Under the pieces are notes generated by a model, which saw nothing but the letters and a program-made list of their open reading frames with translations, made no database searches and was not told where the DNA came from. The translations under genes and the position numbers were made by a program. 64,000 nt of DNA, from assembly GCF_035953295.1 (NCBI RefSeq), contig NZ_CP108370.1, positions 7,735,001 through 7,799,000 on the forward strand, read 5' to 3'. This DNA comes from Streptomyces sp. NBC_01335. GTDB lineage: Bacteria > Actinomycetota > Actinomycetes > Streptomycetales > Streptomycetaceae. Below, piece after piece: positions 1 to 64,000 of this stretch (position 1 is the first letter of the stretch; the number at the start of each line of letters is the position of its first letter).

Positions 1-195
1 CGCAAGGGCGAAGACCTGCCCGGCTGGAAGGAAGCCCACAACAAGTCCCACAAGCAGGTCCGTGCCCGCGTCGAGCACGTCTTCGCCCGGATGAAGAACT
101 GGAAGATCCTCCGAGACTGCCGACTCAAAGGCGACGGAGTCCACCACGCCATGCTCGGCATCGCGCGCCTTCACAACCTCGCCCTCGCCGGATAG
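1..195 (+). pseudogene. IS5-like transposase, C-terminal fragment (5' end outside window)
   Basis: The frame is open from the first base to a TAG at 193-195, giving 64 residues. It contains the signature HKQVRARVEHVFARMKNWKIL followed by LxGIARLHNLALA, typical of the end of DDE transposases of the IS5/DDE_Tnp_4 type; the last acidic catalytic residue (E of the RVEHVFARMK block) is present. The upstream part lies outside the window, so I cannot tell whether the element is intact. An 18-bp IS-end-like sequence follows at 240-257, so this is probably the 3' end of a real insertion sequence rather than an isolated fragment. Confidence 0.8.
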
Positions 196-239
196 ACGGA
201 CGGCCGACAAGGAACAGGCGTGTCAGGCCGACCCCCAGA

Positions 240-257
240 CCATTTACGGGACAGCCC
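240..257. repeat. Probable right terminal repeat of the IS
   Basis: CCATTTACGGGACAGCCC lies 45 bp after the transposase stop and is followed by TTA, a TNA-type target site as made by IS5-family elements. The matching left end would be outside the window, so this is inference. The MITE at 261 begins directly after the TTA. Confidence 0.45.
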
Positions 258-260
258 TTA

Positions 261-318
261 GGCCGTGTGTCGAAAGTGGCGCCGTCCGCCCGGAGGGCGG
301 GACTTTCGACACACGGCC
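261..318. mobile_element. MITE copy 1, short (58 bp) hairpin form
   Basis: The element is bounded by a perfect 17-bp inverted repeat (GGCCGTGTGTCGAAAGT and its complement) around a GC-rich centre that can itself fold. Flanks are TA on the left and CA on the right. Both ends match those of the 175-bp copy at 1640-1814, so this looks like an internally deleted member of the same family. As transcribed DNA it would form a strong hairpin and might act as a terminator. Confidence 0.8.
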
Positions 319-551
319 CAGTTGTTCTGCCCACGGAAGTTCGTGGAAGGGAGTTGATCAGGTGAGGTGGCGCCCGCCGACTCGGGAGAGGGGCACGTCA
401 CGTCATGCGTTTGGCCGGGAAATGGATAGTCGCAGGTGCTTCGCGGGGCACCACCGTCGGGCCGAGAAAGGGCTCGCGGTGGCGTGCCCTCATCTCGGCT
501 GTGGCGAAAGTGCGTTGACGTTCCTCGGACGGTGGTCAATCATCGCTGCTC

Positions 552-1301
552 ATGCTTCAAAGTGAGATTTGGGATGACCAGGCCGCTCAGAGCTATGACG
601 CCCCTGGGACCGGCATGTTCGCACCGGAGGTGCTCGGTCCGACGGTGGACCGCCTGGTGGAGCTCACCGAAGGCGGGCGGGCTCTGGAGTTCGCCATCGG
701 GACCGGGCGGGTGGCAGTGCCGCTCGCGGAGCGGGGAGTCTCGGTCAGTGGCATCGAGCTGTCGACGCCCATGGTCGATCAGCTTCGCACCAAAGCAGAC
801 GAGGCGGCCATCCCTGTTGTCATCGGCGACATGGCCACTGCGCGAGTCCGGGGTGAGTTCCAGCTCGTCTACCTCGTCTACAACACCATCTCGAACTTGC
901 TCACGCAGGCCGAGCAGGTCGCCTGTTTCCGAAACGCCGCACGCCACCTCGCGCCAGGCGGGCGGTTCGTCGTCGAGCTGTGGGTACCCGAGATTCGCAC
1001 GTTGCCGCCAGGTCAGCAGGCCGTGGTCTGGGAGTCGGCCCCGGGCTACATCGGGCTCGACACCTACGACGTTCTGCGCCAGCAGGTCGTCTCGCACCAC
1101 TTCCGGTTCGATGCCGGGACCGGCCGTGAGGCCCGGCTTTTTCGCAGCCCACACCGTTACATCTGGCCGAGCGAACTCGACCTGATGGCCGAGCTGGCCG
1201 GAATGACGCTGGAGTCCAGGCACGCAGACTGGTCCGGGGAGGAATTCACCGCAGAGTCGCGTTCCCACGTCTCCGTCTACCGGACGGCCGACTCGCTCTG
1301 A
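552..1301 (+). CDS. Class I SAM-dependent methyltransferase
   Basis: This 249-residue protein has the Rossmann methyltransferase layout. Motif I is LEFAIGTGRVAVPLAERG (about residues 45-62), followed by an acidic end of strand 2 (SGIELS), a DMA motif (IGDMATA) and the post-motif LAPGGRFVVELW. It is a small-molecule methyltransferase of the methyltransferase-25 type; the substrate cannot be inferred. It stands alone between insertion debris, with no gene within 200 bp on its strand. The ATG at 552 is the first usable start, but no convincing Shine-Dalgarno precedes it. Confidence 0.8.
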   Translation: MLQSEIWDDQAAQSYDAPGTGMFAPEVLGPTVDRLVELTEGGRALEFAIGTGRVAVPLAERGVSVSGIELSTPMVDQLRTKADEAAIPVVIGDMATARVRGEFQLVYLVYNTISNLLTQAEQVACFRNAARHLAPGGRFVVELWVPEIRTLPPGQQAVVWESAPGYIGLDTYDVLRQQVVSHHFRFDAGTGREARLFRSPHRYIWPSELDLMAELAGMTLESRHADWSGEEFTAESRSHVSVYRTADSL

Positions 1302-1361
1302 CCGGGCAGGTCTCCGATGTCAGCGACTCGTGACTGTCAGGTCACGTCATGCACGTGTCGG

Positions 1362-1908
1362 GTCAATGACCTGTTCCGCCGATGGCAGCGGGGCGGCACA
1401 TGGCACCGGATCTTCAAGCGGCTCCAGTCTCTGGCGGACGCGAAGGGTGCGATCACGTGGGACCTGAGCGTCGACTCCACCGTCTGCCGCGTCCATCAGC
1501 ATGCGGCCGGGGCCCGCAAGCAGGGGGCCCTGCCGAAGGAATCACCGGGGACTCGCCGCAGTTCGAACCCGTGCTGAAGGGTTCGACGAGGAGGACTACA
1601 AAGCCAGGCACGCGGTCGAGTGCGGCATCAACCGCCTCAGGGAGTGTGTCGAAAGTGGCGCCGTCCGCCCGGAGGGCGGGTCCGGCGGTGTCCGGTGCGT
1701 GCGATCGCAAGGCGGAGGGTCGCCCCGATACTGGGTGTATCGGGGTGATCCCGACAACGCGGCGAGCGTGCGTGCCGGGCGTCGCCGGACAGGCGGGACT
1801 TTCGACACACGGCCCAAGAGGCACCGGGCCGTTGCCACCAGGTACGACAGGCTCGCGGTCCGCTACGAGGCGACAGTCCTCATAGCCGCCATCAATGACT
1901 GGCTGTGA
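1362..1908 (+). pseudogene. IS5-family transposase remnant, deleted, frameshifted and MITE-interrupted
   Basis: Three pieces of one transposase lie in order in different frames. The first (1362-1540) reads FRRWQRGGTWHRIFKRLQ then TWDLSVDSTVCRVHQHAAGA, including the DDE-region DST motif. A short piece reads GDSPQFEPVLKG. The last has FDEEDYKARHAVECGIN ... RLAVRYEATVLIAAINDWL and a stop at 1906-1908. Internal deletions removed the middle DDE segment. A 175-bp MITE interrupts the last piece at 1640-1814. The gene cannot make an active transposase. Confidence 0.85.
1640..1814. mobile_element. MITE copy 2 (175 bp), inserted in the transposase remnant
   Basis: The element has GTGTGTCGAAAGT-type terminal inverted repeats; the left outer bases have drifted (GGGAGTG versus GGCCGTG). 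The flanks both show CA, consistent with a 2-bp duplication of the target. Insert plus duplication is 177 bp, exactly 59 codons, so the host frame continues. The centre contains a small hairpin (CCGATACTGGGTGTATCGG). Read on the minus strand, the core closely resembles that of the element at 2473-2634. Confidence 0.85.
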
Positions 1909-1930
1909 CCGGCACCGCCGGACCCGGCGC

Positions 1931-2781
1931 TCACCGTGATGCTTCGTATGCCTCGCGGATGGCTGCGGGGATGCGTCCGCGGTCGTTTACGAGGTAGCCA
2001 TTCGCTCGCGCCCAGATACGTATGGGTTCATCCTCCGGACGCGGTCCACGCGTCCTGCCAGGCCCGCTCCAGTCACCGGACGGAGCTCCCGAAAGCTGGT
2101 CAGCTACATCCTGGAAGAAGGCGAACAGCGAGGCGTACAGGCTGTCTTCAGGGGACATCCCCTCGCTCCAGGACCCCACCGTTCCGGTGCTTGTGTTCAC
2201 GAACTTCCCAGAAAAACCGTCGCGCTCCGAGACGATTGGCACCCATTCCCTACGCCAGGACGGGCAATCAGGGTCTCCAGACGGTGCCATTTCCTCCATG
2301 CCCATCTTGTGGAGGTAGACACGCTCGATGTCCGTCAGGCCCAGAAGGAGTCCGCCGCTGGGGATGACGCCTGGGCATCCCAGCGCAACCAGACTCGATC
2401 CGGTGTGGGGTTGTTGACCGGCATCGATGTCGTTTGCCAGCAGCCACTGCCGCAGCTGCTGCGGCAGCCTTAGGCCGTGTCTGACAATTCCCGTCGGGCG
2501 GTCGGCGCCCGGCACGGCACCTCGCGGCGTTGTCGGACCGCCCGAGTACATCCAGTACGCGGGCGGTCCTCCGCCTTGCGATGCACCGCACCGGACACCG
2601 CCCGCTGATCCGACGCGAATTGTCAGACACGCCCTAGGCCCATGCGCAGTTCGGCTTCGCAGATGGCTGCCTGACTCCCCGGACCGCCGAGATCAGCGAA
2701 AACATCAGGGGCACTCTGTACAAGCCATGTGGTCACCCGGTGCCACGCTTGCCGTGCGTCTCCTGCCCTCTGATGATCCAT
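1931..2781 (-). pseudogene. SMI1/KNR4 (SUKH) domain protein with Lsr2-like C-terminus, split by a MITE
   Basis: On the minus strand the 5' part (2781 to about 2635) encodes a helical lead-in ending CEAELRMGL. After the MITE at 2473-2634 the frame resumes with RLPQQLRQWLLANDIDAG, then GLLLGLTDIERVYLH and REWVPIVSERDG, the pattern of SMI1/KNR4 proteins. The last 40 residues (EPIRIWARANGYLVNDRGRIP, then EAYEAS) match the DNA-binding C-terminal domain of Lsr2. Removing the element plus one TA joins ATG GGC CTA to AGG CTG CCG and restores one frame. SUKH proteins are often immunity proteins; Lsr2 domains bind AT-rich DNA. Start chosen at ATG 2781; a GTG at 2847 is an alternative. The gene is probably inactive. 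Confidence 0.75.
2473..2634. mobile_element. MITE copy 3 (162 bp), inserted in the SMI1/Lsr2 gene
   Basis: Terminal inverted repeats are GGCCGTGTCTGACAATTC and a one-mismatch partner, each flanked by TA (2471-2472 and 2635-2636), so the TA target duplication is clear. An internal palindromic segment centres on CATCCAGTA. The interior is similar to copy 2 read in reverse (shared stretches such as CTCCGCCTTGCGAT and GCACCGGACACCGCC), although the terminal repeats differ. Confidence 0.85.
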
Positions 2782-2871
2782 AGGCAGACCGTACTCAATG
2801 GCACTGACATCGCATGGTTTCCACCTGGGCTGTTGCAGGCCGACCACCCGCCAGCCGCACCTAGTGTGACC

Positions 2872-2906
2872 GTTGCCGTTGCCGTTGCCGTTGCCGTCGC
2901 CGCCGC
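2872..2906. repeat. GTTGCC hexamer repeat
   Basis: Four perfect GTTGCC units followed by degenerate GTCGCC/GCCGCG units lie just after the stop codon of the LuxR-family gene. It is a slippage-prone microsatellite outside any gene I accept. Confidence 0.8.
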
Positions 2907-2913
2907 GATGCCG

Positions 2914-5859
2914 TCAGGGCCGCGGGGGCCGGAGCGCCTGTGCGAGGTGGCGGCGTGAGGTGATGCCGAGCTTGGCGTAGATGTTCGACAAGTGGTACTC
3001 GACGGTCTTCTGGGTGACGTAGAGCTCCGTCGCCGCCTCCTGGTTCGTCTTTCCGCCGGCGATGAGGTGGGCGACCGACAACTCCCGCTCGGTCAGAGCG
3101 AGTACGTGCTGCCGGGCGTGGGCGGGAGCGGTGAGTCCCATGGCGGCGAGGTCCGTCTCGCAGCGCCGCAGGAACGGTTCTGCCCGCAGGGCGTCGAAAC
3201 GGTCGTGGGCCGACTTGAACCACCGTGCGGCCTCCCGCCGGGAGCCGGTCCTGGTCGCCACCAGGAGCCTGCCGTAAGCGTGTTCCAGCATCGCCCGGAA
3301 CAGCGGGGCGTCCTCACCGGCGTCACTGGCACCGCCGGCTCCGACGCGGCTCCCGGCTGCGTCCGGTCCACCGGCGCCGCCCGTTGTCCCGTCCAGAGCC
3401 CGGGCGTAGATCGCCAGCGCCTCGCGAGGCCGTCCCTGGGCTTCGGCGAGTTGGCCGCTGAGCCGGGCTCCCACGACCCGCAGATATCCACTGCCGTCGT
3501 ACCCCCGCCAGAAGTCGTCGAGGGCCCAGGCGGCGGCCGCCAGCCGCCCCGTTCCGGTGAGCGCTTCGACCAGCAGGGACTGCTGCCACAACCACAGGGG
3601 CTTGAACCGCAGGCGTACCCGATCGCCCTCGTCCCCGGCCCCGTCCCCGGCCCTGTCCCCCGCATCGTCCCCGTCCCCGGCCCCGCCCTCGGCTCCGGTC
3701 ACCGGCTCGACCAGCGGAGCCAACGACTCCACCATGGCGGCGTGGTCACCCCGGGCCTGCGCCAGCACCGCCCCCGCCAGTCCGGCGTACACACGCTCCG
3801 CCGGGGGATCTCCCAGCATCCGGTTGATCCGCTCCAGGGCCTCGACGGACTCCTGGGCCGCCTCCCAGCGCCCGCGCCCCGCCTGTACGCACACGGCCGC
3901 GAACCACGTGGCCGCGTCGCCGAGGACGTGGTCGTGGGCCGCCGCGATCGCGAGCGCCCGGTCCGCCGCGCTCTCACTGGCACTCCAGTCGCCCGCAAGG
4001 TACTCCACCACCGCCAGCAGCGACGACGACAGATGGCTGAGCTTGGACCCCGCGCCCAGCCGGTCGCGGTGCGCCACGGTGAGCAGATCGGCCCGCGCCG
4101 CGGCCAGCCGGCCCAGGAACAAGTGCATGACACCACGGGTGGCCAGCGTCGCTAGCTGGTCGTTCGACGCCTCGGCAGCCCCGACGGGAAGGTGGGCCAC
4201 GTCCAGCAGGGCCGCACCGGGCCCCTGGTCCCACATCCGCCCCGTGGCCAGAATCGCGCGGATGAAATCGGAGGTGCCCGCGTCGAGGTCGCCGATCGCC
4301 AGCGTCTTGCCCGCGATGTCGGCCGTCTGCGCGCCCCGGCACTGCCGGATCGTGATGACGGTCAGAAACGTACCGGCCAGGAGCGCCACCCAGCTCGCGT
4401 CCGGATCGGCGAGCGCCTCCTGCCAGGCCTCGGTCAACCGAGCCTCGGCCACGGCCAGTCGGCCCTCCAGGAGGTCCATGACCCCCAGTACGCAACTGCG
4501 CAGTGTTCCCTCCGCGCACTCCTCCACTTGCGCCCTCAACCGTACGGCGGCCCACGGCTGCAAGGTCAGCAGCCACTGCGCACAGGCCGTGAGCAGGCGC
4601 CGCTCCCGTTCCAGGCGGTCGTCGGACAACGACGACGCCCACAGCAACCGGGTGGCGGCCAGGGCATTGCGGCCGGCGAGGGCCTCGGTGTTCGCCGAAC
4701 GCTCCAGCTCGGCCGCCAGAACGGGATCGTCGGACGTGGCCGCGGCCACGCGATGGGCCCAGGCCGCTCCCGAACCCACCGCCTCGGCCGCGGCGGTGTG
4801 CAGCGCGCGCCGTCGCTCGGGACCGATTCCCGCGTAGACCGCGTCCCGCTGCAACCCGTGCACCAGGGCCACCGGGCCCACGGAATCCGCCGGCCACCAC
4901 TGCACCAGACCCGCCGTCAGCGCCGGTTCGAGCGCCCGCACGGCGTCTTCCACCCCGGCCACCCGCGCCACGCCCACCAGGGGGAACCGGCCGTCCAGCA
5001 CCGCCAGCGCCTCCACCAGGGCCACCGAATCGGCGGGAAGGCGCCCCAGTGCGGCCCCGATCCCCGCCCGCAGCGACTGGTGGACGGGCCACCGCCGTGC
5101 CGACTCGTCACCCAGCACCTGAAGCGGTACCTCCGCCAGGACCGTGCGTACGTAGAGGGGATGGCCCTTCGTGTAGCCGTGCAGGCGTGTCACCAGCTCC
5201 GGTGTCACACGCACCGCCAACAGTTGCCGGGCCAGCTGGTCGACCTCGTCCTGTCCGAGTCCGCCCACCTCGACCCGTACCGCCCGGTCGACGGACCGCA
5301 CCAGCCGGTCCAGCGCCTCCGCGCTCTGCTCGCTGCCCGTACGGGTGGCCATCAGCACCAGCACCCGGTCGGCCCAGAGGCGGCGCACCACGAATCCCAA
5401 CACCTGCGAGGAGAGCGGATCGGCCCAGTGCGCATCGTCGACGACGACCGCGACCCCGCCGCCGGCTTCTTGCAGCGTGCCCAGCAGCAGCAACAACTCC
5501 CCGCCCAGGGCATGCGGCGACACTCCAGTCGCGCCCGGCCGCGCCAGCAGCGGGAACCGGGCCGCCAGACCCCTGTCCACCCGCCTCAGCAGCTGGCTCA
5601 GCACACCACCGGGCAGATCGGTCTCCGAGGGGTCGCCCACCGCCCACAGCACGGTGAAGTCCTCCAGCGAGGAGACCAACCGGCGTATCAGAGCGCTCTT
5701 GCCGATCCCCGCCTCACCCTCGACGACCGCCAGCCACGCCTCACCGCCGCGCACCTTGTCCACACACGCCGCGAGCCGCTCGGACTCGGACCGCCGCCCG
5801 ACGAAGACCTCGTGTTCGTCGTGCGCGCTCGCGTCGGACGCGCTGCCGGCCACGCTCAT
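2914..5859 (-). CDS. LuxR-family (LAL-type) ATP-binding transcriptional regulator
   Basis: This 981-residue protein has the large ATP-binding LuxR layout. An N-terminal AAA-like ATPase has Walker A GEAGIGKS (residues 48-55) and Walker B VVVDDAHWAD. A long helical TPR-like middle follows, and a C-terminal GerE/LuxR helix-turn-helix (LTERELSVAHLIAGG ... VTQKTVEYHLSNIYAKLGI) occupies the last 60 residues. Such proteins activate sugar-utilisation or antibiotic genes. The ATG at 5859 is preferred over the farther one at 5988 because GGGGAGA lies 8-9 bases upstream and family similarity starts soon after (HEVFVGRRSE). A low-complexity acidic insert, GDGDDAGDRAGDGAGDEGD, sits in the TPR region. Its target is unknown; the NRPS operon 3 kb away is one possibility but is not demonstrated. 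Confidence 0.9.
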   Translation of the reverse strand: MSVAGSASDASAHDEHEVFVGRRSESERLAACVDKVRGGEAWLAVVEGEAGIGKSALIRRLVSSLEDFTVLWAVGDPSETDLPGGVLSQLLRRVDRGLAARFPLLARPGATGVSPHALGGELLLLLGTLQEAGGGVAVVVDDAHWADPLSSQVLGFVVRRLWADRVLVLMATRTGSEQSAEALDRLVRSVDRAVRVEVGGLGQDEVDQLARQLLAVRVTPELVTRLHGYTKGHPLYVRTVLAEVPLQVLGDESARRWPVHQSLRAGIGAALGRLPADSVALVEALAVLDGRFPLVGVARVAGVEDAVRALEPALTAGLVQWWPADSVGPVALVHGLQRDAVYAGIGPERRRALHTAAAEAVGSGAAWAHRVAAATSDDPVLAAELERSANTEALAGRNALAATRLLWASSLSDDRLERERRLLTACAQWLLTLQPWAAVRLRAQVEECAEGTLRSCVLGVMDLLEGRLAVAEARLTEAWQEALADPDASWVALLAGTFLTVITIRQCRGAQTADIAGKTLAIGDLDAGTSDFIRAILATGRMWDQGPGAALLDVAHLPVGAAEASNDQLATLATRGVMHLFLGRLAAARADLLTVAHRDRLGAGSKLSHLSSSLLAVVEYLAGDWSASESAADRALAIAAAHDHVLGDAATWFAAVCVQAGRGRWEAAQESVEALERINRMLGDPPAERVYAGLAGAVLAQARGDHAAMVESLAPLVEPVTGAEGGAGDGDDAGDRAGDGAGDEGDRVRLRFKPLWLWQQSLLVEALTGTGRLAAAAWALDDFWRGYDGSGYLRVVGARLSGQLAEAQGRPREALAIYARALDGTTGGAGGPDAAGSRVGAGGASDAGEDAPLFRAMLEHAYGRLLVATRTGSRREAARWFKSAHDRFDALRAEPFLRRCETDLAAMGLTAPAHARQHVLALTERELSVAHLIAGGKTNQEAATELYVTQKTVEYHLSNIYAKLGITSRRHLAQALRPPRP

Positions 5860-6042
5860 GCCTTGGTCTCCCCGAGGTCGGATCGGTGCGTGCGCCGCAG
5901 GTGCGAGCGAGATCATCTTATCCGCGACGCCCTTCTCGGGGATGGGAGTTGAGGAGTGATCCCAGACAACCGCGCCTACCGCTTCCACGGCACCGTCGCT
6001 GTCGTCGCGATCCGGCTCTGGCTCCGTTCTCGACGCGGCGGT

Positions 6043-6450
6043 CTACTGACCGAGCTCGTAGTCGAACCAGATCCGGTGGGTGCCGTCCGCGTCGACAGCG
6101 ACGCCGCCAGTCCCGGTGATCCCGGCCATCGAGCCCGTCCCACTGGCCGGCACGATGACGAAGAACTCGCTCTCCCTCCCTTCGCCCAGGGTCGTCGCGG
6201 AGTGCGCGAAATTGAAGGCGCCCGCCCGGCCACGGAGCGTTCCTTCGAAGGACTCCATCGCGACGTACGTCCCCGTACCGGTGCTCTGGTCGAACGCGGC
6301 GGTGAACAGAGTGACGGAGTGCCCGACGACCTCGCCTTCGTACTGCTTCTCCATCGTGGCCACACCGACGGGCAAGGCCGTCTCGATCGCGGGGCTGGGC
6401 ACCGGCGCCGGGGTGAAGCCGGCAACTTTGAACGTTCCTGAGGCTCGCAT
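6043..6450 (-). CDS. DUF3224 domain protein
   Basis: A 135-residue beta-rich protein with the DUF3224 pattern: MRASGTFKVAGF near the start, EKQYEGEVVGHSVTLF, YVAMESFEGTLRGRAGAF and FVIVPASGTGSMAGITGTG. These are small allene-oxide-cyclase-like barrels of unknown function, common in Streptomyces. The start at 6450 matches where family similarity begins; the frame is open upstream to 6732, but that part looks non-coding. It is transcribed in the same direction as the LuxR gene, with a 183-bp gap that would hold the latter's promoter. Confidence 0.75.
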   Translation of the reverse strand: MRASGTFKVAGFTPAPVPSPAIETALPVGVATMEKQYEGEVVGHSVTLFTAAFDQSTGTGTYVAMESFEGTLRGRAGAFNFAHSATTLGEGRESEFFVIVPASGTGSMAGITGTGGVAVDADGTHRIWFDYELGQ

Positions 6451-6631
6451 CCCCGGAGCGTATGCCGCACCACTGACACGGGCGCAGATACTCGGGTACC
6501 GACGGTCGTGGCTCTGCCGCTGACCGGCTTTCTGCCGGGCCGACTTCAAGGGTTCCGACCGGCTGCCGGAACCTGGTCCCGTGACTCCGGCCGGGCGGAA
6601 CATGACCTGAGGGGAGCTCGACCGGGCGGCG

Positions 6632-7102
6632 TCAGGCATCGTCGAAGGCCGCGTGCACACACTTTCCGTCCGGCAGCGGTTCGGTGAAGACCCGGGCTCC
6701 CAGGTCCTCGGCGATGTGCAGACCCATGCCACCTGTGCCGTCGGTCAGATCCGGTACGCGTGCGGCGGGTACGACGCACGAGCAGTCGGTCACCGCGATG
6801 TCCAGCGTGCCCGCGGTGGTGGTCAGGATCAGCGCGCTGGGCCCGGAGGCGTGCCGGACCGCGTTGGTGACCAGTTCGGACACGATGAGCAGGACATCGT
6901 CATGGCGTTCCGGCGCGAGCGCGGGCCGGGTCCGGTGGAGGAAGGCGACGGTCGCCCGACGGGCGTGCGAAGGGGCTTCAGGACCGGAGGGCAGCGGGAC
7001 GGTCTGCGTGCCGAGCAGGCCCTGCGTGACGGGGTCCGGCGTGACGGGGCCCGGCGTGATGGTGGGAGGTGTGACGGTGGGAGGTGTGATTGTTGTGGTC
7101 AT
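6632..7102 (-). CDS. RsbW-like ATP-binding protein (HATPase_c, serine kinase/anti-sigma type)
   Basis: A 156-residue protein. A Thr/Pro-rich repeat leader (TPPTVTPPTITPGPVTPDPVT) is followed by a GHKL ATPase domain. The N box is IVSELVTNAVRHASG and the G1-type motif is DGTGGMGLHIAEDLG. Streptomyces encode dozens of these RsbW/SpoIIAB-like proteins, which can bind sigma factors or phosphorylate anti-anti-sigma partners. No partner STAS gene is adjacent. The ATG at 7102 has GGGA about 8 bases upstream. The repeated leader is encoded by near-identical codons and may be expanding. Confidence 0.85.
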   Translation of the reverse strand: MTTTITPPTVTPPTITPGPVTPDPVTQGLLGTQTVPLPSGPEAPSHARRATVAFLHRTRPALAPERHDDVLLIVSELVTNAVRHASGPSALILTTTAGTLDIAVTDCSCVVPAARVPDLTDGTGGMGLHIAEDLGARVFTEPLPDGKCVHAAFDDA

Positions 7103-7352
7103 GACATCGTCCCGACGAGGGGCGGCGGCCGTGCGGACGCCGGTGGGTGTGGTGCCGGGGTCGACGCGGGGAGCGATCCCCGTCCTGGCGGATTCAGCAC
7201 CCGGGTCGTGAGCGGCTTTACACAAGGGATTCGTAGGCGACGGCCGGATTGTTTGGGGTGGACCGAAGAGAATGTGCGCGAGGTGGGGGGCATCCACCCG
7301 CGGCGCCCGTGAGAGAGCGGCCGGCAGTGGGAACCGGGTCCCCCGGGCCGTG

Positions 7353-8189
7353 TCAGGCGGGGAGAGGGACCGCGCCGAGAGGGTCGGTGGTGGGCTGTTC
7401 GGAGCCCCCGGTGGGCTCGACGGACAGGGCCACGGCCGTGGCATCGTCCACCGGCCCGTCCAGGAAGGTCAGCCCGCGCCCTGGATCGCGGCTGAGCAGC
7501 CCGGCCGGCACGGGCTTCCCTCCCTCGATGAACCAGGCCTCGTACACCTTGCCCGCGGGAAGCCGCGGCAGGTCGTGGACGGCGAGCGTGGCCGCGTTCT
7601 CGCTGCGGGAGACGGCGACGGTGGCCGTGCCGCCGCCGCGCAGATCCTGGGTTTCGAGCTGGACGTCGGGCGCTGTCAGCACGCGCGCCACCTCGTCCTG
7701 CCGCTCCTGTGCCCGCCGGGCCCCGGTTCTGGCGTCCTCCGCCTCCCGGTACTGCCATGTGGCGACGCCGAGGGCCAGGACGGCTGCCACGCAGGCCGCC
7801 AGCGCGAGGCGGGGCAGCTGTCGCGAGGGGGCATGGGCCCGGCCGTCGGCCGCCGGGGTGTCGGGGGCCGGCCGCCACGCGGAGGGCGCCTGCCGCGGGG
7901 GCGCGGGCGCCTTCTGGGGGCCGATCCGTGTCTCCTGCGGCGTGGTCGCCACCTTGCGGAGGATCTCCTCACGCAGGGCGGCCGGCGGAGTCACCGCCGC
8001 GGTCCGTCCCAGCAGAGCGGCCGTGGCCTGGAGCTCGGCGACCTCCTCGCGGCAGGACCCGCACCCCTCCAGATGCCGCTCGAAGGCCAGGCGCTCGTCC
8101 TCGGGGAGGGCGTGCAGGGCATAGGCGGCGCTCGCGTCGTGCGGATCCACACCGTGCGGATCCACGCCGCTCGGGTCCGCGGCGTTCAC
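7353..8189 (-). CDS. rskA: Anti-sigma factor, RskA-like zinc-binding membrane protein
   Basis: A 278-residue protein. The N-terminal anti-sigma domain carries the zinc motif HLEGCGSC (ERHLEGCGSCREEVAEL). One transmembrane helix follows (LALAACVAAVLALGVATW), then a C-terminal RskA domain (LPRLPAGKVYEAWFIEGG). It should hold the neighbouring SigK-like sigma factor at the membrane until proteolysis releases it. The GTG start at 8189 overlaps the sigma TGA by 4 bp (GTGA) and is preceded by GGGAGGG, so the two are translationally coupled. A His-Gly-Val-Asp-Pro repeat leader (PSGVDPHGVDPHDAS) precedes the zinc domain. Confidence 0.88.
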   Translation of the reverse strand: MNAADPSGVDPHGVDPHDASAAYALHALPEDERLAFERHLEGCGSCREEVAELQATAALLGRTAAVTPPAALREEILRKVATTPQETRIGPQKAPAPPRQAPSAWRPAPDTPAADGRAHAPSRQLPRLALAACVAAVLALGVATWQYREAEDARTGARRAQERQDEVARVLTAPDVQLETQDLRGGGTATVAVSRSENAATLAVHDLPRLPAGKVYEAWFIEGGKPVPAGLLSRDPGRGLTFLDGPVDDATAVALSVEPTGGSEQPTTDPLGAVPLPA

Positions 8190-8776
8190 GGCGTCCCTCC
8201 CAGACAGGCGCGCAGCCGGATCAGCCCGTCCCGCAAGCGGGTCTTGACCGTGCCCAGCGGTACGGACAACGACTGCGCCACTTCCTTGTAGGTGAGTCCT
8301 CCGTAGTAGGCGAGGGCCACCGTCTCGCGTTGGATGTCGGTGAGCGCGTGCACGCAGCGGCGCACCCGCTGCCACTCCAGATGGGTCTCCACCTGCTCGG
8401 ACACGTCGTCGAAGGGGGGACAGGTGTTCAGCAGCGCCGCTCTTCGCTCGCGGTCCGCACCGGCCTGTGACGACCGCACGCGGTCCACCGCGCGGTGGTG
8501 CGCCAGGGTCATGATCCAGGTCATCGCGCTGCCGCGGTCGGGCTCGAACCGGCCGGACGTACGCCACACCTCGAGCAGCACGTCCTGGACCACCTCCTCC
8601 GACTGCGCCGGGTCCCTCAGAACCCGGTGGACCAGACCCATCACCGGCCCGGCGGTCCGGTCGTAGACACCGGTGAAGGCGTCCCGGTCCCCTTCGGCCG
8701 TCCAGAGCATCAGTTGGTCCAGATCGGGGCCGTCCGTCTGCTGCCCGGCTTCTCCTCCGCGATCGGCGGATTGCAC
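8186..8776 (-). CDS. sigK: ECF RNA polymerase sigma factor, SigK-like
   Basis: A 196-residue ECF sigma factor. Region 2 reads GLVHRVLRDPAQSEEVVQDVLLEVWRT, followed by RGSAMTWIMTLAHHRAVDRVR. Region 4 reads LTDIQRETVALAYYGGLTYKEVAQ and VPLGTVKTRLRDGLIRLR. The pairing with a downstream RskA-like anti-sigma is the standard SigK arrangement. Several starts are possible up to 8923. I choose the GTG at 8776 because GAGG lies 7 bases upstream and the length then fits the family; 8803 is an alternative. The 88-bp gap to the end of the sbnA-like gene probably contains its own promoter. Confidence 0.85.
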   Translation of the reverse strand: MQSADRGGEAGQQTDGPDLDQLMLWTAEGDRDAFTGVYDRTAGPVMGLVHRVLRDPAQSEEVVQDVLLEVWRTSGRFEPDRGSAMTWIMTLAHHRAVDRVRSSQAGADRERRAALLNTCPPFDDVSEQVETHLEWQRVRRCVHALTDIQRETVALAYYGGLTYKEVAQSLSVPLGTVKTRLRDGLIRLRACLGGTP

Positions 8777-8864
8777 CTGGATACCTCGCTGACCTGTCGA
8801 CACCGGTACGGAGACCGTCCGGGCGATACAAGCACTCCGTGGCTCCAGGGGCCATCCGGGTGCG

Positions 8865-9941
8865 TCAACGCGGTGAATCCATCGTCTGCCAGGGCGCTCC
8901 GTACGGCGACGGCGCACAGGCACGGCCGACCGGCTCGTGGTCGTCGGGGTGTGCCCGTCGTCGTGCGGTCCGCGGGGGCGGGCGTGTGGTGTCGAGCGGA
9001 CCGTCGCCGTAGAGGTCCTGGACCCAGTTGTCCTGGTACACGGTGTCGAGATAGCGCTCGCCGAGGTCGGGTGCGATGGCCACCGCGGTGAGGTCGGGCG
9101 TCCCGTGCCGCGCCAGCCAGGCGACCGCGCCGCTCACCACGGTGCCGGTGGAGCCGCCGAAGAGGAAGCCGCTCCGGGCCAGGCGGCGACAGGCGCGGAT
9201 CGTGTCCGCCTCCTCGACCCGCACCACCTCGTCCACGTACGACGCGTCCAGGAGCGGCGGGCGCATGCTCATGCCCAGCCCCGGGATCATCCGGCGGCCC
9301 GGGTCACCCCCGAACGCCACCGAGCCGACGGTGTCCACCGCGACGATCCGTACCGGGTGCTGCCGGTCCTGGAAGTACCGTGCGCACCCCATCAGCGTGC
9401 CCGCGGTCCCCGCTCCCACGAACAGGACGTCCAGGCGCGGGAAGGAGCGGGCGATCTCCGGAGCCGTGGTGCGGTAGTGCGCCCTCCAGTTGGCCGGGTT
9501 GGTGTACTGGCTCAGCCACACGTACCGGTCGTCGGAGGCGCACAGGCGCCGGACGTGGTCCAGCCGCGCGGCGAGGAAGCCGCCGCCGGTCTCCTGGCCG
9601 GCCACCAGCTGCACTTCGCCGCCCAGAGCCTCCATCATCAGCCGGGTGGTGAGGTTGCAGCGTGAGTCCGTCACACAGACGAACCGGTAGCCCTTGCTGG
9701 CCGCGATCATGCTCAGCGCGACGCCGAGGTTGCCGGAGGAGGACTCGACGAGCACGGAATCAGCCGTCAGGGTGCCGTCGCGTTCCGCCGACGCCACCAT
9801 CTCGGCGGCGGCCTTCAGCTTGATCGAGCCGGCGAAGTTGAAGCCCTCGCACTTGAGGAGCAACGCCTCCCCGAAGATCCGCTCGATGTCCACGTAGAGC
9901 TCCTCCTCGTCGAAGGCCTGAGGGACAGTGATGACCGACAC
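8865..9941 (-). CDS. sbnA: SbnA-like N-(2-amino-2-carboxyethyl)-L-glutamate synthase
   Basis: A 358-residue PLP enzyme of the cysteine synthase fold. The lysine of FNFAGSIKLKAA (Lys41) is the expected Schiff-base residue. SSSGNLGVALS replaces the classic SGNTG loop, and GGSTGTVVSG is the phosphate-binding loop. SbnA condenses O-phospho-L-serine with L-glutamate to give ACEGA, the first step to L-2,3-diaminopropionate. Pairing with an SbnB-like dehydrogenase 73 bp upstream supports SbnA rather than ordinary cysteine synthase. It is the last gene of the minus-strand operon. About 40 C-terminal residues beyond the fold are Arg/Pro-rich and look unconserved. Confidence 0.88.
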   Translation of the reverse strand: MSVITVPQAFDEEELYVDIERIFGEALLLKCEGFNFAGSIKLKAAAEMVASAERDGTLTADSVLVESSSGNLGVALSMIAASKGYRFVCVTDSRCNLTTRLMMEALGGEVQLVAGQETGGGFLAARLDHVRRLCASDDRYVWLSQYTNPANWRAHYRTTAPEIARSFPRLDVLFVGAGTAGTLMGCARYFQDRQHPVRIVAVDTVGSVAFGGDPGRRMIPGLGMSMRPPLLDASYVDEVVRVEEADTIRACRRLARSGFLFGGSTGTVVSGAVAWLARHGTPDLTAVAIAPDLGERYLDTVYQDNWVQDLYGDGPLDTTRPPPRTARRRAHPDDHEPVGRACAPSPYGAPWQTMDSPR

Positions 9942-10014
9942 GGTGAACTCCTCTTCGGGGCGTTTCCTGCGGGCTGTGCTGGGGCGGGCCGAATCCGGTG
10001 CGGGGCAGCCGCCT

Positions 10015-11085
10015 TCACCCGTAGCGGCTTCGTTCGTGGAAGAAGTCGTCGACGACCCGCAGCCGGCCGGAGTGGGCGACGCGGTCGTAGACGAAGCCGC
10101 CGACCGCGAGATCGAGCACGCCGAGGCCGAAAGGCGAGAAGACCGCCGGACGGTTCCTGGGTACGGTCACCCGCCCCGCCATCACGTCGTCCAGCGTGCC
10201 GTGCACGAAGTCCCGGTTGCCGGTGAGCTGTTCGGTCAGATGGGGAGAGGTGCCCGCCCTGAGACAGTGCTCGATGTCGTCGACGATGTTGGTCGAGGCC
10301 AGCAGGACCCGCGGGGCGAGATCGCGCAGCGACACGTGCAGGACCACGGGGTTGTGGTCGAACCACGCAGGATCGTCGACATGAGGTTCTCCGGCGACGG
10401 TCGCGAAGACCACGAGATCGCTGGTACGGATCAGGTCCTCCGGGGAGCGATGCACCGTGACGGGCGCGGCGCTGCCGGACTGTTCCACGTACAGCCGGAA
10501 TCCGGCCGCGCTGTCCGCGGAGACGTCGTACACCCCGATGTCGTCGAACGACCAGCCCGAGCCTTCGAGGAACGTATGGATGTAGCGGGCGATCAGACCG
10601 GTGCCGAAGAACCCGACGCGGGTGGGGCGTGGCCGGTCGCGGCTGAGCCGGTCGGCCGCCGAAGCGGCGGACGCGGCCGTTCTCGTGGCACTGATGATCG
10701 AGCTCTCCAGACAGGCGAACGGGTAACCCGTGGCGGGATCGTTGAGGATCAGCACGGCCGAGGCACGGGGAACGCCGGACCTCACGTTGGCCGGGAAGCT
10801 GGAGATCCACTTCAGTCCGTCCACCGGTGACTCACCACCGAGGGAGGCGGGCAGCGCGATCATCCGGGAAGCCGCACGGTCCGGGAAGCGGAGGAACGAG
10901 GAGGGCGGGTTCACCGTCCGGCCCGCACCGTGCAGCCGGTAGGCGGCCTCGACCACCTCCACGATCTCCTTCTCGCGGCCGTCGAGGGCACTTCGGACCT
11001 GGCTGCCGGGGATCACCGCGAACGAGGGCACGGTGACGTCCTCGGCCGTTGCGGATACGGGGGAGCCGGTGCGGTCGCTGTTCAT
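10015..11085 (-). CDS. sbnB: SbnB-like ACEGA dehydrogenase (2,3-diaminopropionate biosynthesis)
   Basis: A 356-residue protein of the ornithine cyclodeaminase/mu-crystallin fold. It has the entry segment GLKWISSFPANVRSGVPRAS, a Rossmann motif VGFFGTGLIARYIH and the late segment GLGVLDLAVGGFVYDRV. SbnB oxidatively hydrolyses ACEGA to L-2,3-diaminopropionate plus 2-oxoglutarate with NAD. The start at 11085 overlaps the stop of the oxygenase gene by 4 bp (ATGA). Together with the SbnA-like enzyme it provides a complete two-step route to diaminopropionate. Confidence 0.88.
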   Translation of the reverse strand: MNSDRTGSPVSATAEDVTVPSFAVIPGSQVRSALDGREKEIVEVVEAAYRLHGAGRTVNPPSSFLRFPDRAASRMIALPASLGGESPVDGLKWISSFPANVRSGVPRASAVLILNDPATGYPFACLESSIISATRTAASAASAADRLSRDRPRPTRVGFFGTGLIARYIHTFLEGSGWSFDDIGVYDVSADSAAGFRLYVEQSGSAAPVTVHRSPEDLIRTSDLVVFATVAGEPHVDDPAWFDHNPVVLHVSLRDLAPRVLLASTNIVDDIEHCLRAGTSPHLTEQLTGNRDFVHGTLDDVMAGRVTVPRNRPAVFSPFGLGVLDLAVGGFVYDRVAHSGRLRVVDDFFHERSRYG

Positions 11086-12089
11086 CGCGATCCCACCTCG
11101 ATCGTCTGCGAGCAGGTGTCCGGCCGGGTGGGCGAGGCCATCGCGACGACGACCTCGCGCGGTCCCTCGTAGGCCTCCCTGCTGTGCGCGGTACGGATGT
11201 TGTCCACGAGGAGCAGGTCACCGGCCTGCCACGGACGGCGCACGGTGTGCTCCTCGTAGACCGAGTTGATGAGCCGGACGACGTCCTCTCCGACGGCCTC
11301 GCCGCCGCCGTACCGCGTGTTGAACGGCAGGCCGTCGGGTCCGTACTCGTCGACGAGGTACTCGCGTACCTCGGGCGCGAGCGTCCACTCGTTCAGGAAG
11401 GCGATCTGGTTGGTCCAGCAGGGCCGCCCGTCGGCCGGGTGGCGCACCACGGCGCTGCGCCTCTGCGTGGTGCGCAGCCCTCCGTCGGGCTGCCAGGCGC
11501 AGGCGATCGCGTGGTCGTGGCAGTAGCGCTCCACCGCCTCGCGGTCGTCGGTGCCGAACGCCTCGGCCACGGTGGCTCCGACCTCGCCGTTGTAGTTACG
11601 GGTCAGGAGCCAGCCCTCCCGCTCGAACCGCGCGGTCAGCTCGCGCGGCAGGGCGCCGAGCACGGCCGACGCGTCGGCCAGGCCGGTGGCCCCGCCCGCG
11701 GTGGGCTCCGAAAGGCAGGCGAAGAGCAGGAGGCCGGGGAAGCCGATGGCGTAGCTCAGTTCGTGATGCATGCACATCGGCTGGTTCGGCGGCCAGGGGG
11801 AGGACGAGTGGACGCCGGGGGAGTAGGTCCGCCTGGGGGCGAAGGTCTCCCGTTCCGTCACCGGTTCTGCGGCCAGTCGGCCGAGGACCGCGGCGACGCC
11901 GTCCGTGTCGTGCAGGCCCAAGCCGCGGACCAGGACGGCCCCGTGTTCGTCGAGTGCGGCGCGCAGCCCGTCCCGGGCTCCGGCCGCCCAGTCCGCCGGG
12001 TCGCCGGCGGCCTGGACCCGCAGCATCGCGGGCCGGCCCGGTTCCCGTTCCGGATCGGCCGGGGCGGTGGCCGTTTCCATGGAAGTCAT
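11082..12089 (-). CDS. TauD/TfdA-family Fe(II)/2-oxoglutarate oxygenase, SyrP-like
   Basis: A 335-residue non-haem iron oxygenase. The facial triad is visible as MHHEL (His-x-Glu) and the distal His of VDNIRTAHSRE, with the 2-oxoglutarate Arg probably in YEGPREVV. Segments PNQPMCMHHELSYA and LLFACLSEPTAGGATGLADASAVL match SyrP-type enzymes, which act on aminoacyl groups held on NRPS carrier domains. It sits between the NRPS (27 bp upstream) and sbnB (4-bp overlap), so it is part of the pathway. Its exact reaction is unclear, because beta-hydroxylation of diaminopropionate would give an unstable hemiaminal. Desaturation or action on a different residue are alternatives. Confidence 0.82.
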   Translation of the reverse strand: MTSMETATAPADPEREPGRPAMLRVQAAGDPADWAAGARDGLRAALDEHGAVLVRGLGLHDTDGVAAVLGRLAAEPVTERETFAPRRTYSPGVHSSSPWPPNQPMCMHHELSYAIGFPGLLLFACLSEPTAGGATGLADASAVLGALPRELTARFEREGWLLTRNYNGEVGATVAEAFGTDDREAVERYCHDHAIACAWQPDGGLRTTQRRSAVVRHPADGRPCWTNQIAFLNEWTLAPEVREYLVDEYGPDGLPFNTRYGGGEAVGEDVVRLINSVYEEHTVRRPWQAGDLLLVDNIRTAHSREAYEGPREVVVAMASPTRPDTCSQTIEVGSR

Positions 12090-12116
12090 CGTGATCTCCT
12101 CAGGGTTGTGATCGGT

Positions 12117-14633
12117 TCACGAGGTGGAACGCGCGTCGACGCAGGAGGCGAGTTCGGTGAGTACGGGGTGACGGACCAGGTCCCCCAGCGACACCTCCCG
12201 GTCCAGGGAGACCGCCACCCTGACCGCCGACAGTGAAGTGCCTCCGCGGTCGAAGAAGTTGTCGTGTCTGCCCACGCGCTTCCGGGGGACCCCGAGCACG
12301 TCGGCCCAGACCGCTGCCAGACGTCGCTCGGTGGGAGTGCGGGGCAGGTCGTCGTTCTCGGCCGTGTCGGTCCGGTCCGATTCGGCAGCCCGTCCGGCCA
12401 GTTCCCGGCGGTCGGTCTTCCCGTTGGCGGTCAGCGGCAGCGTCTCCTGCCAGTGGAACGCCGACGGAAGCATGTACGCGGGCAGCGTGGCGCCGAGCCG
12501 GCTCCGCAGCACGTCGGCCCGCAGGGGGTGCGCACCGGTGTAGAAAGCGGTCAGATGCCGCCCCGGACCGGGCCGTTCGGCGACCACCACGGCGCCGTCG
12601 CGCACACCGGGTGTCCGCAGCAGAGCGTTCTCGATCTCACCGGTCTCGATCCGGAACCCCCGGATCTTGACCTGTGAGTCCCTGCGCCCGAGGAACTCCA
12701 GTTGCCCGTCGGGGAGCCAGCGGCCGTAGTCCCCACCCAGATGGAGCCGCTCGCCGGCGTGGTAGGGATCCGGCAGGAAGACGGCACTCGTCCGGTCCGG
12801 GTCGTTGACGTACCCCCGGCCGACACAGATTCCGGCGAAAGCTATGGCACCCGGCGCCCCCAGCGGTACCGGGGAGAGGTGCTCGTCCAGGAGATAGACG
12901 CGTACGTTGGCGACCGGACGGCCGAGCGGCACACGCGCAGCGTCCGGCACCCGGTCCATGACCGCGTGGTTGGTGTCGTCGGACGTCTCGGTCAGACCGT
13001 AGGCGTTGACCAGCGTCGTTCCGGGCACGGTGGTGAACCAGCGCTGGACGAGGCCCTTCTTCAGGGCTTCGCCGGTGACCGACACACAGCGCAGGTCGGG
13101 CAGTTCGCGCGCGTGCCGTTCCAGGAAGGCCAGGACGGCGTCGAGGTAGGACGGAACCATCTGCAGGACACCGACCCTGCCGTCCGCCAGGGTGTCGACG
13201 AACCGGCGGACGTCCAGGATCGCTTCCTGCCCCACCAGCAGGGTGCGTCCGCCCGTCAGCAGGGCCGACAGAAGCTGCCACACGGAGATGTCGAAGCACT
13301 GGGGTGCCGTCTGGGCGACCACGTCGCCCTCCCCGATCCCCAGGTCGTCGATCTTCGCGAGGAGATGGTTGAGCATGCCCGCGTGCTCCACCATCGCTCC
13401 CTTGGGCTCCCCGGTGGAGCCCGAGGTGAAGATGACGTAGGCGAGATCGTCCGGTCCGACCGGTACGCGGGGATCGGAGTCCTCGCGGTTCTCCTCGCAG
13501 AGCGTGTCTATGAACGACGTACGGACCCCTGTCAGGGACGTGACGGCGTCGTCGAGCGTGGTGCTGGTGCTGGTGCTGGTGCTGGTGCTGGTGCTTGTGC
13601 TTGTGCCGGGGTCGGTGAGCACCAGGCCGCAGTCGGCGCGGGCGAGCATGGAGGCGATGCGGTCGGCGGGGAAGTCCGGCTCGACGGGCAGGTAGACGCC
13701 GCCGGCCTTGAGGATCGCGAGGACCGAGGTCAGCCAGTTCAGGTTCCGTTCGGTCACCACGGCGACGACGTCCTGCCGGTCGAGCCCCGAGTCCAGCAGG
13801 GCGTGTGCGAGCCGGTTGGCGCGGTGGTCGAGCTCCTGGTAGGTACACCGCCTGTCACCGTGAACGGCCGCGACCCTGTCCGGGTGCGTGCGCGCCCGCT
13901 GGGCGAAGAGCTCGTGGACGCGCAGGCCGGGCAGTTCCCGGTGGGGCCCCGCGAGCCCGTCGACCTGATGACGGAGTTCCTCGGACGACAGCAGACTCTG
14001 CCGCCCGTGCGCCGCGTCGGGGTCCGCCGCGATCAGTCCGAGCGCGGCGAGGTGGTAACCGGCGATCCTTCTCGCGTACGCCTCGTCGAGAACCTCGGTG
14101 CTGTAGAGCAGCCGGAGCACGTACGCGCCGTCGCGACGGACCAGCGCCACCCGCAGCACGGCCTTCCGCGCAGGTCCACCACCGCCCGTCGGATCGAACA
14201 CCACTTCGGGCGGGGTGGCCGGGAGGCCCAGCTCCGCGCGGAGGGCGTCGACCGGAAAGTCCTGGTGGGCCAGCAGCTCCGACTCCGTACGGTCCGCGTG
14301 CCGCACCAGCTCCCGCCACGTGGCGCAGCCGGTCGACAGCCGGCACGGCAGCGGACCGGAGGCCGCGGCTGCCACGAAGCCGGTGGTGACGTCGGGTTCC
14401 CCGGTCAGCGCGGCCAGCACCTTGGCGTGGGCGGCCAGGACGGGAGAGGCGGGGCGGACCCCCATCGACGTCGTCAGCCGGTCCAGTTCGGTCACGAGCG
14501 CCGCCGGTACGGCAGTCTCGACCACCGAGGTGCCGGGCACCGGATCGCGGGTCCACCGCGCCAGTGAGGTGGTTCCTCCGGCGGTGAGCACATCGCGCCA
14601 GTAATCCGAAGGGGTGCGTGTCGACGTGTTCAT
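12117..14633 (-). CDS. NRPS: half-condensation, adenylation, carrier protein
   Basis: An 838-residue synthetase. Residues 1 to about 235 resemble only the second half of a condensation domain (DYWRDVL ... ELLAHQDFPVDALRAELGL); the HHxxxDG half is missing. A full adenylation domain follows, with YVIFTSGSTGEPKGAMVEH (A3), FDISVWQ (A4), NAYGLTETSDD (A5), LHLGGDYGRWLPDGQLEFLGRR (A7/A8 region) and LPLTANGKTDRREL (A10). The carrier domain is DNFFDRGGTSLSAV, with its pantetheinyl Ser. By eye, the specificity positions read roughly D-I-W-Q-S-T-A-D-K. A Thr-Ser repeat is inserted between A2 and A3. The ATG at 14633 overlaps the upstream stop (ATGA) and has a GAGGAGG ribosome site. It probably loads diaminopropionate. 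Confidence 0.88.
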   Translation of the reverse strand: MNTSTRTPSDYWRDVLTAGGTTSLARWTRDPVPGTSVVETAVPAALVTELDRLTTSMGVRPASPVLAAHAKVLAALTGEPDVTTGFVAAAASGPLPCRLSTGCATWRELVRHADRTESELLAHQDFPVDALRAELGLPATPPEVVFDPTGGGGPARKAVLRVALVRRDGAYVLRLLYSTEVLDEAYARRIAGYHLAALGLIAADPDAAHGRQSLLSSEELRHQVDGLAGPHRELPGLRVHELFAQRARTHPDRVAAVHGDRRCTYQELDHRANRLAHALLDSGLDRQDVVAVVTERNLNWLTSVLAILKAGGVYLPVEPDFPADRIASMLARADCGLVLTDPGTSTSTSTSTSTSTSTTLDDAVTSLTGVRTSFIDTLCEENREDSDPRVPVGPDDLAYVIFTSGSTGEPKGAMVEHAGMLNHLLAKIDDLGIGEGDVVAQTAPQCFDISVWQLLSALLTGGRTLLVGQEAILDVRRFVDTLADGRVGVLQMVPSYLDAVLAFLERHARELPDLRCVSVTGEALKKGLVQRWFTTVPGTTLVNAYGLTETSDDTNHAVMDRVPDAARVPLGRPVANVRVYLLDEHLSPVPLGAPGAIAFAGICVGRGYVNDPDRTSAVFLPDPYHAGERLHLGGDYGRWLPDGQLEFLGRRDSQVKIRGFRIETGEIENALLRTPGVRDGAVVVAERPGPGRHLTAFYTGAHPLRADVLRSRLGATLPAYMLPSAFHWQETLPLTANGKTDRRELAGRAAESDRTDTAENDDLPRTPTERRLAAVWADVLGVPRKRVGRHDNFFDRGGTSLSAVRVAVSLDREVSLGDLVRHPVLTELASCVDARSTS
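13561..13605. repeat. Hexamer microsatellite inside the adenylation domain
   Basis: Five GTGCTG and two GTGCTT units on the plus strand encode an alternating Thr-Ser run on the minus strand, in the loop between core motifs A2 and A3. Length changes by whole hexamers keep the frame, so this is a potential variable linker. Confidence 0.85.
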
Positions 14634-17176
14634 CGTGTCGCCTCCTCGCCCCGGGCGGTTGCCCGGTCGATCCGAGTGGCCGGATTTCCACCCCACCGGG
14701 CGTTCTCCGGCACCGACTCCCCCTTCATCAGGAAGGAATCCGGAGCGAGTACCGCTCCGTCGCCGATCGTGACGCCGTAGTGCACGAAGGCTCCGACCCC
14801 GAGCGTGCAGCGGGAGCCGATGGTGGTGCGGTCGGACTTGAAGGTGCCGTCCTCCTGCGAGTGACACTGGACGACACTGCCGGTGTTGAGCGCGGAGCCG
14901 TCCCCGATGGTGACCATCGTCCGCTCCGTCAGGAAGCAGCCGTCGTCGAAGACCCGGCGTCCGATCCGCACCCCCAGCAGCCGCCAGATCAGCCCCTTGA
15001 AGGGCGTTCCGTCGAAAGTCTTGAGGAACAGTTCCGACGGCACCTTCCAGAAGCGTTCACGCCGCCAGAAGCGGCGGTCGTAGATCGAGCAGAAGAGCGG
15101 GCCCGGCGGGTGGGAGGACGTGACCGCGCGTTCCACGAGGACGAAGTACGCGGCACTGACGAGCAGGACCAGGACGTTGCCCAGCGCGACAGCCGCGGCG
15201 CCGACCGACGTGTAGAGCTCGGCCGAACCCGAGACGACCAGGGTGACCAGGAACGCGTAGACCCACCTGACCACCAGGTACAGCCCCATGGTGCCCGCGT
15301 TGTGCCTGTTCTTGGCGGCCAGACCGGTGCGTAGCTCCGCGCCGGACTTCATGAGGTCGAAGCTGCTGTCGCGCTGGACCGACCTGGGTATCTCGAAGCT
15401 GGGCGAGCCCAGGAGGCCGACTCCTTCCCGGATCCTTCCGTCCACCGGGACCATGACCTTGGTCGCCAGCAGGCAGTCGGCCCCCGTTCGGCCCCGGGAG
15501 GGGTAGGCGATCCTGTTGCCGAGGAAGTTCTGCGGTCCGATCGCGGTGCGGGAGACGCGGAAGGACGTGCTGGAGAACTCGGCGTTGTTGATCGACAGCC
15601 CGTCGGCGACCATCGTCCCCGCCCCGACCGTACTCAGATAGGGCGTCTCGTGCTTCACCTCGGTCCCGAAGTTCGATCCCGTCTGCTCCACCCGGGAGAG
15701 GTCGTAACCGAGCAGACGAAGGTAGGGGACCACGGCGGAACTGTCGCCGAACAGGCGCGTGAGGAAGGGCCGGTTGGTCAGCAGGGTGATCGCCCGGTGC
15801 ACCCCGTAGTGGAAGCCGTAGAGAGGATAGACCCTGTCCGGCGTGATGGTCCGGGCGAGCAGCCGGGGGACGGCGGCGAGTACGAGGAAGCCGAGCGGCA
15901 TGATCACGAAGAGCAGTACGAAGGAGATGGCCAGGGCGTCGCGGTAGAACACCCATGTCGTGAGGATCGAGGGACCCGGTTCCAGCACGGCGGAGAGCTG
16001 CGGGGCCTCGGCGAGCAGAATGCCGATGCCTCCGACGGCCAGCGGCAGGTACACCAGCAGCGCGGTCAGCAACTGCGTGACGCTGTGGAGCTGCCTGCGT
16101 ACGGCGCCACAGGGCACGGGTTCCACCACCGGGTACTCCCGGTCGGCGCGCCGCGCCGGTGAGCCGTGCCAGGACTCACCGGCGGGTACCCGCTGCCCGC
16201 TGTGGAGGGCGGACGCGTGGGCCAGCCGGGCGCCGTCGCCGAGGGACGTACCGATGTCGAGCACCGAGGCCTCGGCGACGACCACGTCCTTCCCGAGCGA
16301 CACGGTGCCGGTCTCGATGACGCCCCCGTGGGCGCGATAGCCGGTGAAGAAGGAGTCCTTGCGGATGACCGTGGAGTCACCGACGGACAGCAGGTCGGTA
16401 CAGAGGGGCACATGACGGGAGAGGACCGTGACGCCCGACCCGATCCGCGCGCCCAGCGCCCTGAGATAGAGCGTGTAGAGCGGCGACCCGACGAAGAGGA
16501 CGAGCGGATCCGAACGGACGAGTGTCTTGACGACCCAGAGACGGAAGTACGCCAGGCTCCAGATGCGGATCCGTTGCGGCTTCCAGTGCCCCACGAGGGC
16601 CCACTTGACGAGTATCGGGGCGACCGACAGCCCGACGAACACCGCGCCGCCGAAGGCGACTGAACGGAGGTACACGTCGAGCGCGCCGGTTCCGGCGGAT
16701 ATCCACTCGTAGCCGTGGACACCGACGAACGCGACGAGGAACGAGTAGACGAGGAAGGTCAGCAACTGCATCGCCCCGCACAGGACGTACCTCGCCCTGC
16801 CCGAGGGAGCCGCCGGCGCAGGGGCGGACGGTGCGAGGGCGGGGGCCGACGGCTCGACGGGTGCGGGGGGAGCGGTGGCCGTCAGAGCGAGGGCCAGATT
16901 CCGGACGGTGCTGTGCTCGTAGACGTCGCGGATGGAGACCGGCGGCAGGTCCGCGCACTTTCTGACCCGCGCGCAGAAATGAGCCATCACCAGAGAGTCG
17001 GCACCAAGGTCCTTGAAGAAGTGACTGTCGGCCGGCACTTGATCGAGTCGCATGACGTCGGCGAGCACGTCCGCGAAGGCCGCTTCGGCGCGGGCAACCG
17101 GTTCGGTGGGGTGCCCGTGCCGGGCAGGGGCTCCCTCGGTGGGCGGCGACGAAGCGGCAAGCTGCGTTCCGGTCAT
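14630..17176 (-). CDS. Pls/PosA-type membrane peptide polymerase with N-terminal carrier domain
   Basis: An 848-residue membrane protein. A carrier domain (about residues 35-105, FFKDLGADSLVMAHF with the pantetheinyl Ser) and an Ala/Pro linker lead into the NRPS terminal module of epsilon-poly-L-lysine synthetase type (Pls/PosA). Three pairs of transmembrane helices alternate with left-handed beta-helix, acyltransferase-like domains (for example RIGSGVTVLSRHVPLCTD, VKHETPYLSTVGAGTMVADG, RTTIGSRCTLGVGAFVHYGV). In Pls these tandem domains form the isopeptide bonds that make the polymer. Here no adenylation domain is attached; it is on the next gene, overlapping by 4 bp. Start 17176 was chosen over 17206 for its GAGGGA ribosome site. 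First gene of the operon. Confidence 0.85.
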   Translation of the reverse strand: MTGTQLAASSPPTEGAPARHGHPTEPVARAEAAFADVLADVMRLDQVPADSHFFKDLGADSLVMAHFCARVRKCADLPPVSIRDVYEHSTVRNLALALTATAPPAPVEPSAPALAPSAPAPAAPSGRARYVLCGAMQLLTFLVYSFLVAFVGVHGYEWISAGTGALDVYLRSVAFGGAVFVGLSVAPILVKWALVGHWKPQRIRIWSLAYFRLWVVKTLVRSDPLVLFVGSPLYTLYLRALGARIGSGVTVLSRHVPLCTDLLSVGDSTVIRKDSFFTGYRAHGGVIETGTVSLGKDVVVAEASVLDIGTSLGDGARLAHASALHSGQRVPAGESWHGSPARRADREYPVVEPVPCGAVRRQLHSVTQLLTALLVYLPLAVGGIGILLAEAPQLSAVLEPGPSILTTWVFYRDALAISFVLLFVIMPLGFLVLAAVPRLLARTITPDRVYPLYGFHYGVHRAITLLTNRPFLTRLFGDSSAVVPYLRLLGYDLSRVEQTGSNFGTEVKHETPYLSTVGAGTMVADGLSINNAEFSSTSFRVSRTAIGPQNFLGNRIAYPSRGRTGADCLLATKVMVPVDGRIREGVGLLGSPSFEIPRSVQRDSSFDLMKSGAELRTGLAAKNRHNAGTMGLYLVVRWVYAFLVTLVVSGSAELYTSVGAAAVALGNVLVLLVSAAYFVLVERAVTSSHPPGPLFCSIYDRRFWRRERFWKVPSELFLKTFDGTPFKGLIWRLLGVRIGRRVFDDGCFLTERTMVTIGDGSALNTGSVVQCHSQEDGTFKSDRTTIGSRCTLGVGAFVHYGVTIGDGAVLAPDSFLMKGESVPENARWGGNPATRIDRATARGEEATR

Positions 17177-17544
17177 GGGAAGCTCCCTCGAAAGGACGCG
17201 TACCACGTCGTGGGCGACTCGAGGCGAGCCGAACGCGGACGCTCTCTACCCAGCATTCGAGGCCGACGGCGCGAAGGTTTGCCCTGTTTGCATCCGATTT
17301 CGTCAATTTCACCCGGCGGGTGTGAGGCTCGGTGCTCCGGCGTCGCCTTCTGCGCGGCGAGACGGGTCCCGGCTCGGGTCCGGTGAGCGGCCCTGTCGCG
17401 TCCGGCGACGTCCGGCGGCCGGTCGGGGCCGAGGGATCTTTGACGGGATGAACCGCCGTGGGGCGATCCACGGGCGGGGCGTCAGCGAGCCGGACCCGTG
17501 TCGGCGCGGCCGGACCCGCGCCGAGCGCCCGGCCCACGCCCGGG
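17177..17544. other. 368-bp intergenic region, probable promoter of the peptide operon
   Basis: No gene is supported here. The relatively AT-rich part around 17275-17320 contains a minus-strand TTGACG (17306-17301), but I see no well-spaced -10 box. There is also no clear activator palindrome. The operon promoter must lie here; the 5' half is also downstream of the exporter ATPase gene. Confidence 0.4.
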
Positions 17545-18501
17545 TCACTCCCCGGAGGCGTCCGGCCACACCCCGATGTGGTCCCGTTCGAGTTCCAGCA
17601 TGACCCGGTGCTCCATGCCCAACGCCTCGGTGTAGTCCGCCGGGAGCTGCAGCCGGCCCGCCCGGTCGAGCATCGCGTACTCGCGGGCCACCAGGGACTC
17701 CTGGCCCGTCGCCGCGTCGACCTCGGTGTGCCGGAGCACCTCGGAGGAGGTGCGGCCGTCCCGGATCGCGACGGTGCGGCGTACCTCGTTCGCCACCGCC
17801 TGGTCGTGGGTGACGATCACGATCGTCGTGCCCAGCTCCTCGTTGGCACGGCGGAACGCGGCGAACACCTGCTCGCCCGTCGCGGAGTCCAGTTCACCGG
17901 TCGGCTCGTCGGCCAGCAGCACCGAGGGGTTGTTGGCCAGCGCGACCGCGATCGCCACCCGCTGCTGCTGTCCGCCGGACATCTGGGCGGGGCGGCGGTC
18001 CCGGCACTCCGTGACCTCCAGCATCTCCAGCAACGACTCGGCGCGGGCGGCCCGTTCGCGGTTCCTGCCGCGCCCGCGCAGCTGCATCGGAAGGGTGATG
18101 TTCTGCGCGGCGGTGAGGTACGACAGCAGGTTGCGGGAGGTCTGCTGCCAGACGAAGCCGACCACGTCACGGCGGTAGCGCAGCCGCTCTTTCGGTCCCA
18201 TCGCCAGCAGATCGCAGCCCGCCGCCTTCGCCGAACCGGCCGTGGGGACGTCGAGTCCCGCCAGGATGTTCATCAGGGTCGACTTCCCGCTCCCCGACGC
18301 GCCGACCAGCGCCATCAACTCGCCCTCGGCGACCAGGAGATCGAGACCCTGAAGGGCCTGCACCTCTACGCCGTCCGCGGAGAAGACGCGTACCAGCCGG
18401 TCGCAGACGATCAGGGCGTCGTGCCCGTAGGCGGGCCGGTCGCGGCGTGCGGCCGCCCGCCTTTCGAGCTCCGCCAGTGTGGTCTCCGTCGATGGTGTCA
18501 C
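17545..18501 (-). CDS. ABC transporter ATP-binding protein (MacB/LolD type)
   Basis: A 318-residue ATPase. Walker A is GASGSGKST, the Q loop is VGFVWQQTSRN, the signature is MSGGQQQRVAIA, Walker B is VLLADEPTGELDSATG, and the H loop is TIVIVTHD. The MacB/LolD subgroup works with FtsX-type permeases in mechanotransmission rather than true transmembrane transport. The GTG start at 18501 overlaps the permease stop by 4 bp (GTGA). About 45 C-terminal residues (RLQLPADYTEALGMEHRVMLELERDHIGVWP) extend beyond the fold. It is the last gene of a three-gene minus-strand unit. Confidence 0.92.
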   Translation of the reverse strand: MTPSTETTLAELERRAAARRDRPAYGHDALIVCDRLVRVFSADGVEVQALQGLDLLVAEGELMALVGASGSGKSTLMNILAGLDVPTAGSAKAAGCDLLAMGPKERLRYRRDVVGFVWQQTSRNLLSYLTAAQNITLPMQLRGRGRNRERAARAESLLEMLEVTECRDRRPAQMSGGQQQRVAIAVALANNPSVLLADEPTGELDSATGEQVFAAFRRANEELGTTIVIVTHDQAVANEVRRTVAIRDGRTSSEVLRHTEVDAATGQESLVAREYAMLDRAGRLQLPADYTEALGMEHRVMLELERDHIGVWPDASGE

Positions 18502-21269
18502 CGGGTGTCTCCTGCCCTGAGTTCCTTGATCGATCCACGGCGGCCCGACCACCACGCCTGCACACCGGCCACGACGGCGGTGAGTACGACCACTCCCAGC
18601 GCCGGGAGCGCCAGCGACCGGACGTCGGCCCGCAGCGAGGCGGTGTGCGGGTTCCCCGGTGCGGCGTCGGTCAGCGCCAGCGCGGACAGGTCGACACCGG
18701 GCGCCAGCAGGGCGATGGTCGCCCAGCCGACGAGGAGCCCGCCCACCGCCGCCAGCAGTGCCTGCGGCAGCGCCTCGAGGGCGAGCAGCCGCCGCCCCTG
18801 ACGGGGAGTGAGCCCCATGGTGCGCAGTCGTGCCAGGAGCGTGGTGCGCTCCGGCGCCGCCTGCAGCAGCGAGAGGACCACGGCGAGCAGCGCGTACCCC
18901 GCCCCGGCCACGACGGCCGCCTGGTAGATCCGTTCGGCGCCCGCCTGCACCGGGGAGTCCACGAGCTTCCCGCGCTCCGCCGACCGCAGCCGCACCACGT
19001 ACTCCGGGCCCGCCTCGCGCGCCGCCGCGCGCAGGAGCTTCTCGTCGAGGGCGGTTCCGGTCACCAGCAAGGTGGTGGGGTCCGGCGCGGCGAGCGCCTC
19101 GGCGTCGACGATCAGGAATGCTCCGTCGCTCACCGCGGAGGTGCGCGGCAGCACCCCGGCGACCCGCACCGTGAGGCTGCCGCCCTGCGTCCGCACGGTC
19201 CGGGGCCGCTCGCCGAACAGGTCCGCGACAGCGGGCGAGACGATCGCGGGCAGAGCCCCGCCCCGGTCCGGGCCGCCCTCCAGCGCGCCCGCCGGGAAGG
19301 CGGCCAGCCCCGTGGCGCGGGCCAGCCGCGCGTACGACGCGGGCTCGACCCCCACCACGGTCGCCCGTTCCGTGTCCGACCCCGTCTCCCGCGACGTGGC
19401 CAACTGCGTCCCGTACTCGATGTGCACGGGCGCGACGTCCTCGACGCCGTGCGCGGCCCGGAGCCGGCCGAGGACGTCCCCGGGGACCGTGGAGCGCGCC
19501 CCCTCGCCGCTGATGCGGGCGTCCGCGCCGACCGCGCGCAGCGCCGCGTCGGCGCGCGCGTCCGCGACACCCGTGAGTACGGAGCCCCCGAACGCCGCCG
19601 TGCTCAGCGCGACCAGCAGGGCCAGCAGGAGCAGCGTGCCGTTCGACGGGGCCCGGCCCGCCCGGGCCAGCGAGAGGAAACCGACCGCGCCGCGCAGTCG
19701 GGCCGCGGGGCGGGACGCCAGGCGCAGCGGCAGGGGGTACAGCCGTACGAGGACGAGCGCGGCGATCAGCCCCACCAGGACCGGGGCCGCGCTGACCAGC
19801 AGGTCGGTCCCCGAGCCCGTCGTCGTACCGCGGCGGCGGAGCGCGGCGACGGCGCCGGCCGCCAGGACGAGCAGCGTCAGTTCGGCGACCGTACGCCGGC
19901 GGGTGGGCCGGGCGTCGGCCATGTCGTCCCGGGCCCCGGGCAGCAGGGGCCGGCGATGGCGCAGGGTCGTGCGCAGGGGCAGCACCACGCAGACCGGTAC
20001 GGCGACGGCCGCGGCGCCCACCGCGGCGGGAGCGAACCCGGCGTCCGGGACGAGCAGGACGGCCAGGAGGAGCCCGAGCGCCGCCGCGGGCAGCGCGGCC
20101 GCGGCCGTCTCGGCGAGGAGGCGCATCCCGATGCCCCGGAGGGAGCCGCCGCGCGAGCGCAGCAACGCGAGTTCGTGGTGGCGGCGGGCACCGATCAGCC
20201 CGCCGGTCATCAGGAGGACGACGGCGGCGACCGCGGCGATGCCCACGGCCGCGACGGTGACCACCGGGTCGATCGCGGCGCGCGTCGCGAGGTGGGCGTC
20301 GAGGATCGCGTCGAGTTCGGTGGTGAGCGTGGTGGTCGGCCCGGTGACGTCCCGGAGCTTCAGCAGGCCGGGGCCGTGCTCCGCCGCGGCGACGGCTGTG
20401 CTCGTACGGGAGGCGTCGGCGGCGGTGAGGCGGGAGGCGTCCGGGGCGAATCGCCAGAACAGTTCGGGCTCGCCCGTGGTCGCGAGGAGCGCCGGCGCCG
20501 CGTCCGGCGGCAGCAGCAGTGCGGCCGTCCAGAAGTAGACCGGGGTCGGGGAGCCCGGGTCCTTCGCCAGGGACGGGGAGCGGAACAGTGGCTCGACCGA
20601 CCAGTAGCCGCTCTCCGGCCGCAGCGGTGCGACGATTCCGGTGATCCGGACGGTGAGCGTCGCCCTGCCGTGGGTCACCAGCGCGATCGTGGAGCCGGGC
20701 GCCATCTTCAGCTCGGCGGCCGTCTCCTCGGTGACGGCCGCTTCCACCTCGCGGGAGGCCTCGGTCACCTCGCCGTGCACCACCGGCCAGCGCCCCGCCC
20801 GCAGCGTGCCGTGTTCGGCGAGTCCCGACGGGGCCGCGTAGGTGAACCGGGGCGGCAACCCGTTGGGACGCGGGAGCCATGGCTCCTGGGCGACCAGCGG
20901 CTCCGTGGTGTGCACGCCGTACGAGGAGTGCGGCACGTCGGCCCGCAGCGGGGCGGGGAGCGTCCCCGCCAGTGCCTCGTTCGCCTTGGCCAGCGCTTGG
21001 CGACGCATCGCCCGCTCCCTGACCGAGGGCGCCTGCGAGAGCGAAGGCGGCGGCGCGGTCACTTCGAGCACGCTCCGCCCCGGCGCGGCGGTCGTGATGT
21101 CGTGCCGCAGCGCATCCGTCCCGTACGCGTCGACCGCGCGCGGGAACACGGCGGCGAGGAACGCCGTCAGGAGCACGAGGGCCGCGAGGGCGACGGAGAC
21201 ACCGGGGGCGGTACGCAGCCGGGTGCGCACCCAGGGAGCGCAGGCGGCCGGGATCCGGGCAGTGTTCAT
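18498..21269 (-). CDS. FtsX-like ABC permease
   Basis: A 923-residue membrane protein with an N-terminal helix (SVALAALVLLTAFLAAVFP), large extracytoplasmic stretches, and groups of transmembrane helices (for example VVTVAAVGIAAVAAVVLLMTGG and YALLAVVLSLLQAAPE). The FtsX-type cytoplasmic motif ERTTLLARLRTMGLTPRQGRRLLALE follows the first C-terminal helix. Two FtsX repeats are fused in one chain, usual for actinobacterial exporters of this class. It begins one base after the upstream permease ends and overlaps the ATPase gene by 4 bp, so all three are one translation unit. Confidence 0.88.
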   Translation of the reverse strand: MNTARIPAACAPWVRTRLRTAPGVSVALAALVLLTAFLAAVFPRAVDAYGTDALRHDITTAAPGRSVLEVTAPPPSLSQAPSVRERAMRRQALAKANEALAGTLPAPLRADVPHSSYGVHTTEPLVAQEPWLPRPNGLPPRFTYAAPSGLAEHGTLRAGRWPVVHGEVTEASREVEAAVTEETAAELKMAPGSTIALVTHGRATLTVRITGIVAPLRPESGYWSVEPLFRSPSLAKDPGSPTPVYFWTAALLLPPDAAPALLATTGEPELFWRFAPDASRLTAADASRTSTAVAAAEHGPGLLKLRDVTGPTTTLTTELDAILDAHLATRAAIDPVVTVAAVGIAAVAAVVLLMTGGLIGARRHHELALLRSRGGSLRGIGMRLLAETAAAALPAAALGLLLAVLLVPDAGFAPAAVGAAAVAVPVCVVLPLRTTLRHRRPLLPGARDDMADARPTRRRTVAELTLLVLAAGAVAALRRRGTTTGSGTDLLVSAAPVLVGLIAALVLVRLYPLPLRLASRPAARLRGAVGFLSLARAGRAPSNGTLLLLALLVALSTAAFGGSVLTGVADARADAALRAVGADARISGEGARSTVPGDVLGRLRAAHGVEDVAPVHIEYGTQLATSRETGSDTERATVVGVEPASYARLARATGLAAFPAGALEGGPDRGGALPAIVSPAVADLFGERPRTVRTQGGSLTVRVAGVLPRTSAVSDGAFLIVDAEALAAPDPTTLLVTGTALDEKLLRAAAREAGPEYVVRLRSAERGKLVDSPVQAGAERIYQAAVVAGAGYALLAVVLSLLQAAPERTTLLARLRTMGLTPRQGRRLLALEALPQALLAAVGGLLVGWATIALLAPGVDLSALALTDAAPGNPHTASLRADVRSLALPALGVVVLTAVVAGVQAWWSGRRGSIKELRAGDTR

Positions 21270-21270
21270 G

Positions 21271-24200
21271 TCAGTTGTCTCCCTGGTGGCGGAGCGACAC
21301 CGCAGGGTCGAAGCGCCGGAGTGCGATCGCCACGACGAAGAGCAGCGGCAGTGCGGCGACCGACGCCAGAAGGGCCGCCACCTGCCCGGCAGGCAGCAGC
21401 ACCAGCACGTCGGGCACGGGCCGGGCGGCCTGCCCGGTCAGTACGACGAGGGGCACGACCGCCCTGGTCAGCACGGCCCCCAGGGCGAGCCCGGTCAGCA
21501 GGGCGAGAGTGATCAGGACTCCTTGCTCGACTGCCAGCGCCCGGGCCAGTCGGCGGCGGGAAGCGCCCAGGGCGCGCAGCACGGCGAATTCGGCGGACCG
21601 CTCGCCCTGGGAGCCCACCAGGCCGACCGCGAAGCCGACCGCGGCCAGGGCGGCGGCCACGGCAGCGGCCGCGCGGAGCGCGGACTGCGGCCCGGCCCCC
21701 AGCGGATCGTCCGCCAGCTCCCGCGCCACCTCGTCCCGCACCCGCACCTGGGACGGGTCCGTGCCGGGCAGCGCGCGCAGCTCGGCCGCCACCGCCGGGC
21801 CGTCGCCCGGCGCCGTGCTCAGCCACCACTCGGTGGGCGCCGGTGTGGCCCCCGACCCTTGGCCCAGTGCTCCGGACACCGCCCTGAGGTCCAGCAGCAG
21901 GGCCCCGCCCGGCTTCGCGGTCACGTCCGCGGCGGCGCCGTCCGCAGAGCCCGTGGCCCCGCCGGGACCGGTGGTCGGGAGTTCCCGCACCGACTTCACC
22001 AGGGTCACCCGGACCGTTTCACCCGCCAGCGCGAGATCGACCTGCTGGCCCAACCGCGCCCCGGAGGAGGCCAGATACGCATCCGTGGCCACCGCCTTCA
22101 AGGCCGGTGGTGCCGGACGGTCCGCACGGAGCAGCAGGGTGTCGACCTGTTCGGCGCCCCGGGAGCCGCGGTCCGCGAGGCCCGATCCGGTGCCGTAACG
22201 GAACGCGGGTGCCGCGCCCGTACCCGTCACCGTCTCGACCGCCCCGGCCGGGGTGTCCGCGTCCGGCCCGGTCACGGTCGACGTGGCCCGCCAGCGCACC
22301 CCGTCCGAAGAGGGAACCGGTCGCTCGCCGCCGTCCGCGGTGAGCGTCCGCAGCCGTGCGACGGAGACGAGGCGCCGCTCGGCGCGTCCCTCGGGCACGG
22401 CGCTGTCCAGCTCGAATCCGGTCACGGCCAGCCCGCCCGACGGGGACACGGGGAACGACAACGCGTGGGCCCGCCCGTCGACGGGAACGGTGCCCGCGGC
22501 CACCCGGTAGCGGATTCCGTAGCGGTCCTCCAGGACCACACCGACCCGCGGAGCCGAGCCGGAGGGCGACCTGCCGCCGGAGGCCGAGGTGTCGCCGATA
22601 CGCAGATCGAAGAGGACCCGTGTGCTGTCGGCGGGCAGCACCACACCGGTCCGTCCGGCCGCCGGCGGCGCGATCGCGTCGAACAGCGCCTGCGGCGACG
22701 CCCCGGCGAGGTCCTCGCGCATCAGCATCCGCTCGTCCGCGTGCGCGGTGTCGAGCGCCAGCACCTCTGCCGTCCGGCCGCCGGACAGCGGGGACGTCGC
22801 GCGGAACACGGGCGCCGCGTTCCGCACGCCCGGCAGTCCGGTGTACGGGGCCGCCTCGGCCGGGTCGCCGGACAGCCCGCCCACCACGCGCACCGACGCG
22901 CCGGATCTGAAGTCGGCCTGATCGTCCTGCGACCGGTCCCAGGACGCGCTCTGACCGATGGCCAGCATGCCCATCGCCACCGCCAGCACCAACAGCAGCA
23001 CGGGCCCCGCACCCCGCAGCGGCCGGCGGCTGAACTGCCAGCCGGCCAGCGCGGCGGTCAGACCCCGGCCGCCCGCCGCGCCGCGCTCCGCGAGCCTGGC
23101 CACCGGCGGCAGCAGCCGCAGCGTCACGACGGTGCCCGCCAGCAGCGCCAGCGCGGGGGCGGCGACCAGCAGCGGGTCGATGCCCAGCGCGCCGTCACGG
23201 TCGCCGCTGAGCGCACCGCCTCCGGCCGCGCCGGTCTGGCGGTCCAACTGCCAGTACGCCACCCCCGCGACGAGCAGCAGCCCGACGTCGGCGCCCGCCC
23301 GCACCGGGGCGGGCAGCGCGGAGGCACGGCCCGCCCGGCGCCCGCCCGCCGCGAGCGCAGGCGCGAGCACCGCGAGCGCGCACAGCAGCGCCACCGAGGA
23401 GGCGACCAGCCAGACCGTGCCGTCGACCCCGCCGTCGAGCCTCAGCCCGATCCGACCGAGCTCGCCCAGCCTCGCGAGCGACCTGGTCAGGGGAGCGGCG
23501 AGCAAGGGGGCGACGACCGCGGCGGGGGCCGCGAGCAGCAGCGCCTCGATCGCGGCGGAAGAAGCGATTCTGCCCCGTGAACCGCCCCTGGCCCGCAGGA
23601 GCTCGGTCTCACCGGCCCGCTCACTGCTCAGCAGGCCGGACACGAGCAGCAGCGCGTATCCGGCGAGCAGGACGAGCTGAACCGCCACGATCATGATCGT
23701 GGAGCGCGCCACCAGCAGGGCCCGATCGACCTGGTCGACGACGGCCGGCAGCGAGGTCCGGACCGTCGCACCGTCCGCGAACACCGGGGAGGCGGCCAGG
23801 GACTCGGGCACGTCCGTCGAGGCGCGCCGCAGGGCGCCGGTCCGGCCGGTGGTCACCGAGCGGAAATCGGCGGCGGCCAGCCAGGACACCCGTCCGGCAC
23901 TGAGCCGGCCCGAGCCGACCACGGCCGGGTCCGTCAGCAGCGGGCCGTACGTGGTGAAGACGACCTCGCCGGCACCCCGACCGCCGAGCGGGTCCAACCG
24001 CCAGTACGGGTCGGTCTGGTCGGCAGCCTCGTACACGCCGGTGATCTCGACCGCCAGGGGCGCGTCGCTCAGCCGGTCCGTGAGAGTGATCCGGGCGCCC
24101 GCCTCCAGCCCCAGCGCCGCGGCGGCCGCACGCGGCAGTGCCACCTGCACCGGCCCTCGGGCGTCTCCCTCACCGGTGGCGGGCATGCGGCCCGCGACGA

Positions 24201-24594
24201 GACGCACACGGTTCGGGTCCAGCGAGGCGAAGTGCGTCAGGTCGGGGTTGCCCCGCCGCTCCGCCGCCGGCTGCAGGCTCCGCGGCAGGGCGTACGGACC
24301 CGAACTCGCCATCTTCCGCACCGTCACCGGAAGTCCGTCGAAGGTCTCACCGGCGGCTCGGCGCACCAGAGCGTCGGCCTCCTCGCGCCGCTCCGGGGCC
24401 ACGTCGGCCGAGACGACGAGGGAGGACTGCTCGGCGGAACGACGGGTGAGCGTGTACCGCAGGGCGGCATCGCCCATGGAACCGGAGAACGCGGCGAGCG
24501 CGGTCAGCACGCAGGTGGTGAGCAGGACCGCCAACAGGGCCGCGCAGAGCAGGAGCCGGTGCGCGCGCACCCGCAGCAGGACGAACTCCGTCAC
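21271..24594 (-). CDS. Large FtsX-like ABC permease
   Basis: An 1107-residue permease, first of the exporter operon. An N-terminal helix (LLLCAALLAVLLTTCVLTALAAFSG) is followed by a very long extracytoplasmic region. Several helix bundles carry FtsX motifs such as ERAGETELLRARGGSRGRIASSAAIEALLLA and ERSAEFAVLRALGASRRRLARALAVEQGVL. The size and soluble-domain content suggest handling of a peptide or envelope substrate rather than a small ion. The neighbouring peptide-polymer operon makes product export or self-protection plausible, but the operons have separate promoters and the link is inference. Confidence 0.88.
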   Translation of the reverse strand: MTEFVLLRVRAHRLLLCAALLAVLLTTCVLTALAAFSGSMGDAALRYTLTRRSAEQSSLVVSADVAPERREEADALVRRAAGETFDGLPVTVRKMASSGPYALPRSLQPAAERRGNPDLTHFASLDPNRVRLVAGRMPATGEGDARGPVQVALPRAAAAALGLEAGARITLTDRLSDAPLAVEITGVYEAADQTDPYWRLDPLGGRGAGEVVFTTYGPLLTDPAVVGSGRLSAGRVSWLAAADFRSVTTGRTGALRRASTDVPESLAASPVFADGATVRTSLPAVVDQVDRALLVARSTIMIVAVQLVLLAGYALLLVSGLLSSERAGETELLRARGGSRGRIASSAAIEALLLAAPAAVVAPLLAAPLTRSLARLGELGRIGLRLDGGVDGTVWLVASSVALLCALAVLAPALAAGGRRAGRASALPAPVRAGADVGLLLVAGVAYWQLDRQTGAAGGGALSGDRDGALGIDPLLVAAPALALLAGTVVTLRLLPPVARLAERGAAGGRGLTAALAGWQFSRRPLRGAGPVLLLVLAVAMGMLAIGQSASWDRSQDDQADFRSGASVRVVGGLSGDPAEAAPYTGLPGVRNAAPVFRATSPLSGGRTAEVLALDTAHADERMLMREDLAGASPQALFDAIAPPAAGRTGVVLPADSTRVLFDLRIGDTSASGGRSPSGSAPRVGVVLEDRYGIRYRVAAGTVPVDGRAHALSFPVSPSGGLAVTGFELDSAVPEGRAERRLVSVARLRTLTADGGERPVPSSDGVRWRATSTVTGPDADTPAGAVETVTGTGAAPAFRYGTGSGLADRGSRGAEQVDTLLLRADRPAPPALKAVATDAYLASSGARLGQQVDLALAGETVRVTLVKSVRELPTTGPGGATGSADGAAADVTAKPGGALLLDLRAVSGALGQGSGATPAPTEWWLSTAPGDGPAVAAELRALPGTDPSQVRVRDEVARELADDPLGAGPQSALRAAAAVAAALAAVGFAVGLVGSQGERSAEFAVLRALGASRRRLARALAVEQGVLITLALLTGLALGAVLTRAVVPLVVLTGQAARPVPDVLVLLPAGQVAALLASVAALPLLFVVAIALRRFDPAVSLRHQGDN

Positions 24595-24878
24595 GTGATC
24601 CCCCGAAACCTCATCACCCGCGCGCTCCCCGGCGCACGTCGGATGCTTTCAGAGCACACCGGCTCCAGGAACCTCCGGCCGCCACATCGAGATGAGATCG
24701 TGAGCGCTCCACGGACGCGCGGCACCGATTTCCGAACGCGCGGTGACCGTTCGGTCCGTCCGCAACCCCTGCCTCCCGGCAGGCACGGGCGGTGCCCGAC
24801 GCGCATTGCGTCTCCGGGCGCGCCACGCACATACTGGCGACCGCCGAGGAGCGGCAACGCACGCAGGGGGGATCAGAG
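24595..24878. promoter_or_regulatory. Divergent promoter region of the ABC exporter genes
   Basis: This 284-bp gap lies between the divergent permease operon and the second ATPase gene and must hold both promoters. I see no strong palindrome or consensus promoter. A GGGGGGATC ribosome site precedes the ATPase ATG. Confidence 0.5.
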
Positions 24879-25649
24879 ATGAGACGAAGGACCGGCGCGC
24901 GCAGCGGTGCGGCCCCGGTGGCGAGCCCGGCCGACGGCCCCATGGTGCGGGTCGAGGACCTGCGCCGCTCGTACGGGACCGGCGCCGCGGCGGTGCACGC
25001 GCTGCGGGGAGTCTCCTTCGAGATCCCCCGCGGGGAACTCGTCGCCCTCAAGGGCCGCTCGGGCTCCGGCAAGACCACCCTGCTCAACCTCGTCGGCGGC
25101 CTCGACACCCCCGACGGCGGCCGGGTCACCGTCGGCGGCACCGATCTCTCGGGACTCGGTGAGGACGGGCTTCTCGAACTCCGCCGGGACCGCATCGGCT
25201 TCATCTTCCAGTCGTTCGGGCTGCTCCCCATCCTGACCGCGGCCGAGAACGTCGGCGTACCCATGCGGCTGCGCGGGACCGACCCCGCCGAACGCGAGGA
25301 ACGGGCGGGGCTCCTGCTGTCCCTCGTGGGACTCGGTGACCACGCCGCACAGCGTCCCGGCGAGCTCTCGGGCGGCCAGCAACAGCGCGTGGCCATCGCC
25401 CGCGCGCTCGCCAACCGCCCCGCCCTGCTGATCGCGGACGAGCCCACCGGCCAGCTGGACGCGGAGACCGGCCTCGCGGTCATGCGGCTGCTGCGCGCCC
25501 TGGTGCGCAGCGAGGGCGTCACCGTGCTGGTGGCCACCCACGACCCCCAACTGCTCGGATTCGCCGACCGGGTCCTGGAACTCCGCGACGGACACATCGT
25601 CGAACACGCGGCGGTGGAGCCGCTCGGGGCGAACACCTCGGCACAGTGA
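24879..25649 (+). CDS. ABC transporter ATP-binding protein (MacB/LolD type)
   Basis: A 256-residue ATPase with Walker A GRSGSGKTT, Q loop IGFIFQSFGLLP, signature LSGGQQQRVAIARALA, Walker B LLIADEPTGQLDAETG and H loop TVLVATHD. It is divergent from the FtsX permease operon, which already has an ATPase, so the system may use two different ATPases, one per permease. The ATG at 24879 is chosen for its strong ribosome site; the frame is open farther upstream to 24792. Confidence 0.92.
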   Translation: MRRRTGARSGAAPVASPADGPMVRVEDLRRSYGTGAAAVHALRGVSFEIPRGELVALKGRSGSGKTTLLNLVGGLDTPDGGRVTVGGTDLSGLGEDGLLELRRDRIGFIFQSFGLLPILTAAENVGVPMRLRGTDPAEREERAGLLLSLVGLGDHAAQRPGELSGGQQQRVAIARALANRPALLIADEPTGQLDAETGLAVMRLLRALVRSEGVTVLVATHDPQLLGFADRVLELRDGHIVEHAAVEPLGANTSAQ

Positions 25650-25763
25650 ATGCGAAGTCGGCGATGCGCCTGCGTACCTCCCCCCACCTCCCCGCCACCG
25701 CACACCGCCGGACGTCGTGACGGGGCGGACCTTCTCCAAGACCTGTGGGCCGGCCCCGGTGAG

Positions 25764-25901
25764 CAGAGCGCTTCCTTCGCCGGACACTGCCTGGACTCCG
25801 GCGTGGCCGTGCGGCCCTACGGCCAGGACGGAGTCAGGGTCACCATCGGGGAGCGAGAGGCGAACGACGTGTTCCTGACGGCGGCGGGATCATGGCGTGC
25901 G
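25764..25901 (+). pseudogene. Histidinol-phosphate aminotransferase-like C-terminal remnant
   Basis: The translation SFAGHCLDSGVAVRPYGQDG followed by VRVTIGEREANDVFLTAA matches the end of HisC-type aminotransferases, where a VRPF...GVRVTIG segment binds the substrate phosphate. Nothing upstream in this frame continues the fold and there is no separate start. It overlaps the last codons of the LysR gene on the other strand. It is a fragment, not a working enzyme. Confidence 0.55.
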
Positions 25902-26771
25902 GACGCCGCCGAAGTAGGCGCGGACCGCGCCTGACGTCTCGTCGTGCCGGCCGATCACGAGCAGGTCCGGTCCCGGCGGTGCTCCGCGCAGGGGCCGGTA
26001 GGTGAGGCCCGGCAGGGCGATGCGTTCGGTGGCGGTGGGGACGAGGGCCACGCCGGTGCCGGCCAAGGCGAGGGCGAGCGCTCCCAGGGTGCTGCCGACC
26101 AGGCGGACCCGGGAGCGGTCCTCCTCGGCGGCGGGCCAGAGCCGGGAGAGGACGGTCTCGTCCTCCTCGCCGCTCGCGAAGACGATGAGCTCGTGGGAGC
26201 TGAGTGCGGACGTCGTGACAGCGGTCGCGGACGCCAGTTCGTGGTCGGTGCGCAGTGCGACGGACAGCGGAGTTGTCGCGCGGCGGGTGACTCGCAGGCC
26301 GTCCGTGTCGCCGAGGCCCAGGTCGGGGCAGTAGCCGAGGTCGAGCGCGCCGTCGCGCACCGCCTGGATCTGGGCGGCCGGCGGAAGCTCGGACAGGGTG
26401 AGGCCGACCCGTGGGTGCGCCCGGCCGAAGTCGCGCAGATCCTCGGAGAGGACGCCTTGGAGGACGGCGACGCCGGAGAAGCCGATCCTGACCGTGCCGG
26501 TCTCGCCGTGCACCGAGTCCCTGGCCACCTGCAGGGCGCGGTCGGCCTGTGCCAGGGCCCGGCGGGCCTCGGGCAGCAGCAGTTCACCGGCCTCGGTCAG
26601 CTCGACGCGTCGGCTGGTGCGGGAGAACAGGCTGCCGCCCACCTCCCGCTCCAGGGCCTGGACCTGGGCGCTGAGGGTGGACTGGGTGATGTGCAGCAGG
26701 ACGGAGGCCCGGCCGAAGTGGCGCTCGTCGGCGACGGCGACGAAATAGCGCAGGTGCCGCAGCTCCACCAT
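25890..26771 (-). CDS. LysR-family transcriptional regulator
   Basis: A 293-residue regulator. The N-terminal winged helix reads VELRHLRYFVAVADERHFGRAS ... ITQSTLSAQVQALEREVGGSLFSRTSRRVELTEAG, followed by a periplasmic-binding-like effector domain. The ATG at 26771 has GGGAG five bases upstream and matches the usual LysR start. It is divergent from a SnoaL-like gene across an 83-bp gap, the classic layout for a LysR regulator and its target. The effector is unknown. Confidence 0.92.
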   Translation of the reverse strand: MVELRHLRYFVAVADERHFGRASVLLHITQSTLSAQVQALEREVGGSLFSRTSRRVELTEAGELLLPEARRALAQADRALQVARDSVHGETGTVRIGFSGVAVLQGVLSEDLRDFGRAHPRVGLTLSELPPAAQIQAVRDGALDLGYCPDLGLGDTDGLRVTRRATTPLSVALRTDHELASATAVTTSALSSHELIVFASGEEDETVLSRLWPAAEEDRSRVRLVGSTLGALALALAGTGVALVPTATERIALPGLTYRPLRGAPPGPDLLVIGRHDETSGAVRAYFGGVRTP

Positions 26772-26794
26772 CCGCTCCCGTTCATCGTTCCCAT

Positions 26795-26808
26795 CGATTG
26801 ATTGATCG
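26795..26808. promoter_or_regulatory. Candidate LysR binding site
   Basis: CGAT-N6-ATCG lies in the only AT-rich stretch of the 83-bp divergent gap between the LysR gene and the SnoaL-like gene. It is a plausible but short dyad. Confidence 0.4.
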
Positions 26809-26854
26809 TATCTTTCGGTTGGACCTATCGCCCGGCGCGGCCCACGCTGGACAC

Positions 26855-27454
26855 ATGAACGTGAACGTGACATCTCAGGATCGACAGGACATCGCTGATC
26901 TCATGACCGGGTGGATCCACCGGGACCTGGGGGAGTGGGACCGGTTGAAGGGCCTCTTCCACCCCGACGGCCGGATCGAGATCACCTGGTTCGAGGGGCC
27001 GGCGTACGAGTTCGTGGACGCCTCCGCCCGGATGGGGGCCTCCGCCTTCCGGACCAAGCACCTGATCACCGCGCCCGTGGTGACCTTCTCCGCCGACGGC
27101 ACCCGCGCGGTCAGCGAGACCAACGCCGTCATCATCGGCGAGAACGTCGATCTGCGCCTCGGCTGCAACGGCCACAACCGGTTCATCGACCGGCTGGAGA
27201 AGCGGGACGGGGTGTGGCGCATCAGCGACCGCAAGAGCGTCTACGACTTCGGCACGTTCACCTTTCCCGCCGGGATCGTCGACATCGACGCGGAAACGGT
27301 CGCCCGCTACCCGCGGGAGTACGCCGCCCTCGCCTACCTGCTGGAAGCCAGCGGCTTTCCGGTGAGCCGGGTCTTCGCGACCAAGGGCAGCGACCTGGAG
27401 CGCGACATCAAGGAGTCCGCCTTCGCCTGGCTGGGCGAGCGGACCGGCAGGTGA
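26855..27454 (+). CDS. SnoaL-like / NTF2-fold protein
   Basis: A 199-residue protein with the NTF2-like pattern: an N-terminal helix (DRQDIADLMTGWIHRDLGEWDRLKGLFHPDGRI) leading to a curved sheet (SETNAVIIGENVDLRLGCNGHNRFIDRLEKRDGVWRISDRKSVYD). Such proteins act as small-molecule isomerases, dehydratases or hydroxylases, often in aromatic metabolism. It is divergent from LysR and followed by an amidohydrolase-like remnant, suggesting a former catabolic operon. The start at 26855 fits the family length; the frame is open upstream to 26798. Confidence 0.75.
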   Translation: MNVNVTSQDRQDIADLMTGWIHRDLGEWDRLKGLFHPDGRIEITWFEGPAYEFVDASARMGASAFRTKHLITAPVVTFSADGTRAVSETNAVIIGENVDLRLGCNGHNRFIDRLEKRDGVWRISDRKSVYDFGTFTFPAGIVDIDAETVARYPREYAALAYLLEASGFPVSRVFATKGSDLERDIKESAFAWLGERTGR

Positions 27455-27460
27455 CGGCAC

Positions 27461-27664
27461 GAAGCCCTGCCGCGCGAGGCCACCGGCCTCGACCGCGCCA
27501 TCGGCGAGTACGTCCGGCAGAACACCTACTACACGCCCAGCGGCATCCACTCGGTTGACCACCCCTTCGTCGGCAACGCCGGATCCCGCGCCTTCCTGGT
27601 CGACTCCGGCCTCGCCGAAGAAGCCCGGCACGGCATCGCCCACCGCAACGCCGAGCGCCTCCCG
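27461..27664 (+). pseudogene. Amidohydrolase (metal-dependent TIM-barrel) remnant
   Basis: The frame reads DRAIGEYVRQNTYYTPSGIH, then SVDHPFVGNAGSRAFL and EEARHGIAHRNAERL. These are three separate landmarks of amidohydrolase-2 family proteins (resorcylate/ACMS decarboxylase type). In intact members they are spread over about 100 residues, so there is an internal deletion. No start codon or N-terminal half is present. It follows the SnoaL-like gene and was probably its operon partner. Confidence 0.6.
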
Positions 27665-27837
27665 AGGGAGCCGGACGAGGCGAGGCTCCCCGAGAGAGCA
27701 GGGCGAACAGGGACCCCAGAGCCGGGCGAACAGATACCCCGCCGCCCCTGTCCGGCAACCGTCGTGAACCTGCCGGCCGGACGCCGGAATGCCCGGCCCA
27801 CCGGGGGCGGAAGAGGGCCGGCGCCCGGCCGGGCCGT

Positions 27838-28533
27838 TCAGCCGCGGGCTGCCGCCGCGACGACGATCCAGTTCCGGAACTCGACCGCGTAGTGGCGGAG
27901 GTGGTGCTCCAGGACCTCCGGAGGACACGTGGTGGGGACGTAGACCGTGAGGCTCGCGGTGAAGCCGTCGGCGGTGTCGCCGAACTGGGTCAGGGCCCGT
28001 CCGACGACCGTGCCGTCGGCGAGGAAGAGGTTCGAGGACATCTTGTGCGGAAAGTCGGACTCCGGGAGGAGTTCGGGCGCGTCCGCCGCCCAGGCCATCG
28101 CGTCCGTGCCCCAGCCGCCCATGAAGAAGGAGCAGACGTGGGGGCCGATGTTCTCCACCACGTTGAACGCGCCGTCGGTCCCGGGGGCCATGACGTAGTG
28201 CTCGGGGTGCGCCGCGAGAAGCGCGGTCTCGTCGCCCGCGAAGGCCCTCTCCATCCAGGCGAGGAAATCGGCCGAGTTGAGGCCCCTCGTCGCGAGCACC
28301 GTCGTACCCGCCTCGAACGTGCCGTCGGAGGCGAGGGCGCTCTCCCGCAGGAAGGCGTTGCCCTCCTCGATGTCCGCGGCCAGCAGGTCGAGCAGGCCCT
28401 GACGCCCCAGTCGCGTACGGAAACGGTCCAGGGCGCGGCGGGAGTAGAAGAGCTCGAGATCGTCGATGCTTCCCCCGCCGGTCGGCCCCGACTCGAGCGT
28501 CACGGTCACGGGGAACGTCTGGTTTTCGGTCAT
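27838..28533 (-). CDS. Protein of unknown function (231 aa)
   Basis: I do not recognise this family. The 231-residue product has no signal peptide or membrane helix. It contains RRALDRFRTRLGRQGLLDLLAADIEEGNAFL, LNSADFLAWMERAFAGDETALLAAHPEHYVM and NVVENIGPHVCSFFMGGWG. The C-terminal half (VGRALTQFGDTADGFTASLTVYVPTTCPPEVLEHHLRHYAVEFRNWIV) looks like a small alpha+beta domain. The ATG at 28533 has a GGAGG ribosome site. It is divergent from a TetR-type gene, with a dyad in the gap, so the TetR protein probably controls it. Confidence 0.75.
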   Translation of the reverse strand: MTENQTFPVTVTLESGPTGGGSIDDLELFYSRRALDRFRTRLGRQGLLDLLAADIEEGNAFLRESALASDGTFEAGTTVLATRGLNSADFLAWMERAFAGDETALLAAHPEHYVMAPGTDGAFNVVENIGPHVCSFFMGGWGTDAMAWAADAPELLPESDFPHKMSSNLFLADGTVVGRALTQFGDTADGFTASLTVYVPTTCPPEVLEHHLRHYAVEFRNWIVVAAAARG

Positions 28534-28553
28534 GATCGAACCTCCATGAATAT

Positions 28554-28569
28554 GTGAACATGAATTCAC
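28554..28569. promoter_or_regulatory. Candidate TetR operator
   Basis: GTGAA-N6-TTCAC, within an AT-rich stretch between the divergent unknown-function gene and the TetR gene. Position and symmetry suit an autoregulatory TetR site. Confidence 0.5.
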
Positions 28570-28648
28570 GTTCGCATTTTGAGGATACCCACGGAGGTGC
28601 GCCACTTGTCAAAGGACCTGCGGAGATCGCCGCCGGTACGATGCGCAC

Positions 28649-29293
28649 ATGACTGAGGAGCCAGACCGCCCCGCGCTCTACCGGGAGCCCCGGCAGGCAC
28701 GCAGCGCCGCGACCCTGGCTCGTGTACTCCGGGCAGCCGAGGAAGTCGCCTCGTCGGCCGGCCTGGAAGAGATGACGATGACCGGCGTCGCGGAGCGCGC
28801 GGGCGTCTCGGTGGGTACGATCTACCGTCGCTTCGAAGACAAGGACCAGCTGATCACCGCTCTGAGCGAGCGGATGCTGGAGCGGCGCGAGGAGGTTGTG
28901 GCCGAGCGGCTGCGCGCGGCAGAACCGTCACTCTCCGGCGTCATGGACGCCTATGCGCGCGCCCTGCTGCAGTCGTTCACCGACAACAACCTCTTCTCCG
29001 AGCTGCTCCGTGCACGTGGCGTGAAGTCGCCCGACCGAGGGGGCCGCGCCATCCTCGAAATCCACCGGCTCGTGCTCGAAGCCGCAGCCCCCTACAGCGA
29101 CGAGATCCGGCGCTCCAGCCCGGAAGCGGCCCTCGACACGGCCGCTCGCGCCGTCCTCGGGGCCTGCTTCCACAACTCCGTGCGCCCCGACCCGGCCACG
29201 GGGGAGGAGGCGGTGAACCGGTACGCGGAAGACCTCAGCGACATGGCGATCGCCTACCTCCGCACTCCCGACAGCCGCCGCGCCCGAAACTGA
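28649..29293 (+). CDS. TetR/AcrR-family regulator
   Basis: A 214-residue regulator. The helix-turn-helix reads RSAATLARVLRAAEEVASSAGLEEMTMTGVAERAGVSVGTIYRRFEDKDQLITAL, followed by a helical ligand domain. It is divergent from the 231-residue unknown protein, with a GTGAA/TTCAC dyad in the shared promoter. The ligand is unknown. Confidence 0.92.
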   Translation: MTEEPDRPALYREPRQARSAATLARVLRAAEEVASSAGLEEMTMTGVAERAGVSVGTIYRRFEDKDQLITALSERMLERREEVVAERLRAAEPSLSGVMDAYARALLQSFTDNNLFSELLRARGVKSPDRGGRAILEIHRLVLEAAAPYSDEIRRSSPEAALDTAARAVLGACFHNSVRPDPATGEEAVNRYAEDLSDMAIAYLRTPDSRRARN

Positions 29294-29334
29294 GGCGGTC
29301 GCCCAGGCCGGGGCATCGCTGCGGCAGAACGGCG

Positions 29335-29353
29335 CTCCGCCTTCTGTGCGGAG
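29335..29353. terminator. Weak hairpin between convergent genes
   Basis: CTCCGC-7 nt-GCGGAG lies between the convergent TetR and LacI-type genes. It is a short stem without a U-run, a possible bidirectional terminator. Confidence 0.35.
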
Positions 29354-29408
29354 GGCTCGACGGGGCGGTTGCCGTCGAGTCGTGGTACCCGCGGCCGACG
29401 GGCCGTGG

Positions 29409-30440
29409 TCAGCGCGGCGGGACTGCTTCCGGTGCGGACTCCCGGACCGTCAGCCGGGTCGGAAGGATCAGCGGGTTCGGGTCGTGCCCGTCGATCGCGT
29501 TGACCAGCATCCGTGCCATCTCGTGTCCCAGCGCCCTGACCGGCTGGCGCACGGTGGTCAACGGCGGGTTGGTGTGCCGAGCTCCGGCCAGGTCGTCGAA
29601 ACCGATCACCGAGACGTCCTCGGGCACCCGCCGACCCCTTCGGCGCAGCACTTGGAGCGCGCCGATCGCCATTCCGTCCGACGCGGCGAAGACCGCGTCC
29701 AACCGCGGATGCGCGTCCAGCAGGCGCTCCATCGCCTCCGCGCCGCCTTCGACCAGGAACGCGCCGGAGGAAACGCCCAGCAACGGAACACCGGCCAGCA
29801 TCAGCCCTTCGGCGAAGCCCTGTTCACGGGTCACCGAGACCAGGCTGTCCACCTGACCGGTGATCATGACGGGTCTGGTCCGCCCGGTACGCACGAGGTG
29901 ATCGGCGGCCAGCCGGGCGCCGCCCCTGTTGTCGGCGTCCACGTACCAGCGCGGCTCCCCGGTCAGGGGCAGACCGCCGAAGACGACCGGCATCCCGGCG
30001 TCCTCGGCGAGCCGTCCCAGCGGGTCGTCGCCCCGGAGCGCCATCAGCATGATGCCGTCGGCGCGGCGGGAGCGGACCATCTGCTGCAGGCGGCTGCGGC
30101 CGCGCGGTGAGTTGGCGAGCACCAGGATGAGTTCCAGGTCGGTCTCGTCCAGGGCCGTGCTCACGCCGACGACGACCTCGGCGAAGAACGGATCCGCGAA
30201 CAGGCCGGCCTCGTCGCTGGAAGCCGCCAGCACCACGGCCCCGACCCTGTTGCCCGCCAGCGCCCGCGCGGTCGGGTTCGGTACGTATCCCAGCTCACGG
30301 ACGGCCCGTTCGACGGCCTCCCGTTTGGCCCGGCTCACATGCGGGACGTTGTTGACCGCCCGGGAAGCCACGGTGCGCGACACGCCGGCTCTTGCGGCCA
30401 CCTCGTCGAGGGTCGGCATGCGCCTGGGCGTCGGCTGCAT
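29409..30440 (-). CDS. cebR: LacI-family repressor, CebR-like
   Basis: A 343-residue LacI/GalR regulator. The helix-turn-helix is MPTLDEVAARAGVSRTVASRAVNNVPHVS, followed by a hinge (NPTARALAGNRVGAVVLA) and a periplasmic-binding-like core (DAVFAASDGMAIGALQVLRRRGRRVPEDVSVIGFDD). It is divergent from a GH6 cellulase whose upstream region holds three TGGGAGCGCTCCCA-type sequences, the known box of the cello-oligosaccharide repressor CebR. Identity as the true CebR orthologue is inferred, since the cebEFG-bglC genes are not in the window. The ATG at 30440 is used; 30419 is possible. Confidence 0.8.
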   Translation of the reverse strand: MQPTPRRMPTLDEVAARAGVSRTVASRAVNNVPHVSRAKREAVERAVRELGYVPNPTARALAGNRVGAVVLAASSDEAGLFADPFFAEVVVGVSTALDETDLELILVLANSPRGRSRLQQMVRSRRADGIMLMALRGDDPLGRLAEDAGMPVVFGGLPLTGEPRWYVDADNRGGARLAADHLVRTGRTRPVMITGQVDSLVSVTREQGFAEGLMLAGVPLLGVSSGAFLVEGGAEAMERLLDAHPRLDAVFAASDGMAIGALQVLRRRGRRVPEDVSVIGFDDLAGARHTNPPLTTVRQPVRALGHEMARMLVNAIDGHDPNPLILPTRLTVRESAPEAVPPR

Positions 30441-30553
30441 CGGAAGACGTGCTCCTCGGGGTTCTTCGCCGGGTTGCTACGGAGATGATCCCACGCGCCG
30501 AGCACGGGCCTCGGCCGTGTCCAGGCCCCTGCGTGGACGGAAGGCTCCCTCTC

Positions 30554-30622
30554 AAGCGGGTGTCGAAAGTCCCGCCTGTCCGGCGACGACCGGGTGGACA
30601 GCGCCGCTTTCGCAACACGCTT
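30554..30622. mobile_element. MITE copy 4, degenerate short form
   Basis: GTGTCGAAAGTCCCGCC at the left and a mutated partner (GCGCCGCTTTCGCAACAC) at the right match the ends of MITE copies 1 and 2 in the opposite orientation, with the centre deleted. It lies between the CebR-like gene and the cellulase promoter. The flanks AAGCG/CGCTT extend the inverted repeat. Confidence 0.65.
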
Positions 30623-30672
30623 CAGGGCCGGGGCCGTCCTGGAGGCGCTCCTCGGGCATGGCGCCAGAAAAG

Positions 30673-30686
30673 TGGTAGCGCTTCCA
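30673..30686. promoter_or_regulatory. CebR-like box 1
   Basis: TGGTAGCGCTTCCA matches the TGGGAGCGCTCCCA consensus at 12 of 14 positions. It lies 300 bp upstream of the cellulase start and 233 bp from the cebR-like start. Confidence 0.7.
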
Positions 30687-30801
30687 GTTTGTGGGCGAGC
30701 TCCCGAGTATCGGGAGAGGAGGGAATCGTGTCCGGTCTCTTGACAGCCCGAATTACAGCCAAGACGATACCGGCCGTACCCCAAGATGCTTCGAACAGAA
30801 C

Positions 30802-30815
30802 TGGGAGCGCTTCCA
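30802..30815. promoter_or_regulatory. CebR-like box 2
   Basis: TGGGAGCGCTTCCA differs from consensus at one base and is separated from box 3 by one base, giving a tandem repressor site. Confidence 0.8.
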
Positions 30816-30816
30816 G

Positions 30817-30830
30817 TGGGAGCGCTCCCA
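30817..30830. promoter_or_regulatory. CebR box 3 (perfect palindrome)
   Basis: TGGGAGCGCTCCCA is the exact 14-bp CebR consensus. It lies 143 bp upstream of the GH6 gene at 30973 and should repress it until cellobiose or cellotriose appears. Confidence 0.88.
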
Positions 30831-30972
30831 ATACACTCCGTGTCCCAGCACGTGGTGGACGGCGTCCCGAGCCGCAGGGTTCCCCGGGACGTCGTCCACC
30901 GCCTTCGCTCTCCGCCGCGCGCTCAGGACGAGACCGTGCGGCGTCCTCCCCGTCAGGAACCGAGGTACTCCC

Positions 30973-31941
30973 ATGCGTCACCTCCTCCGCACGATGGTCG
31001 CAGCGCTGCTGGCCCTGCCGTTGGCTCTCGTCGTCTCCCCGCCCGCCCAGGCGGCCGACCCGACCACGCTCACCAACGGCTTCTACGTCGACCCGAACTC
31101 CAGCCCGGCCCTGTGGGCCGCCGCCAACCCCGGTGACGGGCGGGCGCCCGCCATCCGCGACAGCGTCGCCGCGAAGCCCATGGCCCGCTGGTTCGGCAAC
31201 TGGAGCGGCACCATAGGAACCGCCACCGGGGCCTATGTCGGCGCGGCCGACGCCGCGGACAAGCTGCCTGTCCTGGTGGCGTACAACATCCCCAACCGTG
31301 ACATCTGTGGCGGGCAGTCCGGTGGCGGGGCAGGGTCCGTCGCCGCCTACAACGAGTGGATCGCCGCGTTCGCCAGTGGGATCGGCTCCCGGCCCGCCGT
31401 CGTCATCCTGGAGCCGGACGCGCTCGGGGACACGAGTTGCATGAACGCCGCCCAGATCAGCGAGCGCAACGCCCTGCTCAACAACGCGATCACCCAGTTC
31501 AACCAGAAGGCACCCAACGCCTGGGTCTACCTCGACGCGGGCAACCCGGCCTGGCGCAGCGCCACTTCGATGGCCGCGAGCCTGAACGCGGCGGGTCTCA
31601 GCCGCACCCGGGGCTTCTCGCTGAACGTCTCCAACCACTACACCACCGCGGAGAACATCACCTACGCCAACGCGGTCAACGCCGCGCTGAGCTCGTCCAA
31701 CGGATACACCAAGCCGTTCGTCGTGGACACCAGCCGCAACGGCAACGGCTCCAGCAACGGCGCATGGTGCAACTCCGCGGGCCGCAGGATCGGAACCCCC
31801 ACCCAGAAGGGCGGCGGCGCGGAGATGCTCCTGTGGATCAAGACCCCCGGCGAGTCCGACGGCAACTGCGGCGTCGGGGCCGGGTCCGCGGCCGGCCAGT
31901 TCCTCCCCGAGGTCGCCTACAAGATGATCTACGGCTACTGA
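30973..31941 (+). CDS. Secreted GH6 cellulase (endoglucanase)
   Basis: A 322-residue secreted enzyme. A Sec signal peptide (about residues 1-29, cut after PPAQA) is followed by a single GH6 catalytic domain. Landmarks are TNGFYVDPNSSPALWAA, LPVLVAYNIPNRD, VVILEPDALGD with the general-acid Asp, WVYLDAGNPAWRS and a C-terminal GGGAEMLLWIKTPGESDG. GH6 enzymes hydrolyse beta-1,4-glucan with inversion. No carbohydrate-binding module is attached. The upstream tandem CebR boxes imply induction by cello-oligosaccharides. It is followed after 117 bp by a second GH6 gene. Confidence 0.93.
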   Translation: MRHLLRTMVAALLALPLALVVSPPAQAADPTTLTNGFYVDPNSSPALWAAANPGDGRAPAIRDSVAAKPMARWFGNWSGTIGTATGAYVGAADAADKLPVLVAYNIPNRDICGGQSGGGAGSVAAYNEWIAAFASGIGSRPAVVILEPDALGDTSCMNAAQISERNALLNNAITQFNQKAPNAWVYLDAGNPAWRSATSMAASLNAAGLSRTRGFSLNVSNHYTTAENITYANAVNAALSSSNGYTKPFVVDTSRNGNGSSNGAWCNSAGRRIGTPTQKGGGAEMLLWIKTPGESDGNCGVGAGSAAGQFLPEVAYKMIYGY

Positions 31942-32058
31942 CCTCCCGGTCTCCGGTGACCCGTTCCTCCCGGTCCCGGTACCAGTCCATGCGCGTCCCC
32001 CGCCGCAGGCGGCGGGCGAACGTTCCGCAGCCGTCCGATCCCAAGACCAGGAGTCACC

Positions 32059-33351
32059 ATGCGTTCCCGTACCTTCCGGCGCCGCACAGCCGTCGTCACC
32101 GCGGCGCTCACCGCCTGCGCGGCATTCGCCGCCACGGCCGCCCAGGCCGCACCCGCTCCCACGCAGGACACCGTCACCCCGGCCACGAGGTTCTACGTCG
32201 ACCCGGACAGCAAGGCGGCCCGGCAGGCCATCGACGACCTGAGGGGCGGAAGAATCGAAGACGGCCTGAACATGGCGAAGTTGGCGAGCTACCCGCAGGC
32301 CGCGTGGTTCACGGGCGGCACGGCCACCGAGACACGTACCGCAGTACGCACGCTCGTCCGTGCCGCCGCGATCACCCGCCGGGTCCCGGTCCTGGTGGCG
32401 TACAACATCCCCGGACGGGACTGCAGCCTCTACTCCAGCGGCGGGGCCGACTCCTCCGCCGCCTACCGCCAGTGGATCGACGCGTTCGCCCGGGGCATCG
32501 GCGGCGACAAGGCCGTGGTCATCCTGGAACCCGACGGCCTGGCCTCCCTTCCCAAGGACTGTGCCGGGGACAACGACCCGACCGGAGAACTCAGCACCCG
32601 CCGCGTGGCCGACCTCGACTACGCGGTCCGCACCCTGAAGAACGGGGCGAACACCTCGGTCTACCTCGACGCGGGCAACAGCCAGTGGCGGTCCGTCGGC
32701 GACATCACGCAACGGCTCCTGGACGCAGGCGTCGAGCGGAGCGACGGCTTCGTCCTGAACATATCCAACTACCAGCCCACCGATCAGACCTCGCACTACG
32801 GGACCTGGATATCCAAGTGCATGTGGTTCGCCACCGAGGGGCCCGAGTGGTCCCGTGGCCACGCCGACTGGTGCGCAAGTCAGTTCTACTCCCCGGCCGC
32901 TCCCAACGACGGAACTCCGGGCAACGCCGTCTCCTCCACGGATCCCGCCACCTGGCACTGGACCGACGCCTGGTACGACCAGAACGTGGGCAGCCCCGCC
33001 GACGAGGACCTGGCGCACTTCATGGTCGACACCAGCCGCAACGGAAAGGGGCCGTGGATCCCGCAGCCGGGTAAGTACAGCGGCGACCCGGAGACCTGGT
33101 GCAATCCGCCCGGGCGGGGCATCGGGCCCCGCCCGACCGCAGACACCGGCGTCCCGCTCGTCGACGCCTACCTGTACGTGAAGACCATCGGTGAGTCCGA
33201 CGGCAGCTGCACCCGCAACACCGGCGGCACGATCGACCCCGAGTACGGCGTCGTCGATCCGGCCGCCGGAGTCTGGTGGCCCGAGCAGGCACACGAACTC
33301 GCCCGCAACGCGGAACCCCGCCTGACGCTCAACCACTGGTCCGGGCTCTGA
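32059..33351 (+). CDS. Secreted GH6 cellulase, longer (cellobiohydrolase-like loops)
   Basis: A 430-residue secreted GH6 enzyme. The signal peptide is MRSRTFRRRTAVVTAALTAC and ends near AAQA. The catalytic core shows RVPVLVAYNIPGRDCSLYSSGG, VVILEPDGLASLP with the acid Asp, VYLDAGNSQWRS and LYVKTIGESDG. It is about 100 residues longer than its neighbour because of inserts around HYGTWISKCMWFATEGPEW and NPPGRGIGPRPTAD. In this family such inserts build tunnel-covering loops, suggesting a more processive mode. No binding module is present. It probably shares the CebR-controlled transcript with the upstream GH6. Confidence 0.92.
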   Translation: MRSRTFRRRTAVVTAALTACAAFAATAAQAAPAPTQDTVTPATRFYVDPDSKAARQAIDDLRGGRIEDGLNMAKLASYPQAAWFTGGTATETRTAVRTLVRAAAITRRVPVLVAYNIPGRDCSLYSSGGADSSAAYRQWIDAFARGIGGDKAVVILEPDGLASLPKDCAGDNDPTGELSTRRVADLDYAVRTLKNGANTSVYLDAGNSQWRSVGDITQRLLDAGVERSDGFVLNISNYQPTDQTSHYGTWISKCMWFATEGPEWSRGHADWCASQFYSPAAPNDGTPGNAVSSTDPATWHWTDAWYDQNVGSPADEDLAHFMVDTSRNGKGPWIPQPGKYSGDPETWCNPPGRGIGPRPTADTGVPLVDAYLYVKTIGESDGSCTRNTGGTIDPEYGVVDPAAGVWWPEQAHELARNAEPRLTLNHWSGL

Positions 33352-33375
33352 CGGGTCCGGCGCGGAGACGGCGTA

Positions 33376-33412
33376 CCCCGCAAGGCCTCGAACGGGTGAG
33401 GGCCTTGCGGGG
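33376..33412. terminator. Terminator after the cellulase genes
   Basis: CCCCGCAAGGCC-13 nt-GGCCTTGCGGGG, a perfect 12-bp stem 25 bp after the GH6 stop. It serves the plus-strand cellulase transcript and possibly the convergent small ORF. Confidence 0.8.
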
Positions 33413-33537
33413 CACGCCGCGGATGCCGGCCGTGGAAGCGGGAAGGCGAGCGCCGCCCCGTGGACGGCGAAGTCCCGCATTCCCGCACGGAGCGATCGGC
33501 CTCGGTGTACGGTCCGGCTTCCGGCCGGGCCGGCGGC

Positions 33538-33732
33538 TCAGAGCCCCAGGTCGAGAGCGAGGCAGGAGTAGGAGTTCCACGCGCCCTCAGCGTTGTACGA
33601 GGTGTTCGCCGCGCCGCCCGGCGCCGCCTCCGCTTCTTCGGACATGTCCTCGAAACGGATCCGCCCGGGAAGCCTGCCGTACTTCGCGTGCCGGGCCGCG
33701 GCGGCACCATCCGCGATGAGTTCCTCGTTCAC
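33538..33732 (-). CDS. Small 64-aa protein of unknown function (possible peptide precursor)
   Basis: A GTG start at 33732, preceded by TGGAG at 7-8 bases, opens a 64-residue frame. The N-terminal part is charged (ELIADGAAAARHAKYGRLPGRIRFEDMSEEAE); the Gly/Ala bridge is APGGAANTS; the tail (YNAEGAWNSYSCLALDLGL) is neutral and aromatic with a single Cys. The leader/tail contrast resembles a RiPP precursor or small regulatory peptide, but no modification enzyme is nearby. The KYGRLPGRIRFED block looks like a conserved motif. I do not recognise a characterised family. Confidence 0.6.
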   Translation of the reverse strand: MNEELIADGAAAARHAKYGRLPGRIRFEDMSEEAEAAPGGAANTSYNAEGAWNSYSCLALDLGL

Positions 33733-34021
33733 GGTTGTTCTCCACTTCGTCGGTCGTGGATCGCGTCCGGCCCGTCCCCGGACTGTCATCAGCCTGCACT
33801 CTGTCGCGTCACCAGTCAAGACGGTGACGAAAGGGGGTGTCGGGAGTCTCCTCGGGGAAGCCTCCGGGCGGGAGTGCCGGACGGCCGGCGCGCATGTGCG
33901 TGGCCGGAATGGGACTCCTCGCGGTTGGTTGAATGTGCAAGAGTCTGCTGCCGGACACACCGGCCGAACCAGTGGTGGCGACGCCCTCTCCGTTGCCGTC
34001 ACCCGCAGGAAAGGTGGGCAC

Positions 34022-34381
34022 ATGTTCACACCCGGAGCGAAGGTCCGTGGCGCGGCCGTTGCCGTGACCCTGGCCGCGGCGCTTCTCGGTCTCGGTGCAG
34101 GCACTGCGGACGCCGCCGGTTGGCCCCCGTTGCAGGAGGGTGGCCACCTCTACGCGGGCGCCAACGGAACAGGGACGGTGACGACGGTCGATCTCGACGA
34201 CTTCGGCACCTGCCACACGCTGTCGGAGCCGGCCCTCTCCGTCCAGATCGCTTCCGGCTCCGCGTCCCTCGAGCTCTACCCCGGGGCCGACTGCACCGGC
34301 GTCACCCCGTGGCGCAGCGGCTCGCTGGCCCGGACCGGGCTTCCCTGGGCGATGCTGAGCTACCGGGTCGTCACTCCCTGA
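34022..34381 (+). CDS. Small secreted protein, beta/gamma-crystallin-like
   Basis: A 119-residue protein with a Sec signal peptide (AAVAVTLAAALLGLGAGTADA, cut near residue 31). The mature part is about 85 residues. It has two Cys (FGTCHTLSE and GADCTGVTP) and a pattern of LYAGANGTG ... LSVQIASGSASLELYPGADCTG, resembling the Greek-key strands of crystallin-type or I36 inhibitor-like small secreted proteins. The ATG at 34022 has an AAGGTGGG ribosome site. Function unknown. Confidence 0.75.
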   Translation: MFTPGAKVRGAAVAVTLAAALLGLGAGTADAAGWPPLQEGGHLYAGANGTGTVTTVDLDDFGTCHTLSEPALSVQIASGSASLELYPGADCTGVTPWRSGSLARTGLPWAMLSYRVVTP

Positions 34382-34416
34382 CGACTCCCCGGAAGTTGCT
34401 CCACCGGTTGTGATGC

Positions 34417-34443
34417 GTCCGGGGCGGGCCCGCCGTCCCGGAC
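34417..34443. terminator. Terminator between convergent genes
   Basis: GTCCGGG-13 nt-CCCGGAC with a self-complementary GCGGGCCCGC centre. It lies 36 bp after the small secreted protein and before the convergent aldehyde dehydrogenase stop. Confidence 0.55.
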
Positions 34444-34579
34444 ACATCGGTGCGCGTGGCCCCGGAGCGTGTGGCCCGGGGGCCGGCGTCCTTCGACAGC
34501 TGGCTCGCCGAGGTCGGTCCGCGGACGCTGCGGCGGGTCGCCGCCAGGAAAGACGCGGGTGATGTCCGCGGTTGTGCCG

Positions 34580-36022
34580 TCAGAGGGTGATGGTCTTGTA
34601 TTCGGTGTAGGTGCCGAGGCCGACGGCGCCGTATTCGCGGCCGATGCCGCTGCTCTTGAAGCCGCCGAAGGGGCCGTCGAAGGCGAGGGGAGCGCCGTTG
34701 AGGGTGAGGGTGCCGGTGCGGATGCGGCGGGCGACCGCGAGGGCGCGTGCTTCGTCGGCGGACCAGATGCCGCCGGAGAGGCCGTAGGGGGAGTCGTTGG
34801 CGATGCGGACGGCATCGTCCTCGTCGTCGTACGCGATGACGACCAGGACCGGGCCGAAGATCTCCTCCTGGGCGATGCGCATGGAGTTGTCGACGTCGGC
34901 GAAGACGGTCGGGGTGACGTAGTTGCCCTTTTCCAGCCCTTCCGGGATCTGAGGGCCGCCGGTGACCAGCCGGGCTCCTTCCTCGATGCCGAGCCGGATG
35001 TAGTCGCGGACCCGTTCCTGCTGATCCGGACGGATCATCGGACCGATGAACGTGTCCGGATCGCCGGGGTCACCGACCCGGAGCGACTCCACGAGCTTCT
35101 TCAGCGCACCGACGACCTCCTCGTACTTCTCGCGCGGAGCCAGGATCCTGGTCTGCGCGATGCACGACTCGCCGTTGTTGAGCAGGGAACCGAACTTCAG
35201 GCCCGCGACCGCCGCGGCGATGTCGGCGTCCGGGAGGATGACGGCGGCGGACTTGCCGCCCAGCTCCAGGCTGACCCGCTTGAGCTGCTCACCCGCGATG
35301 GACGCGATCCGGCGACCCGCCCGCGTCGAACCGGTGAACGCGATCTTGTCGACCTCCGGGTGCGACACCAGGTACTCACTGGTCTCCCGGCCCGCCGGCA
35401 GGACACTGATCACGCCCCCGGGCAGTCCCGACCGCTCCAGCAGCTCCGCCAGGAAGCCCATGCTCAGAGAGTTCTCGGGAGACACCTTGAGAACCACGGA
35501 GTTACCGGCGAGAAGAGCTGGAATGATCTTCGAGGTGGCGGAGGAGAAGGGGGAGTTCCACGGAATCACCGCGGCCACGACACCGATCGCCTCACGGCGC
35601 ACCACGCTGCGCACCGGGGATGCCGGGTCGGACGGCGCGGGCGTCTCCTCCCAGCCGAACTCCTCAGCCGCCTTGAAGTAGGCGTTCGCCTGCCGGGTCA
35701 GACCAGGCTGCCCGGCCCGGGTGAACCATCCCGCGGAACCGTTCTCCAGCGAAATGAGGTGTGCGGCCCTCTCCGCGTGCTCCTCGCGCAGGGCGTTGAA
35801 CCGCCGCAGCACCGCGATCCGTTCCGTCGGCGGGGTCAGCCGCCACACGCCCTCCTCGAACGACTCCCGCGCCGCGGTCACGGCACGGTCCACGTCCGCC
35901 GGCTGCGCCTGAGCCACGCGGCCGATCACCGACTGATCGTGCGGTGACGCGATGTCGAGCAGGCGGGGGTCGCTCGGCGCCACCCAAGAGCCGCCGATGA
36001 AAAGCCGGTCGTAAGTGATCAT
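34580..36022 (-). CDS. NAD(P)-dependent aldehyde dehydrogenase
   Basis: A 480-residue ALDH. It has VIPWNSPF (cofactor-site Asn), VLKVSPENSLS, FTGSTRAGR, the general-base Glu in SLELGGKSAA and the catalytic Cys in NNGESCIAQ, ending EEIFGPVLVVIAYDDEDDAV. It oxidises an aldehyde to an acid; the substrate is not evident. The upstream region contains 26-bp tandem repeats and a strong dyad. Beyond the dyad lies a divergent Tat-exported alpha/beta hydrolase, so the two may be co-regulated. Confidence 0.93.
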   Translation of the reverse strand: MITYDRLFIGGSWVAPSDPRLLDIASPHDQSVIGRVAQAQPADVDRAVTAARESFEEGVWRLTPPTERIAVLRRFNALREEHAERAAHLISLENGSAGWFTRAGQPGLTRQANAYFKAAEEFGWEETPAPSDPASPVRSVVRREAIGVVAAVIPWNSPFSSATSKIIPALLAGNSVVLKVSPENSLSMGFLAELLERSGLPGGVISVLPAGRETSEYLVSHPEVDKIAFTGSTRAGRRIASIAGEQLKRVSLELGGKSAAVILPDADIAAAVAGLKFGSLLNNGESCIAQTRILAPREKYEEVVGALKKLVESLRVGDPGDPDTFIGPMIRPDQQERVRDYIRLGIEEGARLVTGGPQIPEGLEKGNYVTPTVFADVDNSMRIAQEEIFGPVLVVIAYDDEDDAVRIANDSPYGLSGGIWSADEARALAVARRIRTGTLTLNGAPLAFDGPFGGFKSSGIGREYGAVGLGTYTEYKTITL

Positions 36023-36050
36023 GCGCTTTCTCTCTTTCGGGTTCTCGCGT

Positions 36051-36133
36051 TCTCGGGTTCTGTCCGGCTCTCGGGTTCTGTAAGGCTGTCCGGCTCTCGG
36101 GTTCTGTAAGGCTGTCCGGCTCTCGGGTTCTGT
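36051..36133. repeat. 26-bp tandem repeats upstream of the aldehyde dehydrogenase gene
   Basis: Two full copies (36069-36094 and 36095-36120) of a 26-bp unit starting TCTCGGGTTCTGTAAGG, plus a shortened copy before and a partial one after. They lie 29-111 bp upstream of the ATG at 36022, probably in the 5' leader. Confidence 0.85.
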
Positions 36134-36174
36134 CGGGCGGGTTCGGGCTCTCTCGGGCGAACCTCTTAAGTGTC

Positions 36175-36197
36175 ACTCCAATGTAGCAGTTTGGAGT
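36175..36197. promoter_or_regulatory. Candidate operator, ACTCCAA/TTGGAGT dyad
   Basis: ACTCCAA-9 nt-TTGGAGT in an AT-rich stretch between the divergent ALDH and hydrolase genes. It is a probable repressor site for one or both. Confidence 0.6.
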
Positions 36198-36274
36198 ATA
36201 AAATGCGCACCGGAGTGGCGGTATGTGATTAATCCTCCATCGGTGCGTCGCCTTTCAGGGGGCGCGCTCTAGCG

Positions 36275-36293
36275 TCACCTGTTTGACAGGTGA
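36275..36293. promoter_or_regulatory. Candidate operator TCACCTGTTTGACAGGTGA
   Basis: A 19-bp inverted repeat (8-bp arms, 3-bp centre) that contains a TTGACA -35-like hexamer, 121 bp upstream of the hydrolase ATG. A near copy occurs at 42341-42359 upstream of the CGNR regulator. Confidence 0.65.
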
Positions 36294-36413
36294 TGACTCG
36301 TGTGTGAGAGTCATCGCGCCAAGAGCTGCGGCGAGCCTCGTACCGCCCATGCGGGCGGACGGATTTCCCGGGTTCGGGTCGGTCACCGGAAACGCACCTC
36401 GGAGGGGTTTCAC

Positions 36414-37514
36414 ATGATCAACAGGCGTAGCTTCAGCAAGGCCGCCGGCCTGAGCGCCGGCGCGGCCACGGTCTCGCCGGCCGGCCTGGCCACGGCGAAC
36501 GCCGCGACCGTGCCGCCAGGGTCGAGCGCCTCGACCCTGCCGCCCGGGCCGACCCCGCCGAGCGGCTCACCCGTGCCCACCCTGCCGCTCGTCACCCCAG
36601 GCACGCACACCGGCTTCGGCACGCTCAAGCAGGTCAAGGCGGGTGTCCTGAACGTCGGTTACGCCGAGGCCGGGCCCGCCCGTGGCCCGGTCGTGATCCT
36701 CCTGCACGGCTGGCCGTACGACATCCACAGCTTCGTCGACGTCGCACCGCTCCTGGCCGACCAGGGCTACCGCGTCATCGTTCCCTACGTCCGCGGCCAC
36801 GGCAGCACCACCTTCCTGTCGCGCCGCACCCCCCGCACCGCCGAACAGTCCGCCATCGCGCTCGACACCATCGCTCTGATGGACGCCCTCAAGATCGACA
36901 AGGCGGTCCTCGCCGGTTTCGACTGGGGCGCGCGCACCGCCGACATCATCGCCGCGCTGTGGCCCGAGCGCGTCAAGGCGCTGGTCTCCACCACCGGCTA
37001 CATCATCACCAACCTCAAGGCGCAGCTGGAACCCGCCGCCCCGGCCGTCGAGCGCAACTGGTGGTACCAGTGGTACTTCGCCGGCGACCGCGGCAAGAAG
37101 GCCATGGAGAACGAGGAGCAGCGCATCGCGCTGTGCCGCTACGTATGGACCCTCGTCTCTCCCAACTGGAACTTCGACGACGCCACCTTCGCGCGGACCG
37201 CCGAGGCCTTCAAGAACCCCGACTACGCCGCCGTCGTCCTCTACAACTACCGCTGGCGCATCGGCCTGATCGAGGGCGACCGACGCTACGAGCGATACGA
37301 GAAGCAGCTCGCCGCGCAGCCCCCGATCGCCGTTCCCACCGTCACCCTCGACCCGGCGCTCGACCCCTTCACCCCGCCCGGCGAAGGCGCCTCCTACCGC
37401 AGCCACTTCACCGGGCCCTACGACCACCGCACCATCGCGGACGTCGGCCACAACCTGCCGCAGGAGGCGCCCACCGTCTTCGCGCAGGCCGTGGTCGACG
37501 CCGACCACCTCTGA
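36414..37514 (+). CDS. Tat-exported alpha/beta hydrolase (epoxide hydrolase-like)
   Basis: A 366-residue protein. The twin-arginine signal is NRRSFSKAAGLSAGAA, followed by a Pro/Ser-rich linker. The alpha/beta hydrolase fold shows the oxyanion motif LLHGWPYD, the nucleophile elbow GFDWGARTA and a late His in ADVGHNLPQEAP. Asp rather than Ser at the elbow suggests epoxide hydrolase or haloalkane-dehalogenase chemistry. The ATG at 36414 has a GGAGGGG ribosome site. The frame is open upstream to 36300, but that part lacks family features. It stands divergent from the aldehyde dehydrogenase gene. Confidence 0.88.
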   Translation: MINRRSFSKAAGLSAGAATVSPAGLATANAATVPPGSSASTLPPGPTPPSGSPVPTLPLVTPGTHTGFGTLKQVKAGVLNVGYAEAGPARGPVVILLHGWPYDIHSFVDVAPLLADQGYRVIVPYVRGHGSTTFLSRRTPRTAEQSAIALDTIALMDALKIDKAVLAGFDWGARTADIIAALWPERVKALVSTTGYIITNLKAQLEPAAPAVERNWWYQWYFAGDRGKKAMENEEQRIALCRYVWTLVSPNWNFDDATFARTAEAFKNPDYAAVVLYNYRWRIGLIEGDRRYERYEKQLAAQPPIAVPTVTLDPALDPFTPPGEGASYRSHFTGPYDHRTIADVGHNLPQEAPTVFAQAVVDADHL

Positions 37515-37635
37515 GGCCCGGGCCCGTCGAACTCCACGCATCTGACGCTCGACGGCGGGAGAAGAGGCCTGCCAAGGTCATGACGTGCGGTCACGGCACA
37601 GGAAAGCACGGTGCGTCGTCACGGCGGAGCGTGCA

Positions 37636-38280
37636 CTACGGCAGTTCGAATCCCAGCTCCCGGGCGGCTTCCTCGGGGGTCGGCCCCGACCAGCGCTCCG
37701 CCACGGCCTCGTTGGTCGACAGCGACCGTGACAGGGCCACGTCGAGGTAGAGCCTGCCGTCGAGGTGGTCGGTCTCGTGCTGCACGATGCGCGCCGGCCA
37801 GCCGGTGAACACCTCGTCGATCGCCTTGCCGGTCCCGTCCTGCGCGCGCAGCCGCACCCGTGCGTGGCGGGCCACCACGGCCTGCCAGCCGGGCACGCTC
37901 AGGCAGCCCTCGAAGAACGCGGCCCGGACATCGCCCTCGGGCTCGTAACGGGGGTTGACCAGCACCCGGAAGGGCAGGGGGGTGCGTCCGCGTGCCTCCA
38001 GGACGTCCCGCGCTCCGACCGCCTGGTCCTCCAGCACCGCGACACGGAGGGGGATTCCGACCTGCGGCGCGGCCAGCCCCACGCCCGGGGCGGCGTGCAT
38101 CGTCCCGCGCAGCGCGGCCAGGAACCGGTGGAACAGAGCGTCGTCGAGCTGCCCGTCGTACGGCTCCGCGACGCCCCGCAGGACGGGATCTCCCGCGGCG
38201 ACGATGGGCAGCGGGCCACCGGTCGCCAGGAGTTCCTCGACGCGCTCGGCCAGGGACATGCGTGTCTTCGAGTCGGTCAT
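37636..38280 (-). CDS. def: Peptide deformylase
   Basis: A 214-residue deformylase. Motif 1 is GVGLAAPQVG, motif 2 is EGCLSVPG with the metal Cys, and motif 3 is QHETDHLDG (HExxH with two metal His). It removes the formyl group from nascent proteins. Streptomyces carry several def copies; this one stands alone, away from fmt and priA, so it is probably an accessory or resistance-type paralogue. The start at 38280 is weakly supported by its ribosome site. Confidence 0.92.
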   Translation of the reverse strand: MTDSKTRMSLAERVEELLATGGPLPIVAAGDPVLRGVAEPYDGQLDDALFHRFLAALRGTMHAAPGVGLAAPQVGIPLRVAVLEDQAVGARDVLEARGRTPLPFRVLVNPRYEPEGDVRAAFFEGCLSVPGWQAVVARHARVRLRAQDGTGKAIDEVFTGWPARIVQHETDHLDGRLYLDVALSRSLSTNEAVAERWSGPTPEEAARELGFELP

Positions 38281-38645
38281 GGGAGCAGCTTGCCAGCCGC
38301 CCCGGGATACGTACGAATCGCGCGGACGGGCCGTCGGCCCCTCTCCGTCGGGGCCACCGGGGCACCGGAGGCTTCGTCGCGCCGCTCGGACCGCGGTGAC
38401 CGCCCGGGCCGCACGGAGCCGGGCCGGGGCGCAACCACTCTTCCTGTCGCACCGGATCTTCGGCGCGCACTTCCGCCACACGGACGGGCGCGCCGAAGAC
38501 CACGGGATTCACCGACAGAGGCGTATCCGAACCCCTGAACCGCGGCAGCGCTGCGGCATTTACAGGGCATTTCTCCACGCGTGAGAGGTGCTCACCGTCG
38601 GAGGTCGCACAATCCGCCGGTCGTACGCGATCTAGGATCGGTGGG
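38281..38645. other. 365-bp region without a recognised gene
   Basis: It separates the divergent deformylase and TetR genes. Frames here are GC-rich shadows without ribosome sites. No palindrome or RNA feature was seen. Confidence 0.4.
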
Positions 38646-39188
38646 GTGAGAGCCGATGCCGCACGCAATCTGGAAGCCGTCCTGACCACCGGGGCGCGGA
38701 TGCTCGCCGTCGATCCGGGCGCGAGTGTGGCGAGCATCGCCGCCGAGGCGGGAGTGGACCGGCGGACCGTCTACCGGCGCTTCGCCGCACGCGAGGACCT
38801 CCTCGCGGCCATCTACGATGCCCGCCTCACCGCCATCGAACGGGCCGTCGAGGACGCCCGGCTGCGCGAAGCGCCCGTCGCCGTCGCCCTGCACCGCTAC
38901 GTCGAGAACATCATCGCCGTCAACCGCGACTGGCCCGTCGACCTCACCCGCATGCTCACCGACGACACCGTCCACGCCCGCCGTGACGCGTCCATCGCCG
39001 AAGTCGACGCCTTCCTCCACCGCGCCACCACCGAGGGCCTCCTCCGCCCCGGCCAACCCGAAGGGTGGGCAGGCGCGCTACTGCCCCAGCTCATGCACCT
39101 GGTGTCCCGGACGATGCCCGACCTGAGCCCCGCGCAGGCGGCGGACGTGGTCGTCGACACCCTGCTGCGCGGGCTCGGAACGCACTGA
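38646..39188 (+). CDS. TetR-family regulator
   Basis: A 180-residue regulator. The helix-turn-helix is truncated at the N-terminus but readable: RNLEAVLTTGARMLAVDPGASVASIAAEAGVDRRTVYRRFAAREDLLAAI. The rest is a helical ligand domain. It starts at a GTG. It converges on the LLM oxidoreductase gene through a shared terminator. Confidence 0.88.
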   Translation: MRADAARNLEAVLTTGARMLAVDPGASVASIAAEAGVDRRTVYRRFAAREDLLAAIYDARLTAIERAVEDARLREAPVAVALHRYVENIIAVNRDWPVDLTRMLTDDTVHARRDASIAEVDAFLHRATTEGLLRPGQPEGWAGALLPQLMHLVSRTMPDLSPAQAADVVVDTLLRGLGTH

Positions 39189-39200
39189 CCCGGCGGCGGG

Positions 39201-39264
39201 CTCCTGGGGTGGGAGGCCGGGGAGCACCCATGAGCCGGTCCTCCCCGGCCTCCCACCCCAGGAG
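39201..39264. terminator. Strong bidirectional terminator (24-bp perfect stem)
   Basis: CTCCTGGGGTGGGAGGCCGG at 39201-39220 begins a 24-bp arm that pairs perfectly with 39241-39264 over a 16-nt loop. It lies between convergent TetR and LLM genes, ending 24 bp from the LLM stop. Confidence 0.9.
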
Positions 39265-39288
39265 GCGATTTCACGGCATCCGGAGCCG

Positions 39289-40206
39289 TCAGCCGCGCCG
39301 GACTCCTTCGAGGAAGCGCCCGGCCAGATCGGCGCGTTCGTCGAGCGTGGCCGTCGACTGCCCGAAGTCCACGAAGAGTTCGTGCACACCGGCCTCGGCG
39401 GCGGCCCGCGCGTAGTCGACGAACTGGCCGAGGGTGCCCGCACGCGGCATCTGCTCGTCATCGGTCCGCACGTCGGTGAGCTGGGGGTTGACGCGCAGCG
39501 CCATACGGAGGGCGGACGGGTCCCGACCGGCCTCCACCGCGGCCCCCACGATGACGTCCCACATGCCCATGAGGTGCTGGAGCGGCATCGCCACGGGCAG
39601 CCAGCCGCCGAACCTGCGGCCGATCCTCCGCAAGCCGCCGGGGGTGAACGCCGCGAGCAGCACGGGAGGTCCGGGCCGCTGGTGCGCCTTCAGCCCCACG
39701 ACGGTCTCCGGGATGGTGAACAGCGGTCCCTCGTGCGAGAAGACGTCGTTGGCCCAGTACTTCTCCAGGACGTCCATCGTCTCTTCCAGCCGCGCGCCCC
39801 GCCCCTTCCAGGGAACGGAGACCGCGGTGTACTCCTCGGGCATCCAGCCCAGGCCGAGGCCCACGACCAGACGCCCCCCGCTGAGGAGGTCGAGGGTGGT
39901 CAACGACCGGGCCAGCATGAGCGGCGGTTGCCACAGACCGTTCAGCGTGCTCGTACCCAGCTCGACGCGGGTCGTGTGGGAGGCGGCGAACGTCAGGGCC
40001 ACCAAGGGGTCCATGTGGTTCTCGTACTCCCGCGGCATCCTGCCGTCGGTGCTCGGGTAGGGCGCGCTCGGCACCAACGGAGCCAGGACACGGTCGCCCG
40101 TCCACAGGGAGTCGTATCCGAGCTCCTCCGCGGTCCGGCAGACGGCGAGCAGGCTTTCCGGCCGGGCGTCGGGACCGAACGTGGGAAGGGCCAGACCTAG
40201 TCGCAT
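39289..40206 (-). CDS. LLM-class (F420-dependent) oxidoreductase
   Basis: A 305-residue luciferase-like TIM barrel. It opens MRLGLALPTFGPDARPESL and contains ELGYDSLWTGDRVLAP, TSTLNGLWQPPLMLARSLTTLDLLSGGRLVVGLGLGW and LEETMDVLEKYW. The pattern is that of actinobacterial F420-dependent enzymes, not of bacterial luciferase. The substrate is unknown. The ATG has a GAGGAG ribosome site. The next gene upstream is a flavin monooxygenase-type protein 112 bp away on the same strand; the two may be co-transcribed. Confidence 0.9.
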   Translation of the reverse strand: MRLGLALPTFGPDARPESLLAVCRTAEELGYDSLWTGDRVLAPLVPSAPYPSTDGRMPREYENHMDPLVALTFAASHTTRVELGTSTLNGLWQPPLMLARSLTTLDLLSGGRLVVGLGLGWMPEEYTAVSVPWKGRGARLEETMDVLEKYWANDVFSHEGPLFTIPETVVGLKAHQRPGPPVLLAAFTPGGLRRIGRRFGGWLPVAMPLQHLMGMWDVIVGAAVEAGRDPSALRMALRVNPQLTDVRTDDEQMPRAGTLGQFVDYARAAAEAGVHELFVDFGQSTATLDERADLAGRFLEGVRRG

Positions 40207-40318
40207 GTGCTTCTCCTCATGAGTCGTCCGGTCGGAGACCGGGTCAGTCAGGGGAATGCCGGGAATGCCGGGCAGGGTCCCCTTGGGTTCGGGCGGCCGG
40301 TCGTGAACCCGCCGGGGC

Positions 40319-41527
40319 TCAGACCATGGGGCTGACGGGCCGTTCGTCTCCCACCAGAGCCCGCCCGTACATCTCCTTGGCGAGGCCGGGGTTGAGCGTG
40401 GGATGCCGGGACCCCGTCTCCAGGTCGCGCCAGTGACGCTGGACGGTCTTCGTGGCCGAGAAGCTGCCCGCTCCGCCGACGGTGAGCAGCAGCTGTACGG
40501 CCTGGAGCAGGCAGGTGGAGGCGTGTCCCGCGTCCATGCGGACCCGTGCGCGTTCGATCGGCGACGGTTCGGTCCCCGAGACCGCAGCCGCGCCCGCGAA
40601 CTCGGCCGAGCGCCTCAGATGCAGGTGGGCCGAGTCGATGAGGGTGGCCGCCTCGGCGATCGCCGCCTGCACGCTCGGCGAGTCGGCGAGGCGGGCGTGC
40701 AGGGACATGGCCATCGGTTTCCCGCTCTCGACGGCCTCCAGGGTGAGCCGGAGGACCGCCCGCGCGGTGCCCAGCAGGGGGCCCATCGACACGAGCGTCA
40801 TGGAACCCGGCGGAATCCGGTACAGAGGCTCCTCGGGAAGCCCGTTTCCCCGGACGACGTCGGCGAACCGCCGGAGGCGGTGGTGCGGGACGAACACCTC
40901 GTCGGCGACCAGGGTGTCACTGCCGGTTCCGCGCATCCCCGCCATGTCCCAGGTCCTCTTGACGGCGAGGCCGGAGGCCGGCACCAGGGCCAGCCCACGC
41001 CCCGGCGCGTTGCCGGGCTCTTCGGGCAGGGGGACGCCGAGCAGGGCCCAGTCGGCGTGGTGGCAGCCCGAGGCCCAGGACCAGGTGCCGGTGACGAGCA
41101 CCCCGTCCTCGACCGGCCGGGAGACGGCTCCCGCGTCGCTGAACACCCCGCACAGGGCGACGTCGGGGCCGTCGCCCCACAGGTCGCGGCAGGCCCTCTC
41201 CCCGAACGAGGCGGCGATCTGCTGCGCGACGTACGAGACCATCACCACCCAGGCGCTCGACGGGCAGGCGAGCGCGAGTTCGGCGGTCACCTCCAGGCTG
41301 TCGGCGGGCATCAGTTCGGGACCGCCGAAGCGCTGCGGCACGCCGAGGGCGAACTGGCCGGCCTCCCGCAGAGCCCGTTCCGCTTCAGGAGTCAGCCGGC
41401 TGTCGCGTTCGGCGGCCTCCGCGGCACGGCTCAGCACGGGAGCGATGTCATGGGCCGCCGCCAGGAGCGTGCGCACCGGATCGGCGGGCGTGGCGCGTTC
41501 GGCGCCGGTCGATGGGTAGGTCACCAC
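40319..41527 (-). CDS. Acyl-CoA dehydrogenase-fold flavoprotein (group D monooxygenase-like)
   Basis: A 402-residue protein of the acyl-CoA dehydrogenase/HsaA-HpaB superfamily. It reads LREAGQFALGVPQRFGGPEL, ALACPSSAWVVMVSYVAQQIAASFG, VTGTWSWASGCHHADWALLG and WDMAGMRGTGSDTLVADEVFVP. The catalytic Glu of true acyl-CoA dehydrogenases is not evident, and the SGCHHADW and GMRGTGSD motifs favour flavin-dependent hydroxylases that need a separate reductase. No reductase is adjacent. It uses tandem GTG GTG codons at the start. Confidence 0.85.
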   Translation of the reverse strand: MVTYPSTGAERATPADPVRTLLAAAHDIAPVLSRAAEAAERDSRLTPEAERALREAGQFALGVPQRFGGPELMPADSLEVTAELALACPSSAWVVMVSYVAQQIAASFGERACRDLWGDGPDVALCGVFSDAGAVSRPVEDGVLVTGTWSWASGCHHADWALLGVPLPEEPGNAPGRGLALVPASGLAVKRTWDMAGMRGTGSDTLVADEVFVPHHRLRRFADVVRGNGLPEEPLYRIPPGSMTLVSMGPLLGTARAVLRLTLEAVESGKPMAMSLHARLADSPSVQAAIAEAATLIDSAHLHLRRSAEFAGAAAVSGTEPSPIERARVRMDAGHASTCLLQAVQLLLTVGGAGSFSATKTVQRHWRDLETGSRHPTLNPGLAKEMYGRALVGDERPVSPMV

Positions 41528-41781
41528 CCCAGGAGATCACCGGGTGGCCCGAAGATCCACTGTTCGGACCAAGTCGGATCCGTGACCGGCCCGATCCCGG
41601 TCGTCCGGGCGCCGTGCGGGCGGCCGGGCGGCCGCACGGGATCGCACCGCGCGCCGGAACGTACCGCGCGGCAGGTGTCTCCGCCGAGCCTGCCGCGTGG
41701 TCTCCAGCCGTCCTCGGCCCGGGCGACCTCCTCGCCCGTCACCGCGACCACCGCGCTCGCGTACCTGCGGCCGGGGCCGGG

Positions 41782-42339
41782 TCAGTGAACTGCGGGCGCC
41801 GCCTTCTTGCGCGCCCGGTAGGCGGCGGCCTTGATCTTGTTGCCGCAGGACTCCATGCCGCACCACTGGCGGCGCATTCCCCGCGAGCGGTCGATGTAGA
41901 CCCGGGTGCACTCGGGGTTGCCGCACTCCTTCAGCAGCGGGACCTCGGGGCCGCTGAGCAGTTCGACGGCCTGCCGGGCAACGGTCGCCAAGGCCTGGGG
42001 AGCGGTCGCTTCGACCAGCCGCCCGGCCATCGTGAGCTGGGGCGTCACCGGAGTCCTGAGCGCGGCGGCGTTGACCACGTCGAGGGCGTCCCGGTCGAAG
42101 TCCTCGCCGAGGCGCCGGTCGGTGACGAGCTGGTAGACGGCCTCGCGCACGGTGATCGCCGCTCGGACGTCGTCCTCCTCGGCGGGCGTGATCGTGTCCA
42201 CGAGCCCGGACTCCAGATACCAGGCGTCGAGCCGCTCCGGCGTCACGAACATCTCGAACCGGGTCGACCGCCGGGCACGGAGGGTGGCCGCGAAGTCGAG
42301 GGCGGGGTGCTCGCATACGAAGACATGGTCAAGATTCAC
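41782..42339 (-). CDS. CGNR zinc-finger transcriptional regulator
   Basis: A 185-residue protein. The N-terminal ABATE (stress-induced) domain is followed by a C-terminal CGNR finger, LLKECGNPECTRVYIDRSRGMRRQWCGMESCGNKIKAAAYRARKK, with four Cys. The GTG at 42339 begins the usual VNLDHVFVCEHPALDFAATL. A 19-bp inverted repeat sits 2-20 bases upstream of this start, so binding there would block the gene; autoregulation is likely. The ligand and targets are unknown. Confidence 0.9.
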   Translation of the reverse strand: MNLDHVFVCEHPALDFAATLRARRSTRFEMFVTPERLDAWYLESGLVDTITPAEEDDVRAAITVREAVYQLVTDRRLGEDFDRDALDVVNAAALRTPVTPQLTMAGRLVEATAPQALATVARQAVELLSGPEVPLLKECGNPECTRVYIDRSRGMRRQWCGMESCGNKIKAAAYRARKKAAPAVH

Positions 42340-42340
42340 A

Positions 42341-42359
42341 TCACCATTTTGACAGGTGA
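42341..42359. promoter_or_regulatory. Candidate operator TCACCATTTTGACAGGTGA
   Basis: Inverted repeat directly upstream of the CGNR regulator start. It differs from the site at 36275-36293 at only two positions. It overlaps where a ribosome site would lie, so the mRNA may be leaderless or nearly so. Confidence 0.65.
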
Positions 42360-42417
42360 CGGCAAGGGGATGCAAGGGTCGTCACGTTTCGGGGCAGTGA
42401 GCTCCGGGTGCCGGGCT

Positions 42418-42447
42418 CTCGACCCGCGACTCTCGCCGCGGGTCGAG
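42418..42447. terminator. Hairpin downstream of the P450 gene
   Basis: CTCGACCCGCG-8 nt-CGCGGGTCGAG, a perfect 11-bp stem about 90 bp beyond the P450 stop. Confidence 0.6.
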
Positions 42448-42538
42448 CCGTTCGCCCCGGACCACTGTGGTGGCCGGCCGGCCACCGGTGCCACACGTCT
42501 CCGTCGCCGATGCGTGAGCTCGGCCGCAGGTGCGGCCG

Positions 42539-43771
42539 TCAGCAGGCGCGGCGGCGTACCGGCAGGGAGAGCACACCGCGGATGATGCCCGAGCCGATCC
42601 AGTCGAGCGAGTCCACCGGGGCGGCGAGCTCCAGCCCGGGGACGCGGGAGAGCAGGACGCGCAGGGCCACGGTCGTCTCCAGCCGGGCGAGCGGGGCGCC
42701 CAGGCAGTAGTGGATGCCGTGGCCGAAGGCCAGATGACGGGCGGCGGGCCGGGTCACGTCGAGGACGGCGGGGTCGTCGGCCCCGGTCCGGGGGAGGTCG
42801 TGCCCGGCGGAACCGAGCGCGACGGTGATCATGCCGCCCCGGGGAATGCGTACCCCGCCCAGTTCCAGCTCCTCGCTGGCGTAGCGGCTGGTGGAGCGCT
42901 CGACGGAGGTGTCGTACCGCAGGAACTCCTCCACGGCCCCCGCCATGAGTTCGGGCCTCTCGCGCAACAGCCTGAGCTGTTCCGGGTGCCGCAGCAGGGC
43001 CAGGACGGCGTTGCCGAGCAGGTTCACGGTGCTTTCGTGGCCCGCGACGACCAGCATCATGGCCGTGCCCACGAGTTCCTCCTCCGACAGCCGGCCGTCC
43101 TCCTCGTCGCGGACGGCGACCAAAGCGGACAGCAGGTCGTCCCCGGGTCGGCGCCGCTTCTCCGCGACCAGTTCCGCCAGCAGCCCGTGCAGTCCGGCCA
43201 GCGCCGGTCGGTGCCCGGGTGAGGCCACCTGGAGCGCCAGCCCCGACCAGCGGCGGAAATCCGGGTGGTGCTCCGCCGGAATGCCGAGGAGTTCCGCGAT
43301 GACCGAGGCCGGCAGCGGGTTGTTGAACGCCTCCATGAGGTCGAACTCGCCCGACGGCGGCATCGCGTCGATCAGGTCGTGGGCGATCCGCTCGATACGC
43401 GGCGCCAGTTCGGCCGTACGGCGGGGAGTGAACGCGGCCGAGGCCAGCCGGCGCAGCCGGCCGTGCTCGGGCGGGTCGGCCTCCATCATCTGCGCGCCCA
43501 GCCCGACCGAGGGCTGATGGAGTACGTAACCGGCGGCGGCCAGGGCGTCGGCGGCGGGCGTGGCGTCCTTCAGCAGGGCGGGGTGGTTGAGCGCCTGCCG
43601 GGCCAGGTCGTGTCCGACCACCACCCAGCCCTGGAGACCGCGGTGGAACTCGGCCGGGTGGATGGGGCCGAGCGCCCGCAGCCGGGCGTACCGGGCCGGG
43701 GCATCCGCCTTGAACGCGGGGCCGATGACCACCCTGCCTTCGTGGTACGGGCACTTCTCGCTCGAACTCAT
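42539..43771 (-). CDS. Cytochrome P450
   Basis: A 410-residue bacterial class I P450. The I-helix motif is MLVVAGHESTVNLLGNAV, the ExxR is in VEEFLRYDT, and the haem loop is LAFGHGIHYCLGAPLARLE with the Cys ligand. Typical CYP105/107-like length. No ferredoxin gene is adjacent. The ATG at 43771 with an AGGAGAG ribosome site is preferred over the frame start at 43912. The neighbouring genes give no pathway hint, so the substrate is unknown. Confidence 0.93.
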   Translation of the reverse strand: MSSSEKCPYHEGRVVIGPAFKADAPARYARLRALGPIHPAEFHRGLQGWVVVGHDLARQALNHPALLKDATPAADALAAAGYVLHQPSVGLGAQMMEADPPEHGRLRRLASAAFTPRRTAELAPRIERIAHDLIDAMPPSGEFDLMEAFNNPLPASVIAELLGIPAEHHPDFRRWSGLALQVASPGHRPALAGLHGLLAELVAEKRRRPGDDLLSALVAVRDEEDGRLSEEELVGTAMMLVVAGHESTVNLLGNAVLALLRHPEQLRLLRERPELMAGAVEEFLRYDTSVERSTSRYASEELELGGVRIPRGGMITVALGSAGHDLPRTGADDPAVLDVTRPAARHLAFGHGIHYCLGAPLARLETTVALRVLLSRVPGLELAAPVDSLDWIGSGIIRGVLSLPVRRRAC

Positions 43772-43890
43772 GGTGTCTCTCTCCTGTTCCGGTGGTCGTG
43801 CGGTCGTGCGGAACCCGGAGCGCCTGACCGGTACGGCCCGCCCCTCGGGTCCCTGGACGAGGAGGCCGTACCGCGGTCCGTGACCGGGCC

Positions 43891-45594
43891 TCAGATCCAG
43901 GTGTCGAGCCACATCCTGGCCCGCCAGCCGGCGTACGGGATCGTCTCACCCGTGTAGACCGGGAAGAAGTGGACGAAGTTCCAGACGACGAGCAGGAGCA
44001 GCAGACCCGCGGCCGCCGTTCCGCGCAACCGGCGCCCGTCGGCCGCCCCCGGCGGCCCCGCGAGAGCCGCCAGCATCACCGTCACGGCCAGGCACAGGTA
44101 CGGCACGAAGACGACCGCGTAGAAGGAGAAGACCGTCCGGTCCCGGTACAGGAACCAGGGCAGATACCCGGCAGCCACGGCACACAGCACGGCCCCGCAG
44201 CGCCAGTCCCGCCGCAGCACCCACCGGTACAGCACATAGACGAGAGCGCAGCACCCCGACCACCACAGGAGCGGAGTCCCCAGGGCGAGGACCACCTGTG
44301 AGCAACTCCCGTACGGGGGACAGCCGTTCGTCCCGGACTGCGGTGACGCGTAGGAGAACAGCACAGGGCGGCCGAGGACCAGCCAGCTCCACGGATCCGA
44401 CTCGTACGGGTGCGGAGCGTGCAGTCCCACGTTGAACCGGTACACCCCGTACTCGTAGTGCCACAGGCTGCGCAGCGGGGCCGGAATCCACGACCAGGTG
44501 CCGCCTCGGCCGTCCGCCCAGTGGCGTCCGTAGCCGTTGTCGGACAGGAACCAGCCCGTCCAGGTCAGCAGATACGTCACGACGGCGACCGGTACGAGCG
44601 ACAGCACCGACCGGCCGAGGTCCCTGCGGAGCACCGCGCGCCAGGGGCGGTACGCCCCCGCGACGCGGCGGGCGCCGACGTCCCACAGCAGGGTGAGGAC
44701 CACGAAGAAGGCGAGGAAGTACAGGCCGTTCCACTTGGCCGACGCCGCAAGCCCCAGGAAGAGTCCGGCCGCGATCCGCCAGGGGCGCAGGCCGGTTCCG
44801 GCACGGTCGCCGGTGGGACCGTCCGGGCGCGTCCGGCCTTCCTCGTCGACCGGCAGGGCCGCCGCGATCCGGGCCCTCGCACGGTCCCGGTCGACGAGCA
44901 GGCACCCGAACGCCGCCTGGACGAAGAACATGACGACGAGGTCCAGCAGGGCGGTGCGGCTCATCACGAAGTGCAGCCCGTCCACGGCCATCAGCGCTCC
45001 GGCCAGGCAGCCCAGCCACGTCGAACGGAACAGACGACGCCCGATCCGGCACAGCATCAGTACCGAAAGCGTGCCGAGGGCCGCCATCATGAAGCGCCAG
45101 CCGAACGGGTTCAGCCCGAACATCCACTCGCCGAGGGCGATCACCCACTTCCCCGTCGGCGGATGCGCGACGAAGGCCCCGGTGTCGGAGAGCGGGATCA
45201 CCTGGGGTCGGCCCAGGATCTGCGGGTCCGAGACCGTACGGTCCGGCCAGCCGCTCTCGTAGCCGAGTTGCAGCAGGGACCAGGCGTCCTTGGCGTAGTA
45301 CGTCTCGTCGAACACGACCGCGCGCGGGCTGCCCAGATGCCAGAACCGCGGCAGCCCGGCGAGGAGCGTCACCAGCAGCGGCCCGCTCCAACCGGGACGG
45401 CGCGCCGCCGCCCGCGACAGCCCCAGCGCCCGCCACGGCCACGACGCGGGCTCGGGAAACGGTACGACCAGGCGGTCGCGCACGGACGGCGTCGGGCGCG
45501 CGCCGTACCCGAATCGCCGCAGCCGCTGCTCCCAGGAGACGGAGTCCGCCGCACGCACCCGGGCGGGGCGCAGGCCCGCGGGGTCGGCGCTCAC
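43891..45594 (-). CDS. pmt: Protein O-mannosyltransferase (dolichyl/polyprenyl-phosphate-mannose type)
   Basis: A 567-residue multi-membrane-span GT39/PMT enzyme. The first external loop has FWHLGSPRAVVFDETYYAKDAW with the catalytic Asp-Glu, followed by VAHPPTGKWVIALGEWMFGLNPFGWR. Many helices and the loop SRTALLDLVVMFFVQAAFG follow. It transfers mannose from polyprenyl phosphate to Ser/Thr of secreted proteins, coupled to Sec export. The GTG start at 45594 overlaps the upstream stop by 4 bp (GTGA). It is the third gene of an ECF sigma / membrane protein / PMT unit. Confidence 0.9.
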   Translation of the reverse strand: MSADPAGLRPARVRAADSVSWEQRLRRFGYGARPTPSVRDRLVVPFPEPASWPWRALGLSRAAARRPGWSGPLLVTLLAGLPRFWHLGSPRAVVFDETYYAKDAWSLLQLGYESGWPDRTVSDPQILGRPQVIPLSDTGAFVAHPPTGKWVIALGEWMFGLNPFGWRFMMAALGTLSVLMLCRIGRRLFRSTWLGCLAGALMAVDGLHFVMSRTALLDLVVMFFVQAAFGCLLVDRDRARARIAAALPVDEEGRTRPDGPTGDRAGTGLRPWRIAAGLFLGLAASAKWNGLYFLAFFVVLTLLWDVGARRVAGAYRPWRAVLRRDLGRSVLSLVPVAVVTYLLTWTGWFLSDNGYGRHWADGRGGTWSWIPAPLRSLWHYEYGVYRFNVGLHAPHPYESDPWSWLVLGRPVLFSYASPQSGTNGCPPYGSCSQVVLALGTPLLWWSGCCALVYVLYRWVLRRDWRCGAVLCAVAAGYLPWFLYRDRTVFSFYAVVFVPYLCLAVTVMLAALAGPPGAADGRRLRGTAAAGLLLLLVVWNFVHFFPVYTGETIPYAGWRARMWLDTWI

Positions 45595-45947
45595 TGAACG
45601 CGGCCGCCTCTCGGAGCGCGCAGGGAGGCCGCCCCGGCGGTCGAGGTCTCCGCGGGCGCCGTGGGGGCGAGGCGGGCCGTCGACGGCGCCGGGACCGACT
45701 CGGCGGAAGTGACGGGACGGGGCGAAGGGCCGGCCGGCCCGCCGTCCGCGAGGGAGCCCGACAGGACCGTCAGCACGATCCCGAGCCCGGCGACGGTCAG
45801 CACGGACCCGGTGGCCATCCAGGCCGTCCGGGTCCGCTGCCGGGCGCGCACGGCGGCCCGGAGCCGGTACCGGCGACGGTCGTCGAAGGGCGCGTCCTCC
45901 CGGCCGTCGCGCATCATCCGCGTCAGTTCCTGCTCGAAGTGGTCCAT
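45591..45947 (-). CDS. Small single-span membrane protein (candidate anti-sigma partner)
   Basis: A 118-residue protein. It has a charged N-terminus (DHFEQELTRMMRDGREDAPFDDRRRYRLRAAVRARQRTR), one transmembrane helix (MATGSVLTVAGLGIVLTVLSG), and a Pro/Ala/Thr/Ser-rich outer tail that could be an O-mannosylation substrate. It lies 13 bp after the ECF sigma gene and overlaps the PMT gene. No zinc motif is seen, so the anti-sigma role rests on position only. Confidence 0.75.
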   Translation of the reverse strand: MDHFEQELTRMMRDGREDAPFDDRRRYRLRAAVRARQRTRTAWMATGSVLTVAGLGIVLTVLSGSLADGGPAGPSPRPVTSAESVPAPSTARLAPTAPAETSTAGAASLRAPRGGRVQ

Positions 45948-45960
45948 GGTTCCTCCTCCT

Positions 45961-46536
45961 TCACTCGACCGATCCGGCTGATCCGACCGATCCGGCTGAT
46001 CCGACTGGCCCTGGCCCGACTGGTTCAGCTGTCCCGGTCGTCGTGGCCGTCTCTGCCAGAAGCCTCCGCAGCCGTGCGACGCCGCGTGCCGTCAGCGAAC
46101 GGGCCGTACCCACCGGGCATCCCAGGGCTTCGGCGACGGAGCCTTCGGGCAGGTCCTGGTAGTAGCGCAGCACCACCGCGGCCCGCTGCCGCGCGGGGAG
46201 CAACGCCAACGCGGCCTCCAGCCGGGTCCGTTCGTCCACCGCGGCCGTCTCGTCCGCCGCCCCGGGCGGATCGGGCAGCGTGTCCACGGGCTGCTCGCCC
46301 CACCAGCGCCGCCGCGCCGAGCGGGCCGCGGTACGGACGAGGATCCTGCGCACGTACGCCTCGGGCGCCTGATCGGCCACCCTCGGCCAGGCGAACCAGA
46401 GCTTGACCAGCGCCTCCTGGAGCAGGTCCTCCGCCCGGTGCCGGTCCCCGCCGGTGAGCAGCCGCGCCAGATGGAGCAGGGCGGGCCACCGGACCGTGAC
46501 GAACCGGTCGAACTCCTCGGCCCACGATCGCCCCAT
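45961..46536 (-). CDS. ECF sigma factor, SigE family
   Basis: A 191-residue ECF sigma factor. Region 2 is WPALLHLARLLTGGDRHRAEDLLQEALVKLWFAWPRV and region 4 is LPARQRAAVVLRYYQDLPEGSVAEALGCPVGTARSLTARGVARLRRLL. The C-terminal tail is a short repeat (GSAGSVGSAGSVE) encoded by GATCCGGCT-type repeats at 45964-46000. The ATG at 46536 is preferred to the GTG at 46539. It probably controls the downstream membrane protein and mannosyltransferase genes. Confidence 0.88.
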   Translation of the reverse strand: MGRSWAEEFDRFVTVRWPALLHLARLLTGGDRHRAEDLLQEALVKLWFAWPRVADQAPEAYVRRILVRTAARSARRRWWGEQPVDTLPDPPGAADETAAVDERTRLEAALALLPARQRAAVVLRYYQDLPEGSVAEALGCPVGTARSLTARGVARLRRLLAETATTTGTAEPVGPGPVGSAGSVGSAGSVE

Positions 46537-46861
46537 CACTCTCGCCCCCTCACCTCACCGCCGGCCCGACAGCGCACCGGCACCGCCGCGACTCCCGTCG
46601 ACAGCGGAGCGGCGCACACGCCGACACCCCGTACGCCGCCGCACGACCGCGGAAACGTCCTCCACCACTGACAAAGACACTGGCGCCCGCCCTGCTATGC
46701 ACTTCCGCCATGTGGTCCGCATCACATGGGGGTTGAGGGTTCGACGACGAGGTGCTCCTCGCGCTGCGCCGGGCATGGCCGGGCGCGCTCATCGTCGATC
46801 CCGTACTGCCCGCTCCCCGGCAGGTTCTGCCGACGGCGCACGTGCGGACTCCCGCCCGGGA
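46537..46861. other. 325-bp region without an intact gene
   Basis: The left part is the sigma factor promoter region. The right part carries a possible oxidoreductase remnant (see 46731-46830). No palindrome or RNA was recognised. Confidence 0.4.
46731..46830 (+). pseudogene. Possible NADH:flavin oxidoreductase (OYE-like) remnant
   Basis: The frame starting at TTC 46740 reads FDDEVLLALRRAWPGALIVD then PVLPAP. It resembles the strand/helix in OYE-type enzymes where a TLIVNPVLP-like segment precedes the phosphate-binding motif. There is no start codon and no further similarity. Recognition is from one short motif only. Confidence 0.3.
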
Positions 46862-48142
46862 CTACCCGGGGCCGCGCCGTCGGCGCGCCCGCTCGAACTC
46901 GGCGACGTCCGACATCCAAGGACCGTACTGACCGAGCGCGGCGCAGCCGCCGCGGACGAAGGCGCTCACCAGCTCCCGGTAGCCGGCGATCCCGTCGACC
47001 AGGCTGTACTCGACCCGGTACTCCGGATCCGACCCCGCTTCACCCTCGCGCACCGTCGTGACCCGGGCGACGGAGTCCGCGTAGAAGTGGAGCTGGATCC
47101 CTTCGCCCATTTCCTCGTCCTCGATGGTGAACACCTCGTTGTCCGAGGCGGACCGATCAGCGACGAACTCCCAGAACTCCGCCGAGGCGGAGCGGGAATC
47201 GGCCGAGTGCCACTTCTTCTCGGTTCCCTTGTCGTCGGTGAACGACAGAGTCGTCTTCCTCGCACCCCCGCCGAAGCCGGCGCGGTCGCCGGCGGTCTCC
47301 TCGTCGTCCGCCATGGGCGTGTTCCTGGAGCGGTCCGCGGCCTCCGAACACATCAGGAAGCTCACGGTACGCACCGCGTCGTCGACGAGTTCAGGGTGCG
47401 CACGGCGCACGGCCGCGTCGACCGCCGTCGCCATCCGGTCCCAGTCGCGCTTGTCCGTGGCGCGCTTTCCCCGTCGCGGATCGCGGCCGATCCGCATCCC
47501 GGCGCACGCCTGCTCCGCGGTCGCGATCACACGCAGGACCTCGGGCCGCAACGCGGGCTCGACGGCATGAAGCATCCGCTTCGGAACCGTCGCGCGGTGC
47601 AGGTACTGGCCCGTGTACTTCAGAATCGCGGTGTCGAGTGGACCGAGTACTGTTCCGCGCTGGGCGCGACGGCGGGCCGCGTGGTGTTCCTGAGCCCGTT
47701 TCCCGTTGGACGTCTCCGTCGCCGCGCGCATCGCCGCGCAGACCTGACCGCGGTCGAGCAGAGGGATGTCGGCCCCGTGGGCGACGAGCCGGCCCTCGTC
47801 CCACCGGATGCGCCGGAAGAGCGCGTCGACGTCGGCGGGCGGGGAGAGAAGGATCGGGTCCAGGAGCGCGACGGCGGCGTTCTCGTCGAGCCGCCCCCGG
47901 GTTCCGGCGGCGTCACACAGCGGGAGAACCGCACTCCACAGCAGCAGGTGCCTGGACAAGTCCGCCCGGATCACGGCGAGATGGGCTTCCCCGATCGGGA
48001 ACGTGAACGTGCGAGGCTCATGGTTGGCATCGGCCCCGGCACCGAGCGTCAGCTTCAGTTCGCCGTCCTCGCGGATCACGTTCGGGATCCAGCCACTCCC
48101 GCGCGTAAAGATGACGTCTCTCGTGGACTCGGTCTTCCCCAT
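46862..48142 (-). CDS. DUF6357-like protein
   Basis: A 426-residue soluble protein. The opening, DVIFTRGSGWIPNVIREDGELKLTLGAGADANHEPRTFTFPI, matches my memory of the DUF6357 family of Streptomyces, but I cannot search. Other landmarks are RHLLLWSAVLPLCDAAGTRGRL, LGPLDTAILKYTGQYLHRATVPKRMLHAVEPALRPEV and an acidic C-terminal half. There is no signal peptide, helix-turn-helix or known active site. Function unknown. Confidence 0.7.
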   Translation of the reverse strand: MGKTESTRDVIFTRGSGWIPNVIREDGELKLTLGAGADANHEPRTFTFPIGEAHLAVIRADLSRHLLLWSAVLPLCDAAGTRGRLDENAAVALLDPILLSPPADVDALFRRIRWDEGRLVAHGADIPLLDRGQVCAAMRAATETSNGKRAQEHHAARRRAQRGTVLGPLDTAILKYTGQYLHRATVPKRMLHAVEPALRPEVLRVIATAEQACAGMRIGRDPRRGKRATDKRDWDRMATAVDAAVRRAHPELVDDAVRTVSFLMCSEAADRSRNTPMADDEETAGDRAGFGGGARKTTLSFTDDKGTEKKWHSADSRSASAEFWEFVADRSASDNEVFTIEDEEMGEGIQLHFYADSVARVTTVREGEAGSDPEYRVEYSLVDGIAGYRELVSAFVRGGCAALGQYGPWMSDVAEFERARRRRGPG

Positions 48143-48270
48143 GAGGAGAGACTAGGCCGCGTTGCCTGCACCGGTCTGACCGGCCGGCCTCGTGGACGGG
48201 GCCCGCCGTCGCGACGTCGGCTTCCGGCCATCGACGCCGTCGATACGCGCGTGTGGGCCAGACTGGGCCG

Positions 48271-49026
48271 GTGACGCCTTCCTTATCGCCCTCTTCCTTG
48301 TCGCCCTCGTCGAAACCGCCCTCTTCGGACCTTCGAGCGGTTCTGTTCGACTCGGGCGGAGTGCTCATGCGGCCCATCGGGGGCCGGTGGAATCCGCGCG
48401 CCGATTTCGAGGAGAACGTCCTGGCGCACGATCCCTCGATCGCCCCCCACCGCTTCGCCGACGCCATCGCCGCCGGCGATCGGTTCATGGACGACTTCCC
48501 CGGCACACCCGACTACGACGACTATCACCGCGTGCTGCTCGGCCGTCTCGGGCTTCGGCCGACGCCCGAACTCCTCGCTCGGCTACGCCGTGACGTGCAT
48601 CCCTCGGTGGTGCTCGAACTGTTCCCGGACGTACTCGACACGCTCGCCGAGCTGAAGCGGCGCGGCGTCCGGATGGCCGTGGTGTCGGACGCCTGGCCGG
48701 ACCTGCCCGATCTGCACGACGGGCTGGGCATCCACGACTACTTCGAGACGTACGCGATCTCCGCGGTGCTCGGCTGCGAGAAGCCCGACCCGCGCATGTA
48801 CCACCACGCCAGCACCGGGCTCGGTCTCAAGCCGTCCGAGTGCCTGTTCGTCGACGACCTCCCGGAACTCGTCTCCGCGGCGATGGCGCTGGGATACGAG
48901 GGCCGGGCGCTGTCCCGGAAGGCGCCGACGGAGCAGGCCCCCACGGGGCAGGTCCCCACGGAGCAGGCCCCCAGGGGGCAGGTCGCCTCCATCACGTCGT
49001 TGACCGAACTCCTGGAACTCTTCTGA
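48271..49026 (+). CDS. HAD-superfamily hydrolase-like protein
   Basis: A 251-residue haloacid dehalogenase-like protein. Motif I is VLFDSGGVLM, motif II is MAVVSDAW, motif III is the Lys of GCEKPDPRMY, and motif IV is LFVDDLPE. Motif I has DSG where phosphatases have DxD, which suggests weak or altered phosphatase activity. A Ser/Pro-rich N-terminal leader and a C-terminal repeat (APTEQAPTGQVPTEQAPRGQ) flank the fold. The GTG at 48271 is chosen; an in-frame GTG at 48253 is also possible. It converges on the LacI gene. Confidence 0.82.
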   Translation: MTPSLSPSSLSPSSKPPSSDLRAVLFDSGGVLMRPIGGRWNPRADFEENVLAHDPSIAPHRFADAIAAGDRFMDDFPGTPDYDDYHRVLLGRLGLRPTPELLARLRRDVHPSVVLELFPDVLDTLAELKRRGVRMAVVSDAWPDLPDLHDGLGIHDYFETYAISAVLGCEKPDPRMYHHASTGLGLKPSECLFVDDLPELVSAAMALGYEGRALSRKAPTEQAPTGQVPTEQAPRGQVASITSLTELLELF

Positions 49027-49126
49027 CCGTGCCGCGTACGGGGAGCGGTGTGCCGGGTGCTCGCCGGGCTACGCCGCACTCCGCAGTCCGGTGCTCGCCG
49101 GGTCCACCGCTCACCCACCCCACCGC

Positions 49127-50197
49127 TCACCAGACCCCGTCGCGTACCGCCGCTCCCTCGGTGCTCTCGCGCAGGACGAGGCGGTGCGCCACGACGCGGT
49201 CCTGCGGGTGTGCCGATCCGGGGCGGCCCTCGTCGTCCGGCCCGGAACCCGGACGCGTCGCCTCGTCGATACGGCGCAGCAGCAGGTCCACCGCGACCCG
49301 GGCCACCGCCTCCTTGTCCGGGGAGACCGTGCTCAGTGACGGCACGCTGTACCGGCCGCCCTCCACGTCGTCGAAGCCGATGACGGCCACGTCCTCGGGC
49401 ACCCGGGCCCCGAAGGAGTGCAGTGCCCGCAACGCGCCCAGCGCCAGCTGGTCGTTGAGGCACAGGAGCGCGTCCGGGCGGCCGCCTTCGGCCAGCACCC
49501 GGTGGACCGCGGCGGCCCCGTCGCTCATGTGGAACGCGTCCACCGGCAGCAGCGAGGCGGGATCGTGCGCGATGCCCGCCCCGGCGAGCGCGGCGAGGAA
49601 GCCCCGGGTACGCGCCTGCGCGGTGCCGACCGCCCCGTCGTCCAGGCCGCCGACCGTGAGGATGTGACGACGCCCCTGCGCGAGCAGGTGAGCGGTGGCC
49701 TCGTGGGCCGCGCGTTCGTTGTCGATCGCCACGTGGTCGGCGCCGTCGGTCAGCAACTCGCCCAGCAGGACGGTCGGCGGCGGTCCGGCGTGGGCGGTCA
49801 GGTCCTCCGGAGCCAGGGCCAGCGGGCTGAGGATGACACCGTCCACGAAGGTGGAGCCGAAGCCGGCCAGCGCCGCCCGTTCCCGCTCCCGGTCCCCGCC
49901 CGACTGGTGGATCAGCACGGTCAGGGAGCGTGCCTCGGCCTCCCGGACCACGTGCCGGGCCAGCTCGGCGAAGTACGGGACGTCGAGCTCCGGCACCACC
50001 AGGGCGATGATGCCCGTCCGGCCGCTGCGCAGATGCCGCCCGGCGAGGTTGATGCGGTAGCCGAGGTGGTCGATCGCCTCCTGCACCACCCGCCGGGTCC
50101 GCTCGGAGACGTGGACGTAGTCGTTGAGCACGTTGGACACCGTCTTCTCCGACACCCCCGCGTGCCGTGCGACGTCCTTGATCCTCGGCCGTGCCAC
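49127..50197 (-). CDS. LacI-family regulator of the adjacent sugar locus
   Basis: A 356-residue LacI/GalR regulator. The helix-turn-helix is RIKDVARHAGVSEKTVSNVLNDYVHVSERTRRVV, the hinge is NLAGRHLRSGRTGIIALVVPE, and the core contains DALLCLNDQLALGALRALHSFGARVPEDVAVIGFDD. It is divergent from the binding-protein operon. A perfect TACATCGATGTA lies 132 bp upstream of its start, and a second copy precedes the GH93-like gene; these are its likely operators. The inducer sugar is unknown. Confidence 0.92.
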   Translation of the reverse strand: MARPRIKDVARHAGVSEKTVSNVLNDYVHVSERTRRVVQEAIDHLGYRINLAGRHLRSGRTGIIALVVPELDVPYFAELARHVVREAEARSLTVLIHQSGGDRERERAALAGFGSTFVDGVILSPLALAPEDLTAHAGPPPTVLLGELLTDGADHVAIDNERAAHEATAHLLAQGRRHILTVGGLDDGAVGTAQARTRGFLAALAGAGIAHDPASLLPVDAFHMSDGAAAVHRVLAEGGRPDALLCLNDQLALGALRALHSFGARVPEDVAVIGFDDVEGGRYSVPSLSTVSPDKEAVARVAVDLLLRRIDEATRPGSGPDDEGRPGSAHPQDRVVAHRLVLRESTEGAAVRDGVW

Positions 50198-50328
50198 CAG
50201 CCACCTCCCTGCCCTTGGTACGTCCCGAGTCTATGGCTGCCTCCCGGGCGGTCCGGGGCGGGCTCCTGGGCGCCGGGTGAGGGGCGGCTCCGGAACACAG
50301 GCGACGACGCAACTCTTTACAGCCAATG

Positions 50329-50340
50329 TACATCGATGTA
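50329..50340. promoter_or_regulatory. Candidate LacI operator TACATCGATGTA (copy 1)
   Basis: A perfect 12-bp palindrome in the divergent promoter between the LacI gene and the solute-binding protein, extended by TTTAC upstream and AAAA downstream. An identical core occurs at 57596-57607. Confidence 0.78.
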
Positions 50341-50466
50341 AAAACAGGGCACCGCACTGGTGGACCCGGTGCGGATCACCCCGATGTGCGCGGGCGGCCG
50401 ACGGCTGCCGTGCCGATGGCGCCTGCCCTCGGCCGGGCACGTCGTCCGGCCGTCGAAAGGTCAGTG

Positions 50467-51846
50467 ATGAGCTCTGCACCCCTTGCCCGCAGGCCACTTG
50501 GCGCCTGGGGCCCGAGTCCCGACGCGTCGCCCGGCGTCGGCCGCCGTCGGCTGTTCCGGTACGGGGCGGCCGGGGCGACGGCGCTCCTGACCGCGGGCCC
50601 GCTGGCCGGCTGCGCGTCCCCGGCCGGCTCCTCAGGGCCCTCCTCGCTGAAGGTGTGGGACCTGTTCCAGGGCGGCGACGGCATGCTGATGGACGAGATG
50701 ATCGCGGCGGTCTCCCGGGGCGCCGACGGGTTCCACGTGGACCGCACCATCCTGGACTGGGGCCCGTCGTACTACACGAAACTCGCCATGTCGGCGGCCG
50801 GCGGCCGGGCTTCGGACGTCGCGGTCATGCACTTGTCGCGCCTGGCCGGATACGCACCCGGTGGCCTGCTCGACCCCTTCGACCTGGACCTGCTGGCCGA
50901 GTACGGCGTGACGGAGAAGGACTTCGCACCCGCCGTGTGGAAGCGCGCCCAGCACGCCGGCACGGTCTACGCGATCCCGCTGGACGTCCACCCGTTCATC
51001 GTCTTCTACGACAAGGACGTGGCCCACAAAGCCGGTCTGCTCGACCCGTCCGGCCGACTGGCGCCGATGGGCTCGCCCGAAGCGCTGCTGGACGCCGGAA
51101 AGCAGCTGGCCAAGGCCACGGGGCACTCCGGCATCCTCTTCGGCCACGTCACCGACACCGCCCAGAGCTGGCGGCAGTTCCTGGCGCTGTACGCCCAGAC
51201 CGGCGCCTCCTTCACGCTGCCCGACGGCGGGCCGCCGAAGATCGACGTCGAGGCGGCAGTGAAGGTCGTGACCTTCATGAAGCAGCTCTTCGACGGCCGG
51301 ACGAACCCCAACAACCTCGACTACAACGGCGCGATGGCCGCCTTCATGGACGGCCGCGGCGGCATGATCATGGCCGGCGAGTGGGAGCTGCCCACCTTCC
51401 GGAAGTCCGGCATCAAGAACCTCGGGGCCGCCCCCTTCCCGAAGATCTTCGACCGGCCGGCCGTCTACGCCGACTCGCACAGCTTCGTCCTGCCGCACCA
51501 GGACGACCCCGACCCCGCCCGGCGCCGCGAGGCCCACCGGTACGTCGCCGAGATCATCAAGCAGAGCCTGACCTGGGCGAGCGCCGGACACATCCCCGCC
51601 TACCTGCCGGTCCAGGCCCGCCCCGAGTACGCGGAGCTCGACCCCCAGTCCTCCTACGCGGCCGCGGCCGAGATCGCCGTACTCGACCCGCCGAACTGGT
51701 TCGCCGGAGCGGGCGGCAACTTCCAGAACCGCATGTGCCAGCCGCTCCAGTCGGCGCTGCTGGGCAACACCTCCGCCGAGAAGGCGGTACGGCAGATGGT
51801 CCGGGAAGCGGACACCCTGCTGCGCCAGCCCAACCCGGTCGCCTGA
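50467..51846 (+). CDS. Sugar ABC transporter solute-binding lipoprotein (Tat-type)
   Basis: A 459-residue family 1 binding protein. The Tat motif is RRRLFRYGAAGATALLTAG and the lipobox is LAGC. The mature protein reads SSLKVWDLFQGGDGMLMDEMIAAVS, YYTKLAMSAAGGRASDVAVMHLSRLAGYA and AFMDGRGGMIMAGEWELPTF. It captures an oligosaccharide outside the membrane for the two permeases that follow. The start at 50467 has an AAAGG ribosome site; earlier in-frame codons would place the operator in the coding region. No ATPase is in the operon, so it presumably uses a shared MsiK-type ATPase, as is usual in Streptomyces. Confidence 0.92.
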   Translation: MSSAPLARRPLGAWGPSPDASPGVGRRRLFRYGAAGATALLTAGPLAGCASPAGSSGPSSLKVWDLFQGGDGMLMDEMIAAVSRGADGFHVDRTILDWGPSYYTKLAMSAAGGRASDVAVMHLSRLAGYAPGGLLDPFDLDLLAEYGVTEKDFAPAVWKRAQHAGTVYAIPLDVHPFIVFYDKDVAHKAGLLDPSGRLAPMGSPEALLDAGKQLAKATGHSGILFGHVTDTAQSWRQFLALYAQTGASFTLPDGGPPKIDVEAAVKVVTFMKQLFDGRTNPNNLDYNGAMAAFMDGRGGMIMAGEWELPTFRKSGIKNLGAAPFPKIFDRPAVYADSHSFVLPHQDDPDPARRREAHRYVAEIIKQSLTWASAGHIPAYLPVQARPEYAELDPQSSYAAAAEIAVLDPPNWFAGAGGNFQNRMCQPLQSALLGNTSAEKAVRQMVREADTLLRQPNPVA

Positions 51847-51868
51847 CGACAGCCGAAGGAGCCGCATC

Positions 51869-52801
51869 GTGACCACCACCGCACCCGCCGGAGCCACGGC
51901 GCCACCGCACGCCTCCGAAGCCCCGCCCGAGCCCCGGCGCCGCCGCTCCCTCACCGGCGGCGGAGCCCTGTTCGTCCTCCCGTTCCTGGTGTTCTTCGGG
52001 CTCTTCCTGGTCTGGCCCGTCGTCCAGGGCCTCTGGATGAGCCTCACCGACGCCTCCCTCACCCTGCACGACCCCGAGTTCGTCGGACTCGCCAACTACG
52101 CCGAGGCGTTCGGTGACCCGGACGTCTGGAGCAGCCTCGGCAACACCGTCGTCTTCACCCTCATATCCTGCGTGCCGCTCGTCGTGATGGCCCTGGTCAT
52201 GGCGCTGCTCGTGCACAGCGGACTGGTCGGCCAGTGGGTGTGGCGCCTCGCCTACTTCGCCCCGTACCTGCTGCCCGTCACGGTGGTCACGCTCATCTGG
52301 ACATGGCTCTACCAGCCCGACATCGGCTTCGGGAACCAGCTGCTGACGTCCCTCGGCCTGGATCCCGTCGGGTGGCTCTCCGACGAGTCGGTGGCGATGT
52401 GGTCCGTGGCGGCCCTCACCGTCTGGTGGACGGTGGGCTTCAACTTCCTGCTCTACCTCTCGGCCCTGCAATCGCTGCCCGTCACCTTCGACGAGGCCGC
52501 CGCGCTCGACGGCGCCGGCGCCTGGCGGCGCCTGTGGTCCGTCACCCTGCCGCAGTTGCGGCACACCACCGTCCTGGTCGCCATGCTCCAGGTGCTCGCC
52601 TCGCTCAAGGTGTTCGACCAGATCTACATCCTCACCAAGGGCGGCCCCAACGGCTCGACCCGCCCGATCCTGGAGTACGTCTACGACGTCGGCTTCACCG
52701 GATACCGGCTGGGCTACGCCTCCGCGGTCAGTTACGTCTTCTTCGCGCTCGTCATCGTCGTCTCCGTCGTGCAGCTCCGCTTCTTCCGTCAGGAGGGCTG
52801 A
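51869..52801 (+). CDS. Sugar ABC transporter permease (MalF-type)
   Basis: A 310-residue permease with six helices starting GGGALFVLPFLVFFGLFLVWPVVQGLW. The EAA loop is FDEAAALDGAGAWRRLWSVTLPQLRHT, which docks the ATPase. The C-terminus is YASAVSYVFFALVIVVSVVQLRFF. The GTG at 51869 has a GAAGGAG ribosome site, and the gene lies 22 bp after the binding protein. Confidence 0.93.
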   Translation: MTTTAPAGATAPPHASEAPPEPRRRRSLTGGGALFVLPFLVFFGLFLVWPVVQGLWMSLTDASLTLHDPEFVGLANYAEAFGDPDVWSSLGNTVVFTLISCVPLVVMALVMALLVHSGLVGQWVWRLAYFAPYLLPVTVVTLIWTWLYQPDIGFGNQLLTSLGLDPVGWLSDESVAMWSVAALTVWWTVGFNFLLYLSALQSLPVTFDEAAALDGAGAWRRLWSVTLPQLRHTTVLVAMLQVLASLKVFDQIYILTKGGPNGSTRPILEYVYDVGFTGYRLGYASAVSYVFFALVIVVSVVQLRFFRQEG

Positions 52802-52803
52802 CC

Positions 52804-53703
52804 GTGTCCGCCGTCTCCACCCCCGTCCGCCGGCCGCGCCGACCGCGCCGCGAGGAGTCCGGGTCCCCCCTGCTGCTCGGCCACGGACGGCTGCCCCGCG
52901 TCCTCGCCGGGACCGCGCTGACCGTTCTCGCCGTCGTCTGGCTACTGCCCTTCCTCTGGGCGGTCGCCACCTCGCTGCAGAGCGAGCAGGACGTGATGAA
53001 GTCGGGCCTGTCGCCGTTCAAGGGGGCCTTCACACTGGCCGCCTACCGGCAGATCATCGACCGGGGAAACGTTCCGACCTGGGCCTTCAACAGCGTGCTG
53101 ATCGCGGCCCTGGTCACCGTGCTCACCGTGGCCGTCTCCACTCTCGCCGCGTACGGGTTCTCCCGCGGCACCTTCCGCGGCAAGCGCGCCCTGCTCGCCG
53201 TCACCGTCGCCGCGATCATGGTCCCGCCCCAGCTGCTCATCGTCCCGCTCTTCGAGCAGATGACGACGTTCCACCTGGTCGACACCTACGCGGCGGTCAT
53301 CCTGCCGCAGGTCGTGGCCCCCATGATGGTCTTCATCCTCAAGCGCTTCTTCGACGGCATCCCCCGCGAACTGGAGGACGCCGCCCGCATCGACGGCGCG
53401 TCCGAACTCCGGGTGTTCCGGTCGATCGTCCTTCCGCTGTCCCGCCCGATCGTCTCCGCCGTATCGATCTTCGTCTTCATCGGTGCGTGGAACAACTTCA
53501 TGTGGCCCTTCGTCGTCACCAACGACCCCGACCTCATGACGCTCCCCGTCGGCCTCGCCACCGTCAAGGACGCCTACGGCATCCAGTACGCCGGGTCCAT
53601 GGCGTCCGCCCTGCTGTCGGCGGCCCCGCTGATCGTGATGTTCCTCCTCTTCCAGCGGCGCATCGTCAACTCCGTGGCCACCACCGGCCTCGGCGGCGGC
53701 TGA
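52804..53703 (+). CDS. Sugar ABC transporter permease (MalG-type)
   Basis: A 299-residue permease. The first helix is LAGTALTVLAVVWLLPFLWAVATSLQ and the EAA loop is PRELEDAARIDGASELRVFRSIVLPLSRP. The typical PVGLATVKDAYGIQYAGSMASALLS follows. The GTG start lies 2 bp after the previous stop with a GGAGGG ribosome site inside the previous gene, so the two permeases are translationally coupled. Confidence 0.93.
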   Translation: MSAVSTPVRRPRRPRREESGSPLLLGHGRLPRVLAGTALTVLAVVWLLPFLWAVATSLQSEQDVMKSGLSPFKGAFTLAAYRQIIDRGNVPTWAFNSVLIAALVTVLTVAVSTLAAYGFSRGTFRGKRALLAVTVAAIMVPPQLLIVPLFEQMTTFHLVDTYAAVILPQVVAPMMVFILKRFFDGIPRELEDAARIDGASELRVFRSIVLPLSRPIVSAVSIFVFIGAWNNFMWPFVVTNDPDLMTLPVGLATVKDAYGIQYAGSMASALLSAAPLIVMFLLFQRRIVNSVATTGLGGG

Positions 53704-53777
53704 CCCCCCTGACCACTCGTACCCGCCGGACACCCTGGGCGGCGTCCGGCCCCCACCACCATCCGACTGGAGTCTCT

Positions 53778-55601
53778 GTGCACACCCCCTCCGTCCCCCG
53801 TCCGGAGTACCCGCGGCCGCAGTTCGTCCGCCGCGACTGGCTCAACCTCAACGGGACCTGGCAGTTCGAGACCGACCAGGGGGACAGCGGCCTCGAACGA
53901 GGACTCCTCGACCGTGACCTCACCGGCGAGATCCTCGTTCCCTTCGCCCCCGAGTCCGAGCTCTCGGGCGTCGGGGACACCGACTTCCTGGAAGCCGTCT
54001 GGTACCGGCGCCGGTTCACCCCGCCCGCCGCATGGGCGGGCCGCCGTGTGCTGCTGCACTTCGGCGCCGTCGACCACGACACCACCGTCTGGGTGGACGG
54101 CACCGAAGTGGTGCGGCACCGGGGCGGCTTCACCCCCTTCACCGCGGACCTCGGCGAACTCGCCCCGGCCGGACGGGAGGTGGAGATCACCGTCCGCGCC
54201 CGCGACCCGAAGTCCGGCCCCCAGGCCCGCGGTAAGCAGGCGATCCAGTACGCCAACCACGACTGCAACTACACGCGGACCACCGGAATCTGGCAGACCG
54301 TCTGGGCCGAACCCGTACCCGAAGCGCACCTGCGCCGCCCCCGCATCACCCCCGACCTGGCCGGCGCCGCCTTCTCCGTCGAACTGCCCCTGTCGGCCAA
54401 CCGCCCCGGCCACCGCGTACGCGCCGTCGTCAGCGACACGGCGGGCGAGGTCTGCCGTGCCGAGGTGCGCGCCGACCTGGATCTCGCGCCCCGGCTGCAC
54501 CTCGCCCTCCCGGAGGGCAGGCGCCGCGAATGGAGCCCGGAGGACCCGTTCCTCTACGACCTGCGGCTCGAACTCCTCGACGAAAAGGGCGAGGTGGCCG
54601 ACAGCGTCGAGAGCTACGCGGGTCTGCGCGCCGTCGCCATCCGGGGCCGAACCGTGCTCCTCAACGGCCGCCCCCGCTTCCAGCGCCTCGTCCTCGACCA
54701 GGGCTGGTACCCGGACGGGCTGATGACCGCCCCCTCCGACGAGGCCCTCGTCCGCGACATCGAGCTCGCGATGGAGGCCGGCTTCAACGGGGCCCGGCTG
54801 CACCAGAAGGTCTTCGAGGAGCGCTTCCTCCACCACGCCGACCGGCTCGGATACCTCGTCTGGGGAGAGTTCGGCGACTGGGGCTGCGAGGTCGGCGGGT
54901 CCTCCGGCGACAACCAGCGCCCCGACGCCTCCTTCGTCGCCCAGTGGCTCGAAGCCGTCGAACGCGACTACTCCCACCCCTCGATCGTCGGCTGGTGCCC
55001 GCTGAACGAGACCTACCAGAAGCTCCACGACCGCATCACCCAGCTCGACGACGTGACCCGGGCGATGTTCCTCGCCACCAAGGCCATGGACACCTCCCGC
55101 CCCGTGATCGACGCCTCCGGCTACGCCCACCGGGTCCTGGAGACCGACATCTACGACTCCCACACCTACGAACAGGACCCCGCCGCCTTCCGGCAGCTCG
55201 TCTCCGGACTCGCCAAGGGCGAGCCCTTCGTCAACGCGTACGAGAACGGCGCAGCCTACTCCCAGCCGTACCGGGGCCAGCCCTACTTCGTCAGCGAGTT
55301 CGGCGGCATCTGGTGGGACCCCGAGGCCGCCGCCGAGCAATCCGGCAGCGACCGCACGCTCTCCTGGGGCTACGGCGACCGGGTGCGTACCGAGGACGAG
55401 TTCCACGAACGCTTCGCCGGCCTCACCGGAGTGCTGCTGGACGACCCGGACATGTTCGGCTACTGCTACACCCAGTTGACCGACGTGTTCCAGGAGCAGA
55501 ACGGCGTCTACCGCTTCGACCGCGGAACCAAGCTCGACATCGCCCGCATCCGGGAGGCCCAGCTGCGGCCCGCCGCCGTCGAAGGACCCGACGCGGGCTG
55601 A
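53778..55601 (+). CDS. GH2 beta-galactosidase/glycosidase-like enzyme (cytoplasmic)
   Basis: A 607-residue GH2 enzyme without signal peptide. The sugar-binding jelly roll (LNLNGTWQFETDQGDSGLERG, FLEAVWYRRRFTPP, VDHDTTVWVDGTEV) is followed by an Ig-like domain and a TIM barrel. The acid/base Glu lies in IVGWCPLNETYQKLHD and the nucleophile Glu in QPYFVSEFGGIWW. It follows the permeases by 74 bp with its own GGAG ribosome site and should cleave the imported oligosaccharide. Whether it is a galactosidase, arabinopyranosidase or glucuronidase cannot be decided by eye. Confidence 0.9.
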   Translation: MHTPSVPRPEYPRPQFVRRDWLNLNGTWQFETDQGDSGLERGLLDRDLTGEILVPFAPESELSGVGDTDFLEAVWYRRRFTPPAAWAGRRVLLHFGAVDHDTTVWVDGTEVVRHRGGFTPFTADLGELAPAGREVEITVRARDPKSGPQARGKQAIQYANHDCNYTRTTGIWQTVWAEPVPEAHLRRPRITPDLAGAAFSVELPLSANRPGHRVRAVVSDTAGEVCRAEVRADLDLAPRLHLALPEGRRREWSPEDPFLYDLRLELLDEKGEVADSVESYAGLRAVAIRGRTVLLNGRPRFQRLVLDQGWYPDGLMTAPSDEALVRDIELAMEAGFNGARLHQKVFEERFLHHADRLGYLVWGEFGDWGCEVGGSSGDNQRPDASFVAQWLEAVERDYSHPSIVGWCPLNETYQKLHDRITQLDDVTRAMFLATKAMDTSRPVIDASGYAHRVLETDIYDSHTYEQDPAAFRQLVSGLAKGEPFVNAYENGAAYSQPYRGQPYFVSEFGGIWWDPEAAAEQSGSDRTLSWGYGDRVRTEDEFHERFAGLTGVLLDDPDMFGYCYTQLTDVFQEQNGVYRFDRGTKLDIARIREAQLRPAAVEGPDAG

Positions 55602-55614
55602 CGGGCGCGGATCG

Positions 55615-55648
55615 GCGGGTGCCCGGCCCGGGAAGGCCGGGCACCCGC
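55615..55648. terminator. Terminator between GH2 and GH93-like genes
   Basis: GCGGGTGCCCGGCC-6 nt-GGCCGGGCACCCGC, a perfect 14-bp stem between convergent genes. It can serve both strands. Confidence 0.85.
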
Positions 55649-55663
55649 TGGGAACCGCCGGTC

Positions 55664-57436
55664 TCAGGCCCGCTGGAGCTGCCAGAGCTGCGGCTGCCGG
55701 CCGTTGCACGTCCACTGCTGGACGTTCGCCCCCGCGGTACGCGAGCCCTGGGCGACGTCCAGACACTGCCCGGCGGACCTCACCACGAGGCGGTAGTAGC
55801 CGCGCCCGGCGTTCTCCAGCCGCCAGTCCTGTGCCGCCAGCGCGTTGCAGTACCACTGGCGGACGTTCGCGCCGGCGGTGGCGGAGCCGTTCTCCACGTC
55901 CAGGCAGTAGCCGCTGTTGCGGGCGGTGAGCGTGAAGGAGCCGCCGCCGTGCGCCCGCAGGGTCCACTCCTGCGGACCCAGGCCGTTGCAGGTCCACTGC
56001 TGGACGTTTCCGCCCGCGGCACGGGAGTCGCCGGCCACGTCCAGGCAGTGCCCGCTGTTGGCGTTGACCAGCCGGTACACCGCCCCGTCCACGACTCCGG
56101 CCGCGTCGCCGCTGCCGGTGAGCGAACCGGTCGCCACGTACGGGCGGCAGACGGAGCCGTCCCAGTCCGTCGCGATCTGCAGCACCGTGCTTCCGTCGGC
56201 GGAAGGCAGCAGCGGAGAGCTGTAGTTCGGGCAGTAGGTCGCGGTCGGCGCCGCGACCCGTACCGGGGCCTCGATCTCGTACCACGGACCCGTGCCGTTC
56301 TCCGTGTTGGCGAGGATGGTGCGCCCGCTCTCCGCCGCGGGCGTGCCGTCACGGTTGAGGAGCTGCTGGCCGATGAGCAGGATCCGGCCGTTCGCCCCGC
56401 CGCCGGGCGCGGGGGCCCAGGCGAGGGTGGGCGCGGCGCGGAAGTACTTGCCGTCCACCGTCTCCGGGCGGTACCCCAGGGAGGTGGGCGAGCCCCAGTC
56501 CCAGCCGTCCGCAGAGGTGCGGTAGTGCACCACGCACTGGTACTGCCCACCCGGATTGCAGATCTCGTAGCTCATCAGGTACGTGCCGTTCGGCAGCCTG
56601 CGCACCACGGGCATGCCCGGCCGGTCCGGTTGCCAGGAGCCGGCCACCGTGTCGTGCCGGTCCTGCCAGTGGATCCCGTCGTAGCTGCGCACGGCGACCA
56701 GCTTCTGGGAGTGGGCCGGATCCGTCTCGTCGGAGTAGTGGCAGACGAGCGCGCCGTCGGCGGCCACGGAGAACTCCGGTTCCCACAGCCCACTGGTCCC
56801 GGTCGCGGTGGCACAGGAGGAGAGGTACGACCAGGTGCGGCCCACGTCACCGCTGCGCCAGACGCGCAGGTCCATCCGCCGGTCGGCCTCGTCCTGTCCG
56901 GCCGAGGAGGCCCACAGCAGCGTGCCCGCGGGCAGGGATCCGACCTGCTGCGGAAGTTCGAACAGGGTGGAGCAGCAGAGGCCCTGCCCGTTCGCGGACT
57001 CCGGGTCGGCGATCCTGCCCACCTGCCGGAAGGTGGCTCCGGCGTCGGTGCTCTCGTGGATGGCGCCGATGCCGTTGTTGCCGTCGAAGGACACGACGCT
57101 CGCGAGCACCCGGCCGTTGGCGGCGCCGCTGTGCTCCAGCCGGATTGCACGGGGGTAGAGGCCGGTACCGCTGCCCAGGGGTGTGCCGGTGGCCGCGAGG
57201 GAGGCGGCCCGGGGCACGGATCCGGGGAGTGCGGAGGCGACGGACCGTACGGGAACGGGCAGGGCCGACGCACCCGCCGCCGTGAGTGCCACGGTCAGCA
57301 CGGCGACCACGACCGTCACGACGGCTCGTACCGGCCGTCCGGCACGGTGACCGCCGGTCGGGGGGACCGGGCGGGAGGACCGGGCGGAGAGGGAGGAGGG
57401 GGCGGAACGGGGCGGTCGACGTAAGGAGAAGAGCAC
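55664..57436 (-). CDS. Secreted BNR/GH93-like exo-glycosidase with C-terminal ricin-type lectin
   Basis: A 590-residue secreted protein. A long N-terminal region with one helix (VRAVVTVVVAVLTVALTAAGASA) is the signal. The six-bladed propeller domain (about residues 65-430) reads YPRAIRLEHSGAANGRVLASV, HESTDAGATFRQVGRI, QGLCCSTLFELPQQVG, VWRSGDVGRTWSYL and GKYFRAAPTLAWAP. This resembles GH93 exo-alpha-1,5-arabinanases more than true sialidases. A ricin B-type beta-trefoil follows, with three QxW-like repeats (QQWTCNGLGPQEW, RQWYCNALAAQDW, QQWTCNGRQPQLW). The GTG at 57436 has a GGAAGG ribosome site. The LacI operator copy at 57596 stands 160 bp upstream, linking it to the transporter locus. Confidence 0.82.
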   Translation of the reverse strand: MLFSLRRPPRSAPSSLSARSSRPVPPTGGHRAGRPVRAVVTVVVAVLTVALTAAGASALPVPVRSVASALPGSVPRAASLAATGTPLGSGTGLYPRAIRLEHSGAANGRVLASVVSFDGNNGIGAIHESTDAGATFRQVGRIADPESANGQGLCCSTLFELPQQVGSLPAGTLLWASSAGQDEADRRMDLRVWRSGDVGRTWSYLSSCATATGTSGLWEPEFSVAADGALVCHYSDETDPAHSQKLVAVRSYDGIHWQDRHDTVAGSWQPDRPGMPVVRRLPNGTYLMSYEICNPGGQYQCVVHYRTSADGWDWGSPTSLGYRPETVDGKYFRAAPTLAWAPAPGGGANGRILLIGQQLLNRDGTPAAESGRTILANTENGTGPWYEIEAPVRVAAPTATYCPNYSSPLLPSADGSTVLQIATDWDGSVCRPYVATGSLTGSGDAAGVVDGAVYRLVNANSGHCLDVAGDSRAAGGNVQQWTCNGLGPQEWTLRAHGGGSFTLTARNSGYCLDVENGSATAGANVRQWYCNALAAQDWRLENAGRGYYRLVVRSAGQCLDVAQGSRTAGANVQQWTCNGRQPQLWQLQRA

Positions 57437-57595
57437 GGGAGTCCTTCCTGAAGGCGCGGTGGCGCGACAGGGCGGCCTGCGGGTGCGGGCCGCGGCTGTC
57501 GTCTCTTCGGGTTCGTGCACGGGGAGTGTCGGTGCGGGCAGCGGTGCCCGAGCGGGGGTGCGCACCTGCTGACAGCGCCACGGTAAAACGACGTA

Positions 57596-57607
57596 TACAT
57601 CGATGTA
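57596..57607. promoter_or_regulatory. Candidate LacI operator TACATCGATGTA (copy 2)
   Basis: A palindrome identical to that at 50329-50340, in the promoter region of the GH93-like gene (minus) and near the EF-hand-like gene (plus). Confidence 0.75.
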
Positions 57608-57743
57608 AATAGTGCGTGCGGAACGGCGGTCGCTTCCCTTTCGTACGAGGCGGACCCCAGGCCGTGACCGCGTGAGTCTCGCCGGACGAACAGGGGTGCG
57701 CAGAACCGAGTTTCCGGTGGGGCACCAGGGGCAGGCGTTCGGC

Positions 57744-57995
57744 ATGGACAGAATCGAAGAAGTCGTGGAGACACAGGGCGACCTGCACCGTGTGGTGCTG
57801 GCGGCGGACACGAACGGTGACGGCAGGCCCGATGTGTGGATGACGGACACCACAGGGGACGGGGCCGCGGATCTGTACCAGTTCGACACCACGGGGGACG
57901 GCGAGGTCGACGTCACCATGGTGGAGCGCGCTGAGACGGTCGGCCAGGACCGTGTCGTGGTGGAGGGCGACGGCGGTCACCCGGTGGAGGGCTGA
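57744..57995 (+). CDS. Small acidic protein with EF-hand-like calcium loops
   Basis: An 83-residue protein. Three adjacent repeats, DTNGDGRPDVW, DTTGDGAADLY and DTTGDGEVDVT, match the Asp-rich calcium-binding loop of dockerin/EF-hand type proteins. There is no signal peptide. It is very acidic and probably a calcium-dependent fold. The ATG at 57744 is chosen because similarity begins there; the frame is open from 57612 with no better ribosome site. It is divergent from the GH93-like gene. Function unknown. Confidence 0.65.
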   Translation: MDRIEEVVETQGDLHRVVLAADTNGDGRPDVWMTDTTGDGAADLYQFDTTGDGEVDVTMVERAETVGQDRVVVEGDGGHPVEG

Positions 57996-58125
57996 GTACC
58001 CCTTCGCTGCCGCGCTCAGGGTCGAACCGGGTTCGGCCCGCACGCGCGTTCTCTGCGGCTTCCCGGGTCGGACGAACGGTGGCCGCGCGCTCGCCGCCGG
58101 GTTTGGCGCCGCGTCCGGGTCTGGC

Positions 58126-58151
58126 GCCGCGTCCGGGTCGCCGGACGCGGC
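58126..58151. terminator. Terminator after the GH76 gene
   Basis: GCCGCGTCCGG-GTCG-CCGGACGCGGC, a perfect 11-bp stem with a 4-nt loop, 5 bp after the GH76 stop on the minus strand. The adjacent direct repeat GGCGCCGCGTCCGGGT extends it. Confidence 0.85.
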
Positions 58152-58156
58152 GAAGC

Positions 58157-59350
58157 TCAGTACAGAGTCCGCCAAGCACTGCGCGGCCAGGCCAGTACCG
58201 CGAAGATCTGCGTGGCGGCGGCCTGTTCGATGACCTGGGTGGTCCCGCTGTCGTCGAAGCGCATCAAGCCGGTGGCGCTGTCACGCTGTTCGGACCAGAG
58301 GTGGTCCGCGTAGTCGGCCATCGCCCGCCGGTAGACGGATCCGCCCAACACCGACTCCAGCAGCAGCAGGTTCTTGAAGAAGATCGAGTTGAAGAAGACG
58401 GGCTGGGTCGGCAGTCTGCCCTCGGTCACGAAATGCTTGTAAGCGGCCTCGGCCGTACGCGTGGCCCGGTCCAGGTATGCGCGGTCGCGAGTCGCCCCGT
58501 ACAGCAGGACACCGACGCCGACGGGGACGCCCTGGTTGTAGGACCAGACGGTCCGGTCGACCGAGCCGGTGAGGTCCAGGTTGTCCCAGTAGAGGCCTTC
58601 CGGGGTCCGCAGGTGGGTGTTCGTCCAGTCGTAGAAGCGCCTGGACGACGCGAGATAGCGGGACTTGCCGGTGATCTGGTGCAGGCGCAGGCCGAGTTGG
58701 GCGCCGGGCATGTTGGAGACCGTGTTGCGGCAATGGTTCCAGTCGGCCTGGGTCCAGAACACCCCTCCGGGGGCGGGGTGTTCGGCGTCGGAGTCCCAGC
58801 CCGACTCGACGAGCGCGAAGATCTCCTCCGCTCGGCGGAGCGCGGCGCGGTCCCCGGTCTGCAGATGCAGCTGGGACTTGGCCAGTCCCACCCACTCGTT
58901 GTCGTCGTAGAACATGTCCCCGCCGTCGCCGTGCGGCGCGACCGGGTAGGAGTCGTAGCCGGCGAGGCCGGTGGTGCCGCCCGCCGCGTTCCAGTACAGC
59001 TCCTGCGCCCTGGCGCGGGTGGCCAGAGCCGGTGCGTGGCGGGGGTCCACGAAAGCCAGGTCGAGGGCGGCGACATGGACCTGGGACAGGGGCCATTCGT
59101 AGGAGTACGGGCGGTCGTCGACGGCGACCGGGTACTGCTCGCGCACGAGCCCGGTGCCGTCCGCCGTGTCGAAGTACTTCTCCAGAGCGCCGTAGGTGAC
59201 GCGCGCACGGGAGAGGGAGGCGGAGCGGGAGGGGGATCGGCCATCGGCCGGGTCCGGTGTCGCGGACGCGGCGGCAGCGGTCGCCGGTACGGCGGCCAGG
59301 GCGGCCAGAGAGGCGCCGAGGACCTGACGGCGTGAGGGGGACCAGCGCAT
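58157..59350 (-). CDS. Secreted GH76 family glycosidase (alpha-1,6-mannanase-like)
   Basis: A 397-residue secreted protein. The Tat signal is SPSRRQVLGASLAALAAVPATAAAA. The (alpha/alpha)6 barrel shows YEWPLSQVHVAALDLAF, the double-Asp catalytic motif MFYDDNEWVGLAKSQL, GGVFWTQADWNHCRNTVSNMPGAQLGLRL and YWDNLDLTGSVDRTVWSYNQGVPVGVGVLL, all typical of GH76 endo-alpha-1,6-mannanases. It would attack yeast mannan or actinobacterial mannan backbones. The ATG at 59350 has an AGGAGAG ribosome site. A perfect GACAACGTTGTC palindrome lies 56 bp upstream. Confidence 0.9.
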   Translation of the reverse strand: MRWSPSRRQVLGASLAALAAVPATAAAASATPDPADGRSPSRSASLSRARVTYGALEKYFDTADGTGLVREQYPVAVDDRPYSYEWPLSQVHVAALDLAFVDPRHAPALATRARAQELYWNAAGGTTGLAGYDSYPVAPHGDGGDMFYDDNEWVGLAKSQLHLQTGDRAALRRAEEIFALVESGWDSDAEHPAPGGVFWTQADWNHCRNTVSNMPGAQLGLRLHQITGKSRYLASSRRFYDWTNTHLRTPEGLYWDNLDLTGSVDRTVWSYNQGVPVGVGVLLYGATRDRAYLDRATRTAEAAYKHFVTEGRLPTQPVFFNSIFFKNLLLLESVLGGSVYRRAMADYADHLWSEQRDSATGLMRFDDSGTTQVIEQAAATQIFAVLAWPRSAWRTLY

Positions 59351-59405
59351 ACGGAACTCTCCTGTTCGGGGTGCGACGCAGGGTGCGGGGTGTCCGACAG
59401 TGTTC

Positions 59406-59417
59406 GACAACGTTGTC
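59406..59417. promoter_or_regulatory. Candidate LacI-type operator GACAACGTTGTC
   Basis: A perfect 12-bp palindrome upstream of the GH76 gene. The sequence differs from the two TACATCGATGTA sites, so another LacI-family regulator, outside the window, is likely. Confidence 0.65.
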
Positions 59418-59616
59418 ACCGGGGTGCGGGAACGTCAACGGCCAGGACGGAAACGGGCGGACGGAGATCGCTTCCGTCCCGCGCGCCCCGTCGTCCCCGC
59501 CCGCCCGCCCCCTCGTCCCCCGGACTCCCGCGCCGGGATCGCACCTCGGGGCCGCGCTCCGGTCACCCCCGCTGACCTGCCCCGAGCCACCGTCCGGCTA
59601 TCCTGGCCGCCGAAAC

Positions 59617-59694
59617 CGGACACGGGGTGCCCCGCGCGGGGCTGAGAACACACCCGTCGAACCTGAACCAGCTAGTACTGGCGGAGGGATGTCT
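59617..59694 (+). promoter_or_regulatory. TPP riboswitch (THI element)
   Basis: The conserved thi-box parts appear in order: GGGGTGCCCC, a short GC hairpin, GGCTGAGA, ACCCG, GAACCTGAACCAG, then CTAGTACTGGCGGAGGGA. The 3' strand carries GGAGGG, which is also the ribosome site of the ATG at 59696. Thiamine pyrophosphate binding should therefore hide the ribosome site directly, giving translational control, without a separate terminator hairpin. Confidence 0.93.
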
Positions 59695-59695
59695 C

Positions 59696-61111
59696 ATGGC
59701 GTTGCCGTGCGCGCAGAACGACCACGCGGTCGCGGAGCGGGAAGCTCCGGACTCGCGAACCACCTTCGGGGGGCGCATGCCGACCGCCCCCGGCGATCTG
59801 CGGATCGAGACGCACGGGATAGCCCCCGTTCCCGAGGACCGGCGTTACGGCGGCCCCGGCCGGCTGTTCACCGTCTGGTTCGCCCCCAACCTGACGATGA
59901 CCGGCGTCTTCACCGGCACCGTGGGCATCGCCCTGGGCCTGGACTTCGCCACGGCGCTCGTCGCCGTGGTCCTCGGCACGCTCGTGGGGGCGGCGCCCAC
60001 CGCATACCTCGGCACCTGGGGAAGCCGGACCGGAGTTGGTCAACTCCCTCTCGCACGCCTGGCGTTCGGTCGTGCGGTCGTACTGCCCGGGGCCTTGCAG
60101 TGGCTCTCCTCGATCGCCTGGGACGCTCTGATCGGCCTGTTCGGCGGAGACGCGCTGGCCCAGTTGTGCGGCTGGCCGTTCTGGCTGGGCGTGCTGGTCG
60201 TGCTGGCGGCCCAGGGCGCGCTCGGCGTGCTGGGGTACGAGGCGATCCACCGGCTCCAGACCGTGATGACGTTCCTCCTCGCCGCCGCCCTCGCCGTGCT
60301 GGCCGTCAAGCTCCTGCACGGTGTCGACCCCGTCGCCTCGGGCACCGTGCACGGCGGTGACCGGGCGGGCGCGTTCGTCCTGACGTTCACGATCGCGCTG
60401 AGCCTGGCGCTGTCGTGGGCCCCGTACGCGAGCGACTTCAGCCGCTACCTGCCCGCCACCACCTCGCGTCCGCGCATGTTCTGGTGCACCCTGCTGGGCA
60501 TCAGCGTCTCCTTCGTGGCGGTCCAGGCGCTCGGCCTGTGGGGCGCGTCCGTCTTCACCGATCAGACCGCCCGCGGGATCGACACGCTGCTGGGCGGGGG
60601 AGTGCTCGGGGCGTTCGGCCTGCTCGCCGTCGCGCTCGCCGCGCTGTGCAGCAACGCCATGAACGACTACAGCGGTTCCCTGGCGCTGCAGACCATGGGG
60701 GTGCGCCTGCCCCGCCCCGTCGCCGCCGCGCTCGCCGCCGTGCTCGGCTTCCCACTCGTACTGTGGATGCACGCGGCCGACACCACCGCGCGCTTCCAGA
60801 ACGTGCTGCTCCTGGTCGGCTACTGGATACCCGGCTTCGTCGCGATCGTGGCCGTCGACTGGGCGGCGAGGAAGAAGGACCGCGGCGGCGCCCCGTTCGA
60901 CCTCGCAGCCGAGAGCGCCGGCGACCGGCCGTGGTGGCCGGCGCTCGCCGCCTTCGTGGTCGCCTTCGCCGCGGCGGTGCCGTTCATGAGCACCGGCCTG
61001 TACGTGGGCCCGGTGGCGAAGGCCCTGCACGGAGCGGACCTCGCCTACGGTGTGGCGTTCCTCGCGGCCCTGGCGCTCTACGCACCGCTGCGGCTGCGGC
61101 ACCGCTCCTGA
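59696..61111 (+). CDS. cytX: NCS1-family permease, probable thiamine-precursor (HMP/cytosine) transporter
   Basis: A 471-residue membrane protein with about 12 helices. It has the NCS1 features WFAPNLTMTGVFTGTVGIALGLDF, SRTGVGQLPLARLAFGRAV, LSWAPYASDFSRYLP and ALCSNAMNDYSGSLALQTMGVRLPRP. A TPP riboswitch immediately upstream makes a thiamine-related substrate such as hydroxymethylpyrimidine likely. The ATG at 59696 fits the riboswitch-embedded ribosome site; the family core starts near the later ATG at 59777, so the first 27 residues may be an extension. CytX is inferred, not proven. Confidence 0.9.
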   Translation: MALPCAQNDHAVAEREAPDSRTTFGGRMPTAPGDLRIETHGIAPVPEDRRYGGPGRLFTVWFAPNLTMTGVFTGTVGIALGLDFATALVAVVLGTLVGAAPTAYLGTWGSRTGVGQLPLARLAFGRAVVLPGALQWLSSIAWDALIGLFGGDALAQLCGWPFWLGVLVVLAAQGALGVLGYEAIHRLQTVMTFLLAAALAVLAVKLLHGVDPVASGTVHGGDRAGAFVLTFTIALSLALSWAPYASDFSRYLPATTSRPRMFWCTLLGISVSFVAVQALGLWGASVFTDQTARGIDTLLGGGVLGAFGLLAVALAALCSNAMNDYSGSLALQTMGVRLPRPVAAALAAVLGFPLVLWMHAADTTARFQNVLLLVGYWIPGFVAIVAVDWAARKKDRGGAPFDLAAESAGDRPWWPALAAFVVAFAAAVPFMSTGLYVGPVAKALHGADLAYGVAFLAALALYAPLRLRHRS

Positions 61112-61538
61112 CGGACCTCTGCCGGGACGGCATTCTCGGCATCGACGCGTGTTCCGCATTCGACGCGCGCCACTCACCGGCAGCGCGGCGGGAAGCATGC
61201 CGGCTCATCGCCCCCACCCTGCTGCCCGGCCGCCACGGCACCTTGCCGAAGCACCGCTGCCCCTCCGCCGGCCACGGGACGGGCGCGTGAGGGGAGGGGC
61301 GCGTCAGGGGGGGCCGTGTCGTACCCCCGACTGGCCGGTCCCCCGCACGGCTCGGCCTGCCTGGTGTGCGCGGGAGGCGGCAGTGTGGAGGGTGCTGCTC
61401 GCCGCTCTCGGTGGGCAGCACCCCCGCCTGGCCGGGCGCGGCGCCGCCTGGCGAGCCCCGGGCGACCGGGGGACGGTGGTCGGAGTACGACCTGCCGCCC
61501 GCCCTCACCCTGCGGCCGTGGATCGAAAGGAGCTGTCG
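61112..61538. other. 427-bp region without a recognised gene
   Basis: A hairpin GGTGCTGC ... GCAGCACC (about 61391-61428) is the only structure seen. Frames are open but lack starts with ribosome sites and family features. Confidence 0.4.
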
Positions 61539-61910
61539 ATGACGCAGTGGAACAGCGCCGAGCTGGAGCAGATCGGCGCCGCCGAAGAGCTGGATCTCGA
61601 GTCCGAGCGGGGCGACGGAACGCTGCGCGCCCCGGTGACGATGTGGGTCGTCCGGGCCGGCGACCACCTGTACGTCCGCTCGGTCAAGGGCACCACGGGG
61701 CCCTGGTACCGCGGCGCGCAGACCCGGCACCAGGGCCGCATCGAGGCCGGCGGGGTACGCCGGGAGGTGGCCTTCCACGAAGCCGGCTCCGGCGAGTACG
61801 CCGGTGTGGACACCGCGTACCGGGAGAAGTACGCGCACTACCCGAGCATCGTCGGACACGTCCTGACCGATCTCTCCCGCGCCGCCACCCTCCGCCTGGA
61901 ACCGCGCTGA
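61539..61910 (+). CDS. DUF2255 family protein
   Basis: A 123-residue protein reading LRAPVTMWVVRAGDHLYVRSVKGTTGPWYRGAQTRHQGRIEAGG and VDTAYREKYAHYPSIVGHVL. This is the DUF2255 pattern, a small split-barrel-like fold also met in nitroreductase-type F420/FMN proteins. The ATG at 61539 has a GAAAGGAG ribosome site. It is followed by a decayed dehydrogenase gene and a truncated CMD gene, with which such proteins often share an operon. Confidence 0.85.
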   Translation: MTQWNSAELEQIGAAEELDLESERGDGTLRAPVTMWVVRAGDHLYVRSVKGTTGPWYRGAQTRHQGRIEAGGVRREVAFHEAGSGEYAGVDTAYREKYAHYPSIVGHVLTDLSRAATLRLEPR

Positions 61911-61963
61911 GCTGCTGAGCCCCCCTGCACTCCAACGCCCCCACGATTCGAGGAGCCGCGCCG

Positions 61964-62607
61964 ATGCGTGCCACCTTCATGTACGGGCCCGGCGACGTCC
62001 GGGTCGAGAACGCCCCCGACCCGCGGATCGTCGAGCCCACCGACGCGATCGTCCGGATCACCCTGGCCGGACCGTCACCGTCACCGTGATCGGCGACGGC
62101 GCGGTGGGCCTGTCCGCCGTGCTGGCCTCGGCCCGCATGGGCGCCGAGCGCATCATCCTCATGGGCCGCCACACCTCCCGCACCGACCTCGGCAAGGAAT
62201 GGGGCGCCACCGAGGTCGTCGCCGAACGCGGCGAGGAGGGCGTCGCCCAGGTGATGGACCTGACCGGCGGCGCAGGTTCCCACGCCGTCCTGGAGGCGGT
62301 CGGGCTGATGCCCGCCTACGAGCAGGCGTACGGCATCGTCCGCCCCGGCGGGGTCATCTCCCGCGTCGGAGTGCCGCAGTACGAGGAGGCCCCGGTCGGC
62401 TTCGGCTCGCTGTTCGGGAAGAACGCACAGCTCGCCGGTGGGCCTGCCCCGGTCCGCGCCTACCTGGAACCCGCGATCGAGGACGTGCTCGCCGGCCGCA
62501 TCGACCCCGGCAGGGTCTTCGACCACGAGGTCGGTCTCGACCAGGTCGCCGACGCCTACCGGGCGATGGACGACCGCAGCCGCCTCAAGGTGATGGTGCG
62601 CCCGTGA
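61964..62607 (+). pseudogene. Zinc-dependent alcohol dehydrogenase, internally deleted
   Basis: The N-terminus (MRATFMYGPGDVRVENAPDP ... EPTDAIVRITLAG, from ATG 61964 with a GAGGAG ribosome site) runs to about 62072. The frame then jumps to the nucleotide-binding half, VTVIGDGAVGLSAVLASARMGAERIILMGRH, ending DRSRLKVMVRP at 62607. The GroES-like catalytic part with the zinc ligands (about 120 residues expected) is missing and the two parts are in different frames. The C-terminal half could still be translated alone from a GTG at 62086, but would not be an active dehydrogenase. Confidence 0.85.
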
Positions 62608-62957
62608 CCGCCCGCAAGCCCAACCCCGCAGCCACCGCCGCGCACGAGCGGCTCTTCCCCGGCCAGGTCTCCACGCTCGCCGTCACCGACCCGGAACTGA
62701 CCGAGTACTTCGACAACTTCGCCTTCGACGAGGTCCTGCGCCACACCGGCGACCTGGACGAGCGCACCCGGCTGATGACCCAGCTGGCGGCGATGATCGC
62801 GGTCGGCGCTGTCTCCGAGTACCGGGTGATGCTCGGCGCCGCCCTCACCGTCGGCGTCACGCCGGTGGAGGCGAAGGAGATCGTTCCGGCGCACACGCCG
62901 GGCCGGTGCGGGCCTCCCGGCAAGTCACCGAACTCGCCCTCGGCGTACCGCACCTGA
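62604..62957 (+). CDS. Carboxymuconolactone decarboxylase-like protein, C-terminally truncated
   Basis: A 117-residue frame beginning at a GTG that overlaps the dehydrogenase stop (GTGA). It matches the CMD family up to DERTRLMTQLAAMIAVGAVSEYRVMLGAALTVGVTPVEAKEIV. Normal members then continue with a YxAxPYxG-type helix and a further segment; here the frame ends in unrelated Pro/Ser-rich residues (PAHTPGRCGPPGKSPNSPS). It is probably inactive. A 3' deletion joined it to the promoter of the Rrf2 gene. Confidence 0.7.
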   Translation: MTARKPNPAATAAHERLFPGQVSTLAVTDPELTEYFDNFAFDEVLRHTGDLDERTRLMTQLAAMIAVGAVSEYRVMLGAALTVGVTPVEAKEIVPAHTPGRCGPPGKSPNSPSAYRT

Positions 62958-62991
62958 CGTGTTTCCCGCGATTCCTCGCCACCAAGAACCT

Positions 62992-63006
62992 GGACATGTA
63001 CTGTCC
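62992..63006. promoter_or_regulatory. Candidate Rrf2 autoregulatory site
   Basis: GGACA-TGTAC-TGTCC, a 15-bp dyad ending 5 bp before the Rrf2 start codon. It overlaps where the ribosome site or promoter must be. Confidence 0.6.
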
Positions 63007-63011
63007 TGGTC

Positions 63012-63491
63012 ATGCGGATGAGCGCGGGAGTCGAGTGGGGGCTGCACTGCTGCCTGACGTTGGCATGGCTCGGGGACACCGAGGCGGTGTCGACGGCGAA
63101 GCTCGCGGTCTGGTTCGACCTGCCACCGGCCTACCTGAACAAGCAGTTGCAGGCGCTGAACCGGGCGGGCATCCTCACCTCGACTCCGGGGCCCCGGGGC
63201 GGGTTCCGGCTGGCCCGGCGGCCCGAGCGGATCACGCTCATGGATGTCGTCGCCGCCGTCGACGGCGCGGACGACCTCTTCCAGTGCACCGAGATCCGGC
63301 AGCGCGGAGCGGGAGCGGAGGCCCCGGTCCAGGAGTTCCGGCAGCCGTGCGGCATCGCCGGCGCGATGCTCCGGGCCGAACTGGCGTGGCGCCGGGAGCT
63401 CGCCGCGCAGACCCTGGCGGACGTGATGGCCGCCGCACCCGCCTCCGCCGCCGAACGCGCCCGGCGCCACCACGCGCGCGTCAGCGGCTGA
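63012..63491 (+). CDS. Rrf2-family transcriptional regulator
   Basis: A 159-residue winged-helix regulator: MSAGVEWGLHCCLTLAWLG, STAKLAVWFDLPPAYLNKQLQALNRAGILTSTPGPRGGFRLAR (the wing with RGGFRL), and a C-terminal region with FQCTEIRQRG and RQPCGIAGAM. Only two C-terminal Cys align with the iron-sulphur region, so a cluster as in IscR is uncertain. It probably represses the MFS gene downstream and itself, through the dyad at 62992-63006. Confidence 0.9.
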   Translation: MRMSAGVEWGLHCCLTLAWLGDTEAVSTAKLAVWFDLPPAYLNKQLQALNRAGILTSTPGPRGGFRLARRPERITLMDVVAAVDGADDLFQCTEIRQRGAGAEAPVQEFRQPCGIAGAMLRAELAWRRELAAQTLADVMAAAPASAAERARRHHARVSG

Positions 63492-63494
63492 CCC

Positions 63495-63598
63495 CCCGCG
63501 TCGGCCGCTGATGCGCGTATCGGTCGGCTGACGCACGACACGTCGGGCCGCTGACATGCGTATCGGTGGGCTGACGTGCGCGTCGGTGGATGACCGTC
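63495..63598. repeat. Degenerate ~20-23-bp tandem repeats
   Basis: About five units of a CGTATCGGTGGGCTGACGTG-like sequence follow the Rrf2 stop and precede the MFS gene. Units vary (CGTCGGCCGCTGATG, CGTATCGGTCGGCTGACG, CGTCGGGCCGCTGACATG). Confidence 0.7.
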
Positions 63599-63640
63599 TG
63601 CGGCACCCGTGGAACCAACACACACCTGAGGAGAATCTGG

Positions 63641-64000
63641 ATGTCCAGTGTCTCGATTTTATCCGGTAGCCGACCGGCCGGCCGCGGGACGCCGACGGGT
63701 CGGAGTGGACTGTCGTCCACCCTGGTACTGGCCCTGGGCACCCTCGCCGTCGGCACGGACGCCTTCGTCGTCGCCGGATTCCTGCCGTCGATGGCCGACG
63801 AGCTGCACGTGTCGTCGACCGCGGCCGGACAGTCCGTCACGGTGTTCGCGGCGGCCTACGCCGTCCTCTCGCCCGTCCTCGCCACGGCGACCGTCCGGCT
63901 GCCCCGCCGGGCCCTGCTGGTCGCCGCGCTGATCACGCTCGGCCTGGCCAACGTGGGGTCGGCGCTCGCACCGAACCTGGCCGTACTGCTCGTCAGCCGG
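63641..64000 (+). CDS. MFS transporter, DHA1-like (3' end outside window)
   Basis: The first 120 residues of a drug-type major facilitator: helix 1 TLVLALGTLAVGTDAFVVAGFLPSMADEL, helix 2 AGQSVTVFAAAYAVLSPVLA, helix 3 RALLVAALITLGLANVGSALAP. The AxxTDAFVVAGFLP segment is typical of the AraJ/Cmx-type DHA1 exporters. The ATG has a GAGGAG ribosome site. It lies downstream of the Rrf2 regulator, which probably controls it. Confidence 0.88.
   Translation, partial: MSSVSILSGSRPAGRGTPTGRSGLSSTLVLALGTLAVGTDAFVVAGFLPSMADELHVSSTAAGQSVTVFAAAYAVLSPVLATATVRLPRRALLVAALITLGLANVGSALAPNLAVLLVSR

Follow-up and report, generated by a model that had tools for sequence, protein, structure and literature searches.

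A five-gene Streptomyces operon with a putative split Pls/PosA-type isopeptide synthetase and genes for diaminopropionate supply

Five adjoining genes on the minus strand (17176–8865) of the window, the 64,000-nucleotide stretch of Streptomyces sp. NBC_01335 DNA analyzed here, appear to encode a split isopeptide synthetase of the Pls/PosA type with its own supply of L-2,3-diaminopropionate (Dap), in which a separate NRPS would load the carrier domain of the membrane polymerase in trans. We hold this reading with moderate confidence. The genes are arranged in the order pls-like (14630–17176, 848 aa), NRPS (12117–14633, 838 aa), tauD (11082–12089), sbnB (10015–11085), and sbnA (8865–9941, with a GTG start). 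The pls-like and NRPS genes share a 4-bp ATGA overlap, 27 bp separate the NRPS gene from tauD, tauD and sbnB overlap by 4 bp, and 73 bp lie between sbnB and sbnA. The sequence-only reading had proposed five adjoining genes with a split architecture. The coordinates, the strand, the overlaps, and the Pfam and NCBIfam matches all agree with this arrangement, and HMM searches found the polymerase to have a carrier but no PF00501 domain and the NRPS to be a separate half-C/A/T protein. The HMM scores, together with the conservation of the genes as a set, exclude a chance arrangement.

The conservation was examined in a scan of named genomes, in which the best 80 of 588 loci were retained and the 71 loci that extend 7.5 kb or more past the polymerase were counted. 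The NRPS was found in 65 of these loci, TauD in 66, SbnB in 64, SbnA in 65, and all four partners in 64. In every NRPS-bearing locus (65/65), the NRPS has the same orientation as the polymerase and begins no more than 1 kb behind it. SbnA lies upstream in five loci and is reversed in two of these. Loci with all four partners occur in Streptomyces, Actinacidiphila, Pseudonocardia, Kibdelosporangium, Actinomadura, Rhodococcus, and Blastococcus, among others; in the Blastococcus locus (L104), only a fragment of SbnA is present before the contig ends. At least one partner is missing in 7 of the 71 loci: L050, L057, L061, L070, and L089 have none, L089 having its own fused A domain; L075 lacks SbnB; and L092 has TauD only. 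Among 394 Streptomycetaceae genomes, a TIGR02353 match above the cut-off was found in 248 and a half-C match with an E value of 1e-25 or better in 73, although the weakest of the latter may be other proteins. The matches listed include 34 short polymerase rows, with open frames of no more than 1106 aa, and 31 of these have a half-C within 2 kb. Of the other three, G170 belongs to the long class by sequence (28.6% identity) and has A-domain matches just upstream, G237 (L141) has TauD, SbnB, and SbnA without the NRPS, and the second copy of G215 (L140) has no partner. In a class-wide draw, P0001 was matched with an E value of 1e-60 or better in 17 of 394 genomes, four of them outside the genus. 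The whole set is present in G444 (L137) and, with SbnA truncated where the contig stops, in G474 (L138); the second polymerase copies of these genomes have no partners (L136) and only an SbnA fragment at the contig end (L139), respectively. A-less polymerases without a partner in the flanks examined are those of L140, L136, L050, L057, L061, and L070. One in-frame TGA is present in 3 of the 21 class-wide polymerase rows (L119, L123, and L124, all A-less), reflecting either gene decay or sequencing error. On these sequence counts, the five-gene arrangement is common in actinobacteria, a point on which the sequence-only reading had made no claim.

Directly behind sbnA, on the minus strand (8923–7353), lie genes for an ECF-type sigma factor (PF04542 and PF08281) and for an anti-sigma factor of the RskA type (PF10099, 107.8 bits), with uncertain gene starts. 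The same sigma family was found in 16 of 81 loci, the window included, by a rough gene call, and this recurrence raises the possibility that the sigma factor regulates the operon. The gene call put some genes on the opposite strand in error and overlooked the ATPase gene of an ABC transporter encoded upstream (17545–24594). We did not assign this transporter to the operon, because its two permease genes are outside the families common to the other loci. A phosphopantetheinyl-transferase-like gene was identified by eye in seven loci (L045, L052, L054, L060, L068, L094, and L104). In the same genome, the region before the window (C1:7698066–7719425) contains a single open frame, 8030 aa long, in which seven condensation-domain matches were found; some 24 kb lie between the end of the last match and the operon.

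The pls-like protein matched TIGR02353, the Pls/PosA terminal domain, with 721.5 bits (cut-off 423.1), covering positions 2–695 of the 695-position profile. This membrane polymerization domain corresponds to residues 133–833 (14678–16780) and is preceded, as expected of TIGR02353 synthetases, by a carrier (T) domain (PF00550, residues 35–96; 16889–17074) with its serine in an LGADSL motif. The motif LGADS[LM] was found in 120/120 of the best polymerase homologs. Hydropathy scan windows, merged by hand, gave six hydrophobic segments in three pairs (residues 130–156 and 168–197, 363–392 and 407–442, and 629–652 and 654–687). A Pfam search found no PF00501 match in the 848-aa protein; the A domain is therefore missing from the polypeptide, unlike in the characterized Pls and PosA, and we accordingly file the protein, by its domain content, as a split variant of the Pls/PosA family and not as a standard member. 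Some polymerase relatives have two or three tandem carriers before the polymerization domain, and one Pls relative (P0076) has peptidoglycan-binding domains near its C-terminus.

The NRPS begins with a half condensation domain (13944–14633) that, according to model alignment and a motif search, comprises the C-terminal lobe only and lacks HHxxxDG. In structure comparisons of an AlphaFold2 model (mean pLDDT 76.9), residue 2 aligned with EntF residue 187 (5t3d), and residue 7 aligned with EntF residue 192 (5ja2) and with SrfA-C from residue 197 onwards; the first ~205 residues of the model thus resemble a condensation domain's C-terminal lobe. HHxxxD was found in none of the 120 best NRPS homologs within the first 230 residues, and the place of the half-C was not among the matches of the Pfam condensation model in a search of its own genome. 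With only this lobe and no HHxxxD, the half-C is not expected to form peptide bonds. In L034 (7829–8149), part of the half-C (query residues 46–152) lies on the opposite strand before the remainder of the NRPS, as an inversion or a misassembly would leave it, and the half-C of G283 is similarly split over two strands. The half-C is followed by the A domain (PF00501 and PF13193; 12399–13907) and a carrier domain (PF00550, residues 771–831; 12141–12323) with its serine in a GGTSL motif. A thioesterase is fused to about 39 of the 120 best NRPS homologs, as judged by length, and GHSSG or GQSSG was present in all 38 thioesterase-bearing homologs checked. The window NRPS has no thioesterase, nor do 27 of the 65 NRPS-bearing loci, and a role in editing is therefore more likely than one in obligatory transfer. 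In 7 of the 120 homologs, the NRPS carries a fused TauD.

These features also bear on a different product. The A-T protein and TauD might make a single oxidized cap or starter, with the Pls domain joining free Dap or another soluble acceptor to give a short mixed product. The presence of two carriers for one A domain fits such a scheme, the thioesterase and TauD fusions suggest chemistry on the NRPS carrier, and no family besides the five genes was found near more than 16 of the 81 loci in the rough gene call. However, the polymerization domain is complete, the tandem carriers of the relatives fit repeated use, and the thioesterase, absent from the 27 loci mentioned above, is not obligatory. 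We consider a short mixed product unlikely.

The code of the A domain, DIWQSTADDK, is shared by 59 of the 65 NRPS rows. The best match to its pocket stretch among PDB sequences was the third A domain of the sulfazecin synthetase SulM (9n1u), solved with diaminopropionate, followed by PvdL. 9n1u also gave the highest, but nearly tied, Z score by structure. The first two pocket residues fall within residues 444–449 of the model, where pLDDT is below 50, so that the structural match supports the fold and not the pocket. At nine pocket positions compared by eye, the window domain shares seven with PvdL (DIWELTADD) versus five with SulM A3. The PvdL module takes 2,4-diaminobutyrate (Dab). The pocket stretch and fold place the domain nearest to a Dap-binding one; by sequence, the domain is of the diamino-acid type, and it probably takes Dap rather than Dab. 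The position of PvdL as the second-best match and its closer code leave some room for activation of Dab or another diamino acid, with SbnA and SbnB serving a different step, but 9n1u ranked first by the overall pocket-stretch score, and 64 of the 71 loci retain both SbnA and SbnB, which makes this explanation quite unlikely. Within the A domain, eight copies of a 6-bp repeat (13559–13606) encode a Thr-Ser run, at which a near-identical NRPS (P0123, 831/838 identical) is four residues shorter.

The two enzymes presumed to supply Dap adjoin each other, and both scored above the equivalog cut-offs of the Dap pathway: SbnB with 404.2 bits for TIGR03944 (cut-off 326.9) and SbnA with 382.1 bits for TIGR03945 (cut-off 349.95). 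A second SbnB-family gene, also above the cut-off (338.2 bits), is located elsewhere in the genome (C1:3783352–3784329). TauD matched PF02668 with 142 bits, and H108, E110, H302, and R311, which we take to be the HxD/E, distal His, and Arg of the oxygenase family, are invariant in 24 aligned sequences. Both assignments made from the letters alone, Dap supply by SbnB and SbnA and an Fe(II)/2-oxoglutarate oxygenase, are supported, and the oxygenase has the motif HxE...H...R. A fold search with TauD gave no functional hint beyond At3g21360 among the matches listed. SyrP, a TauD-type enzyme encoded beside an A-T protein, is an example of the hydroxylases that act on carrier-bound amino acids, and one homolog (P0359) is named as a syringomycin biosynthesis enzyme. 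The gene fusions to the NRPS in some homologs point to a possible SyrP-like action of the window TauD on a carrier-bound aminoacyl group.

In the split Dap reading, SbnA and SbnB would provide Dap, and the half-C/A/T protein would activate it and load its own carrier. We infer that the carrier of the polymerase would then be loaded in trans by the same protein, directly or by transfer. TauD would oxidize Dap on the carrier or in the chain, by hydroxylation or desaturation, and the Pls membrane domain would produce an isopeptide oligomer or polymer. The domain content supports the view, already taken in the sequence-only reading, of a Pls relative whose loading function is on a different protein; the homo- or heteropolymer and the antibiotic activity that it envisaged are conjectural. 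Several observations count against this reading: the pocket code is nearer to that of PvdL, the known synthetases are single proteins, some loci are incomplete, in-frame TGAs occur, and there is a second SbnB elsewhere in the genome. In addition, free Dap hydroxylated next to an amine should, on chemical grounds, be unstable. That TauD makes a separate Dap derivative while Pls makes plain poly-Dap is improbable, given the fusion of TauD to the NRPS in 7 of 120 homologs.

Comparison of the Pls relatives suggests how the split may have arisen, their fused A domain being intact, broken, or absent. It has intact core motifs in L089 and L135, with a code beginning DFECLSV, and in L134, with a lysine-like code beginning DAESIGT; TauD, SbnA, and SbnB were not found in the available flanks of these three loci. 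In L063, P0075, P0102, P0110, and P0112, the fused A domain is broken: A3 is altered, A8 is altered or missing, and A10 is missing. In L079, which is cut by the contig start, A8 is altered and A10 is absent. The broken domain is still fused to the carrier and polymerase in L063 (8501–12511), L079 (1–3438), and the four P proteins, and PF13193 was absent from all five broken-A proteins scanned (L063, L079, P0075, P0102, and P0112). In L063, the start of a separate NRPS lies directly behind the polymerase with the broken domain. At one code position, readable in eight fused A domains, L089, L135, P0075, and P0112 have the same residue, while L134 has A, L063 has L, and P0102 and P0110 have C. 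From the broken domains, it seems that a fused loader, in part of the kind with that shared residue, decayed and a separate loader took over.

The window polymerization domain shows ~29% identity to the long Streptomyces Pls class (27–31% to its rows, in partial alignments) versus 58–61% to the other short rows. These values, together with the separation of the classes in a first tree (which included one wrongly chosen row, L003), led us to reject the idea that the A domain was simply lost in recent times. The long Streptomyces class stood apart from the rest in both trees. In the second tree, the intact fused forms were nested among the A-less ones, but the inner branches were weak and the outgroup was very distant; we therefore claim neither a number nor a direction of A-domain losses.

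The closest characterized systems share parts of the operon. The poly-L-diaminopropionate synthetase of Streptomyces albulus PD-1 is, as excerpts of its description have it, a single A-T-membrane protein (PMC4668381). Like the window proteins, it has a carrier and a membrane polymerization domain, with Dap coming from homologs of cysteine synthase and ornithine cyclodeaminase, but its A domain is on the same protein as the polymerase, and the main text nowhere uses the word "oxygenase" (PMC4668381). Excerpts on Pls and PosA likewise describe single A-T-membrane proteins; the TIGR02353 domain and the three pairs of membrane helices are shared with the window polymerase, whereas the fused A domain and its code (DMEHNGTVSK in PosA) are not (PMC10522769). 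As portions of two papers show, sulfazecin biosynthesis resembles the operon in the Dap-activating A domain of SulM module 3 and in Dap supply genes within the cluster (SulG/SulH), and a 2-oxoglutarate oxygenase (SulO) acts on a Dap-derived unit, as proposed here; in contrast to the window, it yields a beta-lactam through a thioesterase and includes a sulfotransferase, and no Pls-type polymerase was seen in those portions (PMC11298585, PMC6097109). A proteomic study of S. scabies mentions, in the part consulted, SbnB near sbnA and an NRPS (PMC11479980). A comb-like Dap polymer is cited in a portion of another paper (PMC9606270), in which no link of its genes to the operon was seen, and we did not adopt it as the product. 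No paper recognized as describing the operon was found in searches of an open-access library. Within the same papers, we found no identical characterized cluster; such a cluster would, according to the sequence-only reading, have counted against it. Nothing found pointed to its other refuting case either, an A domain for a different amino acid that does not need sbnA and sbnB, although the code would also fit Dab. The portions of those papers examined name no oxidized Dap isopeptide among their polymers.

A wider proposal, which we put forward only tentatively and regard as rather doubtful, is that such operons encode widespread two-protein polycation synthetases, in which Dap would be loaded and oxidized on a stand-alone A-T protein and passed to the carrier of an A-less Pls to give an oxidized (hydroxy- or dehydro-) Dap isopeptide; the class would have been born of the decay of a fused A domain and the recruitment of a diamino-acid loader of another lineage. 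If the operon works as proposed, it would offer a source of Dap polymers that is common, compact, and seemingly untested, and would show that a single-protein polymerase can be split into a loader and a polymerase. With the two separated by nature, one could test what the membrane domain of Pls requires of its A domain, and the broken fused A domains would offer a view of a domain in cis being replaced in trans.
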